Source: Acaryochloris sp. CCMEE 5410 | GTDB taxonomy: Bacteria > Cyanobacteriota > Cyanobacteriia > Thermosynechococcales > Thermosynechococcaceae | NCBI RefSeq assembly: GCF_000238775.2 | Contig: NZ_AFEJ02000002.1 | Location: 1,659,501-1,723,500 of the forward strand | Direction of reading: 5' to 3' | DNA length: 64,000 bases | Part shown: positions 1 through 64,000 of the stretch, piece by piece | Layout of the letters: each line of letters starts with the position of its first letter | How positions within the stretch are numbered: position 1 is the first letter of the stretch | Made by a program: the position numbers and the translations under genes | Notes under the pieces: generated by a model | What the model saw: only the letters and a program-made list of their open reading frames with translations | What the model was told of the DNA's origin: nothing | Databases searched by the model: none

Positions 1-1950
1 TCTTCTCGCAGACAATTAATTTCTAGGAATAAAGAGCCAGGATATCAACCCGATACCATTGATAGTGGTTGGACATGGTTGTTTCCTGGCATGTATACCA
101 TATACAAGGAGCCTGTAGTTGAGGTACCTCCTGGAGAAATTGCTCTTGTTTTTGCCCATGATGGAGAAGATATTCCTAATGAACGCATACTAGCAAAATA
201 CGTTAAATGTAATAGCTTTCAAGATGGTGATATCTTTTTACAAAAAGGTGGTGAAAAAGGACGGCAGTTAGGTATTTTAACAGGAGGGACTTCTTATCGA
301 ATTAACACGAAACTATTTACGGTAATTACTCGCTCTAACTTAGCTGACCATGATTCAACACTAAAGCCTGAAGACCTACTAGTTTACAAGATAGACTCAG
401 ATAAAATTGGGATTGTAACTACCTCAGACGGTGCACCCCTCGAAACCGGAGAGATAGCAGGTCCTACTATCTCAGGTCACGATAATTTTCAAAGTCCCCA
501 AAAGTTTATCGATGGAGGAGGTAATAAAGGACTGCAAGAAGATGTTCTCTCTTCTGGACCATGGAATTTAAATCCTTGGTTTGTGAAAGTAGAACAAGTG
601 CCCCTAACGGAGATACGCGAGGGAACAGTCGGTGTTGTAGTTTCATTAATTGGTGAGGGGAAAATGGGGAGGAGCATTGAAAACTCTTCCTCTGAGTTGA
701 GCCTATTTACCAATAGATATGATTTAGTTGATCGAGGAAAGAGAGGTGTTTGGAAAGAACCTCTTGATGTTGGTTCATACCCAATTAATACGAAAGTCAG
801 GCGAATTGTGCTTGTTCCAACACATCAAATCACTTTAGATTGGTCAAACGATGAAAGCAAGCCGGATGAAAACTACGATAAATCGCTGGGCACCTTAACT
901 CTGCGACTTAAGGATAGAATTCCTGTAGATATAGTAGTAAGACAGCGCTTTAGAGTACCTAAAGAGAACGCGCCTCTTATGGTTTCACAAATCGGCTCCC
1001 CAGGAGACATAACTACAAACTCGATAATCACTGATTATAGTGCGACTGTCCAAAAATATAAATCTATTCGAGATCTCATCGTCAGAGTGTTAGAGCCAAC
1101 AGTCAGGAGCTATTTCTATAATGCGGTTCAAGACTGTGAGGCGGAGGATTTTTACATTCACCGAAGCGACCAACAGAAAGATGCTGCTCAATATCTAAAG
1201 GGAGTCTTGAGAGAGCATGGAGTGGAGGCAATTGACACGCTAATAGGCGAGATAGATCTGCCAGATGTATTCGATAATCTTGAAATTAAGCGCAAGTTAG
1301 AGGAAAAAAAGAGGAATCTGATAGAACAAGAAATATTAACTGAGGATCTCAAACGGAAGTTGGCTTATTTGAAGGCAGTTACAGGGAAGCAAGAAGAACT
1401 AGTTAATTCTCAAATGAGTTTAGAATTTGCCGAGCGAGAGGCTCAGGTCAAACTTCAAAAAGCACTTGCTGACGCGAAAGCTATGCGAGAACAGGGACGA
1501 GCTCAAGCTGATGTGGAACTAGCTCTTAGACAAGCAATTAGTGACGCTCTTGGTCAAAGGGCTTATATCGAGATAGAAAAACTAAAGGAGATAAGTAAGT
1601 TTAAGCTGCCTCCCATTGTTGGAGGAAATGAAGGCTCCGGTGCTGGATTATTGATTGATACGTTGTTGGCTTCAGTAATGGAGAACTTAACAAGTGGCAA
1701 TTCCGAAGCAATCAGTGGAAGCATTATTGAACAGGTTGCAGCTTTATTTTCGATAGATTTGAATGAACCAGAATCTAAGCAGCTTAAAAGTTCGTCAGAT
1801 ATACAAGTTGTTAACTCTGAGACGACGGCTTCATTGTCTGAAGATACTTCAGTTGTTTGCAACAGCTGCGGAACTCTGAATCCTCCTAACCATAAGTTTT
1901 GCTTTGAGTGTAGTAGTCCTTTGGTATACTCCTCAGACTCAAAAAAGTGA
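1..1950 (+). CDS. SPFH/band-7 domain protein with C-terminal zinc ribbon (5' partial)
   Basis: The frame is open from the first base of the window, so the start lies upstream; a TTG at 79 is only an internal start candidate. The middle (about nt 880-1290) reads like an SPFH/band-7 domain, the flotillin-stomatin fold that oligomerises on membranes. A charged helical stretch rich in Glu, Lys, Ala and Gln follows (about nt 1290-1570), as in the flotillin coiled coil. The last 30 residues hold CNSC and CFEC pairs (nt 1858-1911), a four-cysteine zinc ribbon. Flotillins normally lack a zinc ribbon, so this is a divergent member. No membrane segment is visible in the part present. Family assignment is by motif reading; the role is unknown. 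Confidence 0.7.
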   Translation, partial: SSRRQLISRNKEPGYQPDTIDSGWTWLFPGMYTIYKEPVVEVPPGEIALVFAHDGEDIPNERILAKYVKCNSFQDGDIFLQKGGEKGRQLGILTGGTSYRINTKLFTVITRSNLADHDSTLKPEDLLVYKIDSDKIGIVTTSDGAPLETGEIAGPTISGHDNFQSPQKFIDGGGNKGLQEDVLSSGPWNLNPWFVKVEQVPLTEIREGTVGVVVSLIGEGKMGRSIENSSSELSLFTNRYDLVDRGKRGVWKEPLDVGSYPINTKVRRIVLVPTHQITLDWSNDESKPDENYDKSLGTLTLRLKDRIPVDIVVRQRFRVPKENAPLMVSQIGSPGDITTNSIITDYSATVQKYKSIRDLIVRVLEPTVRSYFYNAVQDCEAEDFYIHRSDQQKDAAQYLKGVLREHGVEAIDTLIGEIDLPDVFDNLEIKRKLEEKKRNLIEQEILTEDLKRKLAYLKAVTGKQEELVNSQMSLEFAEREAQVKLQKALADAKAMREQGRAQADVELALRQAISDALGQRAYIEIEKLKEISKFKLPPIVGGNEGSGAGLLIDTLLASVMENLTSGNSEAISGSIIEQVAALFSIDLNEPESKQLKSSSDIQVVNSETTASLSEDTSVVCNSCGTLNPPNHKFCFECSSPLVYSSDSKK

Positions 1951-2080
1951 AATGTGAAGTGGTCCCCACTGATTGGACAATTTTAGAGGGGAGCTAAGCT
2001 CTGATAATAGATTTAATCAACCCAGTCAGAGTTACGCCTAGTTTTGTATCCTAAGGTAGCGGGTAATATATGGATGCCAT

Positions 2081-2647
2081 TCAGCTTAGCTCCAGCGCAA
2101 ACCCTGGTAGTACATCTTCCCCAGACACAGTAGCCGGAAGCAGCACAATTTCGGCCTCTTTCCCCGCTCGATATATCTCTACTGTTTGATCCTGAGGATT
2201 AATCAACCACCCCAGCCTCAAGCCACTGTCTAGATACTCCAACATCTTTGCCTGTAAAGGCCCCAAGCGATCGCTTTTTGAGCGGAGTTCAATCACAAAG
2301 TCGGGACAAATGGGCGGAAACTGCTCCTTTTCCTCTAGGGAAAGCGCATCCCAACGTTCTTGGCTCACCCAGGCAGCATCAGGAGAACGATCCCCTCCAC
2401 CAGGCAGTTTGAACATAGTGGACGAACTAAAGACTATACCTAGGCCAGCTTGGCGATTCCAGAGATTGAGGTCAGTAATATAGTCTGCTTCCTTGCTTCC
2501 ACTTCCACCACCAACTGGGGGCATAATGATCAATTCTCCCATTGGGCTACGCTCCATAGCCACGTCTTTATTGGCCATACACAGTTTATAAAACTGCTCA
2601 TCGGTCAGTGTCACTACCGGTTCTAAGTTGAGCGTGATAGCCGTCAT
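2081..2647 (-). CDS. Uma2 family endonuclease (DUF820)
   Basis: A protein of about 188 residues of the Uma2/DUF820 family, which is greatly expanded in cyanobacteria and has a PD-(D/E)xK nuclease fold. SPDAAWVS, CPDFVIELRSKSD and a late GWLINP segment match the expected order of the fold, with the Asp and Glu-x-Lys-like positions present. The frame is open up to 2749, but ATG at 2647 gives the usual family N-terminus, which starts just before a VTLTDEQFYKL segment. The gene is single, downstream of raf1 in the same direction with a 182-bp gap, so co-transcription is doubtful. The substrate of these proteins is not established. Confidence 0.82.
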   Translation of the reverse strand: MTAITLNLEPVVTLTDEQFYKLCMANKDVAMERSPMGELIIMPPVGGGSGSKEADYITDLNLWNRQAGLGIVFSSSTMFKLPGGGDRSPDAAWVSQERWDALSLEEKEQFPPICPDFVIELRSKSDRLGPLQAKMLEYLDSGLRLGWLINPQDQTVEIYRAGKEAEIVLLPATVSGEDVLPGFALELS

Positions 2648-2829
2648 AACTGGAATTCGCGATCTTACGGATTCATTATTTGTAGAAGCGCTGACTCTAA
2701 GATTACACACAATGCCTACTGATTGGCTTTTGCTCACAATCTCAACCACAGATTTGGGAGCAGCATACCCCGTCTGCTTGGCACAGGGTAGAAGTTTTTC
2801 ACAGGCTGAATCGAAAGTTCAGCAGCTCT

Positions 2830-3900
2830 CTACTCATCCGTATGCCAAGGATCCTTCGTAAAATTCTCATCCAAAATCCGCTTAGGCCGCATCACCAAAA
2901 CCACCTGCCCATAAAGCTTCTGCTCAGGAGCCTCCGCAAACCACTGCACCTGTAACTGCCCATCCGCCTCCACCAAAAAATAGCAGTCCTCATGCCACTG
3001 CCGCTGATCGCGATCAACAATCACCAACACCTCCTCCGTTGGCCGAGGCAGATCCAGGCCTAAATCTTGCACCTGCGCTAACAACGCCACCGGATCCTCC
3101 GCCCGCAAAATCACCTGCCACCCTGGCACTGGCACCCAAGCACAAGTTCCTGAAAACTGCACCATCCCAAACGGCTCTTCCTCCTCCACCACAGGCACCG
3201 CCTTCAAATCCGTCAGAGTCAACGGCAAGTGCCCCATCACCGGCATCAATCGGGGCAACTCCTCCTCCGATTCCAACCGAAAAAACGGTAGGCGAGGAGC
3301 CTCTTTCGCCTTCACCACCGAGAAATCACTCAACAGCATTTGTAGCTGCTCTCGTGCTGAATCACTATGGGCAAACTTTAGCCCCTGGCCAATTAAACGA
3401 GAGCGCTCCTGCAAATCATCCTTTTGACGGGCAAAATACCAGCATCGATAGGCCATGGCATCTCCCGGTGTATCGGTGAATCCCACCGGAGTCTCCGAGA
3501 GACGACTGAACTCCTTCATCGCTTTTGCGATCGCACGGGCTTCATCTGCATCCAACTGCTTCTCAGCCGCCAGAGTAGCTGCTGCCGCTCGTTCCACCTG
3601 ATTCAACACCCGAAACTCATAGAGAATATCGCTACGGCGCTCACCAAAATATTGGCAAGCCGCCTCTGCCCCCTTATCCTTCAGGTTTTGATAGACCTGT
3701 CCCGCCACAATAATTTGGTTCTGCTGAATCGGCTCAATCCCAGATTCTTCAAAAATCTGCTGGGGACTATAGCCCGCTTTCTGGAGCTGCTGACATGCCA
3801 TGCCCCAGTCCACCCAGGTTTTCTCCTTACGGCGCAGCATCAGCAAAAGCTGGTCAACATCAATATCAGGGCTAGATCCAGGGGGCGTAAAGGAAGTCAT
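2830..3900 (-). CDS. raf1: Rubisco accumulation factor 1 (Raf1)
   Basis: A 356-residue protein with the features of cyanobacterial Raf1, an assembly chaperone that brackets RbcL dimers and helps form the L8 core before RbcS joins. The N-terminal helical part (about 15-200) includes RRKEKTWVDWGMACQQL and a YSPQQIFEESGIEP motif. A proline-rich linker leads to the C-terminal beta domain (about 215-350). ATG at 3900 is preferred over an in-frame TTG at 3906. It lies 24 bp after the activase stop on the same strand, so the two are probably one transcript. It sits 3 kb downstream of rbcLXS, which supports the assignment. Raf1 is known to act with RbcX and GroEL; the link here is from position. Confidence 0.9.
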   Translation of the reverse strand: MTSFTPPGSSPDIDVDQLLLMLRRKEKTWVDWGMACQQLQKAGYSPQQIFEESGIEPIQQNQIIVAGQVYQNLKDKGAEAACQYFGERRSDILYEFRVLNQVERAAAATLAAEKQLDADEARAIAKAMKEFSRLSETPVGFTDTPGDAMAYRCWYFARQKDDLQERSRLIGQGLKFAHSDSAREQLQMLLSDFSVVKAKEAPRLPFFRLESEEELPRLMPVMGHLPLTLTDLKAVPVVEEEEPFGMVQFSGTCAWVPVPGWQVILRAEDPVALLAQVQDLGLDLPRPTEEVLVIVDRDQRQWHEDCYFLVEADGQLQVQWFAEAPEQKLYGQVVLVMRPKRILDENFTKDPWHTDE

Positions 3901-3924
3901 GGGCAAAGGTCGCGATCAACAGAA

Positions 3925-5175
3925 TTACTGGGGACGAACAATCAGTTCTTCTAGGGTACGGGTTTGGGTACGCGGATCATACCCAATCAACTTAATGTAA
4001 CTTTGGGGATGATCTTGCAGACAGGTTTGCAACCCCGCCATGGCATCCGTCACCGTTCGAGGCGCTTGCGGCCAAGTCCAGCTGCGCCAGACATTACCCG
4101 CCTTTTCCCGAGATGTAGCAGTTTCTAAATTCAGTTGGCTACCCTGGCGCATGGCCTGTTGAAACAGATGCTCAATCTCATGATGGGCAATATAGTCCGG
4201 CCAGTCACCCTTAGATTGAGATGCAATATCAGCCTGGAGGTAATGGTTTGCCTCTGACTCAGGTGGGGGAGGGGAAGGTTTAACAGGTTCAGCCTTTGCT
4301 CCCGACAGATAAGCTTGAGCCAAACCAGCATGGTGCAGACGGTCTTGTTCACCCACCATCGCCTCACCCAGCTCTATTAAATAGTCTAATGCCAGGGCCG
4401 GGGGCTGGATCTGCACCTGTCGCTCAGGAGAATTGACCAAATAAGTAGAGACGTTGCCAATACCAAGATTGCGAATAAAGTCTCGCACCTGTTCGTCATA
4501 GATGCGCGATCGCAATGCCCCAAAAAAGTCGATAGCCTGGTCGGCAAAATGATTGACCAGCTGTTCAATCACAGAACTGGATAACCGATCCGGCTCAAAA
4601 ATCCCCTGGACTATCCCCAACCGATCTTCATCACTAGGCTGCCAATAGAACTTATCCATCCGTCCATCCCGCACCAGGGGTGCATAAAGGGTGGAAAAAT
4701 CATTGCCCGTCACCAAAATCGGCACCCGGCGAATGGGCTGAGTATCGTAGCTACCCGGTAGCTGCACATCCGTGGGGTTATCGGCAATATTCATCAAGGT
4801 GCCGTTCACTAACTGGGTATTAACGGTATACTGCGTGGTCTGATCCATCCGACTCGCCCCCGCATCCAGATCGTTAATCAGCAGTACGCACATCTTGCCC
4901 CGCACTTTGATCAGTTCTGCTGCTTCTCGATAGCGCATCCGAATCAGGCGCACTGGATCTCCTGCATCAGGGCTTTCCAGCTCACCCGCCGACATACGTA
5001 CGGGCTCAATGCCCATCTGCTCAAACAACAGCTCACATTGGAAAGATTTTCCTTCTCCCTTGCGACCATGAATCCCTAAGATCAGAGGCACTCGCAGCCC
5101 TGGCAAGTCCATAAAGTTCTTGGTGATATGGACGGCCAGTCTATCTAAAAATCGAGGCGATAGGTAATAACCCAT
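3925..5175 (-). CDS. rca: Rubisco activase-like AAA+ ATPase with small-subunit-like tail
   Basis: An AAA+ ATPase of 416 residues. The Walker A motif GIHGRKGEGKS lies at about residues 34-44 and the Walker B CVLLINDLDAG at about 96-106. An arginine-rich segment around PIRRVPILVTGND follows. The last 80 residues (from about 335) resemble the small-subunit-like (SSUL) domain of cyanobacterial activases, with RSWTWPQAPRTV, LIGYDP and a TRTLEELIVRP end. In known homologues the ATPase removes inhibitory sugar phosphates from Rubisco, and SSUL binds Rubisco and recruits the enzyme into carboxysomes. ATG 5175 fits the family start (MGYYLSPRFLDRL); another ATG lies two codons earlier. raf1 follows after 24 bp. 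Confidence 0.92.
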   Translation of the reverse strand: MGYYLSPRFLDRLAVHITKNFMDLPGLRVPLILGIHGRKGEGKSFQCELLFEQMGIEPVRMSAGELESPDAGDPVRLIRMRYREAAELIKVRGKMCVLLINDLDAGASRMDQTTQYTVNTQLVNGTLMNIADNPTDVQLPGSYDTQPIRRVPILVTGNDFSTLYAPLVRDGRMDKFYWQPSDEDRLGIVQGIFEPDRLSSSVIEQLVNHFADQAIDFFGALRSRIYDEQVRDFIRNLGIGNVSTYLVNSPERQVQIQPPALALDYLIELGEAMVGEQDRLHHAGLAQAYLSGAKAEPVKPSPPPPESEANHYLQADIASQSKGDWPDYIAHHEIEHLFQQAMRQGSQLNLETATSREKAGNVWRSWTWPQAPRTVTDAMAGLQTCLQDHPQSYIKLIGYDPRTQTRTLEELIVRPQ

Positions 5176-5291
5176 GGTCAAAGCTCAAATATGGGGAGAG
5201 GCCAGGTGGATCAAAACTAGGGATATCACACCTAAAAATTGGGCCCACTTGAATTAATAGGTGTAAACAAAGCTCGCCTATTCTCCTATGA

Positions 5292-5918
5292 CTACTCCTC
5301 TGAACGATCGCGCTTAAACCAGTCCAGCCAAGCAGACCACTTCTGAATAATCACAGCCATTTCTGTATAGCCCGTACTGCCAGGATGGTAGCCATCTCTC
5401 GCTTTGATATCGTTTAACCAGATGCTGGAGCGGGAGAGAGGTGTCCAAATATCCAAATAGGGCACATCTAACTCTTGACTAAGAATGCCAAGGTTCTCGG
5501 AGAGATCTTTGACTCGCTCATTATGGTCAGGATCTGCGATCGCAGGCGGACCAATCATCAGAATCGGATATCGTAGCTTTGCCGTTCTAAAAATGCGCCG
5601 CGCATTCTCCAGGGACAGAGGCATATCAACCCGGCAGTGATCATATTCTTGGGCCGTATCATTTACCCCAAAGCTAAAGACCACTCGACCATTCGTACCC
5701 GCCGGACAGCGCGCTTGAACTTCCGATAGCCACCGGTCTTCAATATCAGCACTCGTACTTTGGCGAACTCCCAAGTTATAGCTGGTGAAATCATATCCTC
5801 GCCGATACATTGTGGCGCAGATGCGGCCTGTCCATCCCAAACAGCCCAGATCACCCACCCCGTTCACAAATGAATCTCCCACAAAACAAATCCGCAGATC
5901 CTTGTCGTCTTTCGGCAT
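5292..5918 (-). CDS. SGNH/GDSL hydrolase
   Basis: A 208-residue SGNH hydrolase. Block I is FVGDSFVNG (nucleophile Ser), block II is NLGVRQ, block III is FGVNDT and block V is DGYHPG, giving a complete Ser-Asp-His triad. Such proteins are esterases, lipases or acyl-carbohydrate hydrolases; the substrate cannot be read from sequence. No signal peptide is visible, so a cytoplasmic location is likely. ATG 5918 is chosen over TTG 5933. The gene lies between the rbcS terminator and rca, 116 bp upstream of rca and in the same direction. A functional link with Rubisco is not implied by its family. Confidence 0.88.
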   Translation of the reverse strand: MPKDDKDLRICFVGDSFVNGVGDLGCLGWTGRICATMYRRGYDFTSYNLGVRQSTSADIEDRWLSEVQARCPAGTNGRVVFSFGVNDTAQEYDHCRVDMPLSLENARRIFRTAKLRYPILMIGPPAIADPDHNERVKDLSENLGILSQELDVPYLDIWTPLSRSSIWLNDIKARDGYHPGSTGYTEMAVIIQKWSAWLDWFKRDRSEE

Positions 5919-6060
5919 GATCCAAATACCCAATCACTATTGCTAAGTCATATAGGCTTTACGGCAATTGTCAAGGTATTGGCAGCAAACTTTTACAAGT
6001 ATCCCCCTTACCTTGTGCATGAAGCCTTATCCACTTGTGCCAGTTTCCAGCACTCCTGAC

Positions 6061-6094
6061 AAAAAGGAGGAGAGGTAGGTTAACCTACCTCTCC
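6061..6094 (-). terminator. Rho-independent terminator of the rbcLXS operon
   Basis: A perfect 26-bp palindrome lies at 6069-6094 (13-bp arms, GGAGAGGTAGGTT and its complement). On the minus strand it is followed by CCTTTTT (the A-run 6061-6065). It lies 40 bp after the rbcS stop codon. The uninterrupted arms mean only a small loop can form, and the hairpin is very stable. Confidence 0.85.
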
Positions 6095-6133
6095 GTTCAG
6101 CTTAGAAAGCTAAGACCCTATTCACACTAGAGT

Positions 6134-6481
6134 TTAGTAGGGGCGGTACCCACTATTGCTACCCGGCTTATGAACAATAAAGCTCATGACTTGGCACTGG
6201 CGGATATTGTCAAATCCAACCACCCGCACATACTTATCAGAGTACTCAGAGCGGCACTCGCCAATCTCATACAAAACATCCTGAACAGAAGGATTTTTGA
6301 AAAGAGGCAACTTCCACATGGTCCAGTAGTATTCGGTTGGCTCAGGAGTATCGTTAAACTCAATTCCTGCAATATAGCCCTGATCCAAGATGTACTGAAT
6401 TTGTCGACGAATCTGATCGTCGTTCAGGGGAGGCAAGTAGGAAAAGGTCTCGAAACGTCTTTCTATGGGTAAAGTTCTCAT
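6134..6481 (-). CDS. rbcS: Ribulose-bisphosphate carboxylase small subunit
   Basis: A small subunit of 115 residues, the usual cyanobacterial form IB length. It starts with [17 protein letters not shown] and contains [21 protein letters not shown] and the conserved C-terminal region [17 protein letters not shown]. RbcS caps the RbcL octamer to make L8S8. ATG 6481 is the normal start; the 12 extra codons open upstream do not look like small subunit. It is the last gene of rbcL-rbcX-rbcS, 52 bp after rbcX, and is followed by a strong terminator. Confidence 0.97.
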
Positions 6482-6533
6482 GGTTTTATCCGTAGTATTT
6501 CCATCAAAAAACTGCAAAAAAGTTTATGGGCGT

Positions 6534-6935
6534 TCAATCCAGCTCTTCATCAGCATCTGCTTCAAGCTCATCATCATTAGAAGGTGACTCGGGTGTAGAC
6601 ATTTGGGTCATTCGCTCTAGGAGCTGACGTCGATGACCTACATTCGATTCTTGAATTCCGGTCTTGACCATTTCTGGCAGGAACTCAACGACTTCCTCTG
6701 CTAAATGCTCTCTCACCGTTAACAACCGCAACGCTAACTCTCGATTTTCTTGCATGAGGGCTTCGAGGTAAAACTCACCGTCTTGAATTCGATCCGTAGA
6801 AGAAAACTCCGACAACCAAATTCCAAGACCGGGATTGGTCTCATAAAGCTGAGTCACCACTAACTTGGCCGCTTGATAGGTCAAATAGCTGATCAGCACT
6901 TGGGCTGTATCTTTGGCAACTCGTTTTTGATCCAT
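6534..6935 (-). CDS. rbcX: Rubisco assembly chaperone RbcX
   Basis: A 133-residue RbcX, the homodimeric helical chaperone that clamps the C-terminal tail of RbcL during assembly. The family signature is present: KDTAQVLISYLTYQAAKLV near the N-terminus, ETNPGLGIWLSEFS, and a long C-terminal helix (ENRELALRLLTVREHLAEE). The extreme C-terminus is an acidic tail rich in Asp and Glu. ATG 6935 gives the canonical start MDQKRVAKDT, and a GTG at 6947 is less likely. Its position between rbcL and rbcS is the classic cyanobacterial arrangement. The window also carries raf1, so both chaperone types are available. Confidence 0.95.
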   Translation of the reverse strand: MDQKRVAKDTAQVLISYLTYQAAKLVVTQLYETNPGLGIWLSEFSSTDRIQDGEFYLEALMQENRELALRLLTVREHLAEEVVEFLPEMVKTGIQESNVGHRRQLLERMTQMSTPESPSNDDELEADADEELD

Positions 6936-7067
6936 GCAATCCAACACATCCCCAATTCAAACAGGGATAGAATAATGCGTTGAACAGTTAAGGGAGAAAG
7001 GAAAGGAACGTCCATCTTCCTCTATCTGTTCAGGGCAAAGGCACCCTTTGCCCTGGCTTCAAGGGGA

Positions 7068-8498
7068 TTAGACTGTATCCATTGCCTCGAATTCGAACTT
7101 GATCTCTTTCCAGACTTCTAAGGCAACAGCCAGTTCAGGACTCCACTTAGCAGCTTCACGGAGAATGTCGCCACCCTCACGAGCCATGTCGCGACCTTCG
7201 TTACGAGCTTGGACACAGGCTTCAAGAGCAACCCGGTTAGCCGTTGCACCCGGTGCACAACCCCAAGGGTGACCCAAGGTTCCACCACCAAACTGGAGCA
7301 CAGAATCATCACCAAAGATCTCAACTAGGGCAGGCATGTGCCAAACGTGAATACCACCGGAGGCGACAGCCATAACGCCGCCCATAGAGGCCCAGTCCTG
7401 AGTGAAGTAGATACCACGAGACAGATCTTTCTCCACATAGTTCTCACGCAAGAGATCCACGAATCCCATGGTGATGCCTTTTTCACCTTCCAACTTACCC
7501 ACAACCGTACCGGTGTGGATGTGGTCACCACCAGACATGCGGAGACACTTCGAAAGAACACGGAAGTGCATACCATGGTTCTTCTGACGGTCAATCACAG
7601 CGTGCATGGCTCGGTGAATATGGAGCAGCACACCATTATCACGGCACCAGTGGGACAGGGTTGTGTTAGCGGTAAAACCACCGGTAATAAAGTCATGCAT
7701 GATGATGGGCATTTCGAGTTCTTTCGCGAACTCAGCCCGCTTCAGCATCTCCTCACAGGTGGCAGCGGTAACATTTAGATAGTGACCTTTAATCTCACCG
7801 GTTTCAGCTTGGGCTTTATGAATCGCTTCAGCAACAAAGAGGAAGCGATCACGCCAGCGCATGAAAGGCTGAGAGTTAATGTTCTCATCATCCTTAGTGA
7901 AGTCAAGACCACCGCGGAGACACTCATAAACGGCTCTACCGTAGTTCTTTGCGGATAGACCTAACTTGGGCTTAATGGTACAACCCAACAAAGGACGGCC
8001 ATACTTATTGATCTTGTCACGCTCAACTGTGATTCCGTGAGGAGGACCTTGGAAGGTCTTCATGTAGGCAACCGGAATACGAATATCTTCAAGACGTAAG
8101 GCCCGAAGTGCTTTGAAACCAAACACGTTACCCACAAGGGAGGTCAACAAGTTGACGACTGACCCTTCCTCAAACAAATCGAGGGGATAGGCAATATAGG
8201 CAATGTACTGATTATCTTCGTTGGCAACTGCTTCGATGTCGTAGCAACGGCCTTTGTATCGATCCAAATCGGTTAACAGGTCAGTCCACACAGTGGTCCA
8301 GGTTCCTGTTGAGGATTCAGCCGCAACAGCAGCACCAGCTTCTTCGGGAGGAACACCTGGTTGAGGGGTCATCCGGAAGGCAGCGAGGATATCTGTATCT
8401 TTTGGGGTGTAGTCCGGCGTGTAATAGGTTAGCTTGTAGTCTTTAACGCCAGCATCATATCCGGCCTTTGACTGAGTTCTAGTTTGTGAATAGGACAT
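7068..8498 (-). CDS. rbcL: Ribulose-bisphosphate carboxylase large subunit, form IB
   Basis: The 476-residue large subunit of Rubisco, which fixes CO2 onto ribulose 1,5-bisphosphate. [17 protein letters not shown] carries the lysine that is carbamylated, with the Asp-Glu metal ligands. [19 protein letters not shown] is loop 6 with its catalytic Lys, and GGTLGHPWG is the phosphate-binding region. The sequence closely follows cyanobacterial and plant form IB. The ATG at 8498 gives the typical [14 protein letters not shown] start; an upstream in-frame ATG at 8519 exists. It is the first gene of rbcL-rbcX-rbcS. The leader and promoter lie in the 640-bp gap upstream. Confidence 0.98.
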
Positions 8499-8588
8499 GT
8501 TGCTCTTGAACAACCTCATCTAAACGTGATAAATCCCGGACAAAACAACTGAGGCTAACTTTTCAGGTAGCCCGCAAAAAAATGTTGA

Positions 8589-8619
8589 ATTTTATCCTGC
8601 AAAAATCGCCTAATGCCAA
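8589..8619 (-). promoter_or_regulatory. rbcL: Candidate rbcL promoter
   Basis: Read on the minus strand, TTGGCA (8619-8614) is followed after 19 bp by TAAAAT (8594-8589), or after 17 bp by GATAAA. The -10 element lies about 90 nt before the rbcL ATG, a typical leader length. The spacing is slightly long for sigma-70, so this is only a candidate. Confidence 0.3.
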
Positions 8620-8775
8620 CTCTTCAACGGCAAGCGAATCATAGCTTTCCTTAAGATGGCCGCCTTGAGAGGAATACTGGAGAAAGATATTTCCAACAGA
8701 AATACTCTGGAATTGGCTAAAATTCAATTTACCAGAGATTGCATAAGTTTAACTTTGGAGGTTTTGAACCTTTTG

Positions 8776-8790
8776 ATAAGTAAATCTTAT
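8776..8790. promoter_or_regulatory. Inverted repeat ATAAG-N5-CTTAT, possible LysR-type operator
   Basis: ATAAGTAAATCTTAT is a perfect 5-5-5 inverted repeat about 280 bp upstream of the rbcL ATG. LysR-type regulators such as RbcR/CbbR and CmpR bind short interrupted palindromes of T-N11-A form and control Rubisco genes in cyanobacteria. The match is structural only; no rbcR gene lies in this window. Confidence 0.3.
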
Positions 8791-9038
8791 TCAATATAAG
8801 TGGATTAAGCGTATTTCATCTTTACAAGGATTCACATTAGCAAATGTAATCACCCTCGCACAACTCAGGCTTCGCTTAATTTATTTCAGGTCGACAAAAC
8901 TTTACTTTTATTTAAGTATCATCTCTAACCCTTACATATACTGGGCCAGCAGGATAGGCGACTCAAATCCCCCGATTACATGAGTGTGTAGTAATGTTAC
9001 GACTCCTCACGGCCCTCAGAAAAAGGAGTAATTCCACC

Positions 9039-9095
9039 ATGAAATCCCATGCCGACGGTGACCTGGCTTATACTAACTTAAGTGGCCTTTTGTAA
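9039..9095 (+). CDS. Possible 18-residue leader peptide
   Basis: ATG at 9039 follows AAAAAGGAG (9020-9028) at good spacing and opens an 18-codon frame (MKSHADGDLAYTNLSGLL) ending in TAA. The peptide is not hydrophobic and I do not recognise it. Its Shine-Dalgarno can pair with ACTCCT at 9002-9007. The stop lies inside a second potential hairpin (TGGCCT 9083-9088 with AGGCCA 9105-9110). The acetyltransferase begins 47 bp later. It may be a leader peptide, part of a small RNA, or chance. Confidence 0.3.
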   Translation: MKSHADGDLAYTNLSGLL

Positions 9096-9142
9096 AAAAA
9101 ATTGAGGCCATTCGTTACACTTAGCACTTAAAACACTCCTGC

Positions 9143-9694
9143 ATGGGTTTTTGGAAAAGCTTATTTGGAAGTTCAAACGGGGCGTCTGCACAGACCCTAG
9201 CCCCTGCGAATGGCTCGATCGGGACGGCTCTGTCAATTTCCAGCAACGGGCGAGGCTCCAAATCGACCCAATCTAAAATTACTTTTAGTAAAGATCGTGA
9301 AATCGATCTGTATGAACTGGAAGAGCTTTGTGATGCCGTAGGCTGGTCCCGTCGCCCCATTCGCAAAGTCAAAAAGGCCCTCAAACATAGCTTTATTGTG
9401 GTCTCCATGTGGGAACAACGGGGTAGCTACAATCGCCTGATTGGTTTCTCTCGGGCCACCTCCGATCACACGTTTAATGCCACCATTTGGGATGTCGTCG
9501 TCCATCCTGACTTTCAAGGCCAAGGCCTGGGCAAAGCCTTGATGAAACAGATCATCAAAGAGTTACGGCGAGAGGATATTAGCAATATCACTCTTTTTGC
9601 TGACCCCCATGTCGTCAACTTTTACCGAGATTTAGGCTTTATGCCTGACCCAGAAGGCATTAAAGGGATGTTTTGGTATCCCAACTTTCGGTAA
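9143..9694 (+). CDS. GNAT acetyltransferase, Ycf52-like
   Basis: A 183-residue GNAT-fold N-acetyltransferase of the Ycf52 type found in cyanobacteria and red-algal plastids. The N-terminal 45 residues are Ser/Gly/Asn-rich and low complexity. The domain then runs from [15 protein letters not shown] through [17 protein letters not shown] to the acetyl-CoA loop [14 protein letters not shown], ending [13 protein letters not shown]. The RxxGxG/A-type loop is intact (QGQGLG). In plastids relatives acetylate proteins; the substrate here is unknown. ATG 9143 has no good Shine-Dalgarno, but an ACTCCT lies just upstream at 9135-9140. A second family member is at 32224-32715. Confidence 0.85.
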
Positions 9695-9766
9695 TCCAGC
9701 GTTGCAGTTCTCTGGCACTCCATGTGACGACTCATAGCTGCTGCCATCCCAAGGAATCTCTCAGTT

Positions 9767-10669
9767 TCAGTGAGAGCTATCCCCTAATACATCCACAAAC
9801 TTCTGCAGCCTGAAATAGGCTTCGATATAAACGGGGTTTAACTTCATCGCCTGCTCTAAGGCGAGGCTGGCCTCCTGATACTCTCCAAATTCAAAATGGG
9901 TCACAGCCAATCCCAGAAAGCTCTCGGCATGCTGCACATTCAATTGGGTGGCTTGTTCAAAGGCTGTCATCGCTTCTTCTTGAAATCCAATTTGAAACTG
10001 GGCTAGTCCCAAACCATAATAGGCAGCATGCAAATAAGCGTTGTAATAAATCGCTTTTTGATAAGCTAGGGCCGCTTCATCATAATTCTGAATGCGATAG
10101 AGAGCACTTGCTAGATTGCAATAGAGCTCGGCATTCTCAGGGGCATAGTCCAAAGCTTGGTTATACACAACAACCGCTTCGACAAAGTCCCGAAATTGAT
10201 ACAACACGCTACCCAAGCCGTTGTGAGCTGCGGCCAAAGTGGGCTGCTTTTGAATCGCCTGCTTAAAATTATTTTTTGCCCCAATATAGTCTGCTTGCTC
10301 ATACTTATGTAGTCCGCGCCGCAGCCACACCATCGCCCAAGAGGTCTCATCTGTTGCTTCTGGGTCGAGGGTTGGTTGACTCGTGACGGTCGGTTGAACC
10401 AGGGTCAATCCCTCTAAAGGGTCGGGTGGGAACGGAGATTCAGGGTGTTTAGAACTTTGATGGTTTGCCTCAACGGGCTCCGTTTCATCTGGCAGTGGAC
10501 TGTCCTGGCCTTCGGATTCAAAGACAGAATGGATCAGATCGGCTTCTATTTCATTGGCCAGATGTAGTCCACGTTTAATCAACGAAGACATCTGATCATC
10601 AACACGAGTATGAAGAGATGGAAGATTGAACTTACCCTGTTGGGACTGCTCACTGGGCCCCTCCACCAT
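9767..10669 (-). CDS. TPR-repeat protein
   Basis: A 300-residue protein whose C-terminal two thirds (about 115-290) is a run of tetratricopeptide repeats. Typical cores are AAAHNGLGSVLYQFRDF, AELYCNLASALYRIQNYDEA and HAAYYGLGLAQFQIGFQEEA. TPRs form helical scaffolds for protein binding. The first 110 residues are acidic, Pro-rich and probably disordered, with no signal peptide. The start lies 5 bp downstream of the stop of the J-domain gene, so the two are almost certainly one operon. A J-domain protein next to a TPR protein suggests a shared chaperone-related role, but that is inference. Confidence 0.82.
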   Translation of the reverse strand: MVEGPSEQSQQGKFNLPSLHTRVDDQMSSLIKRGLHLANEIEADLIHSVFESEGQDSPLPDETEPVEANHQSSKHPESPFPPDPLEGLTLVQPTVTSQPTLDPEATDETSWAMVWLRRGLHKYEQADYIGAKNNFKQAIQKQPTLAAAHNGLGSVLYQFRDFVEAVVVYNQALDYAPENAELYCNLASALYRIQNYDEAALAYQKAIYYNAYLHAAYYGLGLAQFQIGFQEEAMTAFEQATQLNVQHAESFLGLAVTHFEFGEYQEASLALEQAMKLNPVYIEAYFRLQKFVDVLGDSSH

Positions 10670-10674
10670 AATCT

Positions 10675-11361
10675 CTATCCCATTTTTTTCTTAAGCTCTG
10701 TTAACTGTCGCTGCGCCATCAAGATTTCTTGGTCAAAGCGATGAGACATTTCTAGCAAAAGATCCTGTCCAAGTTGCTCTAGCTTCACAGCTTTTATCCG
10801 CAATTGATGTAAATCGGATTGGGATAGCTGCTGTAATTTATCCTCAATCGACTGCAACCGCTGTCGGCTTTGAGCTATTTGGCGAATTGTCCGGATTAAA
10901 TCTGCTGTTATCCCTTCCCCTTGAACCGAGTCGGGACTACTTTCCCAGTCATGCAAAATTGCCCGGAGCCGATCTTCATCCCCCGCTTCATAGGCTCGAT
11001 TCACTAAGGCCATCAGTTGCTCGCGGCGATCACGCTCTTCAGGGTCTGTCGCTAGGTCAGGATGAATCCGTTTAGCCACTTCTCGATAGAGTTGTTTGAG
11101 GCGGGCGGAGGGCCGAAAGTTGTGATTAGAGGCCATCAACGTTAAGTATTTTGAAATTTGGGCATTAATCCGCTCTAATTCCTCTTGACGGATGCCCACA
11201 ACCTGCATGTAGCGATATTCAAACGAGTGGAGTTCGGCCTGAAACGTAGCCAACTCCAGCTCCCGTTGCGCTAACTGAGCTTCCAAATCCAATAGCTCTG
11301 ACTGCTTTTGCTGGAGTTCTAGCTCTTCTGGCGTCGATTGACGAACAAGACTACTACTCAT
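10675..11361 (-). CDS. J-domain (DnaJ-like) protein with N-terminal coiled coil
   Basis: A protein of about 228 residues with an N-terminal coiled coil (QKQSELLDLEAQLAQRELEL) and a central J domain that holds the HPD tripeptide (RIHPDLA, after LKQLYREVAK). HPD is what stimulates Hsp70 ATPase, so it is likely a DnaK partner. The end is again helical and Gln/Leu rich (QRLQSIEDKLQQLSQSDL). It lacks the Gly/Phe region and zinc centre of true DnaJ. The frame opens with TTG at 11412; ATG 11361 is preferred, though neither has a clear ribosome binding site. The TPR gene follows after 5 bp. Confidence 0.78.
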   Translation of the reverse strand: MSSSLVRQSTPEELELQQKQSELLDLEAQLAQRELELATFQAELHSFEYRYMQVVGIRQEELERINAQISKYLTLMASNHNFRPSARLKQLYREVAKRIHPDLATDPEERDRREQLMALVNRAYEAGDEDRLRAILHDWESSPDSVQGEGITADLIRTIRQIAQSRQRLQSIEDKLQQLSQSDLHQLRIKAVKLEQLGQDLLLEMSHRFDQEILMAQRQLTELKKKMG

Positions 11362-11490
11362 TGACTTTGAATCGTGATGGGAGGAGATACTATTAAATCG
11401 AGTTGTGTTCAAGATAGAGAGCGTACCCTAGGGAAATGGCAAACGATGCTGCCATACCTCAGTTGAAAAGCCAGTTTTATCTAACTTAGC

Positions 11491-13041
11491 TTACTTACTG
11501 GTGTTGATGAAAGAGGGAAGGCCCGCAATCATACTGAGTGCCACCAAGCTAGGTAAGAACCAATTTCCCCACTGTACATATAAAGTCTGAGTTTGACGGC
11601 GGTAAATGGTGGCAGCATGGGTAGCAAACACCAGAGGCTGTGAGCGCCACAAGGTTTGGCCATGGGGGTTAATCACACCAGAGTAACCGGTGTTCGTCGA
11701 ACGAACGGTCCACCGATCCGTTTCTATCGCTCTCATGACGTCATGGGCATGGTGCTGAGCCATCATCCGAGTATTGTAAGGATCGTTATTGGAGGCCGTC
11801 AGAATAAACTCTCCGCCTTGAGCGGCTTGTTTTTGAAACAGTTGCGGAAAGGCGGAATCAAAACAAATCCCTGCGATCGCAGGTCCCCAAGGAGTCAAGA
11901 ATTGTTGATCAGGCTTCCCTAAATTCATCTGGGTACTGACGGGGGTCAACCGACCGATTAACCCACCCAATAAGGATTCAAAGGGAATATATTCACCCAA
12001 GGGCACCAGCTTAATTTTGTTATAGCGGCTAAAGATGCTGCCATCAGCCAAAACGGTAATTAAACTCTGGGTAATGCGATGGTCTTCGGGCATAAAACTC
12101 CCCAGCCAGGCCACTACCTGTTTATCTTGAATAGCCTCTACTAAGGGAGGCTGACCTCGCCATAAAAAGGGAAATGCCCCTTCTGGCATCAGCACCGCAT
12201 CAACGCCTTGATCGGCCAACTGCCGATACCCCGCCTCATAATTCTGACGCCCCAGTTCAAGACCTTGCTTAAATAATTTGATCCGCGTGGGGATATTGCC
12301 TTGAATAATGCCGATGTTAAGGGCAGTGTCCTGCTCCATCTGCAATGGCTGCAGGTAAAGGCTCAAGCCTAATAGATGTAAACCGATAAAAAGTGCGATC
12401 GCAACACTGCGATACCGCCATCGATAACGAAGGGCTACCCAGCTTTCTGCCAAACAGCCATTAACCATGACTAATGCAGCCACAATAACAGTCGGGCCGG
12501 ATATCCGACCCAAATGCAGAATGATCAGGTTTGTTGGGCTTTGGGTATAAGAAATCGGGGTCCACCACAAGGGCGATTGAGTCCAGAGCCACTCCAAAAC
12601 TACCCAAGCCGTTGTTCCCACCAAAATTCGATGATAAACAGGGAGTTTTGCCCCTATCCAGGCCATCCACCCAGACCAAAAAGCAGCAATCAACGCCCCA
12701 TAAACCGTTACAAACATCCAGCAAGCCAATGCAATCGTCAGACTTGTCCACCAAGACAGCCCCATCCATGTCAAAGGGTGCAAGCCCGTTACCCACGACA
12801 CTGCAGCCCCCTGATACCCCAGTCCCCATACGAACCCCAGCCGCATCGCCAGCCACACCCGCCCCTGAGCACGGTTAATGTATATCCACAGGGGGACCAA
12901 AGCAATCCATGCGAACCACCAAGCTCCCACGGGGGCGGGAATAATACCCATCCCTAAGCCCGAGAGAAAAACGATACCAAACCCTCGCCATTTAGCCGTA
13001 GAGATTTTCGGTCGAATACGATCTTGAACAATATATTTCAC
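11491..13041 (-). CDS. lnt: Apolipoprotein N-acyltransferase
   Basis: A 516-residue membrane protein that would add the third acyl chain to lipoproteins. About the first 220 residues form several membrane segments, including a glycine-rich first one (FLSGLGMGIIPAPVGAWWFA). A periplasmic carbon-nitrogen hydrolase domain follows, with the expected triad: Glu in LMPEGAFPFLW, Lys in NKIKLVPLGEYIPFE and Cys in AGICFDSAFPQL. A final membrane segment closes the protein (NWFLPSLVALSMIAGLPSF). Length matches the family. It is a single gene, transcribed away from the phasin-like gene at 13252. Confidence 0.93.
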   Translation of the reverse strand: MKYIVQDRIRPKISTAKWRGFGIVFLSGLGMGIIPAPVGAWWFAWIALVPLWIYINRAQGRVWLAMRLGFVWGLGYQGAAVSWVTGLHPLTWMGLSWWTSLTIALACWMFVTVYGALIAAFWSGWMAWIGAKLPVYHRILVGTTAWVVLEWLWTQSPLWWTPISYTQSPTNLIILHLGRISGPTVIVAALVMVNGCLAESWVALRYRWRYRSVAIALFIGLHLLGLSLYLQPLQMEQDTALNIGIIQGNIPTRIKLFKQGLELGRQNYEAGYRQLADQGVDAVLMPEGAFPFLWRGQPPLVEAIQDKQVVAWLGSFMPEDHRITQSLITVLADGSIFSRYNKIKLVPLGEYIPFESLLGGLIGRLTPVSTQMNLGKPDQQFLTPWGPAIAGICFDSAFPQLFQKQAAQGGEFILTASNNDPYNTRMMAQHHAHDVMRAIETDRWTVRSTNTGYSGVINPHGQTLWRSQPLVFATHAATIYRRQTQTLYVQWGNWFLPSLVALSMIAGLPSFINTSK

Positions 13042-13251
13042 GTATCTTCTGATAGCTTGCAGTAAAGTCTGCTGGCAGTTTAACCTGATTCAGTTTTTCC
13101 TGATTCAGGCCTCCATTACGTGCGTTAGGCCAAGCTCTAGGTCAATAGCCACCGTACTATCCCTACTTTCGAGAAGACCTTTAACTTCGCTATGCTGAAG
13201 TTCAACAACCATCGTAATTTTCACACCTTCATTCCCAAACCCGAGGTTTTC

Positions 13252-13575
13252 ATGGACAACAACAATTTCCTCAAGCAAATGTTGATGATTGGGGTCGGAA
13301 CCACCTCCTTTGTCGCGGATAAACTTAGGGAAGTCAGTGATCAGTGGGTCAATGAGGGAAGGCTCAATCCCGAACAAGCCAAAGCCTTTGTTGATGATCT
13401 TTTACAACAAATGCGCTCAGACCCAGGAGACTGGGAAGCTCAGATGGAGCGACAGGTTCGCAACATGATGCAAGATTTAGGCTTAGCCAGACAAGCCGAA
13501 GTGGACGAATTACGCGGTAGGATTGATCGACTGGAGCGACAAGTGCGAGACTTAGAAAATAAGCTTTGGCAATAG
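13252..13575 (+). CDS. Phasin-like helical protein
   Basis: A protein of 107 residues that begins with a short hydrophobic stretch (FLKQMLMIGVGTTSFVAD) and ends in a heptad-like coiled coil (AEVDELRGRIDRLERQVRDLENKLWQ, given here in parts: RGRIDRLERQVRDLENK). This layout is typical of small phasin-like and PhaF-like proteins of cyanobacteria, some of which bind polyhydroxybutyrate granules. ATG 13252, preceded by GAGG, is preferred over the open frame from 13192. The FKBP gene follows 61 bp downstream on the same strand. No polyhydroxybutyrate genes lie nearby, so a granule role is unsupported. Confidence 0.65.
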   Translation: MDNNNFLKQMLMIGVGTTSFVADKLREVSDQWVNEGRLNPEQAKAFVDDLLQQMRSDPGDWEAQMERQVRNMMQDLGLARQAEVDELRGRIDRLERQVRDLENKLWQ

Positions 13576-13636
13576 CCTCCTCAATCAAAACCAACCCTTC
13601 AAAGCATCACCGTCCTAAAACGATCGGAGGAATACC

Positions 13637-14170
13637 TTGCGTAATATCTTAATCAGTTTCGGGATTGTCCTTGTTTGTAGCGCCGTTTTGGTCATTGCCC
13701 AAATCACTAACGATACACCTGAAGTATCCGCAGAACCCTTACAAACAGATAATCTGACAACCGTTGCTGCGATTCCTGTTGCCCAAACTCCCACATCTGA
13801 TATGAATTCAACTAACACTGAAGATTCCGATTACACCACCACCGCATCTGGCTTGCAATACCGTGACTTAGTCGAAGGTACAGGTGAGCAACCGATGCTA
13901 GGTCAAATGGTCGTCGTTCACTATACTGGCACCTTAACTGATGGGAGTAAATTCGATAGCTCTCGCGACCGCGGACAGCCATTCTCATTCCCCATTGGTA
14001 AGGGACGAGTCATTAAAGGTTGGGACGAAGGCGTTGGCACCATGAAAGTAGGTGGGCGTCGAGAGCTAGTCATCCCCCCCGATTTAGGTTACGGCTCAAG
14101 GGGTGCCGGTGGTGTCATTCCGCCCAATGCCACCCTAGTTTTTGATGTTGAATTACTGAGAATTCAGTAG
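13637..14170 (+). CDS. FKBP-type peptidyl-prolyl cis-trans isomerase, exported
   Basis: A 177-residue protein with an N-terminal hydrophobic segment ([19 protein letters not shown]), a Thr/Ser-rich linker and a complete FKBP domain from about residue 68. It contains [42 protein letters not shown] and the terminal [13 protein letters not shown]. The enzyme would catalyse proline isomerisation in the periplasm or thylakoid lumen. The start is TTG at 13637, supported by GGAGG at 13626-13630; no ATG is available near it. A cysteine inside the hydrophobic segment does not make a good lipobox. Its terminator is interrupted by a MITE-like element. Confidence 0.9.
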
Positions 14171-14190
14171 CTTTTAATCTTAGTTACAAG

Positions 14191-14350
14191 AAAAACACGT
14201 CTAAGCTATTAGACCTCTTGCAATATTCGTTTCACGATGTGCTACAGACGAACAAAATACAGCGATCTGACTCGGATTTTAGACCGCTAGCATATCGTTA
14301 GTTGAATTATGCAAGAGGTCTATATAATGGTTCAGACGTGTTTTTTCTTT
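14191..14350. terminator. Bidirectional terminator split by an insertion
   Basis: AAAAACACGTCT (14191-14202) and AGACGTGTTTTT (14334-14345) are perfectly complementary over 12 bp and are followed by more T residues (to 14350). Without the 113-bp element between them the loop would be about 15-18 nt, which makes a normal terminator between the FKBP gene (plus) and the Lon-domain gene (minus). With the element present the arms are 131 nt apart, with a second stem nested inside. Confidence 0.6.
14210..14322. mobile_element. MITE-like element, 113 bp
   Basis: The ends are inverted repeats: TAGACCTCTTGCA (14210-14222) and TGCAAGAGGTCTA (14310-14322), a perfect 13 bp, with weaker similarity extending inward (ATATTC against GAATTA). 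The trinucleotide TAT flanks both ends (14207-14209 and 14323-14325), as a short target duplication would. The interior has no coding capacity. The size, ends and 3-bp duplication fit a non-autonomous relative of an IS5-like element, but no transposase source is in this window. Confidence 0.65.
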
Positions 14351-14377
14351 ATAAAGAATTGAAGGCTGTCAAGCCAG

Positions 14378-15028
14378 TTAGGGCTCTAGTGTATCTTTCA
14401 AAACTGTACGCGCTGCCAAATGGTTGCGGGTAGACATCAAAATCTCAGCTTCTCGTTCTAGCCGAGCCTGGGTATCCTGCATTTCTAGCAAAGATTGTTG
14501 CTCTAACGCCGCACCATAGAAATTACTGGCAACCCAGTAGGATAGGTCTACGGGGAGGCTAGGAATATCATCTGGAAGGTTGATATCTTGTTCAGTTAGC
14601 TTTGCAGAGAGTCGAACAACATCTTGCAACAGCTGAGTAACATCTGTAGTCAACGCCTGTAGGTCTTGATCCACGGGCAAAGGTTGATCTTCAATCCACT
14701 CTACTAGTCCAACACGGTAGGGTTTTTCACGAACGTAATGGAGTACCTTAAACCGCTGCCGCCCCAGCGTTAAAATCATGATTCGATCATCAGGCAGCCT
14801 TTCATGTTTTGTGATTTCAGCACAACAGCCTACAACAGCTGCCTCACCTTTGTTCGGATCCCACATCAAAACACCAAATTGCCGATCTTCCTCCAAGATA
14901 GTGTTCATCATTATCCGATAGCGATATTCGAAAATATGCAACGGCAATGGTCGCCCTGGAAACAAGACTACATCAGGTAGAGGGAATAGCGGTAGCTCAC
15001 GAACAGCAATTGAAGAGGGAATAGCCAT
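14378..15028 (-). CDS. Lon substrate-binding (LON/PUA-like) domain protein
   Basis: A protein of 216 residues consisting of a LON N-terminal (substrate-binding) domain, without the AAA+ and protease parts of Lon. It begins VRELPLFPLPDVVLFPGRPL, followed by HIFEYRYRIMMN and a FGVLMWDP segment. The C-terminal half is helical. Such stand-alone proteins occur in nearly all cyanobacteria next to the ribosomal str operon; the function is unknown. It lies about 100 bp downstream of rpsJ on the same strand. ATG 15028 is preferred over TTG 15034. Confidence 0.87.
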   Translation of the reverse strand: MAIPSSIAVRELPLFPLPDVVLFPGRPLPLHIFEYRYRIMMNTILEEDRQFGVLMWDPNKGEAAVVGCCAEITKHERLPDDRIMILTLGRQRFKVLHYVREKPYRVGLVEWIEDQPLPVDQDLQALTTDVTQLLQDVVRLSAKLTEQDINLPDDIPSLPVDLSYWVASNFYGAALEQQSLLEMQDTQARLEREAEILMSTRNHLAARTVLKDTLEP

Positions 15029-15134
15029 TGGCAACGGAAGAGGTGGGATAGGGAGTACTCTTATTCACTCTAGCCCATGTCTCCCGAAGAATTCACAAAC
15101 AACTCAGACAAGCGCCTATCAACTGTGGCGATGA

Positions 15135-15452
15135 CTAAAGCTTAACTTCAATATCAACACCAGCAGGTAGATCAAGCTTCATCAACGCATCAATTGTCTT
15201 GGGGGAAGGCTGATAAATATCAACAATACGACGGTGGGTGCGTGTTTCGAAGTGCTCACGGGAGTCTTTGTCTACGTGCGGAGATCGTAGAACACAATAA
15301 ATACGTCGCCGAGTCGGTAAAGGAATAGGTCCAACAGGGGAAGCATTCGTCCGCTTAGCAGTTTCAACAATTTTGTCACAGGATGTATCAAGCAAACGGT
15401 GATCAAAAGCTTTTAGGCGAATGCGAATTTTCTGTTGCTGGAGAGTGGTCAT
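15135..15452 (-). CDS. rpsJ: 30S ribosomal protein S10
   Basis: A 105-residue S10, complete, with [15 protein letters not shown] at the start, [20 protein letters not shown] in the middle and a [12 protein letters not shown] end. It is a 3' domain component of the small ribosomal subunit and also acts as NusE in antitermination. In cyanobacteria it follows tuf at the end of the str operon rather than heading the S10 operon, exactly as here. The gap after tuf is 145 bp. Confidence 0.97.
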
Positions 15453-15597
15453 ATCTTAAGTCAGTTGTTAAGTTGTCAAGGTTCTGAATATTAGCAAAGC
15501 CGTTTAGCAGTGCCATTGGAATCGGAACTGTTTGGATGAGCTGAAGGTGAGCGTTATCGCTGTACCTCCAGCTCCATCTTAAGGGCTGCTTAGCAGA

Positions 15598-16827
15598 CTA
15601 TTTAAGAATTTTGGAGACAACACCAGCTCCAACAGTCCGTCCGCCTTCACGAATTGCAAATCGCATCCCTTGCTCAATCGCAATGGGGTTGATTAATTCA
15701 ACCGTCATTTTAATGCGATCACCAGGCATCACCATTTCAGCCGCACTGCCATCATCAGCTGTAAAAGCACTGATAGTACCCGTTACATCTGTTGTCCTGA
15801 CATAAAACTGAGGACGGTAGCCAGGGAAAAACGGTGTATGACGCCCTCCCTCATCCTTCTTCAGGATATAAACTTCAGACTCAAACTGAGTATGAGGGGT
15901 AATGGAGCCAGGCTTAGCCAATACCATGCCGCGCTCAATGTCTTCTTTCTGAACACCTCGCAAGAGCAAGCCGACGTTATCACCAGCCATTCCTTCGTCA
16001 AGGGTCTTTTGGAACATTTCAACACCAGTCACCGTAGTGCTGCGTGTGTCTCTAATCCCAACTAACTCAACGGTCTCACCAACGACAACCTTGCCTCGCT
16101 CAATCCGGCCAGTTGCAACAGTTCCACGACCTGTGATAGAGAAAACATCTTCAACTGCCATTAAGAAAGGCTTATCAACATCTCTTTCAGGAGTAGGGAT
16201 ATAAGCATCCACTTCTTCCATCAACTTATAAATCTTATCCACCCATTCGTTATCCCCTTTCTTCATGGAGTCAGCATCGTTGAGCGCTTCCAACGCCATT
16301 AGGGCAGAGCCTGAAACGATGGGAATATCATCGCCTGGAAAATCATAGTCGTTTAAGAGTTCTCGAACTTCTAGCTCAACCAACTCTAGCAACTCTTCAT
16401 CATCTACCTGGTCTTGCTTATTCATAAAGACCACAATGTTGGGAACTCCAACTTGCTTAGCCAATAGAATATGTTCACGGGTTTGGGGCATAGGGCCATC
16501 AGCAGCCGAGACGACTAATACTGCCCCATCCATCTGGGCAGCCCCAGTAATCATGTTCTTGACATAGTCAGCGTGCCCAGGACAGTCCACGTGAGCATAA
16601 TGACGATCTTCCGTCTCATACTCAACGTGCGCTGTATTAATGGTAATGCCTCTTTCCCGTTCTTCTGGGGCCGCATCAATGTCATCGTACTTCCTGGCTT
16701 TAGCTTGGCCAAGGGCAGCGAGAGACATGGTAATTGCTGCTGTCAAAGTGGTTTTACCATGATCAACGTGACCAATGGTGCCAATGTTGACGTGGGGTTT
16801 TGTTCGTTCAAATTTTGCGCGTGCCAT
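15598..16827 (-). CDS. tuf: Elongation factor Tu
   Basis: A 409-residue EF-Tu, the usual cyanobacterial length. The G1 motif is [11 protein letters not shown]3 is [12 protein letters not shown], and G4 is NKQD. Domains 2 and 3 are complete, ending [15 protein letters not shown]. It delivers aminoacyl-tRNA to the ribosome using GTP. It lies 25 bp after fusA and is part of the str operon. It is the only tuf in the window. Confidence 0.98.
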
Positions 16828-16852
16828 GTATCAACTATTCCTTTTCGATGAA

Positions 16853-18928
16853 TTATGCGTTCCCTTTGTTTTTTTCGATAATGGGTTCAGCCACATTGCG
16901 AGGAACGTCCTCGTAGTTGCCAAACTCCATTGTAAAGATACCTCGACCCTGAGTCATAGACCGGATATCTGTGGCATAGCCAAACATGGTCGCCAATGGG
17001 ACTTTGGTCGTCACTTTGGCGAGCCCTTGGGCCACTTCTTGACCTTCGATTTGGCCTCTTCGAGAAATGAGGTCACCCATTACAGGGCCTAGGAAGTCTT
17101 CAGGTACTTCTACCTCAACTTTCATCATGGGTTCTAATAGCGCTGGGGAGGCTTGCATTACCCCCTCTTTGATTGCCATTGAGCCCGCGATTTTAAAGGC
17201 CATTTCAGAAGAATCAACATCATGGTAAGACCCGTCCACTAATGTCGCTTTGACATCAATGAGGGGATAACCAGCTAAGATACCAGATTCGCAAGCTTCT
17301 TTCATCCCTTGCTCAGCCGGACCAATAAACTCTTTGGGGATAGCCCCCCCGACAATTTTTGAGATAAATTCGAAACCAGTGCCCTCTTCAGCAGGTTCGA
17401 TCTCAACAACCACATGACCATATTGGCCTTTCCCACCGCTTTGCCGCACAAACTTGCCTTCTGCCGTCACTGCTTTGCGTATCGTTTCCCGATACGCAAC
17501 TTGGGGGGCTCCAATATTAGCCTCAACTTTGAATTCTCGCAGCATCCGATCAATCAAAATCTCCAAATGCAGCTCACCCATCCCGGCAATCACCGTCTGA
17601 TTGGTTTCCGGGTCTACACTAACGCGAAAGGTAGGATCTTCTTGAGACAAAGACTGTAGAGCTTTGGACAGTTTATCCATATCCTGCTTAGTTTTAGGCT
17701 CTACCGCCACAGAAATAACAGGCTCAGGGATAAATAGAGACTCCAGAACAATCGGTTCAGATGCATTACACAGAGTTTCCCCCGTAAACGTATCCTTAAG
17801 GCCCAGGGCTGCACCTAAATCTCCTGACCGCAACTCATCAACCTCAATTCGATCATCAGCTTTCATGATGATCAACCTAGAAACTCGCTCTTTTTTATTT
17901 TTGGTTGGATTGAGAATATAGCTGCCTTTGGTGAGAACACCTGAATACACACGAATAAAAGTGAGCCGTCCATAGGGATCAGACATCACTTTAAATGCAA
18001 GGGCAGCTAAAGGTGCTTCATCATCAGCCGGACGCTCAGCTTCAGTGCCATCCAACAGCTTCCCTTGAATAGCAGGAACATCAATCGGTGCCGGCATATA
18101 GTCAATAACAGCATCTAGTAAGAGCTGAACACCTTTATTCTTGAAAGCAGAGCCGCAAAGCATGGGCACAATAGTGCCTGCAATGGTGCCACGGCGCAAA
18201 GCCGATTGAATTTCTATTTCTGATAAAGATTCACCTTCGAGATACTTCTCCATCAGGGAATCATCGGCTTCAGCCACTGCCTCAACTAGCAGTGTTCGAT
18301 ACTCTTGAGCCTGTTCTTGAGTGGACTCAGGAATCTCGGTCTCTTGAATATCAGTGCCCTGATCATTGGTGTAGATGAAGGCTTTCATATTCACCAAATC
18401 AACGATTCCCTCAAACTTATCTTCACTGCCGATTGGAAGTTGAACGGCAACAGCATTAGCTTTGAGACGATCACGAATTTGTTCATAAACTCTGAAAAAA
18501 TTCGCACCCGTTCGATCCATCTTGTTGACGAAGACAATTCGGGGAACTTGATAGCGATCTGCCTGACGCCAAACTGTTTCTGACTGAGGTTGCACCCCTC
18601 CCACAGAGCAGAAAACCGCAATCACACCATCCAAAACACGCATCGAGCGTTCCACTTCGATCGTGAAATCTACATGCCCAGGCGTATCAATAATATTGAC
18701 TTGGTGATCCTGCCAGGTTGTGGAAATGGCTGCAGCGGTAATAGTAATGCCACGTTCCCGCTCCTGATCCATCCAATCAGTAACTGTATTGCCATCATGA
18801 ACTTCTCCGACCTTGTGTACCACACCGGAGTAGAACAAAATACGCTCAGTTGTCGTCGTTTTTCCCGCATCAATATGGGCCGCAATGCCAATATTGCGCA
18901 CTTTTTCTAGCGGGACAGAACGTGCCAC
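16853..18928 (-). CDS. fusA: Elongation factor G
   Basis: A 691-residue EF-G, the GTPase that drives ribosomal translocation. The G1 motif [17 protein letters not shown]3 [16 protein letters not shown] and G4 [10 protein letters not shown] are intact. Domain IV shows [18 protein letters not shown], and the end is close to the family norm. It sits between rpsG and tuf. The rpsG-fusA gap is 97 bp and has an AAGGAGG-type ribosome binding site just upstream of the ATG. Confidence 0.98.
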
Positions 18929-19025
18929 AGCTACCTCCTTCGCCCTAGCAAGTCATTCGCATAAGGGTATACAACATTCTTGCTGTAATGATTCTATAAC
19001 TTATCTCAGATGAACTTCACAAAGC

Positions 19026-19496
19026 TTAGTACCGATAATGGGCAAACGCTTTATTAGCTTCCGCCATACGGTGGGTCTCTTCACGCTTACGAATCGCTGC
19101 ACCTGTCTCATTCGCAGCATCGATGAGTTCGTTAGCCAATTTGCTCACCATAGACCGCCCAGGACGCTGGCGCGAAAAACGAATAATCCATCGCAACGCC
19201 AAGGCAATACCTCGATCGGATCTGACTTCCATCGGGACTTGATAAGTAGCACCACCCACTCGGCGTGCTTTCACTTCTACTAATGGCGTCACATTGCGAA
19301 CTGCCGTTTCAAACACCTCTAACGGGTCCTGATTCGTTCGCTCTTCAATGATTTTCAACGCATCATAAAGGATACGGGATGCCAGAGATTTTTTCCCACT
19401 CGCCATCAAGCGCCGAATAGTCATACTAATGAGGCGGCTATTATAAACCGGATCGGGGGGAACAGGGCGCTTTTGGACACGAATACGACGAGACAT
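19026..19496 (-). CDS. rpsG: 30S ribosomal protein S7
   Basis: A complete 156-residue S7, the main 16S 3' domain organiser of the small subunit. It starts [16 protein letters not shown] and contains [30 protein letters not shown] and the end KAFAHYRY. It is the second gene of the str operon, with a 209-bp gap after rpsL. Confidence 0.98.
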
Positions 19497-19705
19497 GAGA
19501 AATCCTACACAAGATAGTAATAATTAAGGGCTTAATAAATCCCCGCTATTTCGAGGAATGCATTTTTAAGACTACGATAACCGCAACCATCTAGCCTAAT
19601 GCTCACACTGATGAGAGAAATAGGATTAAGGTCAGCATGTTCCCAAAACATAAGCCACCGCTAGGGAACTCCGCTCTATCTCAACTTAAGATCGCGGGTA
19701 GGTTA

Positions 19706-20080
19706 CTAACCTTTAGGACGCTTCGCCCCATACTTGGAACGACCTTGGCGTCTATCTTTCACTCCAGCAGTATCCAAAGTGCCGCGGATAATATGGTAGC
19801 GAACACCCGGCAAGTCTTTAACACGACCACCCCGAATCATAACAACGGAATGCTCTTGCAAATTATGGCCGATTCCAGGAATATAGGCTGTAACCTCAAA
19901 TCCAGAGGTCAAGCGAACCCGGGCGACTTTCCGCAAAGCAGAGTTGGGCTTTTTAGGGGTCGTGGTATAAACGCGAGTACAAACACCACGGCGCTGAGGA
20001 CAGCTTTTTAAAGCCGGCGACTTTGTCTTTTTCTTTGTGTTGTAACGCTCGCTGCGGATGAGCTGCTGAATTGTGGGCAT
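19706..20080 (-). CDS. rpsL: 30S ribosomal protein S12
   Basis: A 124-residue S12, the decoding-centre protein. It contains the conserved [20 protein letters not shown], the [12 protein letters not shown] loop that carries streptomycin-sensitivity lysines, and the [13 protein letters not shown] end. The Lys of TTPKKPNS is the wild-type, so no resistance substitution is seen there. It is the first gene of the str operon, with the ybaB gene 81 bp upstream in the same direction. Confidence 0.98.
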
Positions 20081-20161
20081 AGATGGGCGATGGTAAGTTA
20101 AGTTAGGATTTGGGATTCTTCCAAATCCTAACTATATAGATCTTTACGGTCTTGTGTCAAC

Positions 20162-20518
20162 TTAACCACCTAAACCTGGCAAATTAAGATCGCCTGTCAA
20201 GTCTTCCATGCGCTCACGCATGGTATCGGTGGATTTTTGATATGCATCTTTCATTGCTTCAGCAACCAGTTCAGACAATGCATCTAGACCTTTATCGACT
20301 GCTTCTTGGGTAATTTCAGCACGAATAGGTTCTTGGTTACCGCTCATGACCACCTTAACTAAGCCGCCACCAGCTGCACCCTCGATCTCCATTTGTTCAA
20401 GATCTTCTTGTAATTGCTTTGCGCCTTCTTGCACTTGTTGTGCTTTCTGAATAGCTGCGGCTAATTCTTTCATTTTGCCGAGGCCGAAGCCAAAGCCTTG
20501 TCCTTGCTCTTTTGGCAT
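20162..20518 (-). CDS. YbaB/EbfC family DNA-binding protein
   Basis: A 118-residue member of the YbaB/EbfC nucleoid-associated family. The core helical segment [16 protein letters not shown], the glycine-rich turn [18 protein letters not shown] and the C-terminal helix [18 protein letters not shown] all fit. The proteins form tweezer-like dimers that bind DNA. It lies between murB and rpsL on the same strand, 131 bp from the end of murB's reading direction, so it may share transcripts with either neighbour. Confidence 0.9.
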
Positions 20519-20649
20519 AGTCTTTATGGTTTGTTAATGTGCTTGAATCTTTGCTTTGCTCTAGATGAGCTCCTCTAAGGAACCTCAAATCGAACTGTTT
20601 ACTATGATACTGAGAGTCTACCCCAAGAGGCGTAAAGGGAATCCACTTT

Positions 20650-21576
20650 CTATGTGATCTGTGGAAATTTACCCAACATTTTTACCTCTGGTTTGAGCAG
20701 CAGTGACCAATTTTCCTCAACTTTTTGCTGAACATAATGAATCAGATTGAAGATGTCAGTCGCCGTGGCGTTACCAGAATTAAGGATAAAGTTAGCGTGC
20801 TTTTGAGCAACTTGCGCCCCTCCTAGTGAGTATCCTTTCAAGCCTGATTGCTCAATTAGCCAACCTGCCGTTCGCGGCAGAGGATTGCGAAACACGCTGC
20901 CACAGCTTGGCCAATCATAGGGTTGTGTGCTGAGGCGATGGTCTAAGTGGGACTGAGTTGTCGCTTTGACCTGTTCAGCCGATTGGTTGGCATGAAGCTG
21001 GAACACCCCCAGCAAAACAGGCCTGGGAGATTGCTGTAAGATAGATGACCGATACTGAAAGGCCATGTGTTCAGGCTTCAATACCTGAATCGTTCCATCT
21101 CTGTCTAGGGCATGAACCTCAGTTAACACATCTGCCGTACATCCACCGTGCGCTCCAGCATTCATCACTAATGCTCCGCCTACCGTTCCAGGAATACCGA
21201 CGGCCCATTCCAAACCAGACCAGCCCTGTTTAGCAGCTTGCCAAGCTAGTTTAGGTAACGATTCCCCAGCATAGGCTGTAACTTGACAAGTTACAGGATC
21301 GAACGTTCTTTGCCGCAAGTACCGCGTTGAGATGACTAAACCTGGTAATCCCTGGTCACTAATAAGCAGGTTTGAACCTGCCCCCAAAAAGGTGATGGGC
21401 AGATCTTGCTCATTAGCCCAAGCATAGCTAGCTTGTAATTCTTCTAGATTATGGGGAGCAATAAACCACTCCGCTGCTCCCCCCACGCGGAATGTCGTCA
21501 TACCGGCCAAACTCACATAAGGCTGAATTTCGCAGTTACCATTATCAATAAAGATGGAGGGTGAAGACTGAGTCAT
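20650..21576 (-). CDS. murB: UDP-N-acetylenolpyruvoylglucosamine reductase
   Basis: A 308-residue MurB, the FAD enzyme that reduces enolpyruvyl-UDP-GlcNAc to UDP-MurNAc. The FAD-binding part includes FRVGGAAEWFIAP and LGAGSNLLISDQGLPG. The substrate domain carries SCGSVFRNP with the proton-donating Ser, and the late Glu appears in LLLKPEVKMLG. The gene overlaps the end of murC by four bases, so the two are translationally coupled. Confidence 0.96.
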   Translation of the reverse strand: MTQSSPSIFIDNGNCEIQPYVSLAGMTTFRVGGAAEWFIAPHNLEELQASYAWANEQDLPITFLGAGSNLLISDQGLPGLVISTRYLRQRTFDPVTCQVTAYAGESLPKLAWQAAKQGWSGLEWAVGIPGTVGGALVMNAGAHGGCTADVLTEVHALDRDGTIQVLKPEHMAFQYRSSILQQSPRPVLLGVFQLHANQSAEQVKATTQSHLDHRLSTQPYDWPSCGSVFRNPLPRTAGWLIEQSGLKGYSLGGAQVAQKHANFILNSGNATATDIFNLIHYVQQKVEENWSLLLKPEVKMLGKFPQIT

Positions 21577-23036
21577 TGTAAAACAACCTCAGGAGAAGGT
21601 TTTGATGAAACCTGAAAATGGGCAAGTAAACCCGGAATGATGCGGTTCAAATCTCCTGCTCCCAAGAATAGGACTACATCACCCGATTGCAAATGTCCTT
21701 GCAAAAAATCGATAACCTTGGTCAAGGTGGGTTGAAACGTTACGGCAGAATGGTTAGCCGTAATTGCATCTGCCAACTTTTTACCATTAATGGTGCCTGG
21801 ATTTGCTTCTCCAGCACTATAGATATCGGTCACAACAACTAAATCGGCATCTTGAAAAGATTGGCTAAACTCTTGAAAGAAGGTGGCTGCGCGGCTGTAG
21901 CGATGGGGTTGGAAGACCGCCACCACCCGTGATTGAGAATAGGTTGAAGCTGCTGCCTGAGCTTGAAGCTTTGCAGATGCTAAGGTCACTTGAATTTCAC
22001 TAGGATGATGCGCATAATCATCGATCAAACAAATCCCTTGCGCTTCTCCATAAATTTCGAATCGGCGCTTAGCGCCTGAGAAAGTCTGCAATGCTTTCGC
22101 AATGGCAGAGAATTCTAAGCCGACATAACGGCCAACCGCAACAGCAGCTAGGGCATTACTGAGATTATGTTCCCCAAGCAGGGGAAGTTCTAACTGTCCT
22201 AAGCTCTCGCCACGTTCAAGGACCTCTACAATTGTTCCTTGGCCTGAATAGTCAATATTTTGAACCGTATAATCTGCCGATGCTTTACTACTCAAACTGT
22301 AAGTAATCATGGACTGATCGGTAGCCAATGCGAGAAAACGATCAGCAATGGTTGGGCAGTCAACCGAAACAATCAGAGTATGGCAATGATCGACAAACTG
22401 TTGAAAAATGCTCACCACTTGATCCAGTGAGGTGTAGTGATCAGGGTGATCGAGTTCAATATTAGTAATAACACCAATGTGAGGGAAGAACTTTACGAGA
22501 GACCCATCAGATTCATCGGCCTCAGCGACTAAATAGGGACTTTCACCCGTGCGGGCATTCCCACCCCATGCAGCAACTTCTCCGCCCACAATAATGGTTG
22601 GATCTAAACTCGCTTGCAACAATAAATAGCCCACCAGGCTACTGGTTGTTGTTTTACCATGGGTTCCAGCAATTGCAATGCTTTGAGAAAATTCTTGCAT
22701 GAGCGCTGCCAGCACATCAGAACGATGAAAGATAGGGCATCCTGCCTGAACAGCGGCCTGATACTCAGGATTGTCCTCATGAATGGCCGTTGAGCAAATC
22801 ACTTGAGGGGGAGTAGAAGACGCCTGACAAAGTTGCTGAATGTTAGAGGCTTCTTGACGGGAGAAGATCTGAGCGCCCTGGGATTCTAATTTTTGAGTGA
22901 TATGGTTAGCGCGAGCATCTGAGCCCGATATAGGCAATTGTCGTTTCAGTAGGATATGGGCTAGTGCAGACATGCCGATACCGCCAACACCAATGAAGTG
23001 AATGGGACGACCACCTAAATCGACTGCACTTTGCAT
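21573..23036 (-). CDS. murC: UDP-N-acetylmuramate-L-alanine ligase
   Basis: A 487-residue MurC, which adds L-alanine to UDP-MurNAc. The UDP-binding FIGVGGIGMSALA lies near the N-terminus, the ATP loop GTHGKTTT at about 124-131, and the middle carries DESDGSLVKFFPHIGVITNI and a late YAHHPSEIQ motif. ATG 23036 is set by AGGAG about 11 bp upstream; the frame remains open to 23066. murB starts inside its last codons. Upstream lies a 437-bp gap with no clear gene. Confidence 0.96.
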   Translation of the reverse strand: MQSAVDLGGRPIHFIGVGGIGMSALAHILLKRQLPISGSDARANHITQKLESQGAQIFSRQEASNIQQLCQASSTPPQVICSTAIHEDNPEYQAAVQAGCPIFHRSDVLAALMQEFSQSIAIAGTHGKTTTSSLVGYLLLQASLDPTIIVGGEVAAWGGNARTGESPYLVAEADESDGSLVKFFPHIGVITNIELDHPDHYTSLDQVVSIFQQFVDHCHTLIVSVDCPTIADRFLALATDQSMITYSLSSKASADYTVQNIDYSGQGTIVEVLERGESLGQLELPLLGEHNLSNALAAVAVGRYVGLEFSAIAKALQTFSGAKRRFEIYGEAQGICLIDDYAHHPSEIQVTLASAKLQAQAAASTYSQSRVVAVFQPHRYSRAATFFQEFSQSFQDADLVVVTDIYSAGEANPGTINGKKLADAITANHSAVTFQPTLTKVIDFLQGHLQSGDVVLFLGAGDLNRIIPGLLAHFQVSSKPSPEVVLQ

Positions 23037-23473
23037 TACTGTATTTCGCTCCTTCTCGGCCCACACCTAGTTACACGCGACATCATAGCAGGAACTCTAA
23101 AAAATTCGAGTTCTTTTCCTTGCTTCCCACACATCTCCCTTGGATCTATGTCAATCTTGATGCTGCCGACATTGCCAGCATTTTTCAATCTCTATCCTTC
23201 AGGTAAAAGGTTAAAGCTAATAGATACACCAGCATCCTAAGTCCTATAGAGTTTCAGGTTCCATTTTGTTTGCTATCTGGTTATATTGCTAAGCATCACC
23301 ATAATTTTCTTCTGTAAAATTTTTAATATCTTCTCGCTGATGATGTCAATCTGGTGATGGTCGAACGCTCCACTAATCAATTTGCAAAATCCGAATCTGT
23401 AATTATCTGTAATAGCCGGCATGGTATTGTTTGCGATCGCATCTCCAAGACATCCATCTGAGTTAAGTTACCC
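23037..23473. other. Intergenic region between divergent murC and the methyltransferase
   Basis: No convincing gene is present. Short open frames exist but have no ribosome binding site or recognisable sequence. A HIP1 octamer lies at about 23435-23442. The region must contain promoters for both murC (minus) and the methyltransferase (plus); I could not fix either with confidence. Confidence 0.5.
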
Positions 23474-24226
23474 ATGAGCGAACCACGGTTAGCCTCGATC
23501 AAAATTGTTTTAGTCGAACCGGCTGGCCCCCTCAATGTGGGGAGCATCGCCCGAGTGATGAAAAACATGGGATTAGGGCAGTTAGTGCTCGTTAAACCCC
23601 ACTGTAACCCTTTAGACCCAGAAGCCAAACAGATGGCGGTTCACGCCATTGACGTCCTATACCAGGCTAAAACGGTTCAAACGTTATCGGAAGCACTCGT
23701 GGGATGTCAGCGAGTGGTGGCTACCACCGCTCGACAACGGCGATTACAGGTGATGACTCAAGCCCCTAAACAAATCTTGCCCTGGATACTAGAAGGTGAA
23801 GCCGCCTTGATCTTTGGCCCCGAGGATCGAGGGCTCAGCAATGAAGAGCTTTACCATGCCCAAGCTTTTCTTCAAATCCCGACAAGCTCTGACTATGCAG
23901 CATTGAATCTCGCCCAGGCCGTCACAATTTGCTGTTACGAGTTGCGTCAATGCCTACTGATGGGCCTTGACAACCGGCCCACTGAGCCTAGAATTGCAGA
24001 GTCTGATCATCCTCAAGTAGAATTGGCCCCCTTTCAACAAATGGAAGCGTTCTATCAAGCCCTAGAAGCGGCTTTATTAGACATCGGCTATCTACATCCT
24101 CATACAGCAACCGCAAGGATGCAGAAACTGCGGCAGCTCTTTAATCGCAGTCAGTTGTCAACCCAGGAATTAGCTATGTTAAGAGGGATGATTCGTCAGG
24201 TACACTGGAAAACTCAGGCAAATTGA
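23474..24226 (+). CDS. trmJ: SpoU-family RNA methyltransferase, TrmJ type
   Basis: A 250-residue SPOUT-class 2'-O-methyltransferase of TrmH group 1 (TrmJ). Motif 1 is VEPAGPLNVGSIARVMKNMG, motif 2 is LIFGPEDRGLSNEEL, and motif 3 is IPTSSDYAALNLAQAV. The trefoil-knot residues (Asn-x2-Gly-x2-Ala-Arg) are all present. TrmJ methylates position 32 of some tRNAs in other bacteria; whether this cyanobacterial protein has the same target is not shown. The gene ends 130 bp before the beta-lactamase-like gene. Confidence 0.85.
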   Translation: MSEPRLASIKIVLVEPAGPLNVGSIARVMKNMGLGQLVLVKPHCNPLDPEAKQMAVHAIDVLYQAKTVQTLSEALVGCQRVVATTARQRRLQVMTQAPKQILPWILEGEAALIFGPEDRGLSNEELYHAQAFLQIPTSSDYAALNLAQAVTICCYELRQCLLMGLDNRPTEPRIAESDHPQVELAPFQQMEAFYQALEAALLDIGYLHPHTATARMQKLRQLFNRSQLSTQELAMLRGMIRQVHWKTQAN

Positions 24227-24356
24227 TTAAAATACTCATAATCTTTTGCTATTGGCAATGCATTAAAGATTACATAAAACTTTGAGGCTTGCCGATCCAG
24301 ATTGGATACAGCTTCAAGTCTTCAGCTCATTTGCTCCATCACGTCCATAGCCAAAT

Positions 24357-25739
24357 TTGTTGATTCAGGAGAGGGTGGTGCTTCAACACTCCAGGCAATC
24401 TTTAACTTCACGACAACAGCGCCAGTTATGGCAGCAGCGCCGGAGGATGCATCGAACGCGCCGAGCAATGCGCAAACAGCTTGTGCAGCAAACTCAGCAT
24501 CGCGCCCCATCTAATCGTCTTCGCTCTCCTTCTTCTCCACAGCCCAAAAGATCCTCTGGTATTTCTCGAAAATCAGCCAAGAGAAATTCGTCTGTTCCAA
24601 AAGCACCGATTCGATCCGCCCGTCCGAGGAAACGTTCCAGCTCCTGGGGGTGGTTTGTATATCTCACTCGTTTAGCCATTGTTGGATCTGGGGTTGCTGC
24701 GATTGCTGGCACCGTTCTAACGGTCCTTGATCCCAAACCTAACTCATCAGTTTCTCGGTCTCCTGCTGTATCCTCTGCCCTAGCCCCCGCTCCACTAAAC
24801 GCTGAAACACCAAACAATTCTGAGCAGTCGGTTCAACCGAAAACCTTTGACACCCAGCCTGATGGACCTCAGTCTCTATTTTATCGCTGGTCCCAAGAGC
24901 CACGGATGCAGCGGTTGGTACGCGAGGGGCAAGAGCTAACGACGATCAAGCGACAAATCCAGGCATGGTCTGCAGCTCAATCGGAGCTTAAGCCTGCGAT
25001 GTTTTTCCTGAATCCCAGCACTGGCGAATATTTAGATATCAATGGGGCGAAAAGCATTTCAGCCGCCAGCACGATTAAAATTCCTGTCTTACTTGCATTT
25101 TTTGAAGACGTTGATGCAGGCATCATTGATCTAGATGAGCCCTTAGTGATGCGCCCAGATCTAGTGGCATCTGAAGCTGGCTCTATGCAATACGAACCGG
25201 TGGGCACAACGTTTTCTGCCCTGGACACAGCAGAGTATATGATTGCAATCAGCGATAACACTGCCACCAATATGTTGATTGATCGCCTCGGGGGTGCAAA
25301 GAAACTCAATCAGCGGTTTAAATCCTGGGGTCTCAAACACACGACCATCCGTAATCCTTTACCAGACTTAGAAGGCACCAATACCATCAGCCCACAAGAT
25401 ATGGCAGCCTTAATGCTCAAGCTCAAGGATGAAGATTTACTCTCGTCTATCAGCCGCGAGCAAGCGTTAGATATTTTGCGTCAAACTGTGACAAATACCC
25501 TTCTCCCCCAGGGGATAGACAAAGATGCGGATATTGCCCATAAAACGGGTGACATTGGCTCTGTTGTCGGGGATATCGGCCTCATTGACATGCCCAATGG
25601 CCAGCACTACGTTGCCGCTATATTAGTGCAAAGACCTCACAATGATCCCCGTGCCCAGGAGCTGATCCGTAAGATTTCTAAACTCACTTACAAAACATTT
25701 CGGAAACAGGTCGCCCCTGCAACAAGATCAGACAATTAG
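24357..25739 (+). CDS. Class A beta-lactamase-like serine hydrolase, membrane-anchored
   Basis: A protein of up to 460 residues. The first 90 residues are very basic (Arg/Gln rich), then comes a membrane segment (about 100-120) and a Pro/Ser-rich linker. The catalytic domain starts near 210. It has the SxxK motif STIK (in AASTIKIPVL), an SDN motif (MIAISDNTATNM), and KTG (AHKTGDIGSVVG). These are all the active-site motifs of class A beta-lactamases. The start is uncertain: TTG 24357 opens the frame, with ATG 24447 as an alternative. Related cyanobacterial proteins are not known to give antibiotic resistance; a cell-wall role is possible. Confidence 0.82.
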   Translation: MLIQERVVLQHSRQSLTSRQQRQLWQQRRRMHRTRRAMRKQLVQQTQHRAPSNRLRSPSSPQPKRSSGISRKSAKRNSSVPKAPIRSARPRKRSSSWGWFVYLTRLAIVGSGVAAIAGTVLTVLDPKPNSSVSRSPAVSSALAPAPLNAETPNNSEQSVQPKTFDTQPDGPQSLFYRWSQEPRMQRLVREGQELTTIKRQIQAWSAAQSELKPAMFFLNPSTGEYLDINGAKSISAASTIKIPVLLAFFEDVDAGIIDLDEPLVMRPDLVASEAGSMQYEPVGTTFSALDTAEYMIAISDNTATNMLIDRLGGAKKLNQRFKSWGLKHTTIRNPLPDLEGTNTISPQDMAALMLKLKDEDLLSSISREQALDILRQTVTNTLLPQGIDKDADIAHKTGDIGSVVGDIGLIDMPNGQHYVAAILVQRPHNDPRAQELIRKISKLTYKTFRKQVAPATRSDN

Positions 25740-25777
25740 CAGGTGTACGTTGGGACTATGGGGTTTAAAGGACATCC

Positions 25778-26152
25778 ATGAAATCATGGCCATCTATCAC
25801 TCCCATCAGCATTGATCGGACCCTTCTTCATGAATACTCCGACGGTGATCGAAACTTCGAACAAGAGCTGTTGCATTTGTTTGTGGATGACACTCAGCAA
25901 CATTTGGCCAGATTGAAAGCTGCCATCTCAAACCAAAACTTCGATATGGCAACACGGGAAGCCCATCACATCAAAGGAGCGAGTGCTCATGTAGGTGCCG
26001 TAGCCATGTTTGCGATCGCAGCCGAGATTGAAACCCTCATCAAGCAAAAAAGCACGTCTCCAAGTCTATTACTCAGTCAATTGGAAACAGCCTATCAAGA
26101 CGTCATTGGCATGACTGAGCAATGGGATCAAGAATCAACAACACTCAGTTAA
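25778..26152 (+). CDS. Histidine phosphotransfer (Hpt) domain protein
   Basis: A 124-residue stand-alone Hpt domain. The phosphorylation site is in REAHHIKGASAHVG; by alignment His63 is the likely acceptor. The protein is fully helical as expected and has no other domain. It would shuttle phosphate between a hybrid kinase and a response regulator. It lies 38 bp after the beta-lactamase-like gene. A response regulator follows at 27469, after obg, but no sensor kinase is in the window. Confidence 0.88.
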   Translation: MKSWPSITPISIDRTLLHEYSDGDRNFEQELLHLFVDDTQQHLARLKAAISNQNFDMATREAHHIKGASAHVGAVAMFAIAAEIETLIKQKSTSPSLLLSQLETAYQDVIGMTEQWDQESTTLS

Positions 26153-26267
26153 GCTGTAGATTAGCTCTCCCCTCTAGAATTGCTCAAGCAGCACACCGCT
26201 TTGGCGATGGGCCAGAGGAGTGACAGAATAGCTATTCCCCCGATATTTCTTCCCAGGCATTACCATT

Positions 26268-27320
26268 ATGCGCTTCATTGACCAAACCGAAATATTCGTC
26301 AAAGCCGGAGCAGGGGGAGACGGAATGGTAGCCTTCCGACGGGAGAAATACGTGCCTGCGGGGGGGCCTGCAGGGGGAAATGGGGGTCGAGGTGGCTCGG
26401 TTATTCTCCAGGCTTCAACCCAGCTCCAAACCCTGCTGGATTTCAAATACAAACATCAATTTGTGGCTGAAGATGGCAAACGGGGTGGCCCCAAAAATTT
26501 AACCGGTGCATCGGGACAAGATCGCTTAATTGAAGTTCCCTGCGGCACAGTTATTTATGAAGCAGACTCCATGAAGTTGTTAGGGGATTTAACCACAAAT
26601 GGGCAAACCCTGACCGTTGCTCAGGGCGGTAAAGGGGGACTAGGAAACAAACATTTTCTGAGCAACCGCAATCGAGCCCCAGAACATGCGCTACCGGGAC
26701 TGCCTGGCGAGGAGTTTCGGCTGCATTTGGAATTGAAGCTATTAGCGGAGGTTGGCATTATTGGGTTGCCTAATGCGGGTAAGTCAACCCTGATCTCCGT
26801 CTTATCCGCAGCTCGCCCCAAAATTGCCGACTATCCTTTCACAACGCTCATTCCCAATCTGGGTGTCGTCCCGAGAGCCACAGGAGATGGCACCGTCTTC
26901 GCTGATATTCCTGGGCTGATCGAAGGAGCCCATGCGGGAGTCGGTTTAGGCCATGACTTCCTAAGGCATGTTGAGCGTACCCGGCTACTGGTTCATTTGG
27001 TGGATGCCACCGCTGCAGATCCAGAGCAAGACTACCAGACCATTCAAAAAGAGCTATCCGCCTACGGTCAAGGCCTACAAAATCGACCCCAATTATTGGT
27101 ATTGAACAAAATAGATGCCATGGATTCAGCGCAACTGCTGAAAAAACAAGCCAGCTTAGAGCAAATGAGCGGCAGCCCAGTGTATTTAATCTCTGCCGTA
27201 GCTAAACAGGGTCTAGACACACTACTTCAGCAAGTCTGGGAGGAACTAGATCGTCTACCTAACGATCTTCAAGAGGCTCCCATACCTGTTCTGGACTCAC
27301 TCATCTTAAGAGAAACGTAA
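26268..27320 (+). CDS. obgE: Obg/CgtA GTPase
   Basis: A 350-residue Obg. The glycine-rich N-terminal fold ([19 protein letters not shown] to about 158) precedes the GTPase domain with G1 [13 protein letters not shown]3 [16 protein letters not shown] and G4 NKID. Obg acts in 50S subunit maturation and in the stress response. The C-terminal extension is short and acidic. It is preceded by the Hpt gene on the same strand with a 115-bp gap. Confidence 0.96.
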
Positions 27321-27468
27321 ATTTCAGCAGAAGGAAGTTGAATTATCATTCAATTTGGGAAAGATTAAGTAATAATACGGTATACATTAGCGGTACTCGG
27401 CAACTTTAACTACGGTGACAAGATTTCTGGGTAACGCTAAGCATAAAGACATGGGTGGCTTCTAGAGT

Positions 27469-28116
27469 ATGCAAGACGTTATCACAGCTGATCAAAATCA
27501 ACTGCTACTCATTGATGATGATCCGAATCTGATTTTATTAGTGAAGGATTACCTAGAATTACGTGGGTATGAGGTGACAACGGCCAAGAATGGTCGGGAA
27601 GCCCTGCGCGTTCTAGAGAAGAGTATTCCTAATCTAATCATCTGTGATGTGATGATGCCCGAGATGGACGGCTATGCGTTTGTCAAACGTGTTCGGGATA
27701 ATCCTCAGACCAGCTATCTCCCCGTTCTCTTTTTGTCAGCTAAGGGACAAATTCAAGATCGGGTCACCGGACTCAACACCGGGGCTGATGTATATATGAT
27801 TAAGCCCTTTGAACCCGATGAATTAGTGGCACAAATCGAAGCATCCCTAAAGCAAGCCTCGCGAATGATGCAGAAACAAGCGAACTCCCTGGAAGGAGAG
27901 CTGTCGGTTCAGGTTCCCTTTGATGTCGATTTGACCCCCACAGAGACAAAAGTCATTCAGCTTGTTGCCAAAGGCATGTCCAACCGAGAGATTGCAGATG
28001 ACCTGAGCGTTAGCCAACGCACGGTCGAAAGTCACGTCAGCAATATGCTCGGGAAGACAGGCTTAAACAACCGTACAGAACTTGCTCGCTGGGCCATTGA
28101 GCAACGCATGGTTTAA
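27469..28116 (+). CDS. Response regulator, NarL/LuxR type, Ycf29-like
   Basis: A 215-residue two-domain response regulator. The receiver has the acidic pocket DDD (residues 16-18), the phosphorylated Asp60 in IICDVMMPEMDG, Ser90 and Lys112 (IKPFEPDE). A LuxR-type DNA-binding domain follows, with LTPTETKVIQLVAKGMSNRE and RTVESHVSNML. Domain order and length recall Ycf29, encoded in some algal plastids. The last four bases overlap the stop of the convergent DUF3493 gene. The cognate kinase is unknown. Confidence 0.9.
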   Translation: MQDVITADQNQLLLIDDDPNLILLVKDYLELRGYEVTTAKNGREALRVLEKSIPNLIICDVMMPEMDGYAFVKRVRDNPQTSYLPVLFLSAKGQIQDRVTGLNTGADVYMIKPFEPDELVAQIEASLKQASRMMQKQANSLEGELSVQVPFDVDLTPTETKVIQLVAKGMSNREIADDLSVSQRTVESHVSNMLGKTGLNNRTELARWAIEQRMV

Positions 28117-28391
28117 GCACGGTTACGGGAGCGCTCAAGCCACAACAGCCACAACATCAAAGACAACACACCAACCTGCAACGCGAAGTTAGGCAGTGTA
28201 GTGGTAATCTCTTTCCCCGCCAATAGCTGAAAGAAAAACACCACTGCCCCCACAAAGGCCGAGCCAGCAAACGCAATGTAAAAGAATTGTCTCAACCCAC
28301 GATACGGAGACTTTAATTCGGCACGCAGTTGTTTAAGCTGCTCTGGGTTTAAGGAAGACCGGGAAGACTTAGGTGTCGGGGGTTGAGACAT
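28113..28391 (-). CDS. DUF3493 small membrane protein
   Basis: A 92-residue protein with two membrane segments (YIAFAGSAFVGAVVFFFQLL and LQVGVLSLMLWLLWL). The N-terminal LNPEQLKQLRAELKSPYRGLR matches the DUF3493 family of cyanobacteria and chloroplasts, which includes plant proteins linked to low photosystem II accumulation. The function in cyanobacteria is open. It lies 81 bp downstream of ccs1 on the same strand and is tail-to-tail with the response regulator, sharing a TTAA. Confidence 0.82.
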   Translation of the reverse strand: MSQPPTPKSSRSSLNPEQLKQLRAELKSPYRGLRQFFYIAFAGSAFVGAVVFFFQLLAGKEITTTLPNFALQVGVLSLMLWLLWLERSRNRA

Positions 28392-28472
28392 GAATCACAA
28401 TCAAGCATCGTCGTAAGGTTTTTATTAAGGTGTGCGTTCGTAGTTCCCTGAGCCGAATGGCCCACTTTAAGT

Positions 28473-29840
28473 TTAAGCAACTTCCTGAGGTTGGGGCTGA
28501 GTGGTAGGGGATGGCACATCGGATGCAGAACTCTCAATCATTTCCACCAGTTCTCGTTCAAAGGTCAACAAAGCCCGATTCGTACGCCCACCCACATACA
28601 GTTGATCATCTGCCGTTAATAGCCAGATTTGCGAATGAGAGACATAACTCATGATCACACCAATCATTAACAGTCCGAATCCAGCATAGATCCAGGGAAT
28701 GCCAGGGTCAGACTTAATTTGTAGCCCTGTACTGCCTACCAATTCCACTAATTTGAGGCTAATGTCATTCACATCCGTTGACATGCCCGTTCTTACGGTT
28801 GACACGAGCTTACCAGACTCATCGTAGACCACGACTGTGCCCTGCAAATCTGTGGTCAGCAAGGTCACCCCTGCACTGAGATCCGGTTTTGTGGGCACCC
28901 ATGTTCCCCAGATTCTGCCGCCCGCTGCCTCTAAGGGGGCCATGGGTAATTGCAAAATAGGACTGTTGTTGAGCTGAACCCGCACTCCCGCAATGGACCA
29001 GTCTGCTTGGTAGAGGGTCACGCCCTTATGTTTAAGGGGTTGATTCACATGAATCGTTTGCCGATCCAATTCATTTTTTTCTTCATCGACAATCGATAAG
29101 TCTGAGTAAAATTGGTCGATTTGGCCTTCAGGGGTGTAATCAATCCAAAAACGATTCACCTGCACCGCCCAATCTTTGGGGATTTGAGCTCCGGACCATG
29201 GACCAGATTTAACAATATTGCTGACCTTAGCAGTAGTGCCACTGGGAATCATTTCTTGGGCCATAAATCCTGTCAGGGAACCCCATATGGAACCGAGTAG
29301 GATCAAGATCATGCTGGCATGAACAATGATTGGACCAATACGCCCAGTCATGCCTTTGCGGGCATAGATACTCTGATCTTCTTCAAAAACCTTGTAACGG
29401 TTCTTTACCAACGCCTTTAGCAGCGAAGACTTTTGGTCTGGGTCAAGGGTTGTACTTAGGGCCAGTTTCCCAAACTGACGAGGTTTCTTATAGAACTTCC
29501 AGCTGCGAGCCGCTTTGAGAGCCGGAAGCTGCCGCATAAAGGTACAGGCCGTCAAGCTGGTGCCGAACAATATCAGGAGTGATAAAAACCACCAGGTGGC
29601 ATATACATGATCCAACCCGATTGTTACCAACACTTTCCAAGTCAAAAAACCAAACAATGCTGGGTCTTCAGGATAGTTGGCCTGGTAAAACTCTAGGGAT
29701 TGGCCTTGCTCAATAACGGTGCCTGAGATGCTAAACAGTGCGATCGCAAGAAGCAATACAATTGCCAACCGCAAATCTGCCAAAACAGGCACTAAGGTTT
29801 TTTTGAAGAAAGCTTGAGGTTGGCCGAGGTTAGAGGTCAT
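28473..29840 (-). CDS. ccs1: Cytochrome c biogenesis protein Ccs1/ResB
   Basis: A 455-residue ResB/Ccs1 protein of the system II cytochrome c maturation pathway, which exports and attaches haem in the thylakoid lumen. Three N-terminal membrane segments (starting [21 protein letters not shown]) precede a large soluble domain, and a late segment ([20 protein letters not shown]) carries the conserved His in SHSQIW. It follows ccdA after 33 bp and both serve the same pathway. The partner CcsA is not in the window. Confidence 0.93.
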
Positions 29841-29873
29841 GGAAGTGGGTCACGGAATTATAAATCGACAGGA

Positions 29874-30611
29874 TTAAACGCTGGGCAAGACATGGTTTAG
29901 CAAAGAAAATACGCCAAAGGCGACCAAAATAACGCCACTCGTGGGGGTAATCCAAGCAGACCATTTACGAATAGAGAGAAACCGCTTGATTGCTGCTGTA
30001 AACGTTCCTGCAATGATGAGGGGAGCGGTATAGCCTGCCGTGTATGACAATAACAGACCACCGCCCAGAATAGGATCCTGGGTACTAGAGATCCAGGCCA
30101 ATAACGTCGCTAACACTGGGGTACTACAGGGGGAAGCAACGAGGCCAAAGGTTAGTCCTAACAGAAATGAGCGTACTCCCCTCGGCAACTGATCCGAGAT
30201 CAGTTCCACCCCTGAAAAGCTCGGTAATCGGAGCGGTAACGCTTCCAGTAAATTAAGCCCCATGATAATGGCAACCAGACTGACCCCAATAGCCAGTCCT
30301 ACACCGATTTGCCCATAGACTCGCCCCAAAAGCGCTGCACCAATTCCCAAGCCTGCCAGCGTTGAAGCCAAGCCTAAACAGAACCAAACGGATTGAGCCA
30401 TGGCTTGCCAACGGTTCTCCGTTTCATAGCCACCGATATAGCCCACCGTGATTGGCAGCATCGACAAAGTACAGGGGGTAAGACTAGTTAACAGCCCTGC
30501 CAAGAAGATAATGCCAACACTCAACGCAGAAAGATGAGAGAGTTGGGTCGAAACAATTGTATTCGCAAATTGTTCAAGATGATAAAGCTGAATTTCCAGC
30601 GTTTCCAGCAT
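29874..30611 (-). CDS. ccdA: Cytochrome c biogenesis thiol carrier CcdA
   Basis: A 245-residue protein with six membrane segments. The two redox cysteines lie in SLTPCTLSMLPI and LVASPCSTPVLATL, as in CcdA. It passes electrons from the cytoplasm to the lumen, to keep apocytochrome cysteines reduced for haem attachment. It lies between ftsW and ccs1 on the same strand, in a probable operon (50 bp and 33 bp gaps). Confidence 0.94.
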   Translation of the reverse strand: MLETLEIQLYHLEQFANTIVSTQLSHLSALSVGIIFLAGLLTSLTPCTLSMLPITVGYIGGYETENRWQAMAQSVWFCLGLASTLAGLGIGAALLGRVYGQIGVGLAIGVSLVAIIMGLNLLEALPLRLPSFSGVELISDQLPRGVRSFLLGLTFGLVASPCSTPVLATLLAWISSTQDPILGGGLLLSYTAGYTAPLIIAGTFTAAIKRFLSIRKWSAWITPTSGVILVAFGVFSLLNHVLPSV

Positions 30612-30661
30612 AAGGAGAAGCTGCTACGACGCAACTAACAATCAGGTGTTCGCTATTGATC

Positions 30662-32113
30662 TTAACGAAGTCTGTGTTTTCGGCGTTGTTTTAGTCGTTG
30701 TTTTTTGGCAGCCAGTGCTGCTTTGGGATCATTTTTTCTAGCGGTTGCAGACGCTACACCCTTTGATGAGCGAAGTTTAGCGAGTATTCTGCGCCATAAA
30801 GAAATTGGTTTCCGTTTACGGACTAACTTTAAAGGGTCATTTTCGCGAGGATGCAGAGAAGCTTGAGGACCGGATAGTGCATTGGCAGAAGAACCATGTC
30901 TAGCTGTTGCCACGGAAGAGTGATCGCCGACCAGTCGAATCAAAGAAGGAGACTCGCCCTCATGGTGAGGAATAGCCACCACATCGGCACTTTGGCTCTC
31001 TCGAGCAGCCCGGATCAACAGTCCTGCGATTAATAAGCTAGCGATCATCGAATTCCCCCCATAGCTAAACATGGGGAGGGGAAGACCTGTCGTGGGCAAT
31101 ACACCAATCACTACACCGATATTAATCAAGGCCTGACCGACCAAGAAAATCATGGCCCCAATAGCCACCAAACGCTGAATGACATGGGTAGATTTCATGG
31201 CTACTCGTAGGGCTAAAAAGCTGTAAGTACCCAGGAGCAACAAAAAACAAAATCCCCCCAACAAACCAAATTCTTCGGCAAAAACCGCAAAAATAAAATC
31301 TGTGTGCTGAATAGGTAAATAGGAAAGCTTCAATTGTGACTCACCAAAGCCAACGCCCAGGATGCCCCCGGAGCCAACGGCTAGCAAGCTCTGATGAAGC
31401 TGAAAGCCATCTCCAAGGGCGTCGGCCCAAGGGTTCAAGAATGAGAGGATCCGACTTTGCTGATAGGGATTACGCAACACACTAATCGCTGCTAGACCTA
31501 CCCCTGCCAACGCCGTTAAGAAAAGAGACTGGTAGCGTAACCCCGCTGCCAAAGCAATCAACCAAAGGGTCATACCACACAAGGCCGTGGTGCTTAGATT
31601 CGGCTGGACCAAGATGCCCAAAAGGGTCAGAGAGAATAAGAACAACCACCATAGTCGCTCACCCAGAGTTAATCGAGACCAGCGATTAAAAATATAGGCA
31701 CTCTGCAGAATCAGGAAAGGTTTGATTAATTCGGAAGGCTGAAGTGGAAAGGGGCCAATATCAATCCATCGGGTTGCACCATTAATCGTGATCCCTAGCC
31801 CTGGAATTTTTGTGGCAAAAATCAACATCAAAAACAGAAAGAATCCAAACGCGGAGACTTTCATGAGTTTGTATAAGGGAATGTGGATCACCGCACAAAA
31901 ACCCAACAGTCCCAAAATCACCCCTAATAGCTGGCGTTTGGAATAGTAGAGGCCATCCCCAGATTCAATCGCCCCCGCATGGTAGGACGCTGAGAATAGA
32001 ACGACAAGACCAATGCCTAACCAAAAGAGGGTTAGCCAATGAAGAAATCGGGCTTCAGCAGCCCATTCTTCTGTTGAATAGGGGAGGGAGGGAATGAGGC
32101 GACGTATCTTCAC
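30662..32113 (-). CDS. ftsW: Cell division protein FtsW (SEDS family)
   Basis: A 483-residue SEDS-family protein with about ten membrane segments. It carries GATRWIDIGPFPLQPSELIKP, a FQLHQSLLAVGSGGILGVG loop and the late LPTTGLPLPMFSYGG, as in FtsW/RodA peptidoglycan polymerases. A basic, low-complexity C-terminal tail of about 110 residues, ending in a Lys/Arg cluster, is cytoplasmic. The start is GTG at 32113. The FtsW rather than RodA assignment is from overall similarity. Confidence 0.85.
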   Translation of the reverse strand: MKIRRLIPSLPYSTEEWAAEARFLHWLTLFWLGIGLVVLFSASYHAGAIESGDGLYYSKRQLLGVILGLLGFCAVIHIPLYKLMKVSAFGFFLFLMLIFATKIPGLGITINGATRWIDIGPFPLQPSELIKPFLILQSAYIFNRWSRLTLGERLWWLFLFSLTLLGILVQPNLSTTALCGMTLWLIALAAGLRYQSLFLTALAGVGLAAISVLRNPYQQSRILSFLNPWADALGDGFQLHQSLLAVGSGGILGVGFGESQLKLSYLPIQHTDFIFAVFAEEFGLLGGFCFLLLLGTYSFLALRVAMKSTHVIQRLVAIGAMIFLVGQALINIGVVIGVLPTTGLPLPMFSYGGNSMIASLLIAGLLIRAARESQSADVVAIPHHEGESPSLIRLVGDHSSVATARHGSSANALSGPQASLHPRENDPLKLVRKRKPISLWRRILAKLRSSKGVASATARKNDPKAALAAKKQRLKQRRKHRLR

Positions 32114-32223
32114 AACCAGTAATTCCCAGCGTTAAGTCGAGGCCAGTATAGCAGACCCATCTAGGAATTGAAGGGGGTTAATGATCAACCCATCACATCA
32201 ACGATTAGTGATCAAATTTTTAA

Positions 32224-32715
32224 TTACTGTTCTGGCAAAGCTTCAGTTTGGGGATGATCTAAGGATATAGAGAGAACATCTACGTCCTGATTGAGCACCA
32301 TGGTCGTACTAGAGTTACTGACGAACCCGATATGCTCATAAAAACGCTGTTGGTGAGTGGTGGTTAAGTAAATGCGTTCAACCCGGTTCATCCGTGGATG
32401 AGCCAGTAGGGTCTGCACAAGTTGTCGCCCCAGCCCTTGGCCGCGATAGTCAGGATGAATAACCACATCCCATATCATGGCGCGATAAATACCATCTGAT
32501 GTGGCTCGTGCGAACCCAATCAATTCTTCACGATCCCACACACTGATAATGGGGTAACTATTTGCGATCGCAACTCCCCAATCTTCTAGGCGGCGCTCAC
32601 CAGCCCAAAAGGCCCCTACCTGAAACAGCCGCTGTAATTTTCGCAATACGGTAGCGTTGACCGGCTGGTCTGCCTCGGTTAAGCCGTCTCGGAACTGAAT
32701 ATGTCGATTATCCAT
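32224..32715 (-). CDS. GNAT acetyltransferase, Ycf52-like paralogue
   Basis: A 163-residue GNAT domain. It shares LIGFARATSDGIYRAMIWDV and the acetyl-CoA loop HPDYRGQGLGRQLV with the protein at 9143-9694, and so is a paralogue. It differs in its N-terminus, which lacks the Ser/Gly-rich extension, and in its end (FYEHIGFVSNSSTTMVL). The substrate is unknown. It stands alone on the minus strand, with its promoter in the 250-bp gap shared with the gene at 32973. Confidence 0.85.
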   Translation of the reverse strand: MDNRHIQFRDGLTEADQPVNATVLRKLQRLFQVGAFWAGERRLEDWGVAIANSYPIISVWDREELIGFARATSDGIYRAMIWDVVIHPDYRGQGLGRQLVQTLLAHPRMNRVERIYLTTTHQQRFYEHIGFVSNSSTTMVLNQDVDVLSISLDHPQTEALPEQ

Positions 32716-32820
32716 AGCGATGATTATGTCTTAGAAATCTGAGAATCACAATGGCGGTCATTTCCCTTGTTTAGACGTAAAAGAGTTCATCTAAAGGGCG
32801 GATAATAATTAAATACGCTA

Positions 32821-32854
32821 CAGTGTACAAGCAATACTTAACAAAAGTACACTG
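32821..32854. promoter_or_regulatory. Interrupted palindrome, candidate operator
   Basis: CAGTGTAC (32821-32828) and GTACACTG (32847-32854) form a perfect 8-bp inverted repeat around an 18-bp spacer. A further GTAC occurs at 32861-32864 and a TACAAT -10-like element at 32872-32877. The site lies between the divergent acetyltransferase and the gene at 32973. The factor that binds is unknown. Confidence 0.35.
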
Positions 32855-32972
32855 ATTTTTGTACTTCTTGATACAATAGCCTCATGTCGTAACGCTTCAT
32901 TGCAAGATTCAAAGGTTGTTAAGGCAGAATGGTAGGTTCGTTTTATGTCCTTTGAGTGATTGTTTGTTTGGT

Positions 32973-33191
32973 ATGGAGACCCCTGTGCAACTCAATTCAC
33001 AGCCCCTTTCAAAAAACTCTAATCGAAGAGAAGATTTAAGCGAATATGTAGCTCATCTACAGCTCCATATGACCTTGCAAGCTCGGAATCTAGTTCCCAC
33101 CTTGACTCGTCCTGAAGATAGCCGCGAGGAAATGCTTCAAGAGACCCAGGCAACCTTTGAAAAACATGTCTCTCGCCAAAGCGTCCAATAA
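32973..33191 (+). CDS. Small hypothetical protein
   Basis: A 72-residue hydrophilic protein with no recognised domain, rich in Gln, Glu and Arg (LQLHMTLQARNLVPTLTRPE). No signal or membrane segment is present. ATG 32973 is chosen; the frame is open from a TTG at 32916, and neither has a strong ribosome binding site. A clear rho-independent terminator 60 bp downstream and promoter-like elements upstream support a real transcription unit. Confidence 0.55.
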   Translation: METPVQLNSQPLSKNSNRREDLSEYVAHLQLHMTLQARNLVPTLTRPEDSREEMLQETQATFEKHVSRQSVQ

Positions 33192-33249
33192 AACGATTGA
33201 CTGCTTAACGTTATAAAATACAAAATTTAATATTTCAACCCACAAAAAG

Positions 33250-33274
33250 GAGTGTTTCTTAACACTCTTTTTTT
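33250..33274 (+). terminator. Rho-independent terminator
   Basis: GAGTGTT (33250-33256), loop TCTT, AACACTC (33261-33267), then seven T residues (33268-33274). It ends the transcript of the small gene at 32973-33191. Confidence 0.88.
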
Positions 33275-33286
33275 GTTGAGCTTAAC

Positions 33287-33312
33287 AAAAACCGCCCTCC
33301 ATAGAGGGCGGT
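33287..33312 (-). terminator. Rho-independent terminator of the porin gene
   Basis: On the minus strand ACCGCCCTC, loop TATG, GAGGGCGGT, then TTTTG (33287-33312). It lies 36 bp after the porin stop and back-to-back with the terminator of the opposite gene. Confidence 0.88.
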
Positions 33313-33348
33313 TATGGCAAGTGAGGGAAAAACTAAAACATAAATCCG

Positions 33349-35172
33349 TTAGAAGGAGAACGTGGCCCGAACTAATCCCTGAATAATGTCATTGGGGTTG
33401 CCGTTACTGACATTGAAAGGGTTCGTAATCAGCATGACAGTCGGTGTGATCGTAATGTTCTCATTCACGGGAAACCGATAAAACGCCTCAAAGTTAGTTT
33501 GGGCAGAATAATTAGGATCCGTAGTGCTGACAATAAACGGCTGACCGGCTGCTACCGCAAGCAGAGACCCTGGCACGAGTAAGTCATTAACACCTACGCC
33601 GGCCATCCAGGTTTGAATGCTGCTGTTATTGCCAACAGGCAGAACATTTTGGAATAGATCATTGTTAACCCCACCAAAGGCAAGTTGAGGATCAATGGAA
33701 ATTCCATAGCGACCAAAAATGCCGAATTGTCCCAGGGTCAACTCAACGTTGGCACCAATGATATTTTGGTTAACGTTATAGGTTTCAGCATGGGTAAACT
33801 GGGCCCGAATCGCAAAGTTATTTTGGTCATCTTCACCAAAGTCACTGGAATATTCAATCTCAGCAGAAGCTTGGAAGGGATCTCCAAAGAGCCCCCCCTC
33901 ACAGGTATTGAGGGGATCAGTACAGGCATTCGCTGCATTACCAGACGCAATGCCAGCATCTGCGGCAATAAATAGACCTCGAACGCTCACGGGTCCACCG
34001 TTAACATTCCAGTCAAACGCAGCACCGGCACCACCTGGCCCATCAACTGCTTCAGAAATAATCAACGGGTTATTGATAAAGAATCCAGAACTGAAATCAG
34101 CTGCTTCATCGTTGGCGTAGCTGTTGCCATCAATGAAGGCACTAGGATAAATCAAGGGACCAACCGTTACCGCTAGGTTTTCGACGGGCTTGAAGGTATA
34201 TCCCAAGTTATACAAAGTAACGCCAGGACCAGAACCGGTATAGTCCACCACACCAGGATCCCCTAAAGTTGTGGCAGTTCCTGCGCCAACAACGGGAGGA
34301 ACAGGAAAGAAATTAGCGGGACCCGCAACCCCTGCAGATGAGAAGAAGTCAGAACCGCCGTTGCCCGTTTCCAATGTCAAATCGAGGACATCATCTCCAT
34401 TAAAACTGGTGAGGAATGACATCCGTACTCGGGAAATGGCACTCACTCGAGAATCCCCAGGATCAACGTTGGCAATGCCTGGGACTCCTGTATCTACAGC
34501 AGCAACGCCTGTTGCCGCGGCATTAGGGGTCGGAATATTATCTCCAGGATTATCTACAAAATCTCCAAACTGAGCAGCCATGATGACTTGCGCTTGCAGT
34601 TTAGTCGTAGTTGAAAACTGCTGTGCTTCTACGGTGGCGACACGAGCTTCTAAACCGTCAACACGACCTCTTAATGTTGCCAGCTCAGCCGCAAATTCAT
34701 CTTGAAGGGCCTTGAGCGCATCTAAGTCTTCTTTAGTAGCGAACCGATTACTGAGATTATCTAAGCAAGCGTTAACCAGGGCAGCTGCTTCCCGACGAGA
34801 CATGGCTCGGCTGGGGCGGAAGGTGCCGTTGGGATAACCTGCAACACAACCATAGCGCTCGACTAAGGATTGAATCGCTTGAAAAGCCCAGTCATCGGGC
34901 TGGACATCTGAAAGCTGAGACACTGACGTGACCTGGCCAACAGAATCGGCTTCCGTTTCAGCCATAAGATCAGATACAGCGGGCGTATTATCAGCAACTA
35001 ATAACGGCTGTTGCTGGCTCACCTGGCTGTTGGCAGGCGCATCGACAGCAGCACCTGAAACATCTAAATTCTCGGAAACTTCGGAAGATGTAGTACTAGC
35101 ACTCGCCATGCCAGTCACGAACAACGCACTAGACAAGCCAATGACGCTGGCCATCAATCGAAAATATTGCAT
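33349..35172 (-). CDS. SLH-domain outer-membrane porin, iron-uptake type
   Basis: A 607-residue exported protein. ATG 35172 follows GAGG and opens a signal peptide (LMASVIGLSSALFVTGMASAS). A surface-layer homology domain comes next (about 90-145), with WAFQAIQSLVERYGC and GYPNGTFRPSRAMSRREAAALV, then a short coiled coil and an OprB-like beta barrel ending in Phe (LVRATFSF). This is the usual build of cyanobacterial major porins. A perfect Fur box at 35249-35271 makes an iron-linked role likely, as shown for some Slr1908-type porins. The terminal strand and final Phe are intact. Confidence 0.88.
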   Translation of the reverse strand: MQYFRLMASVIGLSSALFVTGMASASTTSSEVSENLDVSGAAVDAPANSQVSQQQPLLVADNTPAVSDLMAETEADSVGQVTSVSQLSDVQPDDWAFQAIQSLVERYGCVAGYPNGTFRPSRAMSRREAAALVNACLDNLSNRFATKEDLDALKALQDEFAAELATLRGRVDGLEARVATVEAQQFSTTTKLQAQVIMAAQFGDFVDNPGDNIPTPNAAATGVAAVDTGVPGIANVDPGDSRVSAISRVRMSFLTSFNGDDVLDLTLETGNGGSDFFSSAGVAGPANFFPVPPVVGAGTATTLGDPGVVDYTGSGPGVTLYNLGYTFKPVENLAVTVGPLIYPSAFIDGNSYANDEAADFSSGFFINNPLIISEAVDGPGGAGAAFDWNVNGGPVSVRGLFIAADAGIASGNAANACTDPLNTCEGGLFGDPFQASAEIEYSSDFGEDDQNNFAIRAQFTHAETYNVNQNIIGANVELTLGQFGIFGRYGISIDPQLAFGGVNNDLFQNVLPVGNNSSIQTWMAGVGVNDLLVPGSLLAVAAGQPFIVSTTDPNYSAQTNFEAFYRFPVNENITITPTVMLITNPFNVSNGNPNDIIQGLVRATFSF

Positions 35173-35248
35173 ATTAATCCTCACACACATGTTGTTGAAA
35201 TAAAGTTGGGCTATGTCAGAAAAACTGAAAACCCATACCAAACTGTAT

Positions 35249-35271
35249 CAGAGAATGATAATCATTCTCTG
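35249..35271. promoter_or_regulatory. Fur box upstream of the porin
   Basis: CAGAGAATGAT-A-ATCATTCTCTG is a perfect 11-1-11 inverted repeat and matches the Fur consensus (GATAATGAT-A-ATCATTATC) at most positions. It lies 77 bp upstream of the porin ATG, where repression by iron-loaded Fur would block the promoter. Confidence 0.85.
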
Positions 35272-35317
35272 ACTTTCTTCAGTTGAGAAGAAACTTAACC
35301 ACATTCACCCATATACT

Positions 35318-35878
35318 TCAAAAATGCTGCTGAAGTATGTGGGTGATGTTCTTGGGCTTAACCCTGGTGTAGCGAGTCTTATCTGGTAAGACAACCAGAT
35401 TGGGTCCAGCTTTGCATTTGCCCACACAACCCATCGGTTGCAACTGAATCTCTTTATCTCGGCCTGATGTTTGCAAGGCCGTATTCAAGGCGGTTAAAAC
35501 TTGCCGACTGCCGCGTTTACGACAACTCGATTTCTGACAAATTCTAATTTTGCCTTTCTGTACATTACAAACAGCGTGAGGACTTGGCTCAATATCGTCG
35601 TTGGAAGAACTACCGGGTAGAGCAGGCATGATTGACTTAGCTTTCAGTTTGACCTTGCCTGTTTTGGTATTCACTTTCTGACAACCCTGAATTTGGATCC
35701 ATGTTCCAGGTTGTAGAATTTCAGCACAGGCTGGCCGTAGCGCTTTAGTTAGCTTGATATATTGCTCTCCTCGGGAGGTCGACAACCGAATGCCCTTGAC
35801 GTTACAACCTTTTGACAGAACATAAGTTAGAAACCGACCACTAAGGGTGAAATCAGATTTCTTTGTATGCTTACCCAT
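35318..35878 (-). CDS. Thioredoxin-like [2Fe-2S] ferredoxin-domain protein
   Basis: A 186-residue protein. The C-terminal half has the four cysteines of a thioredoxin-like [2Fe-2S] ferredoxin: CQKSSC (C-x4-C) and GCVGKC (C-x3-C), with PNLVVLPD after them. The N-terminal half (GRFLTYVLSKGCNVKGIRL) has a beta-rich, possibly nucleic-acid or protein binding character, and it is not otherwise recognised. ATG 35878 lies inside the end of the preceding fragmented gene, suggesting coupling. It is immediately upstream of the Fur-controlled porin. Its electron-transfer partner is unknown. Confidence 0.8.
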   Translation of the reverse strand: MGKHTKKSDFTLSGRFLTYVLSKGCNVKGIRLSTSRGEQYIKLTKALRPACAEILQPGTWIQIQGCQKVNTKTGKVKLKAKSIMPALPGSSSNDDIEPSPHAVCNVQKGKIRICQKSSCRKRGSRQVLTALNTALQTSGRDKEIQLQPMGCVGKCKAGPNLVVLPDKTRYTRVKPKNITHILQQHF

Positions 35879-36979
35879 AAAACTTAAACTGTGTATTCCT
35901 ATAATGCTGCCGATCAATCCCTTTCAAATGGTGCTGCTCTTGCAAAGACTCCCATAGATAACCAGGGATATCTGGAGATGGGCAGGTCATCATGGCGATA
36001 TTGGCCAACTCACTTTTGCAATAGTGAAGCCCTATTTTTGCACTGCCATCCAGAACGCTTTGGTATGGAATTTGAGCCGTATTGGCCCTACCAATAAAGA
36101 AGTCGATCCATCCCTCCTGTTCTTGTCGAATACAGGGTAGTACTTCTGTGGTAGACCGTTTGGTCTTTTCAAGGCCAACACTGTTCCAGCCATTCCACCA
36201 ATTCCGTCCTCGAAGCCACAAATTGCTGGAGGACACTGTAAACTTGAGCGGCTTCCAAATCATTGTTTATCTCCACTCGCAACTGCCCATCTAAAGAACA
36301 CCATGCCTTGAGAGAAAGCTCCTGTAACCGCCGTTGGACTTGCCGATGGTCCCCAGGGCAAACTCTCCCAAGGAGTGATTCAATCGTGGACTGATATCCA
36401 GATGGGCGCATCCATAACCTCCAAACGGCTTGATAGCGGAGTAACGAACTTGAAACAAACGATCCCCTCTTAGCTAAACAGTCACGTCTAAGTGACACGA
36501 CCTGACAACTGCCATCCATCTATAGTGATAGATCGATCAGACAGAAAAATTTTTTGAGTGGTTAACGCCACACGCTCAGATAGATTACGGGCAGCGGACT
36601 GATCAAAATCAGCGGCTAGGACAGCTTGAGATCGCAACCTCAATCCCCTCTGCATCAATCGCTCCGTAAACCGATCGCCAATAGACAACTGAGTTAGGCG
36701 TCTCAAGTGAGCTAGAACAATCACGGTAAATGCGGATAAACAGTCCCGACCGGAGGGCAGAATGCCTTCCAAAACTAGCTTTTGCTGTTTAAGATTAGCG
36801 TCTGTGCCATCAGGGCAGGTCATACAGCGCTTAGAAGAGCTCAATAGATCACCTTCTTTTCCCTTAAAACCCACCGCCAGTTCCTGTAAATGGGTCAGCC
36901 TTAATCCCTCTCGTTCGCTTTGTTGGCTCACAATTGGCAACACTGACATCCTGAATCTTTGCTTAGGTGAGGCAATCAA
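35871..36979 (-). pseudogene. Fragmented gene in three frames
   Basis: Three overlapping minus-strand frames follow each other: 36979-36488, 36519-36169 and 36263-35871. The overlaps are short, and each later frame continues where the earlier one ends. Joined, they would give one protein of about 360 residues, with CMTCPDGTD in the first part, RVCPGDHRQVQRRLQEL in the second and GRANTAQIPYQSVLDGSAKI in the third. This looks like one gene disrupted by two frameshifts, though three small genes or a sequencing error are possible. No family is recognised. It ends 8 bp inside the ferredoxin gene start. Confidence 0.45.
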
Positions 36980-37363
36980 TTGAAAATTGATATCAATTAA
37001 TCCCTATCAAAAAATTAGCAGAGAATAAACTTTACTGCAACTAATTTGCAACAAAGTCGTCACCATCCAAGGCAAGGTAGTACAAAATAGCTAGGGTAAA
37101 AAGCAATCAGTCTGCTTAAAACCTTTGGCGAGAGAAGACCTCGCCCGCCATTCCGTCATTTCAATCATCCATGACGTTTCATCCTAATTACATATTATTG
37201 ATGAATATTCCTATAAGAAATAGTTGTACTATTTTGAAGCAAAATATGTTGTCTGGTAAAAAATTTCATTAACTAGCCCGCTCTCCCAGATTCAGTCTCA
37301 CCCGATCTTCAGAACCGAAACGGAGTCAATCAATCTTTTAGATGTGGAAAAATTGGATTCGGA
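36980..37363. other. Intergenic region between the fragmented gene and devA
   Basis: No gene is visible. A perfect 14-bp palindrome AATTGATATCAATT lies at 36985-36998, immediately upstream of the fragmented gene. A GGCGAG-N7-CTCGCC hairpin lies at 37127-37145 without a good T-run. It may be the 3' region of devBCA. Confidence 0.5.
36985..36998. promoter_or_regulatory. 14-bp palindrome, candidate operator
   Basis: AATTGATATCAATT is perfectly symmetric and lies 6 bp upstream of the first open codon of the fragmented gene. Its AT-rich TTGATATCAA core is weakly reminiscent of a Fur half-site arrangement, which would suit the iron-related neighbours, but it is not a clear consensus match. Confidence 0.3.
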
Positions 37364-38083
37364 TTAAGGGCTTGCGGGTGCGGGTAAACCAGAAGCCTGA
37401 TCTTGGGTACTGAGCCGACCATCTTCCATATGAATCAGTCGATCAGCCACATCTAAAACCCGGTTGTCATGGGTGACCATGAGGATAGTACAGCCTTGCT
37501 GTTTAGCCAGACGTTGCATCAGCTCCACCACATCTCGCCCCGATTGCTTATCGAGGGAAGCTGTCGGCTCATCGGCCAAAACAATTTTGGGATGGCTCAC
37601 GAGAGCACGTGCGATCGCAACCCGTTGCTTTTGCCCCCCCGATAATTCTTGGGGATAGTAATTGGCCCATTCTGCTAACCCAACTTCAGCCAACATATCG
37701 ATGGATCGCTGATAAGCCACTTTCGCATCGATCTCAACATGCAAATCTAAGGCCATCTGCACATTCTGGCGGGCTGTCAGGGACTGGAGCAGATTATGAG
37801 CCTGAAAAATATAGCCAATATAGCGACGAACCTTGACCAACTCACGGGTGTTGGCCTCTCTCAACTGTTGGTTTAAGACCTGCAAGCTGCCCGTTTGAGT
37901 TGATCGAAGCGCACCAATCAAAGTCAGCAGAGTTGTTTTGCCTGAGCCTGAGGGGCCAGACATAATCACAACTTCTCCAGGATAAATATCGGCATCAATA
38001 TCAAACAGGACTTGCTTGCGCAGTCTACCTCTGCCAAAGAAATGGCTGACCTGATGAATAGCAATGACTGGAGAAACGCCCAT
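37364..38083 (-). CDS. devA: DevA-type ABC transporter ATP-binding protein
   Basis: A 239-residue ABC ATPase of the MacB/DevA type. Walker A is GPSGSGKTTLLT, the signature is LSGGQKQRVAIARAL, and Walker B is IVLADEPTASLD. It is the third gene of a devB-devC-devA set and would power the exporter. It starts two bases after the devC stop. In heterocyst-forming Anabaena DevBCA exports glycolipids; in a non-heterocystous organism the substrate would be something else, perhaps another lipid or a peptide. Confidence 0.92.
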   Translation of the reverse strand: MGVSPVIAIHQVSHFFGRGRLRKQVLFDIDADIYPGEVVIMSGPSGSGKTTLLTLIGALRSTQTGSLQVLNQQLREANTRELVKVRRYIGYIFQAHNLLQSLTARQNVQMALDLHVEIDAKVAYQRSIDMLAEVGLAEWANYYPQELSGGQKQRVAIARALVSHPKIVLADEPTASLDKQSGRDVVELMQRLAKQQGCTILMVTHDNRVLDVADRLIHMEDGRLSTQDQASGLPAPASP

Positions 38084-38085
38084 AT

Positions 38086-39240
38086 CTAAAAAATATCTGC
38101 TGGATCAGCGGCTTGAACCCGGCGCATCGCAATGACTCCTGAGATGACGCACATCATTAACGTCAACACAAATACCGTCATCACTCGATCGACGGTCATA
38201 AACATGGGCAAAGAAGTACCGTCACGCACCAGCTTGTAGAGCCCTAAGCATAGAGCAACCCCCGGAATAAATCCTAATACTGCCAGAATAAACGCTTCTT
38301 GCAAGACGACGGAATAGAGAAATCGACTTTTGTATCCCATGGCTTTCAAAGTGGCATACTCCGCCAAATGATCGGACACATCGGTATACAGGATTTGGTA
38401 CACAATCACCATGCCCACAATAAATCCCATCATGGTCCCTAGGGTAAAAATAAAGCCAATGGTGGTACTCGTTTCCCAATACTCTCGCTCAAAGCGGACA
38501 AACCCTTGTTTAGACAGCACTAGGACATCATCAGGCAACGTTTTTTTCAGAGTCGAAATGACTGAACTGACATCTACTCCAGGCTCGACATTGATCAGAC
38601 CGATATCAATTAACCCTAAGGTACGTGCAGGAAATAATCGCAGTAAATTAACATCGCTCGTAATCAAATTGCCATCGGCGGAAAATGAGGCACCTAACTG
38701 AAATAGCCCCTTAACGGTCACTTTCCGACCTGATACTTCCGTGGATACGATTTTCCCCTCTTTGAACTGTTCCGTAATGGGACCATATTCAGGCCGGGAA
38801 TTTTCATCAAAGAGCACGACATCTGGCAATTTGATTTGGTTCAGGTACTCTGCTACGCCGGGCAATGAAAAGACGGCCTGATTAGGGTCAAAGCCGATAA
38901 TCAGAATCTGGCGGGTCTTACGAGTTTCAGGATTTCGCCAAAATCCGAAATCCAAATAGAGGGGCGTCACCGACTCAACCCCATCTACACCAGCCGCTTG
39001 ATAGAGCCGCCGACGGCTAAAATTCTTAATAGCAAATAAGGTGGTGGTTTGGGGGTTGATCAAGACAATATCAGTCTTGAGATTAACATGAAAGTTAACG
39101 GCAGCAGTAAACAGGGCCTCTTGAAAACCCAGCTGCATCATCATCAATATTACGGCAAACCCAATCCCTGCCAGGGCCACCAATAGCCGTACCTTTTCAC
39201 GGGCTAGCTGTAACCATGCGAGGGGAATCGCAAGCAACAT
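38086..39240 (-). CDS. devC: DevC-type ABC transporter permease
   Basis: A 384-residue permease of the DevC type with four membrane segments: one N-terminal (LLVALAGIGFAVILMMMQLGF), then a large periplasmic domain, then three near the end (IGFIFTLGTMMGFIVGMVIVYQ, LQEAFILAVLGFIPGVALCL and MTVFVLTLMMCVISGVIAM, quoted in parts). The FtsX-like arrangement fits MacB-type exporters. It lies between devB and devA with gaps of 9 and 2 bases. Confidence 0.92.
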   Translation of the reverse strand: MLLAIPLAWLQLAREKVRLLVALAGIGFAVILMMMQLGFQEALFTAAVNFHVNLKTDIVLINPQTTTLFAIKNFSRRRLYQAAGVDGVESVTPLYLDFGFWRNPETRKTRQILIIGFDPNQAVFSLPGVAEYLNQIKLPDVVLFDENSRPEYGPITEQFKEGKIVSTEVSGRKVTVKGLFQLGASFSADGNLITSDVNLLRLFPARTLGLIDIGLINVEPGVDVSSVISTLKKTLPDDVLVLSKQGFVRFEREYWETSTTIGFIFTLGTMMGFIVGMVIVYQILYTDVSDHLAEYATLKAMGYKSRFLYSVVLQEAFILAVLGFIPGVALCLGLYKLVRDGTSLPMFMTVDRVMTVFVLTLMMCVISGVIAMRRVQAADPADIF

Positions 39241-39249
39241 TTTCGCCGC

Positions 39250-40434
39250 CTAACTTTCAGTTTGAATCGCCACATTCACTTGTAGGTTGGTCAATCCGGA
39301 AACGGCAATACTGTTGTGAAGCCGCACCTTAACTTCTACCACGCGAGAATCAGTATTCGCTGCCGGATCTGTCCCCACTACGTCATTCTTACCAATTTTC
39401 AAGCCAATTTTGTCGACGGTACCCTCGATCTCACCTTTAATGACAGGACTATTAATCTTGGCCAGTTGGCCGATTTGGACCTGATTGATATCCGTTTCAT
39501 ACACTTCAGCCACGACATACATTTGCCGGGTATTTCCCATTTCTACAATCCCTTTTTGGACCTCACTACCGGAAGTTGATACTGCGGGAATGGCCTCGCC
39601 TTGGCGAATATGGACTTTTAAAATTTGCCCTGCATTGGGAGCACGAATAATCGTACGGGTCATGCGGGCCTTGGCCAACTCAAGGTTACTTTTGGCCGAA
39701 GCTAAGTCGATTTGAGCTTGCGATCGCAACGTCCCTACTTTAGTCCGGGTAATTTGAGCTCTAGCGTTATTGCTATTGGTTTGTAGCTCTTCTTGCAGCA
39801 TCGCCAACGTTGCGATCGCATTATTGAGCTGCTGCTGTTTACTACGAAAAGAGAGAAAACGATCATCTAGCTCCTGCTTAGAGACCGCCCCTGCCTTTTG
39901 TAAAAACTCATACCTCTTCAGGGTAATCTTGGCTTGTTCATACTCCACCTTAGATTGCTTGACTAAGGCATCTTGAGCCGCAATTTCTCGCATCTTAGGC
40001 GTTTCCGCTTGATTCCGGCGCGTCCTTGCTTCTTGTCCTTGAGCTTTACCTAATTCACGCTCTGCAATAAATCGGTTTTGGGCTTCGAGTAAGCGGCTAG
40101 CAGCCAATTTCACTTCAGCTTGCCGCTCAGGGTAGCTTTCTAAAAAGGCAATCGTTTCACCCTTCTCTAGCTGTTGGCCTTCTTTCACTAATAGTTGAAG
40201 AACTCTTTCCCCAGTTGGACCACCAACTTGAAGGACCTGCCCTGCAGGTTCAATGCGACCAAGAGCAGAAATAGCGTTGGATTTCTCAGAAGCAGCCTTT
40301 GAATCGTTATTAGCGGGGTTGGGTTGTGGCTGAAAAGCTTGGAAAACCCCAACTCCTCCGAACCCCAGAGCTAAAACAACGGCTCCAGAGATCATCCATT
40401 TCCCAGATGATTTTAGTAAGGGTTTATCGCCCAC
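39250..40434 (-). CDS. devB: DevB-type membrane fusion protein (HlyD family)
   Basis: A 394-residue periplasmic adaptor. One N-terminal membrane anchor (WMISGAVVLALGFGGVGVFQA) is followed by a lipoyl half-domain (GRIEPAGQVLQVGGPTGERV), a long coiled-coil hairpin (about 105-240), the second lipoyl half (TIIRAPNAGQILKVHIRQGE) and beta-barrel domains to the end. It bridges DevCA to an outer-membrane TolC-like protein, none of which is in this window. It is the first gene of the operon. Confidence 0.92.
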   Translation of the reverse strand: MGDKPLLKSSGKWMISGAVVLALGFGGVGVFQAFQPQPNPANNDSKAASEKSNAISALGRIEPAGQVLQVGGPTGERVLQLLVKEGQQLEKGETIAFLESYPERQAEVKLAASRLLEAQNRFIAERELGKAQGQEARTRRNQAETPKMREIAAQDALVKQSKVEYEQAKITLKRYEFLQKAGAVSKQELDDRFLSFRSKQQQLNNAIATLAMLQEELQTNSNNARAQITRTKVGTLRSQAQIDLASAKSNLELAKARMTRTIIRAPNAGQILKVHIRQGEAIPAVSTSGSEVQKGIVEMGNTRQMYVVAEVYETDINQVQIGQLAKINSPVIKGEIEGTVDKIGLKIGKNDVVGTDPAANTDSRVVEVKVRLHNSIAVSGLTNLQVNVAIQTES

Positions 40435-40620
40435 ACTGATGGCTCAATTCAACACCTCCCAATTGTAAAGAATTTTTCCCCAATAATCTGTTTTCATTCT
40501 CTTAAATTAAATATCTTTACCCAGGCAAAAGTCGATTTTGATAGATAGTAGAACGTGAAAACCCTTTTTCTCATCCTCATTCTTGTACCTAACTGTACAA
40601 ACACTTTCGTCTTTGTCCCG

Positions 40621-40643
40621 TAGAATGCGAAATATGCATTCTA
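40621..40643. promoter_or_regulatory. Inverted repeat just upstream of a start codon
   Basis: TAGAATGC-N7-GCATTCTA is a perfect 8-bp inverted repeat whose right end is 9 bp before the ATG at 40653. It may be an operator or an RNA hairpin that covers the ribosome binding site. Confidence 0.4.
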
Positions 40644-40652
40644 TGTAACTCA

Positions 40653-41051
40653 ATGAAACCTTTTCTCCTTGGTGTGGCTCTATTTTCAACCCTTTGGGTT
40701 TGTCCAATGGCCCAGGCAGAAAACCCTGAGCATCTCAAACGACTCATGAAATCACGATCTTGTCCTAACTGTGATTTACAGAGTGCCGATTTATCTGCCA
40801 TGAATTTGCGCAAGGCTAATCTATCGGGCGCTAACCTGACAGGCGCTAATCTTAATTTGGCCGACCTCACCGCCGCTAACTTATCAAACGCTATTTTGAC
40901 CGGAACAAGCTTAGCTTGGACCACCTTTACCGATGCCAATTTACAGGGGGCGAACCTGTCCCAGGCTAATTTCGAAGGCGGAGAAAGATTGGGTCAAGCA
41001 TTAAGTTTTGAAAAAGCAACCTTGCCGGATGGAACGATTGCTTTTCCATAA
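40653..41051 (+). CDS. Secreted pentapeptide-repeat protein
   Basis: A 132-residue protein with a signal peptide (FLLGVALFSTLWVCPMAQAE) and about ten pentapeptide repeats of the A(D/N)LxX type (residues 45-110, such as ANLSGANLTGANLNLADLTA). It has a small CPNC pair just before the repeats. Pentapeptide repeats fold into a right-handed quadrilateral beta helix. The protein is probably periplasmic or luminal; the function is unknown. Confidence 0.8.
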   Translation: MKPFLLGVALFSTLWVCPMAQAENPEHLKRLMKSRSCPNCDLQSADLSAMNLRKANLSGANLTGANLNLADLTAANLSNAILTGTSLAWTTFTDANLQGANLSQANFEGGERLGQALSFEKATLPDGTIAFP

Positions 41052-41209
41052 GTTCTTTAAAACTATAAGCTTTCAGTGAAGGGGGCTTGTCTCCTCATCC
41101 TATACTTTAGTTCCGCATCACTATTCTTTATCAAGGTTCAGTGGGCACTTTATAAAGTAGGCATTTCTGCCGGATAGGATAACTAGCCCTTTAGTGTGTG
41201 GGGTGTGTG

Positions 41210-41599
41210 ATGAAACGAATAAATCTTTTAGGGTTGATATTACCCGTTCAACTGATGGCTGCTCCCGCTTTTGCAGCTAAAACCTGTAGTCCTTATCGAG
41301 TCAATTATGAAAGCGCCATCTCCCAGGGATTGATTACTCGACCGTCATTAGTAAACAATGCCGGGCAATCCTGGAATTTATTTCAAGTGGCCATGCGACG
41401 GAACGATCGCATTGAGGCAGCATCGCGAGCCGCTCAATATCTCGTGATCTTGTCTGAGTACGCAGGAACCCGCCAAGCGAATCAGGCTCGGCATAATATT
41501 GAGCAAGAAATGGTGGGCTACTACCAACAGCCTGTAGAAGTGGCAATGCCCATGTTCGAAGTCATTCTTGAGAACAGTCCAGATTGTCTCAAGCAATAA
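41210..41599 (+). CDS. Small secreted hypothetical protein
   Basis: A 129-residue protein with a signal peptide (LLGLILPVQLMAAPAFAAK) and a helical mature part. It has two cysteines, one near the mature N-terminus (KTCSPYRV) and one at the end (SPDCLKQ), which may form a disulfide. ATG 41210 follows an open GTG-containing stretch. I do not recognise a family. It ends two bases before the convergent GTPase gene's stop. Confidence 0.65.
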   Translation: MKRINLLGLILPVQLMAAPAFAAKTCSPYRVNYESAISQGLITRPSLVNNAGQSWNLFQVAMRRNDRIEAASRAAQYLVILSEYAGTRQANQARHNIEQEMVGYYQQPVEVAMPMFEVILENSPDCLKQ

Positions 41600-41601
41600 A
41601 C

Positions 41602-42951
41602 CTACGTCAGTTGATCAGATAACTCTTGCCGCAGGCGATAAAGCACCATCTGCGGCTGCAATTGCTTGATAATATTTAGGATTAAGGTACTAGAACCCAA
41701 GGGTCCCCAAGTATAGCCATTGAATAAATAAGCTTGTGTTTGTTGCCCCACCCGCTTCGCTCCATATAGACTCACCCCGCCTTGAAGGAGTCCTGTGCCC
41801 ACCCAAGGTAGCCATCCGAGAGATATATGCCCCACCCAACTAGACAGAGTTGGCGTACTCATCTCTACCAAAATCAAGCTGGCAAAACTCAGCGAGATTT
41901 GGCCCCAAAGTTGATTCACCTGATGCCGATGGGTGGGGAGGCGATAGAGTTTGACGAGGGTGCCAATCAAGAGCAAATCTGCTAAAAGGCCAATAGCAAC
42001 ATCGAGGAATAACAGGGGGCAAACCGCAATTAGAGCTGCCTTTAATCGGGCATACTGACCAATACAGGCTTTGCCTGAGGGTGCCTCATAGGTCTGTACA
42101 TGTTCGGCAATATCGCGCTCTACACTTTGGACTTGTAGCAGCGTATTTAAGACTAACAGTGTACGACCTTCTTTTTGTATCAATTGGAGCAACGCCGATC
42201 GCAACGATTCAATACTAGCCGGTGGCGTTTCCCAATCATGGGTCGTTCGACCATCTGGCCATTCAACCCGAATTTCTACAGGCGCTGGAGCCGCAGAGGT
42301 CAGTAAAATATCTTCCGGAGTGAGCACTTTTTGTAATGGCTCTGCTAATCGCTCATAGACTCCGGTCGCATCTAAATCAGGATAAAGGTCGGCCTTATTC
42401 ACCACAATCAAAAGAGGACGGCCTGATTGTCGTAAGGCTTTGAGGGCTTCTAGTTCTAAGGCAGTGGGAGGCCCCGCCGTGATAAATAGAATTAGATCGG
42501 CCGCTTTGGCAATTTCCTGAGCCATGTGTGCTCGCCCCTGTCCTTCAATTTCATCGAGACCAGGAGTATCAATCAGTTCAATTTGTAAGGTAGATAGCCC
42601 CTGAGCTATCACCGGTGACCAACGAACTGAACGAGGCCATTGGGTCTCACCATTCAGGGGGCCTACAGGGAAAATAGGCTCATCAAAAAGGGCATTCAGA
42701 ACAGCCGACTTTCCCCGACTCACAAATCCAAACGTCGCAATTTGAAAGATCCCTTGATTAAGCTTCAAGCTTAAGCTGGATAGGGAGCCAAGCTGATTTT
42801 GCAGCTCCGTTTGCAGGGGAACCGGGAACGTCTCAACTTGCTGAATAACGTTCTGGATACTGAGATGAGCACGCTGGTAAACGGTCACTGGCTCGCTGGC
42901 CAGGATATTCTCCCTAGGTGCAGTCTGACTGTCCGGTGGGGACTGAGCCAC
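41602..42951 (-). CDS. GTPase with C-terminal membrane domain (DUF697-like)
   Basis: A 449-residue protein of the Era/dynamin-like GTPase group. G1 is GFVSRGKS at about 75-82, G3 is DTPGLDEI and G4 is NKAD. After the GTPase domain come membrane segments near 310-390 (AALIAVCPLLFLDVAIGLLA, LLLIGTLVKLY) as in DUF697/YcjF proteins. It follows the neighbouring GTPase gene by 4 bp on the same strand, and the two are paralogous in build. Function is unknown; membrane remodelling or partition is possible by analogy. Confidence 0.8.
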   Translation of the reverse strand: MAQSPPDSQTAPRENILASEPVTVYQRAHLSIQNVIQQVETFPVPLQTELQNQLGSLSSLSLKLNQGIFQIATFGFVSRGKSAVLNALFDEPIFPVGPLNGETQWPRSVRWSPVIAQGLSTLQIELIDTPGLDEIEGQGRAHMAQEIAKAADLILFITAGPPTALELEALKALRQSGRPLLIVVNKADLYPDLDATGVYERLAEPLQKVLTPEDILLTSAAPAPVEIRVEWPDGRTTHDWETPPASIESLRSALLQLIQKEGRTLLVLNTLLQVQSVERDIAEHVQTYEAPSGKACIGQYARLKAALIAVCPLLFLDVAIGLLADLLLIGTLVKLYRLPTHRHQVNQLWGQISLSFASLILVEMSTPTLSSWVGHISLGWLPWVGTGLLQGGVSLYGAKRVGQQTQAYLFNGYTWGPLGSSTLILNIIKQLQPQMVLYRLRQELSDQLT

Positions 42952-42955
42952 GGGT

Positions 42956-44404
42956 TTAGGATGCAGGAGCTTCTAACAGTCCACCTTGACGGCGGAAACG
43001 ACCAATGGATTGCTGTGTAAAGTCTTTAAGCGCATCCACTTTCTGATGTTCTTGAAAGACCTTGGCCACAATCTGCTTCAGCTTTTCAGGATCCCAATTC
43101 GATTCAGGAGCCGCTACAGCCAGGTCACTGAGTTCTTGAAAGTGCTCTAGCAAACTCAGCCCTGCAATGCGGGTCAAATGGGCAGTACTCACACCTTGGA
43201 CCAGTCCCCCAGCGACAAATGTAAAGTGATGACCTTTGAGTAAAGAACTCAGGGCCTGGGTCGAGACTTCGACTAAGCCGAGTTTGAGCATGGCCGTCGC
43301 TAAGGTACTCGCAACGGCTTGAGCCTGGGCCAAAGAAAACTTTAAGCGATACAAAGAACCCAGTTCTATCACCATTCTGGCGCTGATCGCGGCTGCAGCC
43401 AACATATCCAAGGTAGGGACTGGATTAGCAAACGCAGTCGCCCCTGTAATCCACTGATAACGCTCAATGATGGGAGTAGCAAGCTGACGGCGAACACCAT
43501 TCAGTTCCTCTTGCACTTGGGTGCGCAAAGCGACAGTCTGTTGATAGGTCTGAAACAAGATCAGCTGTTCCTTCTCAGCTGCCAGCACTTGATCCAGGCG
43601 CTGGGTCAAGCTTGACACATCTGGCTGGGGTCGCTCTAACTCTTCTTGACAGGAGCCATCCTCTCTATAGCGACGAACCTTAACCGCTTGGGGATAGGCA
43701 GAAGTGGTCACAACATCTGACTCTGATAGCCAAGGCTGCAACCGTTGCTGCAATTTCTGTTGCAAAATTAAGCGCTGAGTCGGCAGGTATTGATCCTGCT
43801 TGTTAAAAACGACTAAGACTCGCTGTTTATGGGCCTGCAATGTTTGCAAGCATTGGTACTCAGAATCTGTTAAGTCCCCTTGAATGACATAAAGGATCAG
43901 ATCCGCAGCCATCACAGGTGGAGACATCTCTAAGATCGCTGAATGAGATAGGGAGCCTATTTCATGAATGACACAAGCTTCTTTTGAGGCCTGGTAGTGA
44001 GTTTGCAGTAGCTCCATCAAAGTGGATTTACCGACACCCGGTGCGCCCGTTACCAAAAGGCAAGGTTCCTGTCGATGCAAGTTGATGTGATCAAGCTGCT
44101 CCTTGAAGGCTGCAGATTGAGGAGTCGGTTCTGCAAGGGTTTCTAGCTGCTCAATCAACGACGCGCTAGTGGTCACTGTCTTTTCGACAATGGGTCGAGT
44201 CATTTGGGTTGCATCTAGGTCTGGAACTTGGCGTCTCAACCCTGGGAAAAATTTGAGGCTAACGGCCAAGCTACCTAGGCCAACAACCATCCCCGCTGTT
44301 AGGAATTCAGAAAATCCGTGATTACCACCGGGGATCAAGAACCAAATGCATAAGACAAGGGTGCCAGCACCCCAAAAAATCCGTTGTGATGATTGAGCAG
44401 ACAT
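42956..44404 (-). CDS. GTPase with membrane domain, paired with downstream GTPase
   Basis: A 482-residue protein with two N-terminal membrane segments (FWGAGTLVLCIWFLIPG and EFLTAGMVVGLGSLAVSL), a GTPase domain with G1 VTGAPGVGKSTLMELL and G4 NKQD, and a C-terminal part (about 330-450) like DUF697. ATG 44404 is the best start because the longer frame runs back into the tRNA gene at 44531. It is 4 bp upstream of the second GTPase gene, so they form a two-gene operon. The pair may form a heteromeric membrane GTPase, but this is inference. Confidence 0.8.
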   Translation of the reverse strand: MSAQSSQRIFWGAGTLVLCIWFLIPGGNHGFSEFLTAGMVVGLGSLAVSLKFFPGLRRQVPDLDATQMTRPIVEKTVTTSASLIEQLETLAEPTPQSAAFKEQLDHINLHRQEPCLLVTGAPGVGKSTLMELLQTHYQASKEACVIHEIGSLSHSAILEMSPPVMAADLILYVIQGDLTDSEYQCLQTLQAHKQRVLVVFNKQDQYLPTQRLILQQKLQQRLQPWLSESDVVTTSAYPQAVKVRRYREDGSCQEELERPQPDVSSLTQRLDQVLAAEKEQLILFQTYQQTVALRTQVQEELNGVRRQLATPIIERYQWITGATAFANPVPTLDMLAAAAISARMVIELGSLYRLKFSLAQAQAVASTLATAMLKLGLVEVSTQALSSLLKGHHFTFVAGGLVQGVSTAHLTRIAGLSLLEHFQELSDLAVAAPESNWDPEKLKQIVAKVFQEHQKVDALKDFTQQSIGRFRRQGGLLEAPAS

Positions 44405-44483
44405 AGACTTGAGATCCTCAACAATCTTGACATCCCGTCCTCGCCATTCTCGCAGATTGCTCGGAAAAATGTCAGGATTTTTT

Positions 44484-44518
44484 AAAAAAGAATACCCCAG
44501 AGATAACAATCTCTGGGG
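44484..44518 (-). terminator. Rho-independent terminator of the tRNA gene
   Basis: On the minus strand CCCCAGAGAT, loop TGTT, ATCTCTGGGG (10-bp perfect stem), then a T-rich run (TATTCTTTTTT). It follows the tRNA 3' end by 12 bp and lies just upstream of the GTPase operon, which must therefore have its own promoter. Confidence 0.88.
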
Positions 44519-44530
44519 CACCCTAAGCAC

Positions 44531-44607
<77 letters not shown>

Positions 44608-44981
44608 ACGCGAAACCTAAGTATAGACATCAATGAGTACACTTGGCAACTTTTATCTACAGATTATTGATCGATTTCTATCTCTATAAGGATATTAAGG
44701 ACCTAAATGGGTTGAGCAAACTGCCAAGGGCTAGGAGCCTAGCTGAGTTAAGAAGCGCTTAACAAGCTGTGTATATTCATCTTTCAATCCATATACAGCC
44801 ACGCACCCCGTGATGTTGAAGAATGTGATAGACAAGCATTTTTGATTTTTTTTGCACAACTCTATTAAGTTCAATGAATACTCACGTTTTACGTCAAGAT
44901 TGCTAGGGAGTTGACCTTCTCTTCCATGAACTTGGGCTTATAATCTTACACACCCAAGAATTAAATACAGGCTCCGCGTAA
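44608..44981. other. Intergenic region upstream of bicA
   Basis: No gene is visible. A TATAAT element lies at 44939-44944. A CTTGGG/CCCAAG inverted repeat (44931-44936 and 44953-44958) encloses it. TTGACC at 44911-44916 is 22 bp upstream of TATAAT, which is too far for a standard -35. The region must also contain the fMet tRNA promoter on the minus strand. Confidence 0.5.
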
Positions 44982-46697
44982 ATGGCAATAGCTCAGTTTA
45001 GGTTGGTCAATCACCTACACTTTCGCAACTTTCGAGGCGATCTGTTAGGTGGAATGACCGCCGCAATTGTTGCATTACCCTTAGCCCTAGCTTTTGGGGT
45101 CTCCGCTACTGCAGATGTTCCAACTAACTCCGGTGCTATCGCTGGATTATATGGTGCCATTAGCGTCGGTTTTTTTGCATCCCTATGTGGGGGAACCCCT
45201 TCACAAATTTCAGGCCCCACTGGCCCCATGTCTGTCGTCATGGCGACCATTTTTGCAGCCTTGATGAAGGAGGATCCTGACGCCGGACTAGCAATGGCCT
45301 TCACGGTCGTGATGATGGCAGGCCTGTTCCAAATCTTATTTGGGGTCTTGCGGTTAGGGAAGTACATCACCTTAATGCCCTACACCGTGATTTCGGGCTT
45401 TATGTCGGGTGTGGGGTTAATCATCATCACGATTCAAATTGCGCCGTTACTAGGACATAAAGCCTCTTCTAAAGTCGTCAATGCAATTCAACAGCTTCCA
45501 AGCGTGTTGACGGATATTGATCCAGTCGCCCTTGGCTTAGGCTTGCTCACTCTAGTGATTGTATTTGCCGCCCCACCAAGATTGAATCGGATTCTGCCTG
45601 CACCACTGATCGCATTGGTGGTCTGCACTTCAATTTCGGTTTATGGCTTTCCTGAGAGTGGTATTCCAGTCATTGGGCATATCCCTGCTGGGCTGCCCGA
45701 GCCGCATATGCCAGTGTTCCAAATCAAACATGCCAAAACCATGCTGGGCTATAGTGTGATGCTGGCCATGTTGGGGTCCATCGACTCCCTCCTCACTTCT
45801 TTAGTGGCTGATAACATCACCCATACCCAACATGATTCTGATCGAGAATTAATCGGCCAAGGGCTGGGCAATCTTATGGCTGGGTTCATGGGTGGGTTGC
45901 CGGGGGCCGGGGCAACAATGCGGACAGTAATTAATGCCAAGTCAGGCGGTCAAACGCCTTTATCCGGCATCATTCATGCCGTTGTTCTGGCTGTTATTGT
46001 CATCGGCGCATCCCCAATGACTGAACCTATTCCCAATGCCGTTTTAGCTGGGATTTTGATTAAAGTCGGCATTGATATTATTGATTGGAGCTTTCTCAAA
46101 CGGGCTCACCGGCTGTCTTTAAAGGGAGCCGGAATTATGTATCTCGTCATGTTCCTGACGGTGTTTGTGGATCTCGTCACTGCAGTGGCCGTTGGTGCTT
46201 TTCTAGCGAATCTATTGACGATTAAGAGTCTGACTGATTTACAAGTCCAAACCATGCGGACAATTACAGGCCCCACTGATGACCAGCAAATGAGTCAGGA
46301 AGAGAAAGATATTATTGCCAAAGCCCATGGCCAAATTCTGCTCTTTTTCTTTAGTGGACCCATGAGTTTTGGCGCTGCCAAGTCTATCTCTCAACGGCTG
46401 TCTATCGTTAAAGCCTATAAAGTCCTGATTTTAGACATGAGTGATGTGACCCGGGTGGGGATTACGGCTTCTTTAGCCATCGAGAATATTCTCAAGGATG
46501 CTGAGAACACGGGGAAAGTGGTGTTTTTAGTCGGTGTGCATGGGCAGGTCGCGGAGCGTTTGCATCGAATTGAATCCATCCATACTCTCCCCAAAGATAG
46601 TTGGTTTAATCGTCGATTAGATGCCCTGAATGAAGCGGCCGCATTGCTCTATGTCCCCCTATCCCGTAGTCGGCTGCCTAAAGAAAAGGAAGTCTAG
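44982..46697 (+). CDS. bicA: SulP-family bicarbonate transporter BicA
   Basis: A 571-residue SulP transporter, with an N-terminal HFRNFRGDLLGGMTAAIVAL, the conserved GGTPSQISGPTGPMSVV, and MAFTVVMMAGLFQILFGVLRLGKY. It has around 12-14 membrane segments and a C-terminal STAS domain (about 450-555; LILDMSDVTRVGITASLAIEN). It closely follows BicA, the low-affinity, sodium-dependent HCO3- importer of cyanobacteria. Other SulP substrates such as sulfate remain possible in principle. It ends at a bidirectional terminator shared with rpoD. Together with Rubisco and its activase it belongs to carbon acquisition. Confidence 0.88.
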   Translation: MAIAQFRLVNHLHFRNFRGDLLGGMTAAIVALPLALAFGVSATADVPTNSGAIAGLYGAISVGFFASLCGGTPSQISGPTGPMSVVMATIFAALMKEDPDAGLAMAFTVVMMAGLFQILFGVLRLGKYITLMPYTVISGFMSGVGLIIITIQIAPLLGHKASSKVVNAIQQLPSVLTDIDPVALGLGLLTLVIVFAAPPRLNRILPAPLIALVVCTSISVYGFPESGIPVIGHIPAGLPEPHMPVFQIKHAKTMLGYSVMLAMLGSIDSLLTSLVADNITHTQHDSDRELIGQGLGNLMAGFMGGLPGAGATMRTVINAKSGGQTPLSGIIHAVVLAVIVIGASPMTEPIPNAVLAGILIKVGIDIIDWSFLKRAHRLSLKGAGIMYLVMFLTVFVDLVTAVAVGAFLANLLTIKSLTDLQVQTMRTITGPTDDQQMSQEEKDIIAKAHGQILLFFFSGPMSFGAAKSISQRLSIVKAYKVLILDMSDVTRVGITASLAIENILKDAENTGKVVFLVGVHGQVAERLHRIESIHTLPKDSWFNRRLDALNEAAALLYVPLSRSRLPKEKEV

Positions 46698-46726
46698 CTG
46701 TTTAATTGATCATAATGTTGTCATGA

Positions 46727-46763
46727 GAAAGAGGCTGCCATTCGAAGAACAGCAGCCTCTTTC
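46727..46763. terminator. Bidirectional terminator between bicA and rpoD
   Basis: GAAAGAGGCTGC (46727-46738) and GCAGCCTCTTTC (46752-46763) form a perfect 12-bp stem around a 13-nt loop. It sits between the stop codons of the convergent genes and has modest T enrichment on either side. Confidence 0.8.
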
Positions 46764-46784
46764 TTGATGGATGAATGATTGAAA

Positions 46785-47900
46785 CTAGCGGATATACTCT
46801 TTCAAAACACTATTACGGTTAGGATGGCGCAACTTGCGCAAAGCCTTGGCTTCGATTTGGCGAATCCGCTCACGGGTAACATTGAAGATCTGACCAATTT
46901 CTTCTAGGGTCTTCATTCGACCATCATCTAGGCCGTAGCGTAACTTCAACACATCACGCTCACGCGGGCTAAGGGTATCTAGAACCGTTTCTAGATCTTC
47001 TCGAAGTAAGCTCTTGGATACCTGATCCTCAGGCGTTTCACCATCGGACTCGATAAAGTCACCTAAGCGGGAGTCTTCTTCTTTACCGATGGGGGTTTCT
47101 AAGGAGATGGGTAATTGGGCAGACTTGGCGATGAAACGCAGCTTCTCGATGGTCATTTCCATGCGAGTGGCAATTTCTTCTTCTGTCGGCTTGCGGCCCA
47201 TTTCTTGGGACAGCAATTTTGTAGTTTTCTTAATGCGAGAAATGGTTTCGTACAGGTGGACGGGGAGGCGAATCGTGCGGGATTGATCTGCGATCGCACG
47301 GGTGATCGCCTGACGAATCCACCAGGTAGCATAGGTGGAAAACTTGTATCCTTTCTCGTGGTCAAACTTTTCAGCGGCCCGGATCAAACCCAGGCTACCC
47401 TCTTGAATCAAGTCTTGGAAAGACAGGCCCCGATTCATATATTTCTTAGCGATGGATACGACCAATCGGAGGTTGGACTGGACCATCTTGTCTTTAGCTC
47501 TACGGCCTGCATGCAGACGATGGCGGAAACGGTTAAGGGGCATATCCACTTCTAATGCCCACTCTTGAAGCTGAGGCTCACGCTCTAGTCGATCAAACAG
47601 ATCGTCATAAATGCGCTCTAGCTCTAGCAAGTCTGCAATTTTACGAGCCAGTTCAATCTCTTCATCAGCTCGGAGTAATCGAATTCTACCGATTTCTTGT
47701 AGATACAGCCGGATGGAATCTTCCGTGTAATGCTTCTTCTTGGATTGACCGCGTCGACGGGCAGTACGAGCTTTTGTCGTTTTCCCACCTTCGCCAGCTT
47801 GGTTATCCTCACTAGTGCTACTGGCAGCATCCTCAACCAGATTATCTAAATCATTAGCCGGAGCTTGGATAGCTTCTAGTACATTATTGGCTTGGGTCAT
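46785..47900 (-). CDS. rpoD: Principal RNA polymerase sigma factor RpoD (SigA)
   Basis: A 371-residue sigma-70 factor, short because cyanobacterial group 1 sigmas lack most of region 1.1. Region 1.2 starts at [16 protein letters not shown], region 2 includes [20 protein letters not shown] and [18 protein letters not shown], and region 4 ends with the helix-turn-helix [26 protein letters not shown] (parts quoted). The N-terminal 50 residues are charged and low complexity. It lies opposite bicA. The upstream gap of about 650 bp should hold its promoter. Confidence 0.93.
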
Positions 47901-48556
47901 GCCGGATTCCTCAATACTCCCTAATTAAGACGATAGGAGAACCATTTTTTACTCACTACAACCGAATCTAACAAATTCAGTTAGGGATGTGGATCTAGAT
48001 GCCAAATCAGCCTACCTCAACAGTATATGCAAGGCAATTCAAAGCCTGAGCAAAAGACAAAACGCAGTCCTGCATTGGGCTTTGGCCGTTCGACTATTGC
48101 TAAACCTCCACGATTGTAGCCTTTCTCACAAAAATTGGGGGAGTCTACAACGACTTCCACCGCAATTATGACTTAAACCTTTCAAAACGACATCCCTTGC
48201 CCTATTTTCCAGAATGCGTTATGGAACCCATGGCAAGCCCCCCACCGTCGTTTGAGCTTTATATCTCTTAGTAGAGCATTTATTGATGTGGATCACCACA
48301 ACCCAGTGATCTAATTCACTGTGGTCTTAACAGGCCGTGCCCCTGAGAGCACTAGATGTAGCGTATAGAAGTGGGTCAAATTCACTAGATTTAGGGATTG
48401 ATGGGTTAATCTATCGTCGAAAAAGCCTCAGGGTGAAAATAGCAAAACTTAACTTTACTTGAAGTATATTAAGATTTCTTAATTGTTGTGGTAGAGATTT
48501 GCTTAGCTCATCCAAACCCTAGAATTTGAAATGTGTCAGTGAGAACTATATTGTGC
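47901..48556. other. Intergenic region between rpoD and the copper ATPase
   Basis: No convincing gene is present. It must hold the rpoD promoter (minus strand) and the 3' end of the copper ATPase transcript. An ATTAAGA-TT-TCTTAAT palindrome lies at about 48469-48484. Open frames of up to 60 codons have no ribosome binding site. Confidence 0.5.
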
Positions 48557-50920
48557 CTACAGGGAAAGCCGCCTTAACTGCAGAGAATTCGTCACGACAC
48601 TGACAGAGCTGAATGCCATCAGAGCTGCTGACGAAGCAGGACTCAGCAAAATTCCAAATTTAGGTAGAAGGATTCCTGCCGCGATGGGCAGCCCTATGAG
48701 GTTATAAATCAATGCCCAAAACAGATTCTGCTGAATTTTGCGAAAAGTTGCTCGACTCAGGCGTAAAACGTCTACCAGGCGATATAGAGGATTAGCATCT
48801 CCAGACATCAGGATAATTTGGGCCGTTTCTATGGCCACATCTGTCCCCCCACTCAGAGAAATGCCCACATCAGCCTGGGCCAAAGCAGGCGCATCATTAA
48901 TCCCATCTCCAACCATGCCGACTTGATGGCCTTGTACTTGCAGGTCGGCAATGACTGCCGCTTTATCCCCAGGGGTCACACCAGCCCGCACTGCCGTTGG
49001 ATCTAACCCCAGTTCTTGGGCCACGATATGGGCTGTCTCAGCTTGATCACCTGTCAGCATCTGTATCCGCAAACCCAGGCCTTTAAGATCTTTCAGGGTT
49101 TGTGCTGCATCAGATCTCAAAGTGTCTTGAACGGCCAGTCCCCCCACATAGGTCTGGTCAGTAGCCAAATGAATCAGCGTCTTACCCGCTTGGGCCAGCT
49201 GATGGCCCTGGTGCTGATCCTGGGGTGGAATCACAATGCCGCAGTCTTGTAGCCATTGTGCAGAACCCAAGCGAATAAAAGTCCCCTCCAGCTGGCCTTT
49301 AATGCCACATCCAGGCACCGTCTCTAAGGCAGTTGCTGAGGCGTAAGCAAGATCCTGGGCATCGGCCTGTTCCACAATCGCAGTGGCCAGGGGGTGGCGA
49401 CTGCCTTTTTCCAGACTGGCGGCTAACTGCAAAACGGTCTGGGATGAGAGAGGCTCTGCCAACGGGAGTGCTGGCAAACCTTCGGACACCCAATAATCTG
49501 TGACCTGGGGATGGCCTGTGGTGAGGGTACCCGTTTTATCAAAAATGAGGGTATCGAGACGATCCACTTGCTCTAATACATCTCCCCCTCGAATCAACAA
49601 ACCCCGCTCTGCCCCAAGACTCGTTCCGACCAAAATGGCTGTGGGAGTTGCTAAGCCTAAGGCACAGGGACAAGCGATGACGAGTACGGCAATCGCCAGC
49701 TTGAGTCCCAGTAGAATGCCAGCGGATCGGGGGGCCATCTCTGCCATACCGACATCTGGGCTATGCATCATTGGCAGGGTGCCTGAGGCTAAAACTTCAG
49801 GCCAAAGATGAACGCCAATCCCTACCCAAAACAGGAAAGTCAGGGTTGCGATCGCAAGGACGCCATAGGTGAAATATCCAGCGACCCGGTCAGCAAATTG
49901 TTGAATTGGGGCTTTGCGAGTTTGGGCCGTTTCCACCAGATCAATAATTTGGGCGAGGGTCGTTTGTTTCCCCGTTCGTGTGGCTTCAATCGTAACCAGG
50001 GCCGATTGATTAAGAGTGCCTGCCACCACTTCATCGGCAGGAGCTTTAGAAACAGGCATTGCTTCCCCCGTTAACATGGCCTCATCTACTAGGGTGTTTC
50101 CCTCTAGAACTCGACCATCTACAGGAAACTTATCTCCAGGTAAGACCTGCAACCAAGCGCCAATCTGGACATCTCGAACCGGAATATCTACGGCTTGGTC
50201 TGGCTGGGTCTCTGGATTGGGGAGCCATCGAGCCACCATCGGTTGCAGGGCGAGGAGCTTTTCCAAGGACGCTTTAGTCCGTCCCCTAGCCTGAGCTTCT
50301 AAGGCGCGTCCCAGCAGAATCAGCCCCACAATCATCACCGGGGCATCGAAAAAGCAGTCCCAATATAATTGCGGCCAAACCACTGCCACGACGCTGGCTA
50401 GATAGGCCGTTACACTACCTAAGCTAATCAGGGTGTTCATATTGGGGCGATTTTGCCACAAGCCCCGCCAGCCTTCCTGCAGAATGGGACGTCCAGGTCC
50501 GAGTAGGGCGAGGGTTGCCAGTCCCCAGTGAAATTGGATACTGGTGAGCCAAGGCACGGTGAAGCCAGGGATATGCCCCAAATGCCCTACCCCCGACAGT
50601 ACGACCAGTACCGTCGCGAGTACTAGAGGTTGAATTTCTTTGAGGGGTTGTGGCGGCAGGGGTTCAGCCTCTTCTTCGCGGTTCTGAATATGGCTGGGGA
50701 ACCCTGCGGTGGTTAAGACCTGCGCTAAGCTAGCTGGCTCAATTTCTTGGGGAACATATTCAATTGCGGCTTGTTCCGTGACTAGATTGACCACCGCCGT
50801 GGCCACACCAGGCTGTTGCTGCAGGCGTTTTTCCACAGCCTGGACGCATCCTGCGCATTTCATACCAGAAACCGTGAGAACCACCTGTTGGGTGGAGGGG
50901 GGAGGTGATAGAGAAGTCAT
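48557..50920 (-). CDS. Copper-type P1B ATPase (heavy-metal transporter)
   Basis: A 787-residue P1B ATPase. One N-terminal metal-binding domain has GMKCAGC (Cys22, Cys25). The A domain holds TGEA (284-287). The transmembrane metal site is CPC (417-419), and the phosphorylation motif DKTGT is at 461-465. CPC plus a CxxC domain points to Cu(I). A lumenal loop at about 380-400 is Met/His-rich (MMHSPDVGMAEM). Synechocystis has two such pumps, CtaA and PacS, and this one cannot be assigned between them. It overlaps dacB by four bases (ATGA). Confidence 0.93.
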   Translation of the reverse strand: MTSLSPPPSTQQVVLTVSGMKCAGCVQAVEKRLQQQPGVATAVVNLVTEQAAIEYVPQEIEPASLAQVLTTAGFPSHIQNREEEAEPLPPQPLKEIQPLVLATVLVVLSGVGHLGHIPGFTVPWLTSIQFHWGLATLALLGPGRPILQEGWRGLWQNRPNMNTLISLGSVTAYLASVVAVVWPQLYWDCFFDAPVMIVGLILLGRALEAQARGRTKASLEKLLALQPMVARWLPNPETQPDQAVDIPVRDVQIGAWLQVLPGDKFPVDGRVLEGNTLVDEAMLTGEAMPVSKAPADEVVAGTLNQSALVTIEATRTGKQTTLAQIIDLVETAQTRKAPIQQFADRVAGYFTYGVLAIATLTFLFWVGIGVHLWPEVLASGTLPMMHSPDVGMAEMAPRSAGILLGLKLAIAVLVIACPCALGLATPTAILVGTSLGAERGLLIRGGDVLEQVDRLDTLIFDKTGTLTTGHPQVTDYWVSEGLPALPLAEPLSSQTVLQLAASLEKGSRHPLATAIVEQADAQDLAYASATALETVPGCGIKGQLEGTFIRLGSAQWLQDCGIVIPPQDQHQGHQLAQAGKTLIHLATDQTYVGGLAVQDTLRSDAAQTLKDLKGLGLRIQMLTGDQAETAHIVAQELGLDPTAVRAGVTPGDKAAVIADLQVQGHQVGMVGDGINDAPALAQADVGISLSGGTDVAIETAQIILMSGDANPLYRLVDVLRLSRATFRKIQQNLFWALIYNLIGLPIAAGILLPKFGILLSPASSAALMAFSSVSVVTNSLQLRRLSL

Positions 50921-52383
50921 CCGTTTCTACCCTGACAAGATTGCCAACGATTGATTGATAACAGCAGGGCATCCATGGCTTGCCGCCGTTTGCTGCCCGA
51001 TTGATTGTATTGATTAAACATCAGACTAAACAGCACCGGTGAAGATTGGGGGTGTTGGAGGTAGCCCGTTAAGGTCGAAACCCCGCGCATCCCCCCACTT
51101 TTACTCCATAGGGTTGAGGGTGAATTTTGCCCAATAGAGTCTTTAGGTAAAGACGTCTGGAAGGTAGAGGCGTGGGGAGATTTGAGAATGCCTTTTAAAG
51201 TTTGAGTTAGGGCCAGGGGACTGACCAGGTTTTGTCGAGATAAACCAGAGCCATCGGCCACTGCATAGGTGGACGCATTGACCCCTAGTTGGGTTAGGGT
51301 TTGTTTGAGAACCTTCAAACCTTGCTGATGGGTATTTGGCGAGGATTGCTGCTGGACTGCCCCCAAGGTTTTGACTAGAGCTTCCGCATAGAGGTTATTG
51401 CTCTCTTGGTTCGTGGTTTTAATTAGCGTTGTCAGGGGGGGCGATTGGATTTGCGTGAAGCGCTGTTCTGATTTGCCTTTGAGAACAGCATCGCGCTCTT
51501 GAGAGGTCGATAAAAGTGATAGTTTCCCCACTGTTATCTGGTGAGCCGCCAAGATAGCTCGAAACCGCTTGAGTAAAAACCAGCCTGGATCAATGACGGC
51601 TACGGCGAATCGATCGTAAGGAGCTCCGGCTCGCAGCTGTCCTGTAATCTCAATTTCTAAAGTATTGCCCTTGAGGCGGCGGACAATTTCTATATATTCT
51701 GGAGCATTTTGAGCCACGGTGCGGGTGCGATTGATCTGCCGCCAAGGACCAATGGGGTGAGGCGAGAGCCATTCGACTCGGAGGGGCTGGCCTAAGGCTT
51801 GGGGCCAGATTTTTAGCTCATAGGCATTTTGATTGAGGATCAGGCTATTGACGGGAGCGCCATAGCCCGCCTGCAGATCTTCCCATTCCCAGGACGGAAC
51901 AATGCCTGGTCCTTGAAAATAGGTGTCATCTCCGAGGAGATGGTTGATTTGGCGGATGCCTTTTTGCTTAAGTTGGGTGGCAATTTGTTGTAGCTGCTGA
52001 TCAGAAAGGGTGGGGTCACCTCGACCCACAATGCGCAAATGGTCGAGGGTGGGTCCTGAACCCGCTCCATAGAGGTCGGTTTGGATGCGGAATTTAGGGC
52101 CGAGCCGAGTCAGTGCCGCGGCTGTCGTCATTACCTTTGTGGTAGACGCAGGCAGGAAATAGCGCTGGGCGTCTTTGGTGTAAAGCGGTTGGGAGGCTTG
52201 AAGGGGTTGAACGGCGATCCCTAAACGAGCTTGGTTAAAGAGGGGTTGGGATGCGATCGCATCCAGGTCTCGCTGCAGTTGTGTCCTGCATTGGGGCTTC
52301 AGGGATGGGGCACCTTGGGCCGCGACGGGCATACTTAGCAACCCAACGACCAAGCCACCCTTAATAACATTGTCCCCAGACAT
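50917..52383 (-). CDS. dacB: D-alanyl-D-alanine carboxypeptidase/endopeptidase (PBP4 family)
   Basis: A 488-residue exported class C penicillin-binding protein. A signal-like start (GGLVVGLLSMPVAAQGAP) is followed by the SxxK motif in PASTTKVMTTAAAL, SxN in ESNNLYAEAL, and KSG in LWSKSGGMRG. It trims peptidoglycan cross-links or stem peptides. It is the first gene of an operon in which the copper ATPase starts within its stop codon; a physiological link between the two is not known. It has the extra inserted domain of PBP4. Confidence 0.9.
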   Translation of the reverse strand: MSGDNVIKGGLVVGLLSMPVAAQGAPSLKPQCRTQLQRDLDAIASQPLFNQARLGIAVQPLQASQPLYTKDAQRYFLPASTTKVMTTAAALTRLGPKFRIQTDLYGAGSGPTLDHLRIVGRGDPTLSDQQLQQIATQLKQKGIRQINHLLGDDTYFQGPGIVPSWEWEDLQAGYGAPVNSLILNQNAYELKIWPQALGQPLRVEWLSPHPIGPWRQINRTRTVAQNAPEYIEIVRRLKGNTLEIEITGQLRAGAPYDRFAVAVIDPGWFLLKRFRAILAAHQITVGKLSLLSTSQERDAVLKGKSEQRFTQIQSPPLTTLIKTTNQESNNLYAEALVKTLGAVQQQSSPNTHQQGLKVLKQTLTQLGVNASTYAVADGSGLSRQNLVSPLALTQTLKGILKSPHASTFQTSLPKDSIGQNSPSTLWSKSGGMRGVSTLTGYLQHPQSSPVLFSLMFNQYNQSGSKRRQAMDALLLSINRWQSCQGRNG

Positions 52384-52528
52384 TCCATGCTCTCCTGATG
52401 ATAGGAGCCAGCTTAACGTGAATTGAGAAGGGGTTATCCTGCCTTCAGACCGGCTTTAGGATTGGCATTCCTCACACCTTCTTCAGATGTGCCTATCTAC
52501 AATAGAAGTAGGACAATCATAGGAAATC

Positions 52529-54118
52529 ATGGATGCTGCCTTACCCCTCCTCGTTCAGCGGATGCTGCAACCGGAATTCTATCCCCATCCGGTTCAGACC
52601 CCAGTGCAGCTTTTACAAACCCATATTTCCTATGTGTTCTTGACGGGAGAGTTTGCGTACAAAGTTAAAAAGCCCACCCAATTTGGACTACTAGACTTTT
52701 CCACCCTGGAACAGCGAGCCTTTTTCTGCCAAGAGGAATTGCGTCTGAATCGCCGTTTATCCCCAGCCCTCTATTTGGCTGTACTGCCGATCTATGAGAA
52801 CGATGGGAGCTACGACCTTAAAAGCGCTTCTGATCCTGGCGCTGAAATTGTGGACTATGCCCTACAAATGCGACAGTTTGCTCAAGAGGGCTTGTTTAGC
52901 CACCTATTAGACCACGGTCAATTAACAGCAGCCCACATGCAGCAATTAGGGCAAAGCGTGGCTTGCTTTCATGCTACTGCGGAGACCAGTCCCGAGATTC
53001 AGGCCAATGGGACCTTAGAATCCCTGCAAGCTATCGATGAAGAGAACTACACCCTCACCCAAGCCTTTATGGGTAAATCCCAAACCCAGGAGCAGTGGCA
53101 ACAGACCCGAGGGTTTACCCAACAGTTCTGGCGAGATCATCAAGATTGGCTACAACAGCGCCAAGACAAAATTCGAGAATGCCACGGTGATTTACATCTT
53201 AATAATGTGTGTTTGTATCAGGATCACATTCAAATCTTCGATTGCATCGAATTTTGTCGGGAGTTTCGCCATATTGATGGGATGTATGATGTGGCATTTA
53301 TGGTGATGGATTTAGACTTTCACCATCGAGGAGATCTCGGCAATGTCTTTCTGAATACATATCTGGAAAAGACCGGGGATTATGAAGGCGCTTTGTTGTT
53401 ACCCGCTTACTTGAGTATGCGAGCAACGATTCGTGGCAATGTTAATAGCATGACAGCCCAGAATATAGCCACTGCAGAGGGTAGTTCTTCCCAGAAACTT
53501 CACTGGCAAAAGGCCAAAGATTACTTTGCCTTAGCCCATCAATATACTCAACCTCAGCAGGGACAAATTATCCTGATGTCTGGCTTGTCGGGATCGGGAA
53601 AAAGCACGGTCGCTGATCGTCTAGCCCCTGTGCTCAATGCCGTTCATATTCGCTCAGATGCAGTGCGCAAACACCTAGCGGAGATTCCTTTAAATCAATC
53701 AGGTGTGGGGCCGAACTCGATTTACACCCCAGCCATGACCGAACGAACCTATCAACGCTTAGCTGAACTGGGAACATCTCTGGCACAAATGGGATGGACC
53801 GTAATTTTAGATGCGAAGTACGATCGAGTGCAGCTCCGTGAACAGGTTATGACCCAGGCGGAATTAGCCCAAATCCCTGTACAGATTCTGTACTGTACTG
53901 CTCCGGTAGCCGAGTTGCGATCGCGCCTCCAAAACCGTCAAGGAGACATTTCAGATGCCACACCAGACCTGTTGGTCCACCAACAACAAACATTCCAAGC
54001 TTTTACGACGGCAGAAAAGCCAAAGGTGACTCAATTCGAGACTCAACAAGATTTGGATGCTCAATTAACATCTTTTTGCCAGCATCTCGCCAAAAAGGAT
54101 AATGTCAGGTTAATCTGA
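52529..54118 (+). CDS. Bifunctional APH-like kinase and P-loop ATPase
   Basis: A 529-residue protein with two kinase-like parts. The N-terminal domain (about 1-330) is aminoglycoside-phosphotransferase-like: CHGDLHLNNVCL is its catalytic loop and FDCIEFCREFRHID its metal-binding segment. The C-terminal domain (from about 347) has Walker A GLSGSGKSTVADRL and a downstream IRSDAVRKHL, like small-molecule or tRNA-type kinases. This fusion occurs widely in proteobacteria and cyanobacteria; the substrate is unknown. It does not imply antibiotic resistance. It is transcribed divergently from dacB. Confidence 0.88.
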   Translation: MDAALPLLVQRMLQPEFYPHPVQTPVQLLQTHISYVFLTGEFAYKVKKPTQFGLLDFSTLEQRAFFCQEELRLNRRLSPALYLAVLPIYENDGSYDLKSASDPGAEIVDYALQMRQFAQEGLFSHLLDHGQLTAAHMQQLGQSVACFHATAETSPEIQANGTLESLQAIDEENYTLTQAFMGKSQTQEQWQQTRGFTQQFWRDHQDWLQQRQDKIRECHGDLHLNNVCLYQDHIQIFDCIEFCREFRHIDGMYDVAFMVMDLDFHHRGDLGNVFLNTYLEKTGDYEGALLLPAYLSMRATIRGNVNSMTAQNIATAEGSSSQKLHWQKAKDYFALAHQYTQPQQGQIILMSGLSGSGKSTVADRLAPVLNAVHIRSDAVRKHLAEIPLNQSGVGPNSIYTPAMTERTYQRLAELGTSLAQMGWTVILDAKYDRVQLREQVMTQAELAQIPVQILYCTAPVAELRSRLQNRQGDISDATPDLLVHQQQTFQAFTTAEKPKVTQFETQQDLDAQLTSFCQHLAKKDNVRLI

Positions 54119-54255
54119 GGGCAGTACGAAGAAAAAAAGATTATAGTTCAGTCAGAGTGTAAATCATCATTTGGCACTGACCGGCCTAACTATTGCATCT
54201 TTGAAGGCGGGGGGGAAACGCTCGAGTGCAGTAAATAAAAAGGACGATTATCCCT

Positions 54256-55761
54256 GTGGCAAACACGGCCCACCTCCGACTCATTAAACGCGGAGTTAAA
54301 CATTGGAATAACTGGCGCAAAGAGAAGTTTTCCGATCAACCCGATTTGTCTGAAGCTGATCTCAGTGGGTTAGATCTACGAGGCGTTAATTTGATTGGCG
54401 CAGATCTGAACCATGCAAATTTAACGGGAGCAGATTTAAGCGGGGCCTATTTAAGCGTTGCCAATTTATCCCATGCTTATCTCAGCGAAGCCAAACTGAC
54501 AGGCGCTAATCTTGGCAAAGCCAATCTAGAAGCGGTGGATCTCAGCTTTGCAAATCTCGAACAATCTATTCTTATAGAAACTCGGCTAGCAAGAGCGTTG
54601 CTTGTCGAAGCCAACTTAACCCAGGCTGTTCTCAATTTTGCGGATTTAAGCCGCACCAACTTAAGTAAGGCAAATCTCCGTAAAGCACATCTGATCAAAG
54701 CAATTCTGCTTGAAGCAAACTTAAGTGATGTCAACCTGAAAGGCGCGAATCTCAATCGAGCCCTATTAAGTGAGGCAGATTTAACCCGGGCCAATTTGAG
54801 CAACATTAACCTCAGCAAAGCAGACCTCAGTTTTGCCCGGTTAATTGAAGCCGATCTACATGGTGCCAATCTGAACGGTATTATCCTGATTGAGGCCAAC
54901 TTGCGCGGCGCCAATCTCCAGGGCAGCACCCTGAAAAAAGGCCAACTCTGTCGGGCTAATTTAGGTGCCGTCGATTTAAGCAACGCTGATATCAAAAGCA
55001 CCAATCTCAGTGATAGTGATTTAATTAACGCCAATCTCAGTAAAGCGCTACTGGTTGACACCAACCTGAGTGATGCGCAACTGGCAGGGGCTAATTGCCA
55101 CAAAGCCAGCTTTCTCCATGCCAATCTCAATAAAGCGAATTTATGTGAGACCAACTTAACGGCAGCGGATTTGAGAGAGGCAGATTTACGCAAGGCCGAT
55201 CTGACCCGGAGCCAAATTCAGGCGGCCAACCTATCCATGACCAACTTGACAGCAGCCTGCCTGGAAGAAGTGGGCTTAAACCGCAGTACCAAGTTTGACC
55301 ATGCGATTTGTGAGCATGTCTACTTAAAAAGGCATGAGCAAGACCGTCAGCCCAGCCACGGTAAATTTCTGGCTGGCGAACTTGCACAACTGCTATGGAC
55401 CAGTTCTGAAACCATTAACCTTAACTTTCATAACGGGGTTAATTGGGCGGCCTTTGCCAATTCTTTGAAACGAATCCAACGGACCTATCCCCAGGCCCAA
55501 ATGGGTATTCAATGTATTGAACATAAAGGCAATGGAGTCATCCTGGTTAAGGTTCATACGGCTCCGAATGTGGACCAAGAAAAGGTGCATAAGGAACTGA
55601 TGCTGGCCTATGTCAACACCCGCCGCCAAATGAATCAAGATCAAAAAGATAAAGGGATGGGTAAGGTCACCACCCAAGAATCTTTGCAATTACAAAATCC
55701 CCAAGACATCATCAATAACTTGTTTGATTTACTCAATCCAGCCGTCAGTACTCTCCCCTAA
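54256..55761 (+). CDS. Large pentapeptide-repeat protein with C-terminal domain
   Basis: A 501-residue protein. Residues about 30-350 are an almost unbroken run of pentapeptide repeats (LSEADLSGLDLRGVNLIGAD and on), about 60 coils of a beta-helix. The last 130 residues are non-repetitive (LNFHNGVNWAAFANSLKRI; KVHKELMLAYVNTRR). The start is GTG at 54256, with AGGA upstream. No signal peptide is present, so it is probably cytoplasmic. The function is unknown. Confidence 0.85.
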   Translation: MANTAHLRLIKRGVKHWNNWRKEKFSDQPDLSEADLSGLDLRGVNLIGADLNHANLTGADLSGAYLSVANLSHAYLSEAKLTGANLGKANLEAVDLSFANLEQSILIETRLARALLVEANLTQAVLNFADLSRTNLSKANLRKAHLIKAILLEANLSDVNLKGANLNRALLSEADLTRANLSNINLSKADLSFARLIEADLHGANLNGIILIEANLRGANLQGSTLKKGQLCRANLGAVDLSNADIKSTNLSDSDLINANLSKALLVDTNLSDAQLAGANCHKASFLHANLNKANLCETNLTAADLREADLRKADLTRSQIQAANLSMTNLTAACLEEVGLNRSTKFDHAICEHVYLKRHEQDRQPSHGKFLAGELAQLLWTSSETINLNFHNGVNWAAFANSLKRIQRTYPQAQMGIQCIEHKGNGVILVKVHTAPNVDQEKVHKELMLAYVNTRRQMNQDQKDKGMGKVTTQESLQLQNPQDIINNLFDLLNPAVSTLP

Positions 55762-55910
55762 ATATCCGCCCTAGTCACGAAGGAATGGGGCAAGCATGGG
55801 GATTGATCCCCATGAATGGAAATTTGGCTTAATTAATTTAGTTTTTGGCAAAAAATTACCTAGGATTATTGCACGCAAGGAGCGACATTTAAATCCGGAG
55901 GAAATTTGTC

Positions 55911-56765
55911 ATGCGCTGGAAAATGGGCCGAAGAAGTAGCAATGTCGAGGATCGGCGGGGTGGTTCTTCAATGCCGACAGTGGCAGGAGGCGGGTTAGGC
56001 GTCTTGGTGATCGCCCTGGTTGCGGCCTTTTTTGGGGTAGACTCGAGCTTAATTTTGGACCAAGCAAATCAGTTTGAGAATCAGCCAACCTCCTCAGCAC
56101 CGGGAAATCGGCCTGCGGCTGAAAATGAGCTAGCCGACTTTGTCTCTGTCGTACTTGCTGATACGGAAGACACTTGGGAGACCTTATTTCGCCAAGGTGG
56201 GCAAACTTACCGAAAACCCAAACTAGTGTTGTTCTCAGGTCAAACGTCGTCTGCATGCGGCTTAGGGAGAGCGGCGGTGGGGCCGTTCTACTGCCCTGCA
56301 GATCAGAAAGTGTATATTGATCTGAGCTTCTATAACGACCTCAAAGAACGGCATCAGGCTCCTGGTGATTTTGCCCAAGCCTATGTGATCGCCCACGAGG
56401 TGGGGCACCATGTCCAAACCCTACTAGGCATTTCTCGTAAGGTCCATGAGTTAAGAAGCCGGGTCAGCAAAGTAGAAGGTAATCAGCTTTCCGTGCGACA
56501 AGAACTCCAAGCAGACTGTTTTGCAGGGATTTGGGCTCACCATGCCAATCGAACCCGTCAAATTTTGGAGCAGGGCGACGTGGAGGAAGCCTTAAATGCA
56601 GCCAGCAGTATTGGCGATGATCGCTTACAGCAGCAAGCAGGCGGCCGTGTCACCCCTGAGTCTTTTACCCATGGCAGTTCTGTCCAACGTGTGAAATGGT
56701 TCAAGGTGGGTTTGCAAACAGGAAGTCTCAAAGATTGTGACACCTTCGCTGCACGCAATCTTTAA
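55911..56765 (+). CDS. YpfJ-type zinc metallopeptidase, membrane-anchored
   Basis: A 284-residue protein of the YpfJ/neutral zinc metallopeptidase family. It has one N-terminal membrane segment (about 28-46, LGVLVIALVAAFFGV) and a zinc site HEVGHH, with a downstream ELQADCFAGIWAHH Glu motif. The C-terminal end fits the family (FTHGSSVQRVKWFKVG). The start has an RBS-like GGAGG. The substrate is not known. Confidence 0.92.
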   Translation: MRWKMGRRSSNVEDRRGGSSMPTVAGGGLGVLVIALVAAFFGVDSSLILDQANQFENQPTSSAPGNRPAAENELADFVSVVLADTEDTWETLFRQGGQTYRKPKLVLFSGQTSSACGLGRAAVGPFYCPADQKVYIDLSFYNDLKERHQAPGDFAQAYVIAHEVGHHVQTLLGISRKVHELRSRVSKVEGNQLSVRQELQADCFAGIWAHHANRTRQILEQGDVEEALNAASSIGDDRLQQQAGGRVTPESFTHGSSVQRVKWFKVGLQTGSLKDCDTFAARNL

Positions 56766-56795
56766 AGAAAAATGGATGGACACCTTATCTGAGGT

Positions 56796-57287
56796 CTAAG
56801 CCGCGTGTCCCCACCGAGGCGTTAAATTATGCACTTTAGGCGGGGAAGCTTTGCTAGAGGTCACTTCATAAAGTTTAGGGATTTCTTTACTGTTGTACAC
56901 TCGGAATTCTTTCTGAATCGTTGTTTCAGCAGCTCGAACAGCTTGATTCAGTACAACTGAACCGTCAGCATCGGAAATGGAACGATGAAACGTTCCCGGT
57001 GGAATCCGTAATATTTCCTTACCTGCTTCTAGTCTGACAATATGAAATGACTTTTCCCATTGAAAATTGACAAGATAGAAGGTGCGACCACCGGATAAAG
57101 CTAGTAAATTATCTTCCTGATTAGGGTGCAAGTAAAACTGCCAAAAATCATCGGCAGTGTTGTGAGGGCTAATCGCTGGACCCTCGTGATAAACCAAATC
57201 CCGGGCATTGGACTTAGGGATAGTGACATCAAAAAAACGAACCTTAGGTGTATCACGAAATCTCTCATAGGAGATGAGTTCAAACAT
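56796..57287 (-). CDS. Cupin-like protein
   Basis: A 163-residue protein with a single cupin fold. It has RLEAGKEILRIPPGTFHRS and an earlier DDFWQFYLHPNQE segment, as in RmlC-like sugar epimerases and related binding proteins. Only one clear metal-type His (PPGTFHRS) is seen, so catalytic activity is unsure. The start at ATG 57287 is preferred over TTG 57308. It lies between the metallopeptidase and a 390-bp gap, on the opposite strand. Confidence 0.6.
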   Translation of the reverse strand: MFELISYERFRDTPKVRFFDVTIPKSNARDLVYHEGPAISPHNTADDFWQFYLHPNQEDNLLALSGGRTFYLVNFQWEKSFHIVRLEAGKEILRIPPGTFHRSISDADGSVVLNQAVRAAETTIQKEFRVYNSKEIPKLYEVTSSKASPPKVHNLTPRWGHAA

Positions 57288-57677
57288 AGATTTAAAATAT
57301 TGCTTCAATACAGAATGCGATTAGAAAAAGAAAAATTAATGCGAAAAAATTGATTCTTCCTGTTCGGGAAAAACCAATTCGCTATATTTACATATATTTA
57401 CGTTTTTTTGGATATCAGAAAGTAGCTAATTACACAATTTAGAAATTGCATCAATAGCATTGCTTCATTGAAAATTATGCATAATCATTCAATATCCTCC
57501 TGGATGAAGCGCATGTCTACATGTGGAGGTTTCTTTCGGGCGTGTTGAGTCAACTGTCATGAACCGAATAGCAGAAGTTTGCCGTTCCACAAGAATTTTA
57601 TGGCTAGACGTTCAGTCAAAGGCTTGACTTGCCCATACTAAGTACAGTGTTTACTCAGACTTAGGATTGGATGTAGT
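57288..57677. other. Intergenic region upstream of the FHA gene
   Basis: No gene is visible. It is AT-rich from 57309 to 57480. A hairpin-like CCTCC ... CATGT-CT-ACATG ... GGAGG arrangement lies at 57496-57529, followed by TTTCTTT. The region serves the divergent cupin (minus) and FHA (plus) genes. Confidence 0.45.
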
Positions 57678-58598
57678 GTGATTGCCACCTCCTTCGAGAT
57701 ACCTCAATTATTGATTCAGATGGGGAGCAACTGCGAACCCTTTGAATTTCAATCCGGTTTGGAGTGGACGGTGGGACGCCATCCCAGTAATCCGATTCAA
57801 CTCGGCGATCGCTGTGCCTCTCGGCAACATGCCAAATTAGTGCGGTTGCAAGATCATCACTACTGCTATGTCGATCTCAATAGCCGCAACGGCTCTAAAC
57901 TGCGCGGTCGTTCGATCAAATACCCCGTTCTGCTACAGAATGGCGATCGCATCAAAATTGGGGATACATACCTGATTTTCCAAGACATTCCCACCCATCG
58001 GACAACGGGCAATGGTACACCGGATAAAGCCCAGGTCTTGCTTCTACAGGCGGATGCACTCCAAGGAAAAATCTGGCAAACGGTGTTGCATTCTCAAACC
58101 ATAGATAGCTATTGGGAATCGGCTGATATTGATCTCAAAGCCTACTTGCCGCGACGTGTAGCCTCCGGTTCCCTCCCGCAATTACTCGTCCTTGATACTC
58201 AAATTCTCGGCGATCAAACCTATGAGGTCTGTGCCTGGTGCGCTCAAACCTTCCCGCAACTCAAGATCATTGTGAATAACAGCCAGGAACGCCAAATCTT
58301 GATGTCAGAACGGCAAAAGGCAGCACAGGCAGGCTGTTTAAACTGGTTCCCCGCCTTCCGAGAACCCAAGTTGATCGATAATATCGCCGGAATTGTAGTG
58401 CAGGCCAACGGAGTCATGAACATCCTGGGCGGTACCCTCCGTCAAGACACGTTATTCACAGTTTTAAAGTCCTTTGAAAAACTACTGGGCGAAGTAGCAA
58501 CCCTGCAGCCACCCCCTAAACCCGTTGCCCCCTCGCAACCCTCTCCTGCGACAGCTGACCAAAACGGAGACCTAACTCAGGTCAGCCGCAAGGGCTAA
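57678..58598 (+). CDS. FHA-domain protein
   Basis: A 306-residue protein with an N-terminal FHA domain (about 15-110): the phosphopeptide motifs VGRHPSNPIQ, CASRQHAKL and DLNSRNGS are in order. FHA domains bind phosphothreonine, so the protein is probably part of Ser/Thr kinase signalling. The C-terminal 190 residues are not recognised and have some resemblance to a degenerate receiver (LPQLLVLDTQILG). The start is GTG at 57678. The end overlaps the convergent DUF815 gene by 27 bp. Confidence 0.82.
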   Translation: MIATSFEIPQLLIQMGSNCEPFEFQSGLEWTVGRHPSNPIQLGDRCASRQHAKLVRLQDHHYCYVDLNSRNGSKLRGRSIKYPVLLQNGDRIKIGDTYLIFQDIPTHRTTGNGTPDKAQVLLLQADALQGKIWQTVLHSQTIDSYWESADIDLKAYLPRRVASGSLPQLLVLDTQILGDQTYEVCAWCAQTFPQLKIIVNNSQERQILMSERQKAAQAGCLNWFPAFREPKLIDNIAGIVVQANGVMNILGGTLRQDTLFTVLKSFEKLLGEVATLQPPPKPVAPSQPSPATADQNGDLTQVSRKG

Positions 58599-59885
58599 TT
58601 CAGCTTGTAGAAAGTCAATAAATTGACGCGCCGTGCGGCCAGATCGGCCATTATGACGGGTTGCCCATTGCAACGCCCGAAATTTGAGATCTTCTGCGCT
58701 GAGGGCTAATTTTGCTTGGTCTGCTAGATGGAACACCATTTTGAGATAGGTCTCTTGATTAGCAGGGACGAAAGTGAGGGTAAGACCAAAGCGATCGCTG
58801 AGGGATAATTTTTCTTGAACCGTATCCCAGGAATGGATTTCATCGCTGTCCTGTGGGCGCGGACGATCATCAAAGAACTCCCGAATCAAATGCCGACGGT
58901 TGGACGTGGCATAGACAATCACATTGTCGGGTCTAGCAGCCACGTTACCTTCTAGAACCACTTTTAAGGCTTTATAACTCTCTTCGTCTTCCTCAAACGA
59001 GAGGTCATCCACAAAAATAATGAACTTTTGCGGGCAGTTCTGAAGCTGGGCCAAGATCTGGGGTAGTTCAATCAGGGCAGATTTACGAACTTCAATTAAA
59101 CGCAAGCCCCGATTGCCGTAGAGCGGTAATAGGGCCTTAACCATGGCCGATTTACCAGCACCTCGACTGCCATAGAGCAAGATATTCAGGGCAGGATAAC
59201 CACGCAGCAGTGCTTCGGTATTTTTCAGAAGTTGATCTCGCTGATCTTCATATCCCACTAGCGCATCCATCGCAATCTCATCGGGATAGGAATAGCCTTG
59301 GAGTTGACCTTCATGCCAACTAAAGGCCCGATATTGAGCCATCCGTCCACAGCCGACTTGGCAATGATACTCCGCTAACGCAGGCAAGGCCTCAGCCCAA
59401 TGATCGTACTCTTGTAAAAATGACACGGTCTGAGCAGTATCTGCTTGAGTAGTGCTGGGTAACGGTGGCAAGGCAGGTCCCCCCAAGTGACCAATGGCTT
59501 GGGTAAGGTCTTCTGGGTTCCACTGCCACAGGTGCTGTAGAACCCCCAAATCGTACCGGACGGCCTCTAGAAGTTCAGCAGGGAGTTGCTCTAGGGGGTA
59601 ATGCTGAACTTGCAAGGTGAAGGGGTTGTCCGAGTCCGACATTCGTTTTAATAAGTAATCCGGCCAGCTGTGTTGCGTCGTGGATAAGGCCTTAAATAAC
59701 TGTCCGTAGGCCCAAAGTACCTGAGATAAATCCGGCTCAGGCTGCTGCAGGACATTTAGAACGGATAAAAATGCTTGCCCTACTTCATCTTCCCAAACGG
59801 AGGAATAGAGTAACAAGGATGATACCTGCTGCTCAAGCATCGCCCATGAAGGTTCAGAGGAAGTATTTGGCCGATCAGATCCCAA
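58572..59885 (-). CDS. DUF815 family AAA+ ATPase
   Basis: A 437-residue P-loop ATPase of the DUF815 family. Walker A is LYGSRGAGKSAMVKALL, Walker B is KFIIFVDDLSFEEDEE, and the sensor-like end SGRTARQFIDFL is normal. It has a long N-terminal helical part (about 1-200). The start is TTG 59885, with ATG 59840 as an alternative. Its last 27 bases overlap the FHA gene tail to tail. The biological role is unknown. Confidence 0.82.
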   Translation of the reverse strand: MGSDRPNTSSEPSWAMLEQQVSSLLLYSSVWEDEVGQAFLSVLNVLQQPEPDLSQVLWAYGQLFKALSTTQHSWPDYLLKRMSDSDNPFTLQVQHYPLEQLPAELLEAVRYDLGVLQHLWQWNPEDLTQAIGHLGGPALPPLPSTTQADTAQTVSFLQEYDHWAEALPALAEYHCQVGCGRMAQYRAFSWHEGQLQGYSYPDEIAMDALVGYEDQRDQLLKNTEALLRGYPALNILLYGSRGAGKSAMVKALLPLYGNRGLRLIEVRKSALIELPQILAQLQNCPQKFIIFVDDLSFEEDEESYKALKVVLEGNVAARPDNVIVYATSNRRHLIREFFDDRPRPQDSDEIHSWDTVQEKLSLSDRFGLTLTFVPANQETYLKMVFHLADQAKLALSAEDLKFRALQWATRHNGRSGRTARQFIDFLQAELALAADLS

Positions 59886-59998
59886 AATATGCCCCGGAAA
59901 GAGTACTGCTTCAGTTTATTTCACAACTGGTGTGCGAATTCGTGACCAACACACCAATCACTGGCTGGTTGCTGATATCTTCTGTTAGCTGGCATTGG

Positions 59999-60883
59999 CT
60001 ATGGCCCAGCGGTTCCCACTACTTGCACCAGGGGATAACTGCCAAATACCTTCAGCACTTCAGTATGAGAGGTTAACTCATCTAAAGCAGACTGAAAAAA
60101 GCTAGTATGTATGTCCGCCTCTGCATCCACAAAAAAGACATATTCCCCTAAGGAGCGTTTGCTGGGACGAGACTCAATCCGACTGAGATTAATATGTCGG
60201 TCATTGAAAATCTTTAGGGGCTGCAACAACGCGCCGGGAACATTTGCTGGCAAGCTAAACGCTAAAGACGTATACACCGGGCTACCCTCTGGAGCCGTAA
60301 CGGGATAAGGCGTGTCTTTTTGACTCACAATCCAAAATCGGGTGCAGTTATCGGGATGATCTTGGATGGACCGCTGAATCACCGGCAGTTGGTACAGCTG
60401 AGCCGCTCGTTCTGACGAGATCGCCGCAATTGAGCCGTCCTCATCCACATAATTAAGGGCCTCCGTCGTAGAGCTGGCAGGCACCAAGGTCGCTTGGGGC
60501 AAGTTAGTTTTCAGCCAGGTCTGGCATTGTCCAAGGGCTTGCGGGTGAGAATAGACCGCTTGAATCGACTGCAATTTTTGCGCTTTGGCAATCAAGACAT
60601 GCTCAATGGATAACACTAACGCTTGACGAATCTGCAGCATTTCTAGCTGCCAGACCGTATCTAAGGTAACGGAGACACTGCCTTCAATGGAGTTCTCGAC
60701 TGGGGAAACAGAGAGTTTAGTATCGCCAGCAGCAGTCGATTGGAGCGCCTGGGCAATACTGGGACAGGGACAGAGGATAGGGGTTGGCTGTTGGGTGAGA
60801 TTAGCGTACCAATCCGCATATGCGATCGCAGCTTGTTCTGCATAGGTTCCTGCAGGCCCCAGGTGGGCAATGGAAAGCGACAT
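59999..60883 (-). CDS. pheA: Prephenate dehydratase
   Basis: A 294-residue stand-alone prephenate dehydratase, making phenylpyruvate on the phenylalanine route. The catalytic part starts HLGPAGTYAEQAA and contains VSPVENSIEGSVSVTLD and CTRFWIVS with the conserved Thr-Arg-Phe. The C-terminal ACT domain (about 200-285) carries VPGALLQPLKIFNDRHINLSRIES (parts quoted), the phenylalanine feedback site. ATG 60883 has AGGG upstream; ATG 60889 is also possible. Confidence 0.94.
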   Translation of the reverse strand: MSLSIAHLGPAGTYAEQAAIAYADWYANLTQQPTPILCPCPSIAQALQSTAAGDTKLSVSPVENSIEGSVSVTLDTVWQLEMLQIRQALVLSIEHVLIAKAQKLQSIQAVYSHPQALGQCQTWLKTNLPQATLVPASSTTEALNYVDEDGSIAAISSERAAQLYQLPVIQRSIQDHPDNCTRFWIVSQKDTPYPVTAPEGSPVYTSLAFSLPANVPGALLQPLKIFNDRHINLSRIESRPSKRSLGEYVFFVDAEADIHTSFFQSALDELTSHTEVLKVFGSYPLVQVVGTAGP

Positions 60884-61004
60884 AAACATCCCTGATCATT
60901 ACAGACAGTTTATCTGGGTTTGTGAAAGTTCATCTGAGGAATCTACCCACGAATCAGCCAAAGAAATGTAAAATTACCTTAACAGTCCCGTAACGTTCTC
61001 GTTT

Positions 61005-61589
61005 ATGCAACTTAACTTTGCAGCCTCCCATTCCGTTTTAATCACTGTCCCAGAGGCATCGGTGCCCATCCAGCACTACTTACGGCAGCCCCGTCGCTTG
61101 GTCTATGCCCTCACGGATCGCAGTCGAGTTGAGCGTCTTGCTGATGACTGTTTTCGCCTCACCATGCGCCCCCGAGAATTTCTGGCCATGAGTTTTCAGC
61201 CTGTCGTCGACCTGAAAGTCTGGGCAGAACCCAACGGCACTGTACATCTACAGTCTGTGGGCTGTGAAATTCGCGGCATTGAATATATCAATAACCGTTT
61301 TGATCTCACTTTGAACGGTAGGCTCTATCCCCTAGCGACCGATGGTCCAACCCAGCTGATGGGTCAGGGAGATGTCAGCGTGAGCGTTGAACTCCCCCCC
61401 ATTTTCTGGATGACGCCCCAGCCCATTTTGGAAGCAGCCGGTCAGCGGATTCTGCAAGGCATCTTTTTAACCTTTAAACAGCGGCTTGGGCATCAGCTAG
61501 TTGAGGATTACTTGAGGTGGGCAGGCACCTCTCAGCCGTCTGCGACGGATTCTGTTCATAGTTTATCGGCCAATCCTTCGAGCTACTAA
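61005..61589 (+). CDS. DUF1997 family protein
   Basis: A 194-residue protein of the DUF1997 family, common in cyanobacteria and plastid-bearing eukaryotes. It contains YLRQPRRLVYALTDRSRVE, MRPREFLAMSFQPVVDLKVW and GQRILQGIFLTFKQRLGHQL. No signal or membrane segment is seen. The function is unknown. It is transcribed away from pheA and toward the diguanylate cyclase, with 13 bp between the convergent stops. Confidence 0.85.
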   Translation: MQLNFAASHSVLITVPEASVPIQHYLRQPRRLVYALTDRSRVERLADDCFRLTMRPREFLAMSFQPVVDLKVWAEPNGTVHLQSVGCEIRGIEYINNRFDLTLNGRLYPLATDGPTQLMGQGDVSVSVELPPIFWMTPQPILEAAGQRILQGIFLTFKQRLGHQLVEDYLRWAGTSQPSATDSVHSLSANPSSY

Positions 61590-61602
61590 AATCCCCAAAT
61601 AG

Positions 61603-63501
61603 TCACGAAATAACCCGATTGCGACCTTGTTGTTTAGCCCGATAAAGGGCAGCATCCGCCGCTTCCAATAATTCTGTGTAGGACTGTTGAGTATTGGGGA
61701 TAACAGCTGCTACCCCTAAACTCAGGGTAACTCGCTCGCTAGCAGATGAGGTCTTATGGGGAATCCTGAGGGCTTCAATCGCCGTGCGTATCATCTCAGC
61801 AATGTGGGTGGCACCAGGAAGGGGCGTATTGGGAAGCAACACTACAAACTCTTCCCCGCCATAGCGGGCTACCATATCCGCAGGGCGTTTAACGCTTTTA
61901 TCAATGGCTAAGGCAACTTCCTGCAAACAGGTATCTCCCGCCTGATGCCCATAGGTATCGTTATATTGTTTGAAATGGTCTACGTCACACAAAATAATGG
62001 ACAAGGGCTGTTGTTCTCGCCGCAGTCGCCTCCATTCCTTGTCTAAGCATTCATCAAAACTACGGCGATTATGGATCGACGTCAGTCCATCAATGCGGCT
62101 GAGCTGTTGTAATTGCTGATTCAGCTGTTTCAGTTTGGCTTCTGCACGATGGCGCTCTTCAATTTCTTGTTGTAGCTGTAAATTACGATCATGTAGGGCC
62201 TGGGTCCGCTCTCGGACTTTGTCTTCTAAATCGGCATTAATGATGGCACGGTCTAAAATACTGCCGGCTTGGGTATTAAAGGCCATCAAGAAGGTCTCAT
62301 CTGTCTTACTGAAATTTATCCGATACCGCTCCGGCACTTCTCCTCGTCTAGGCTCCGCGTTAGCAATACTAGGACGATATTTGTTCGCCAATTGTGCAAT
62401 GGCGATCAGTTTACCATGGGCATTTAAGACAGGCATACACAGCACGCTATAGAGGGGGATATTACACCCAAATTGATGAGTGGATAAGGGCGGATGATTA
62501 AACGCATAATTCAGAGGTTGCTGAGTCTCCACCAATTTGCCCAGAAGCCCTGTCCCTAGAGGAATTTGTTGATGGGGAATATCAGCATAGGTCCACAGCC
62601 GATGATGATCTTGATCCACGAGCCACAAAATGGAGTGCTCAGCCTGCATTAACTGTTTGGCTTCCGCCATGATGTGAAGAAGAGTCTCCTGTAGAGATAA
62701 GCCGCTTTGGCCTAGGACTTGAGTAGACGCCATCAATGCATTGGCAGCTCGCTGTTTTTGGGCTGCGGCATAAAATGCTTTAGAACTCTCTAGTAAAAGG
62801 CCGATCACTTCTACAAATTCTGCAAAAATTTTCTCATCAGCTGCCCCAAATCCCTGGTGATGAATACGATCCTGGATGGGAAGGGTGGGATGTACACCTG
62901 GACGGATTTTGTTCAACATTTGGACAACGGCCAGTAGCTGTCCCTGTTGATCTAAAACCGGGATTGCCAATAGGGTATAGGTTCGGTACCCTGTGCGCTG
63001 ATCTTGCTTTTTGGCTTCTTCGGAGCGGGGATCATCGTAGAAGTCATAGGGAATATTAAGGGTCTCTTGGTGAGTTGCCACATGCCCCGCAATCCCCCGG
63101 TCAGCAGGAATACGAATTTCAATGGAGTTCGACCCACTCTCTTCTTGGACCATAGACCATAGCTCTTGCTGCTCCGCATCAAACATAAAAATAGTGGTCC
63201 GATCTGCATCGAGCAGTTCACCTATTTTGAGGGCCATGGAATGGAGTAAGTCATTCAAAACGCCCTGGAACCCCTGATCCTCCAACATGCATAGGGTTTG
63301 ATGGACAATACTGAGCTCCTGTTGGACTTGCTGAACCACTTGGCGAAAGGTTTGTTGGGTTAATGGAGCCAACAGTTCTGCAAATCTACCAGGTATGGGC
63401 GTGGCCTTAGGTTGACTAGCTTGTATCAAAAATTGCGGTGTGTTTTTGGAACAACGGTGAACCGCGAGTTGCTGAGATGAATGTGTAGAAATAGCCTTCA
63501 T
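61603..63501 (-). CDS. GAF-GAF-GGDEF diguanylate cyclase
   Basis: A 632-residue protein. Two GAF domains span about 75-240 and 265-420, then a coiled coil leads into a GGDEF domain (about 470-632). The active site is ARYGGEEFVVLLP and the inhibitory I-site RPAD lies five residues before GG. It would make cyclic di-GMP and be product-inhibited. The GAF domains suggest ligand or light input, but I do not see a clear chromophore Cys motif. Only 8 bp separate the ATG at 63501 from an IS end, so the native upstream region is lost. Confidence 0.88.
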   Translation of the reverse strand: MKAISTHSSQQLAVHRCSKNTPQFLIQASQPKATPIPGRFAELLAPLTQQTFRQVVQQVQQELSIVHQTLCMLEDQGFQGVLNDLLHSMALKIGELLDADRTTIFMFDAEQQELWSMVQEESGSNSIEIRIPADRGIAGHVATHQETLNIPYDFYDDPRSEEAKKQDQRTGYRTYTLLAIPVLDQQGQLLAVVQMLNKIRPGVHPTLPIQDRIHHQGFGAADEKIFAEFVEVIGLLLESSKAFYAAAQKQRAANALMASTQVLGQSGLSLQETLLHIMAEAKQLMQAEHSILWLVDQDHHRLWTYADIPHQQIPLGTGLLGKLVETQQPLNYAFNHPPLSTHQFGCNIPLYSVLCMPVLNAHGKLIAIAQLANKYRPSIANAEPRRGEVPERYRINFSKTDETFLMAFNTQAGSILDRAIINADLEDKVRERTQALHDRNLQLQQEIEERHRAEAKLKQLNQQLQQLSRIDGLTSIHNRRSFDECLDKEWRRLRREQQPLSIILCDVDHFKQYNDTYGHQAGDTCLQEVALAIDKSVKRPADMVARYGGEEFVVLLPNTPLPGATHIAEMIRTAIEALRIPHKTSSASERVTLSLGVAAVIPNTQQSYTELLEAADAALYRAKQQGRNRVIS

Positions 63502-63509
63502 ACCAAACC

Positions 63510-64000
63510 CAGGGCTGTTTTAAGTTAGCAGCGAAAAAATAATATCGACCCGATTAGCCAGCTTAGTCATCGCGGTTTTGAGGGATTGATAGTCGTTTAG
63601 CCGCAGGATATTAATCCCAATAGTTCTAAGCACTGACCAATTGAGCAGTGCTTGTTCATCTTCGAGTCGATAATCATCTTCGCCAAAAACAACATCCTTC
63701 GGCCAATGCAACCGATTTTCAATGCCCCAATGTTCTCGGACCAGAGATTGCCAATGCTGGGGTGAGGTGGCAGCTGAACTGATGTAATAGGCCGTATTGT
63801 GATACTCCTTTCCTTTGCGAGTGCCCCATCGTTGGACACAAAGCACAGAGCGAATTGCCTCCCATTCCTGTAAGGCTATGCCGACAGGCTCATAAACCTG
63901 TATACACCGATGTTCATCTCGTCCTCTACTTTGGGCGGAGTGGATGTGCTCAGCCATGGGTTTAAGACACTCAAAGTAAGTCTGGAGGTGGTCGTAAAGT
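63510..64000 (-). mobile_element. ISAs1-family insertion sequence (right end; partial)
   Basis: The visible part starts at CAGGGCTGTTTTAAG (63510), a typical ISAs1-family end, and runs to the window edge. The transposase stop is at 63520. The 8 bases between 63502 and 63509 (ACCAAACC) could be one copy of the target duplication; the other copy is outside the window. Confidence 0.8.
63520..64000 (-). CDS. ISAs1-family transposase (5' partial)
   Basis: The C-terminal about 160 residues of a DDE transposase. The frame is open to the window edge, beyond the ATG at 63957. The family block SLVREHWGIENRLHWPKDVVFGEDDYRLED (parts: REHWGIENRLHWPKDVVF) carries the catalytic Glu, and it is followed by LLNWSVLRTIGINILRL. 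The YREK-like region matches IS4/ISAs1 enzymes. No frameshift is seen in the visible part, so the element may be active. Confidence 0.9.
   Translation of the reverse strand, partial: LYDHLQTYFECLKPMAEHIHSAQSRGRDEHRCIQVYEPVGIALQEWEAIRSVLCVQRWGTRKGKEYHNTAYYISSAATSPQHWQSLVREHWGIENRLHWPKDVVFGEDDYRLEDEQALLNWSVLRTIGINILRLNDYQSLKTAMTKLANRVDIIFSLLT

Follow-up and report, generated by a model that had tools for sequence, protein, structure and literature searches.

A predicted Zur box upstream of an SLH/OprB porin gene in Acaryochloris sp. CCMEE 5410 and its counterparts in related cyanobacteria

The whole stretch of DNA analyzed here, referred to as the window, is a 64-kb segment (G000:C2:1659501-1723500) of the 8.09-Mb genome of Acaryochloris sp. 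CCMEE 5410. On its minus strand, a porin gene (33349 to 35172) lies downstream of a gene (35318 to 35878) encoding a thioredoxin-like [2Fe-2S] ferredoxin (PF01257, E=3.5e-11), and a palindrome at 35248 to 35272 sits between the two. The predicted porin, a 607-aa precursor, matched PF04966 (OprB, E=5e-24), PF00395 (SLH, E=2e-10), and the NCBIfam model NF033921 (por_somb, "iron uptake porin"; 263.9 bits, cut-off 100), and its closest named relatives were from Acaryochloris MAGs, at 91% identity. These matches agree with the SLH porin and the adjoining ferredoxin-like gene named in a first-pass annotation of the same DNA. The likely start of the porin is the ATG at 35172, and GTGTGTGAGGA together with this ATG was kept across seven aligned porin upstream regions. 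An imperfect hairpin at 35305 to 35346, with 16-nt arms that are 94% complementary and without a clear T run, falls where the ferredoxin gene ends and is a possible transcript end.

The palindrome, TCAGAGAATGAT-A-ATCATTCTCTGA, is perfect over 25 bp, slightly longer than the 23 bp first assigned to it, with 12-bp arms centered on A35260. It ranked second in length among the perfect palindromes of the window; the longest, at 6082, has 13-bp arms and an even center. The Fur consensus of Escherichia coli is GATAATGATAATCATTATC. From this sequence the central 19 bp of the palindrome differ by two mismatches (17/19), and at three mismatches or fewer GATAATGATAATCATTATC gave four matches in the window, equal to two sites found on both strands, compared with a mean of 0.01 after shuffling (n=100). 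The first-pass annotation took the palindrome for a Fur box unusually good for a cyanobacterium, an impression that can be explained because the box matches the published core of the cyanobacterial Zur box, given as NTNANAATGATNATCATTNTNAN (PMC9337993); by an eye count, the core agreed at 12/12 and the specified letters at 14/16. Positions 2 and 22 are T and A in the published 23-mer but A and T in the window box, and the outer letters also vary across the 16 zinc-type sites described below. Its 13-bp core, AATGATAATCATT (35254 to 35266), begins 94 bp upstream of the porin start.

A terminator-like site was also called on the plus strand at 35248 to 35272, and the palindrome might be read as an RNA hairpin or terminator instead of an operator. 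The sole listed plus-strand ORF just upstream (34928 to 35203, 91 aa) is antisense within the porin gene and probably no true gene, while the same sequence is found again before zinc genes and holds its place before porins, leaving the hairpin reading with next to no credence.

Elsewhere in the genome, the exact core AATGATNATCATT kept the company of zinc genes. It was found at seven places, and a reversed-pattern control at none. Five of the seven lie within 53 kb of contig C1, in a zinc-type island, and have the same letters as the core of the window box; the sixth is at the porin, and the seventh (C2:258958) falls within the final part of a caspase/FGE-domain gene, with no zinc gene adjoining. 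Homologues of FolE, ThrRS, HisI, and HemB in the island scored above NCBIfam cut-offs, and its COG0523/ZigA-like GTPases, ZnuA/C/B-like genes, and a CcmM/carbonic-anhydrase-like gene scored under the curated cut-offs. The Zur regulons described for Anabaena sp. PCC 7120 and Synechococcus sp. PCC 7002 include znuABC, hemB2, and folE2, and that of Anabaena additionally includes thrS2, COG0523 genes, and TonB receptors (PMC6103462). The island resembles these regulons in the kinds of target gene (PMC6103462) and in the core of the box (PMC9337993). A variant core, AATGATACTCATT, occurs at G000:C1:2348428 and G000:C1:3779999, in one case before an ABC-ATPase-like gene and in the other ahead of a transposase-like gene and, next after it, a metal-binding-protein-like gene, all labeled by reading; perhaps the two sites belong to one old operon that was split in two.

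A FUR-family gene also lies in the zinc island; among PDB entries its product matched best to 7ne9, the structure of the Synechococcus Zur protein SynZur (E=3e-28). In an alignment to this structure, counted by eye, the equivalents of H79, C95, and H115 were kept and D77 was replaced by His, a variant with a reported frequency of 11%. The predicted Zur gene lies at G000:C1:3713351-3713791, and a likely paralogue lies at C1:3851230-3851673. Eight FUR-family genes were counted in the genome; by reading, they divide into two FurA-like genes, three PerR-like genes, two Zur-like genes, and one of another kind. This genome contains both the same box before known types of Zur target and a Zur-type protein.

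Under a Zur matrix made from 16 non-porin zinc sites, which were picked by the same core as the window box, the palindrome scored 23.8 and ranked first in the 64-kb window; the next site scored 9.4, and in 400 random pieces of the window, each 461 bp long and free of the box, the maximum was also 9.4. Under a Fur matrix, made from only four iron-type sites assigned to FurA from position and pattern, the palindrome scored 5.7 (rank 55 of 127952 positions), and the training sites themselves scored 26.6 to 31.5.

The first-pass annotation had proposed that the porin is repressed by iron through a Fur box, and several observations lean that way: the 17/19 likeness to the E. coli consensus, the name of the NF033921 family, and the effect of Slr1908, a porin of the same kind, on the iron content of Synechocystis (PMC8707739). 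The arms of the window palindrome read GAGAAT, which is nearer the iron-type hexamer, and most zinc sites read GATAAT. We compared the box with a set of 17 iron-type upstream regions from the same genome, comprising those of feoA, three TonB receptors, isiA-like, fecB-like, exbB/tonB-like, and dps-like genes, and neighboring genes of the iron cluster; the labels were assigned by reading protein starts, except for FeoA/FeoB, the first isiA-like gene (PF00421), and the TonB receptors. In all 17 the core was matched with no fewer than three mismatches, and the window box does not share the motif of the iron-type sites. Clear palindromes were present in 3/17, before the first isiA-like gene (ATTGAGAATTAATCTCAAT), one TonB receptor, and one AraC-like gene, and were of another type; the remaining upstream regions had no clear palindrome, and several of them are probably internal to operons. 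The iron-type pattern TTGAGAATNATTCTCAA, at two mismatches or fewer, occurred at nine places in the genome: one before the first isiA-like gene, two elsewhere in that cluster, one at a distance of 376 bp ahead of a FurA-like gene, and the other five on contigs C4 and C5. At three mismatches or fewer it occurred at 92 places, compared with 32 for the reversed control. An OprB porin has been predicted before as the target of a Fur-family regulator, namely oprB-1 (alr0834) in the FurA regulon of Anabaena (PMC4005646), but the FurA consensus given in that paper, AAATAAATTCTCAATAAAT, is unlike the window core. Looking for further copies of the box in the genome, a check suggested along with the iron reading, thus led to zinc-type genes and to none of the 17 iron-type upstream regions.

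Within Acaryochloris, the exact core lies 92 to 100 bp before porin orthologues in five of the seven genomes (the window and loci L066, L067, L074, and L075). The genomes G001 and G006, 87% and 82% complete, had no exact core anywhere and no equally close orthologue among the matches listed. Within the genus, the tree needs two changes of label. The two nearest orthologues, L064 and L065, are 91% identical to the window porin and both come from G003; their cores have decayed, with Zur scores of 10.7 and 13.9. The same genome carries a porin of this clade with an exact box and a COG0523-like gene ahead of it (L075) and the end of a clade porin facing homologues of znuB-znuC-znuA-hemB (L077); each ends at a contig end, and the two may be parts of one gene. 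Also in G003, an exact Zur core in L228 (G003:C84:1-3528) heads a segment, 1516 to 3528, with a 62-aa ORF like the leader of the window porin and then a TonB-receptor gene (AMIN and Plug domains), where a receptor may have acquired the promoter of the porin. Another exact core, at position 602 of L232 (G003:C179), lies upstream of a gene for a possible methionine synthase, judging from how its start reads.

The copy at L065 (429-5806) is divergent to feoA/feoB, and this neighborhood might be taken to favor iron control. Its Zur box is the decayed one, and the Fur-like site between this porin and feoA/feoB (score 20.3) resembles a site scoring 12.3 upstream of feoA in the genome of the window, where no porin adjoins. 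Taken with the low Fur-matrix score, the different Anabaena consensus, and the iron-type genes that lack the core, these observations make iron repression through a Fur box quite improbable. What stands of the original proposal is an apparent operator of a Fur-superfamily regulator placed for the porin and an expected logic of repression by metal; the regulator and the metal named there are not supported, given the zinc genes and the Zur-type regulator that accompany the box and the other type of the palindromes seen at iron genes.

The ferredoxin neighbor is weak evidence for iron, because no match to it was found in the available DNA around porin copies L065 and L075 and because its own cluster has a Fur-like site further upstream. 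A link between the box and the ferredoxin gene was rejected, since matches to the latter were missing around those two copies, and the gene is probably outside the zinc unit. The top Fur-matrix site of the window (36976 to 37000, score 20.9) lies at the start of the minus-strand cluster whose last gene is the ferredoxin gene and may be the iron switch of this neighborhood. The corresponding cluster is preceded by sites scoring 18.9 to 22.9 with the Fur matrix in L064, L066, and L074 and by a weaker one (11.8) in L067; a dps-like gene, so labeled by reading, belongs to that cluster in L064 and L074. The second-ranked Fur-matrix site of the window is at 57464 to 57488 (17.6).

From the sequence comparisons above, the palindrome is very probably a Zur box, and the porin would be repressed by Zur while zinc suffices and derepressed when zinc is short. 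A promoter scan of 35100 to 35500 gave no sigma-70-like match; a TATCAT within the box might serve as the -10 element. Cyanobacterial Zur has been reported to repress via sites overlapping -10 elements (PMC9337993, PMC10957091), and repression at the window box would be of the reported kind.

Zur might not act alone. Under dual control, Zur would be the main repressor and FurA would also bind, on overlapping hexamers, so that the porin would respond to both metals. Weak binding of FurA to the box is possible because of the GAGAAT arms and because the box of L067 scored 11.2 with the Fur matrix, and in Anabaena, znuAB has been described under both FurA and Zur (PMC4005646). The window box, however, was 55th with that matrix, and we consider a two-metal response unlikely, though deserving of thought.

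The association of box and porin extends beyond the genus. The 29 family genomes (about 111 Mb from rounded sizes) contain 62 exact cores, compared with three in the control. The surroundings of 51 of the 62 were examined, mostly 1.5 to 3 kb either side, and in 33 of these the locus included a homologue of a zinc-island gene or a metal ABC transporter. Eleven cores precede SLH porins, one precedes the porin leader remnant of L228, one a TonB receptor (L229), and five had none of these. By chance, about 0.05 of the 62 cores would be expected before porins (275 porin matches of 350 bp each, or 0.09% of 111 Mb), compared with the 11 observed. In a second genus, g11, boxes precede SLH porins in eight of 11 genomes, as five exact cores and three near-cores scoring 18.3 to 24.5. 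Porin upstream regions in two others (G018 and G026) scored 8.4 and 13.9, and G027 had no box at the one porin examined. One of the eight, G028, has only two exact cores, one before a znuA-znuC pair and the other before the porin, and a variant, AATGATAACCATT, precedes znuA homologues in both of the g11 genomes examined for it (L277, L282). In G013, from another genus, an SLH porin is preceded by an exact core, and a porin of G011 carries a site with a score of 21.0. A single origin of the boxed porins in the family was considered and set aside; a single gain is not supported, because the family tree needs at least five changes of label. Beyond the family, the link between box and porin was not seen among 78 of 80 related porin loci (L077 and L080, in which the 5' end of the gene is missing, were excluded, and L073 and L112 have fewer than 20 bases upstream): exact cores were found in four, all from Acaryochloris, and three further loci have a one-mismatch core 282 to 345 bp upstream.

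The genome of the window encodes six further porins above the family cut-off. Five of their six upstream regions were scored (C1:85401 was left out); none had a Zur-type site, the best score being 5.9 and the best core match having two mismatches. In the tree, the window porin and its orthologues, both boxed and decayed, formed one group (100/100), separate from these paralogues. Metal-ligand residues were rejected as a mark of the boxed porins: no His, Cys, or acidic position was found that is common to boxed porins of both genera yet absent from unboxed ones, and His 461 is present in five porins of the window clade, in one of eight boxed g11 porins, and in one of ten unboxed porins. The porin precursor is acidic (64 D+E versus 22 K+R), which might suit cations in general. 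As no pattern of residues singles out a zinc-specific pore, the safer picture is a general cation pore that would be made on zinc shortage, as has been proposed for MspD, a porin of Mycobacterium smegmatis that is induced by zinc starvation and by deletion of zur, with wider passive entry of zinc as the proposed outcome (PMC13098993). The logic of a Zur-dependent porin is alike in the two cases; mycobacterial MspD is unrelated to the window porin, and no homology is claimed.

We infer binding by Zur, repression, and the passage of zinc through the pore, and the model can be stated as follows. When zinc is sufficient, zinc-loaded Zur, from the predicted gene and perhaps also from its paralogue, would occupy the box and block the porin promoter. 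As zinc falls, Zur would be released, and the porin would be made alongside the ZnuABC-like importer, COG0523-like chaperones, and zinc-sparing enzymes; more porin would then let more zinc diffuse across the outer membrane.

Zur boxes and Zur regulons are already known in cyanobacteria; an SLH/OprB porin as a candidate Zur target, predicted here from sequence, was not found reported. Routes of zinc entry across the cyanobacterial outer membrane described in the literature, as far as it was available, are TonB receptors, the exoprotein ZepA, and, more loosely, single porins. The outer-membrane targets of the Anabaena and Synechococcus regulons are TonB-dependent receptors, in contrast to the SLH/OprB porin predicted here. 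According to PMC9705863, none of the porin-like genes studied in Anabaena was found to be under Zur, and the transcript of all5191 rose on zinc limitation and on iron limitation. The word "porin" is absent from the main text of four papers on cyanobacterial Zur (PMC9337993, PMC10957091, PMC4628125, and PMC12058595), and no cyanobacterial report of such a target was found in the literature searched, of which coverage was partial, so that an earlier mention is possible. Slr1908 of Synechocystis, which is the same protein kind (NF033921), has been tied to iron (PMC8707739), in contrast to the zinc-type operator on the window copy.

That the family keeps a dedicated zinc-starvation porin, with recent copies divided between metals by their promoters and not by metal-binding residues, is a tentative idea that we rate well below even odds; G003, with a Zur-type copy near COG0523 and znuBCA genes and a feoAB-linked copy with a decayed Zur box, would be an example. 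What looks like a near-perfect E. coli-style "Fur box" may, in a cyanobacterium, be a binding site for Zur, and the label "iron uptake porin" is not to be taken as the function of all members of its family. If the reading is true, a Zur-controlled SLH porin in two genera would represent a passive, zinc-controlled route across the outer membrane.
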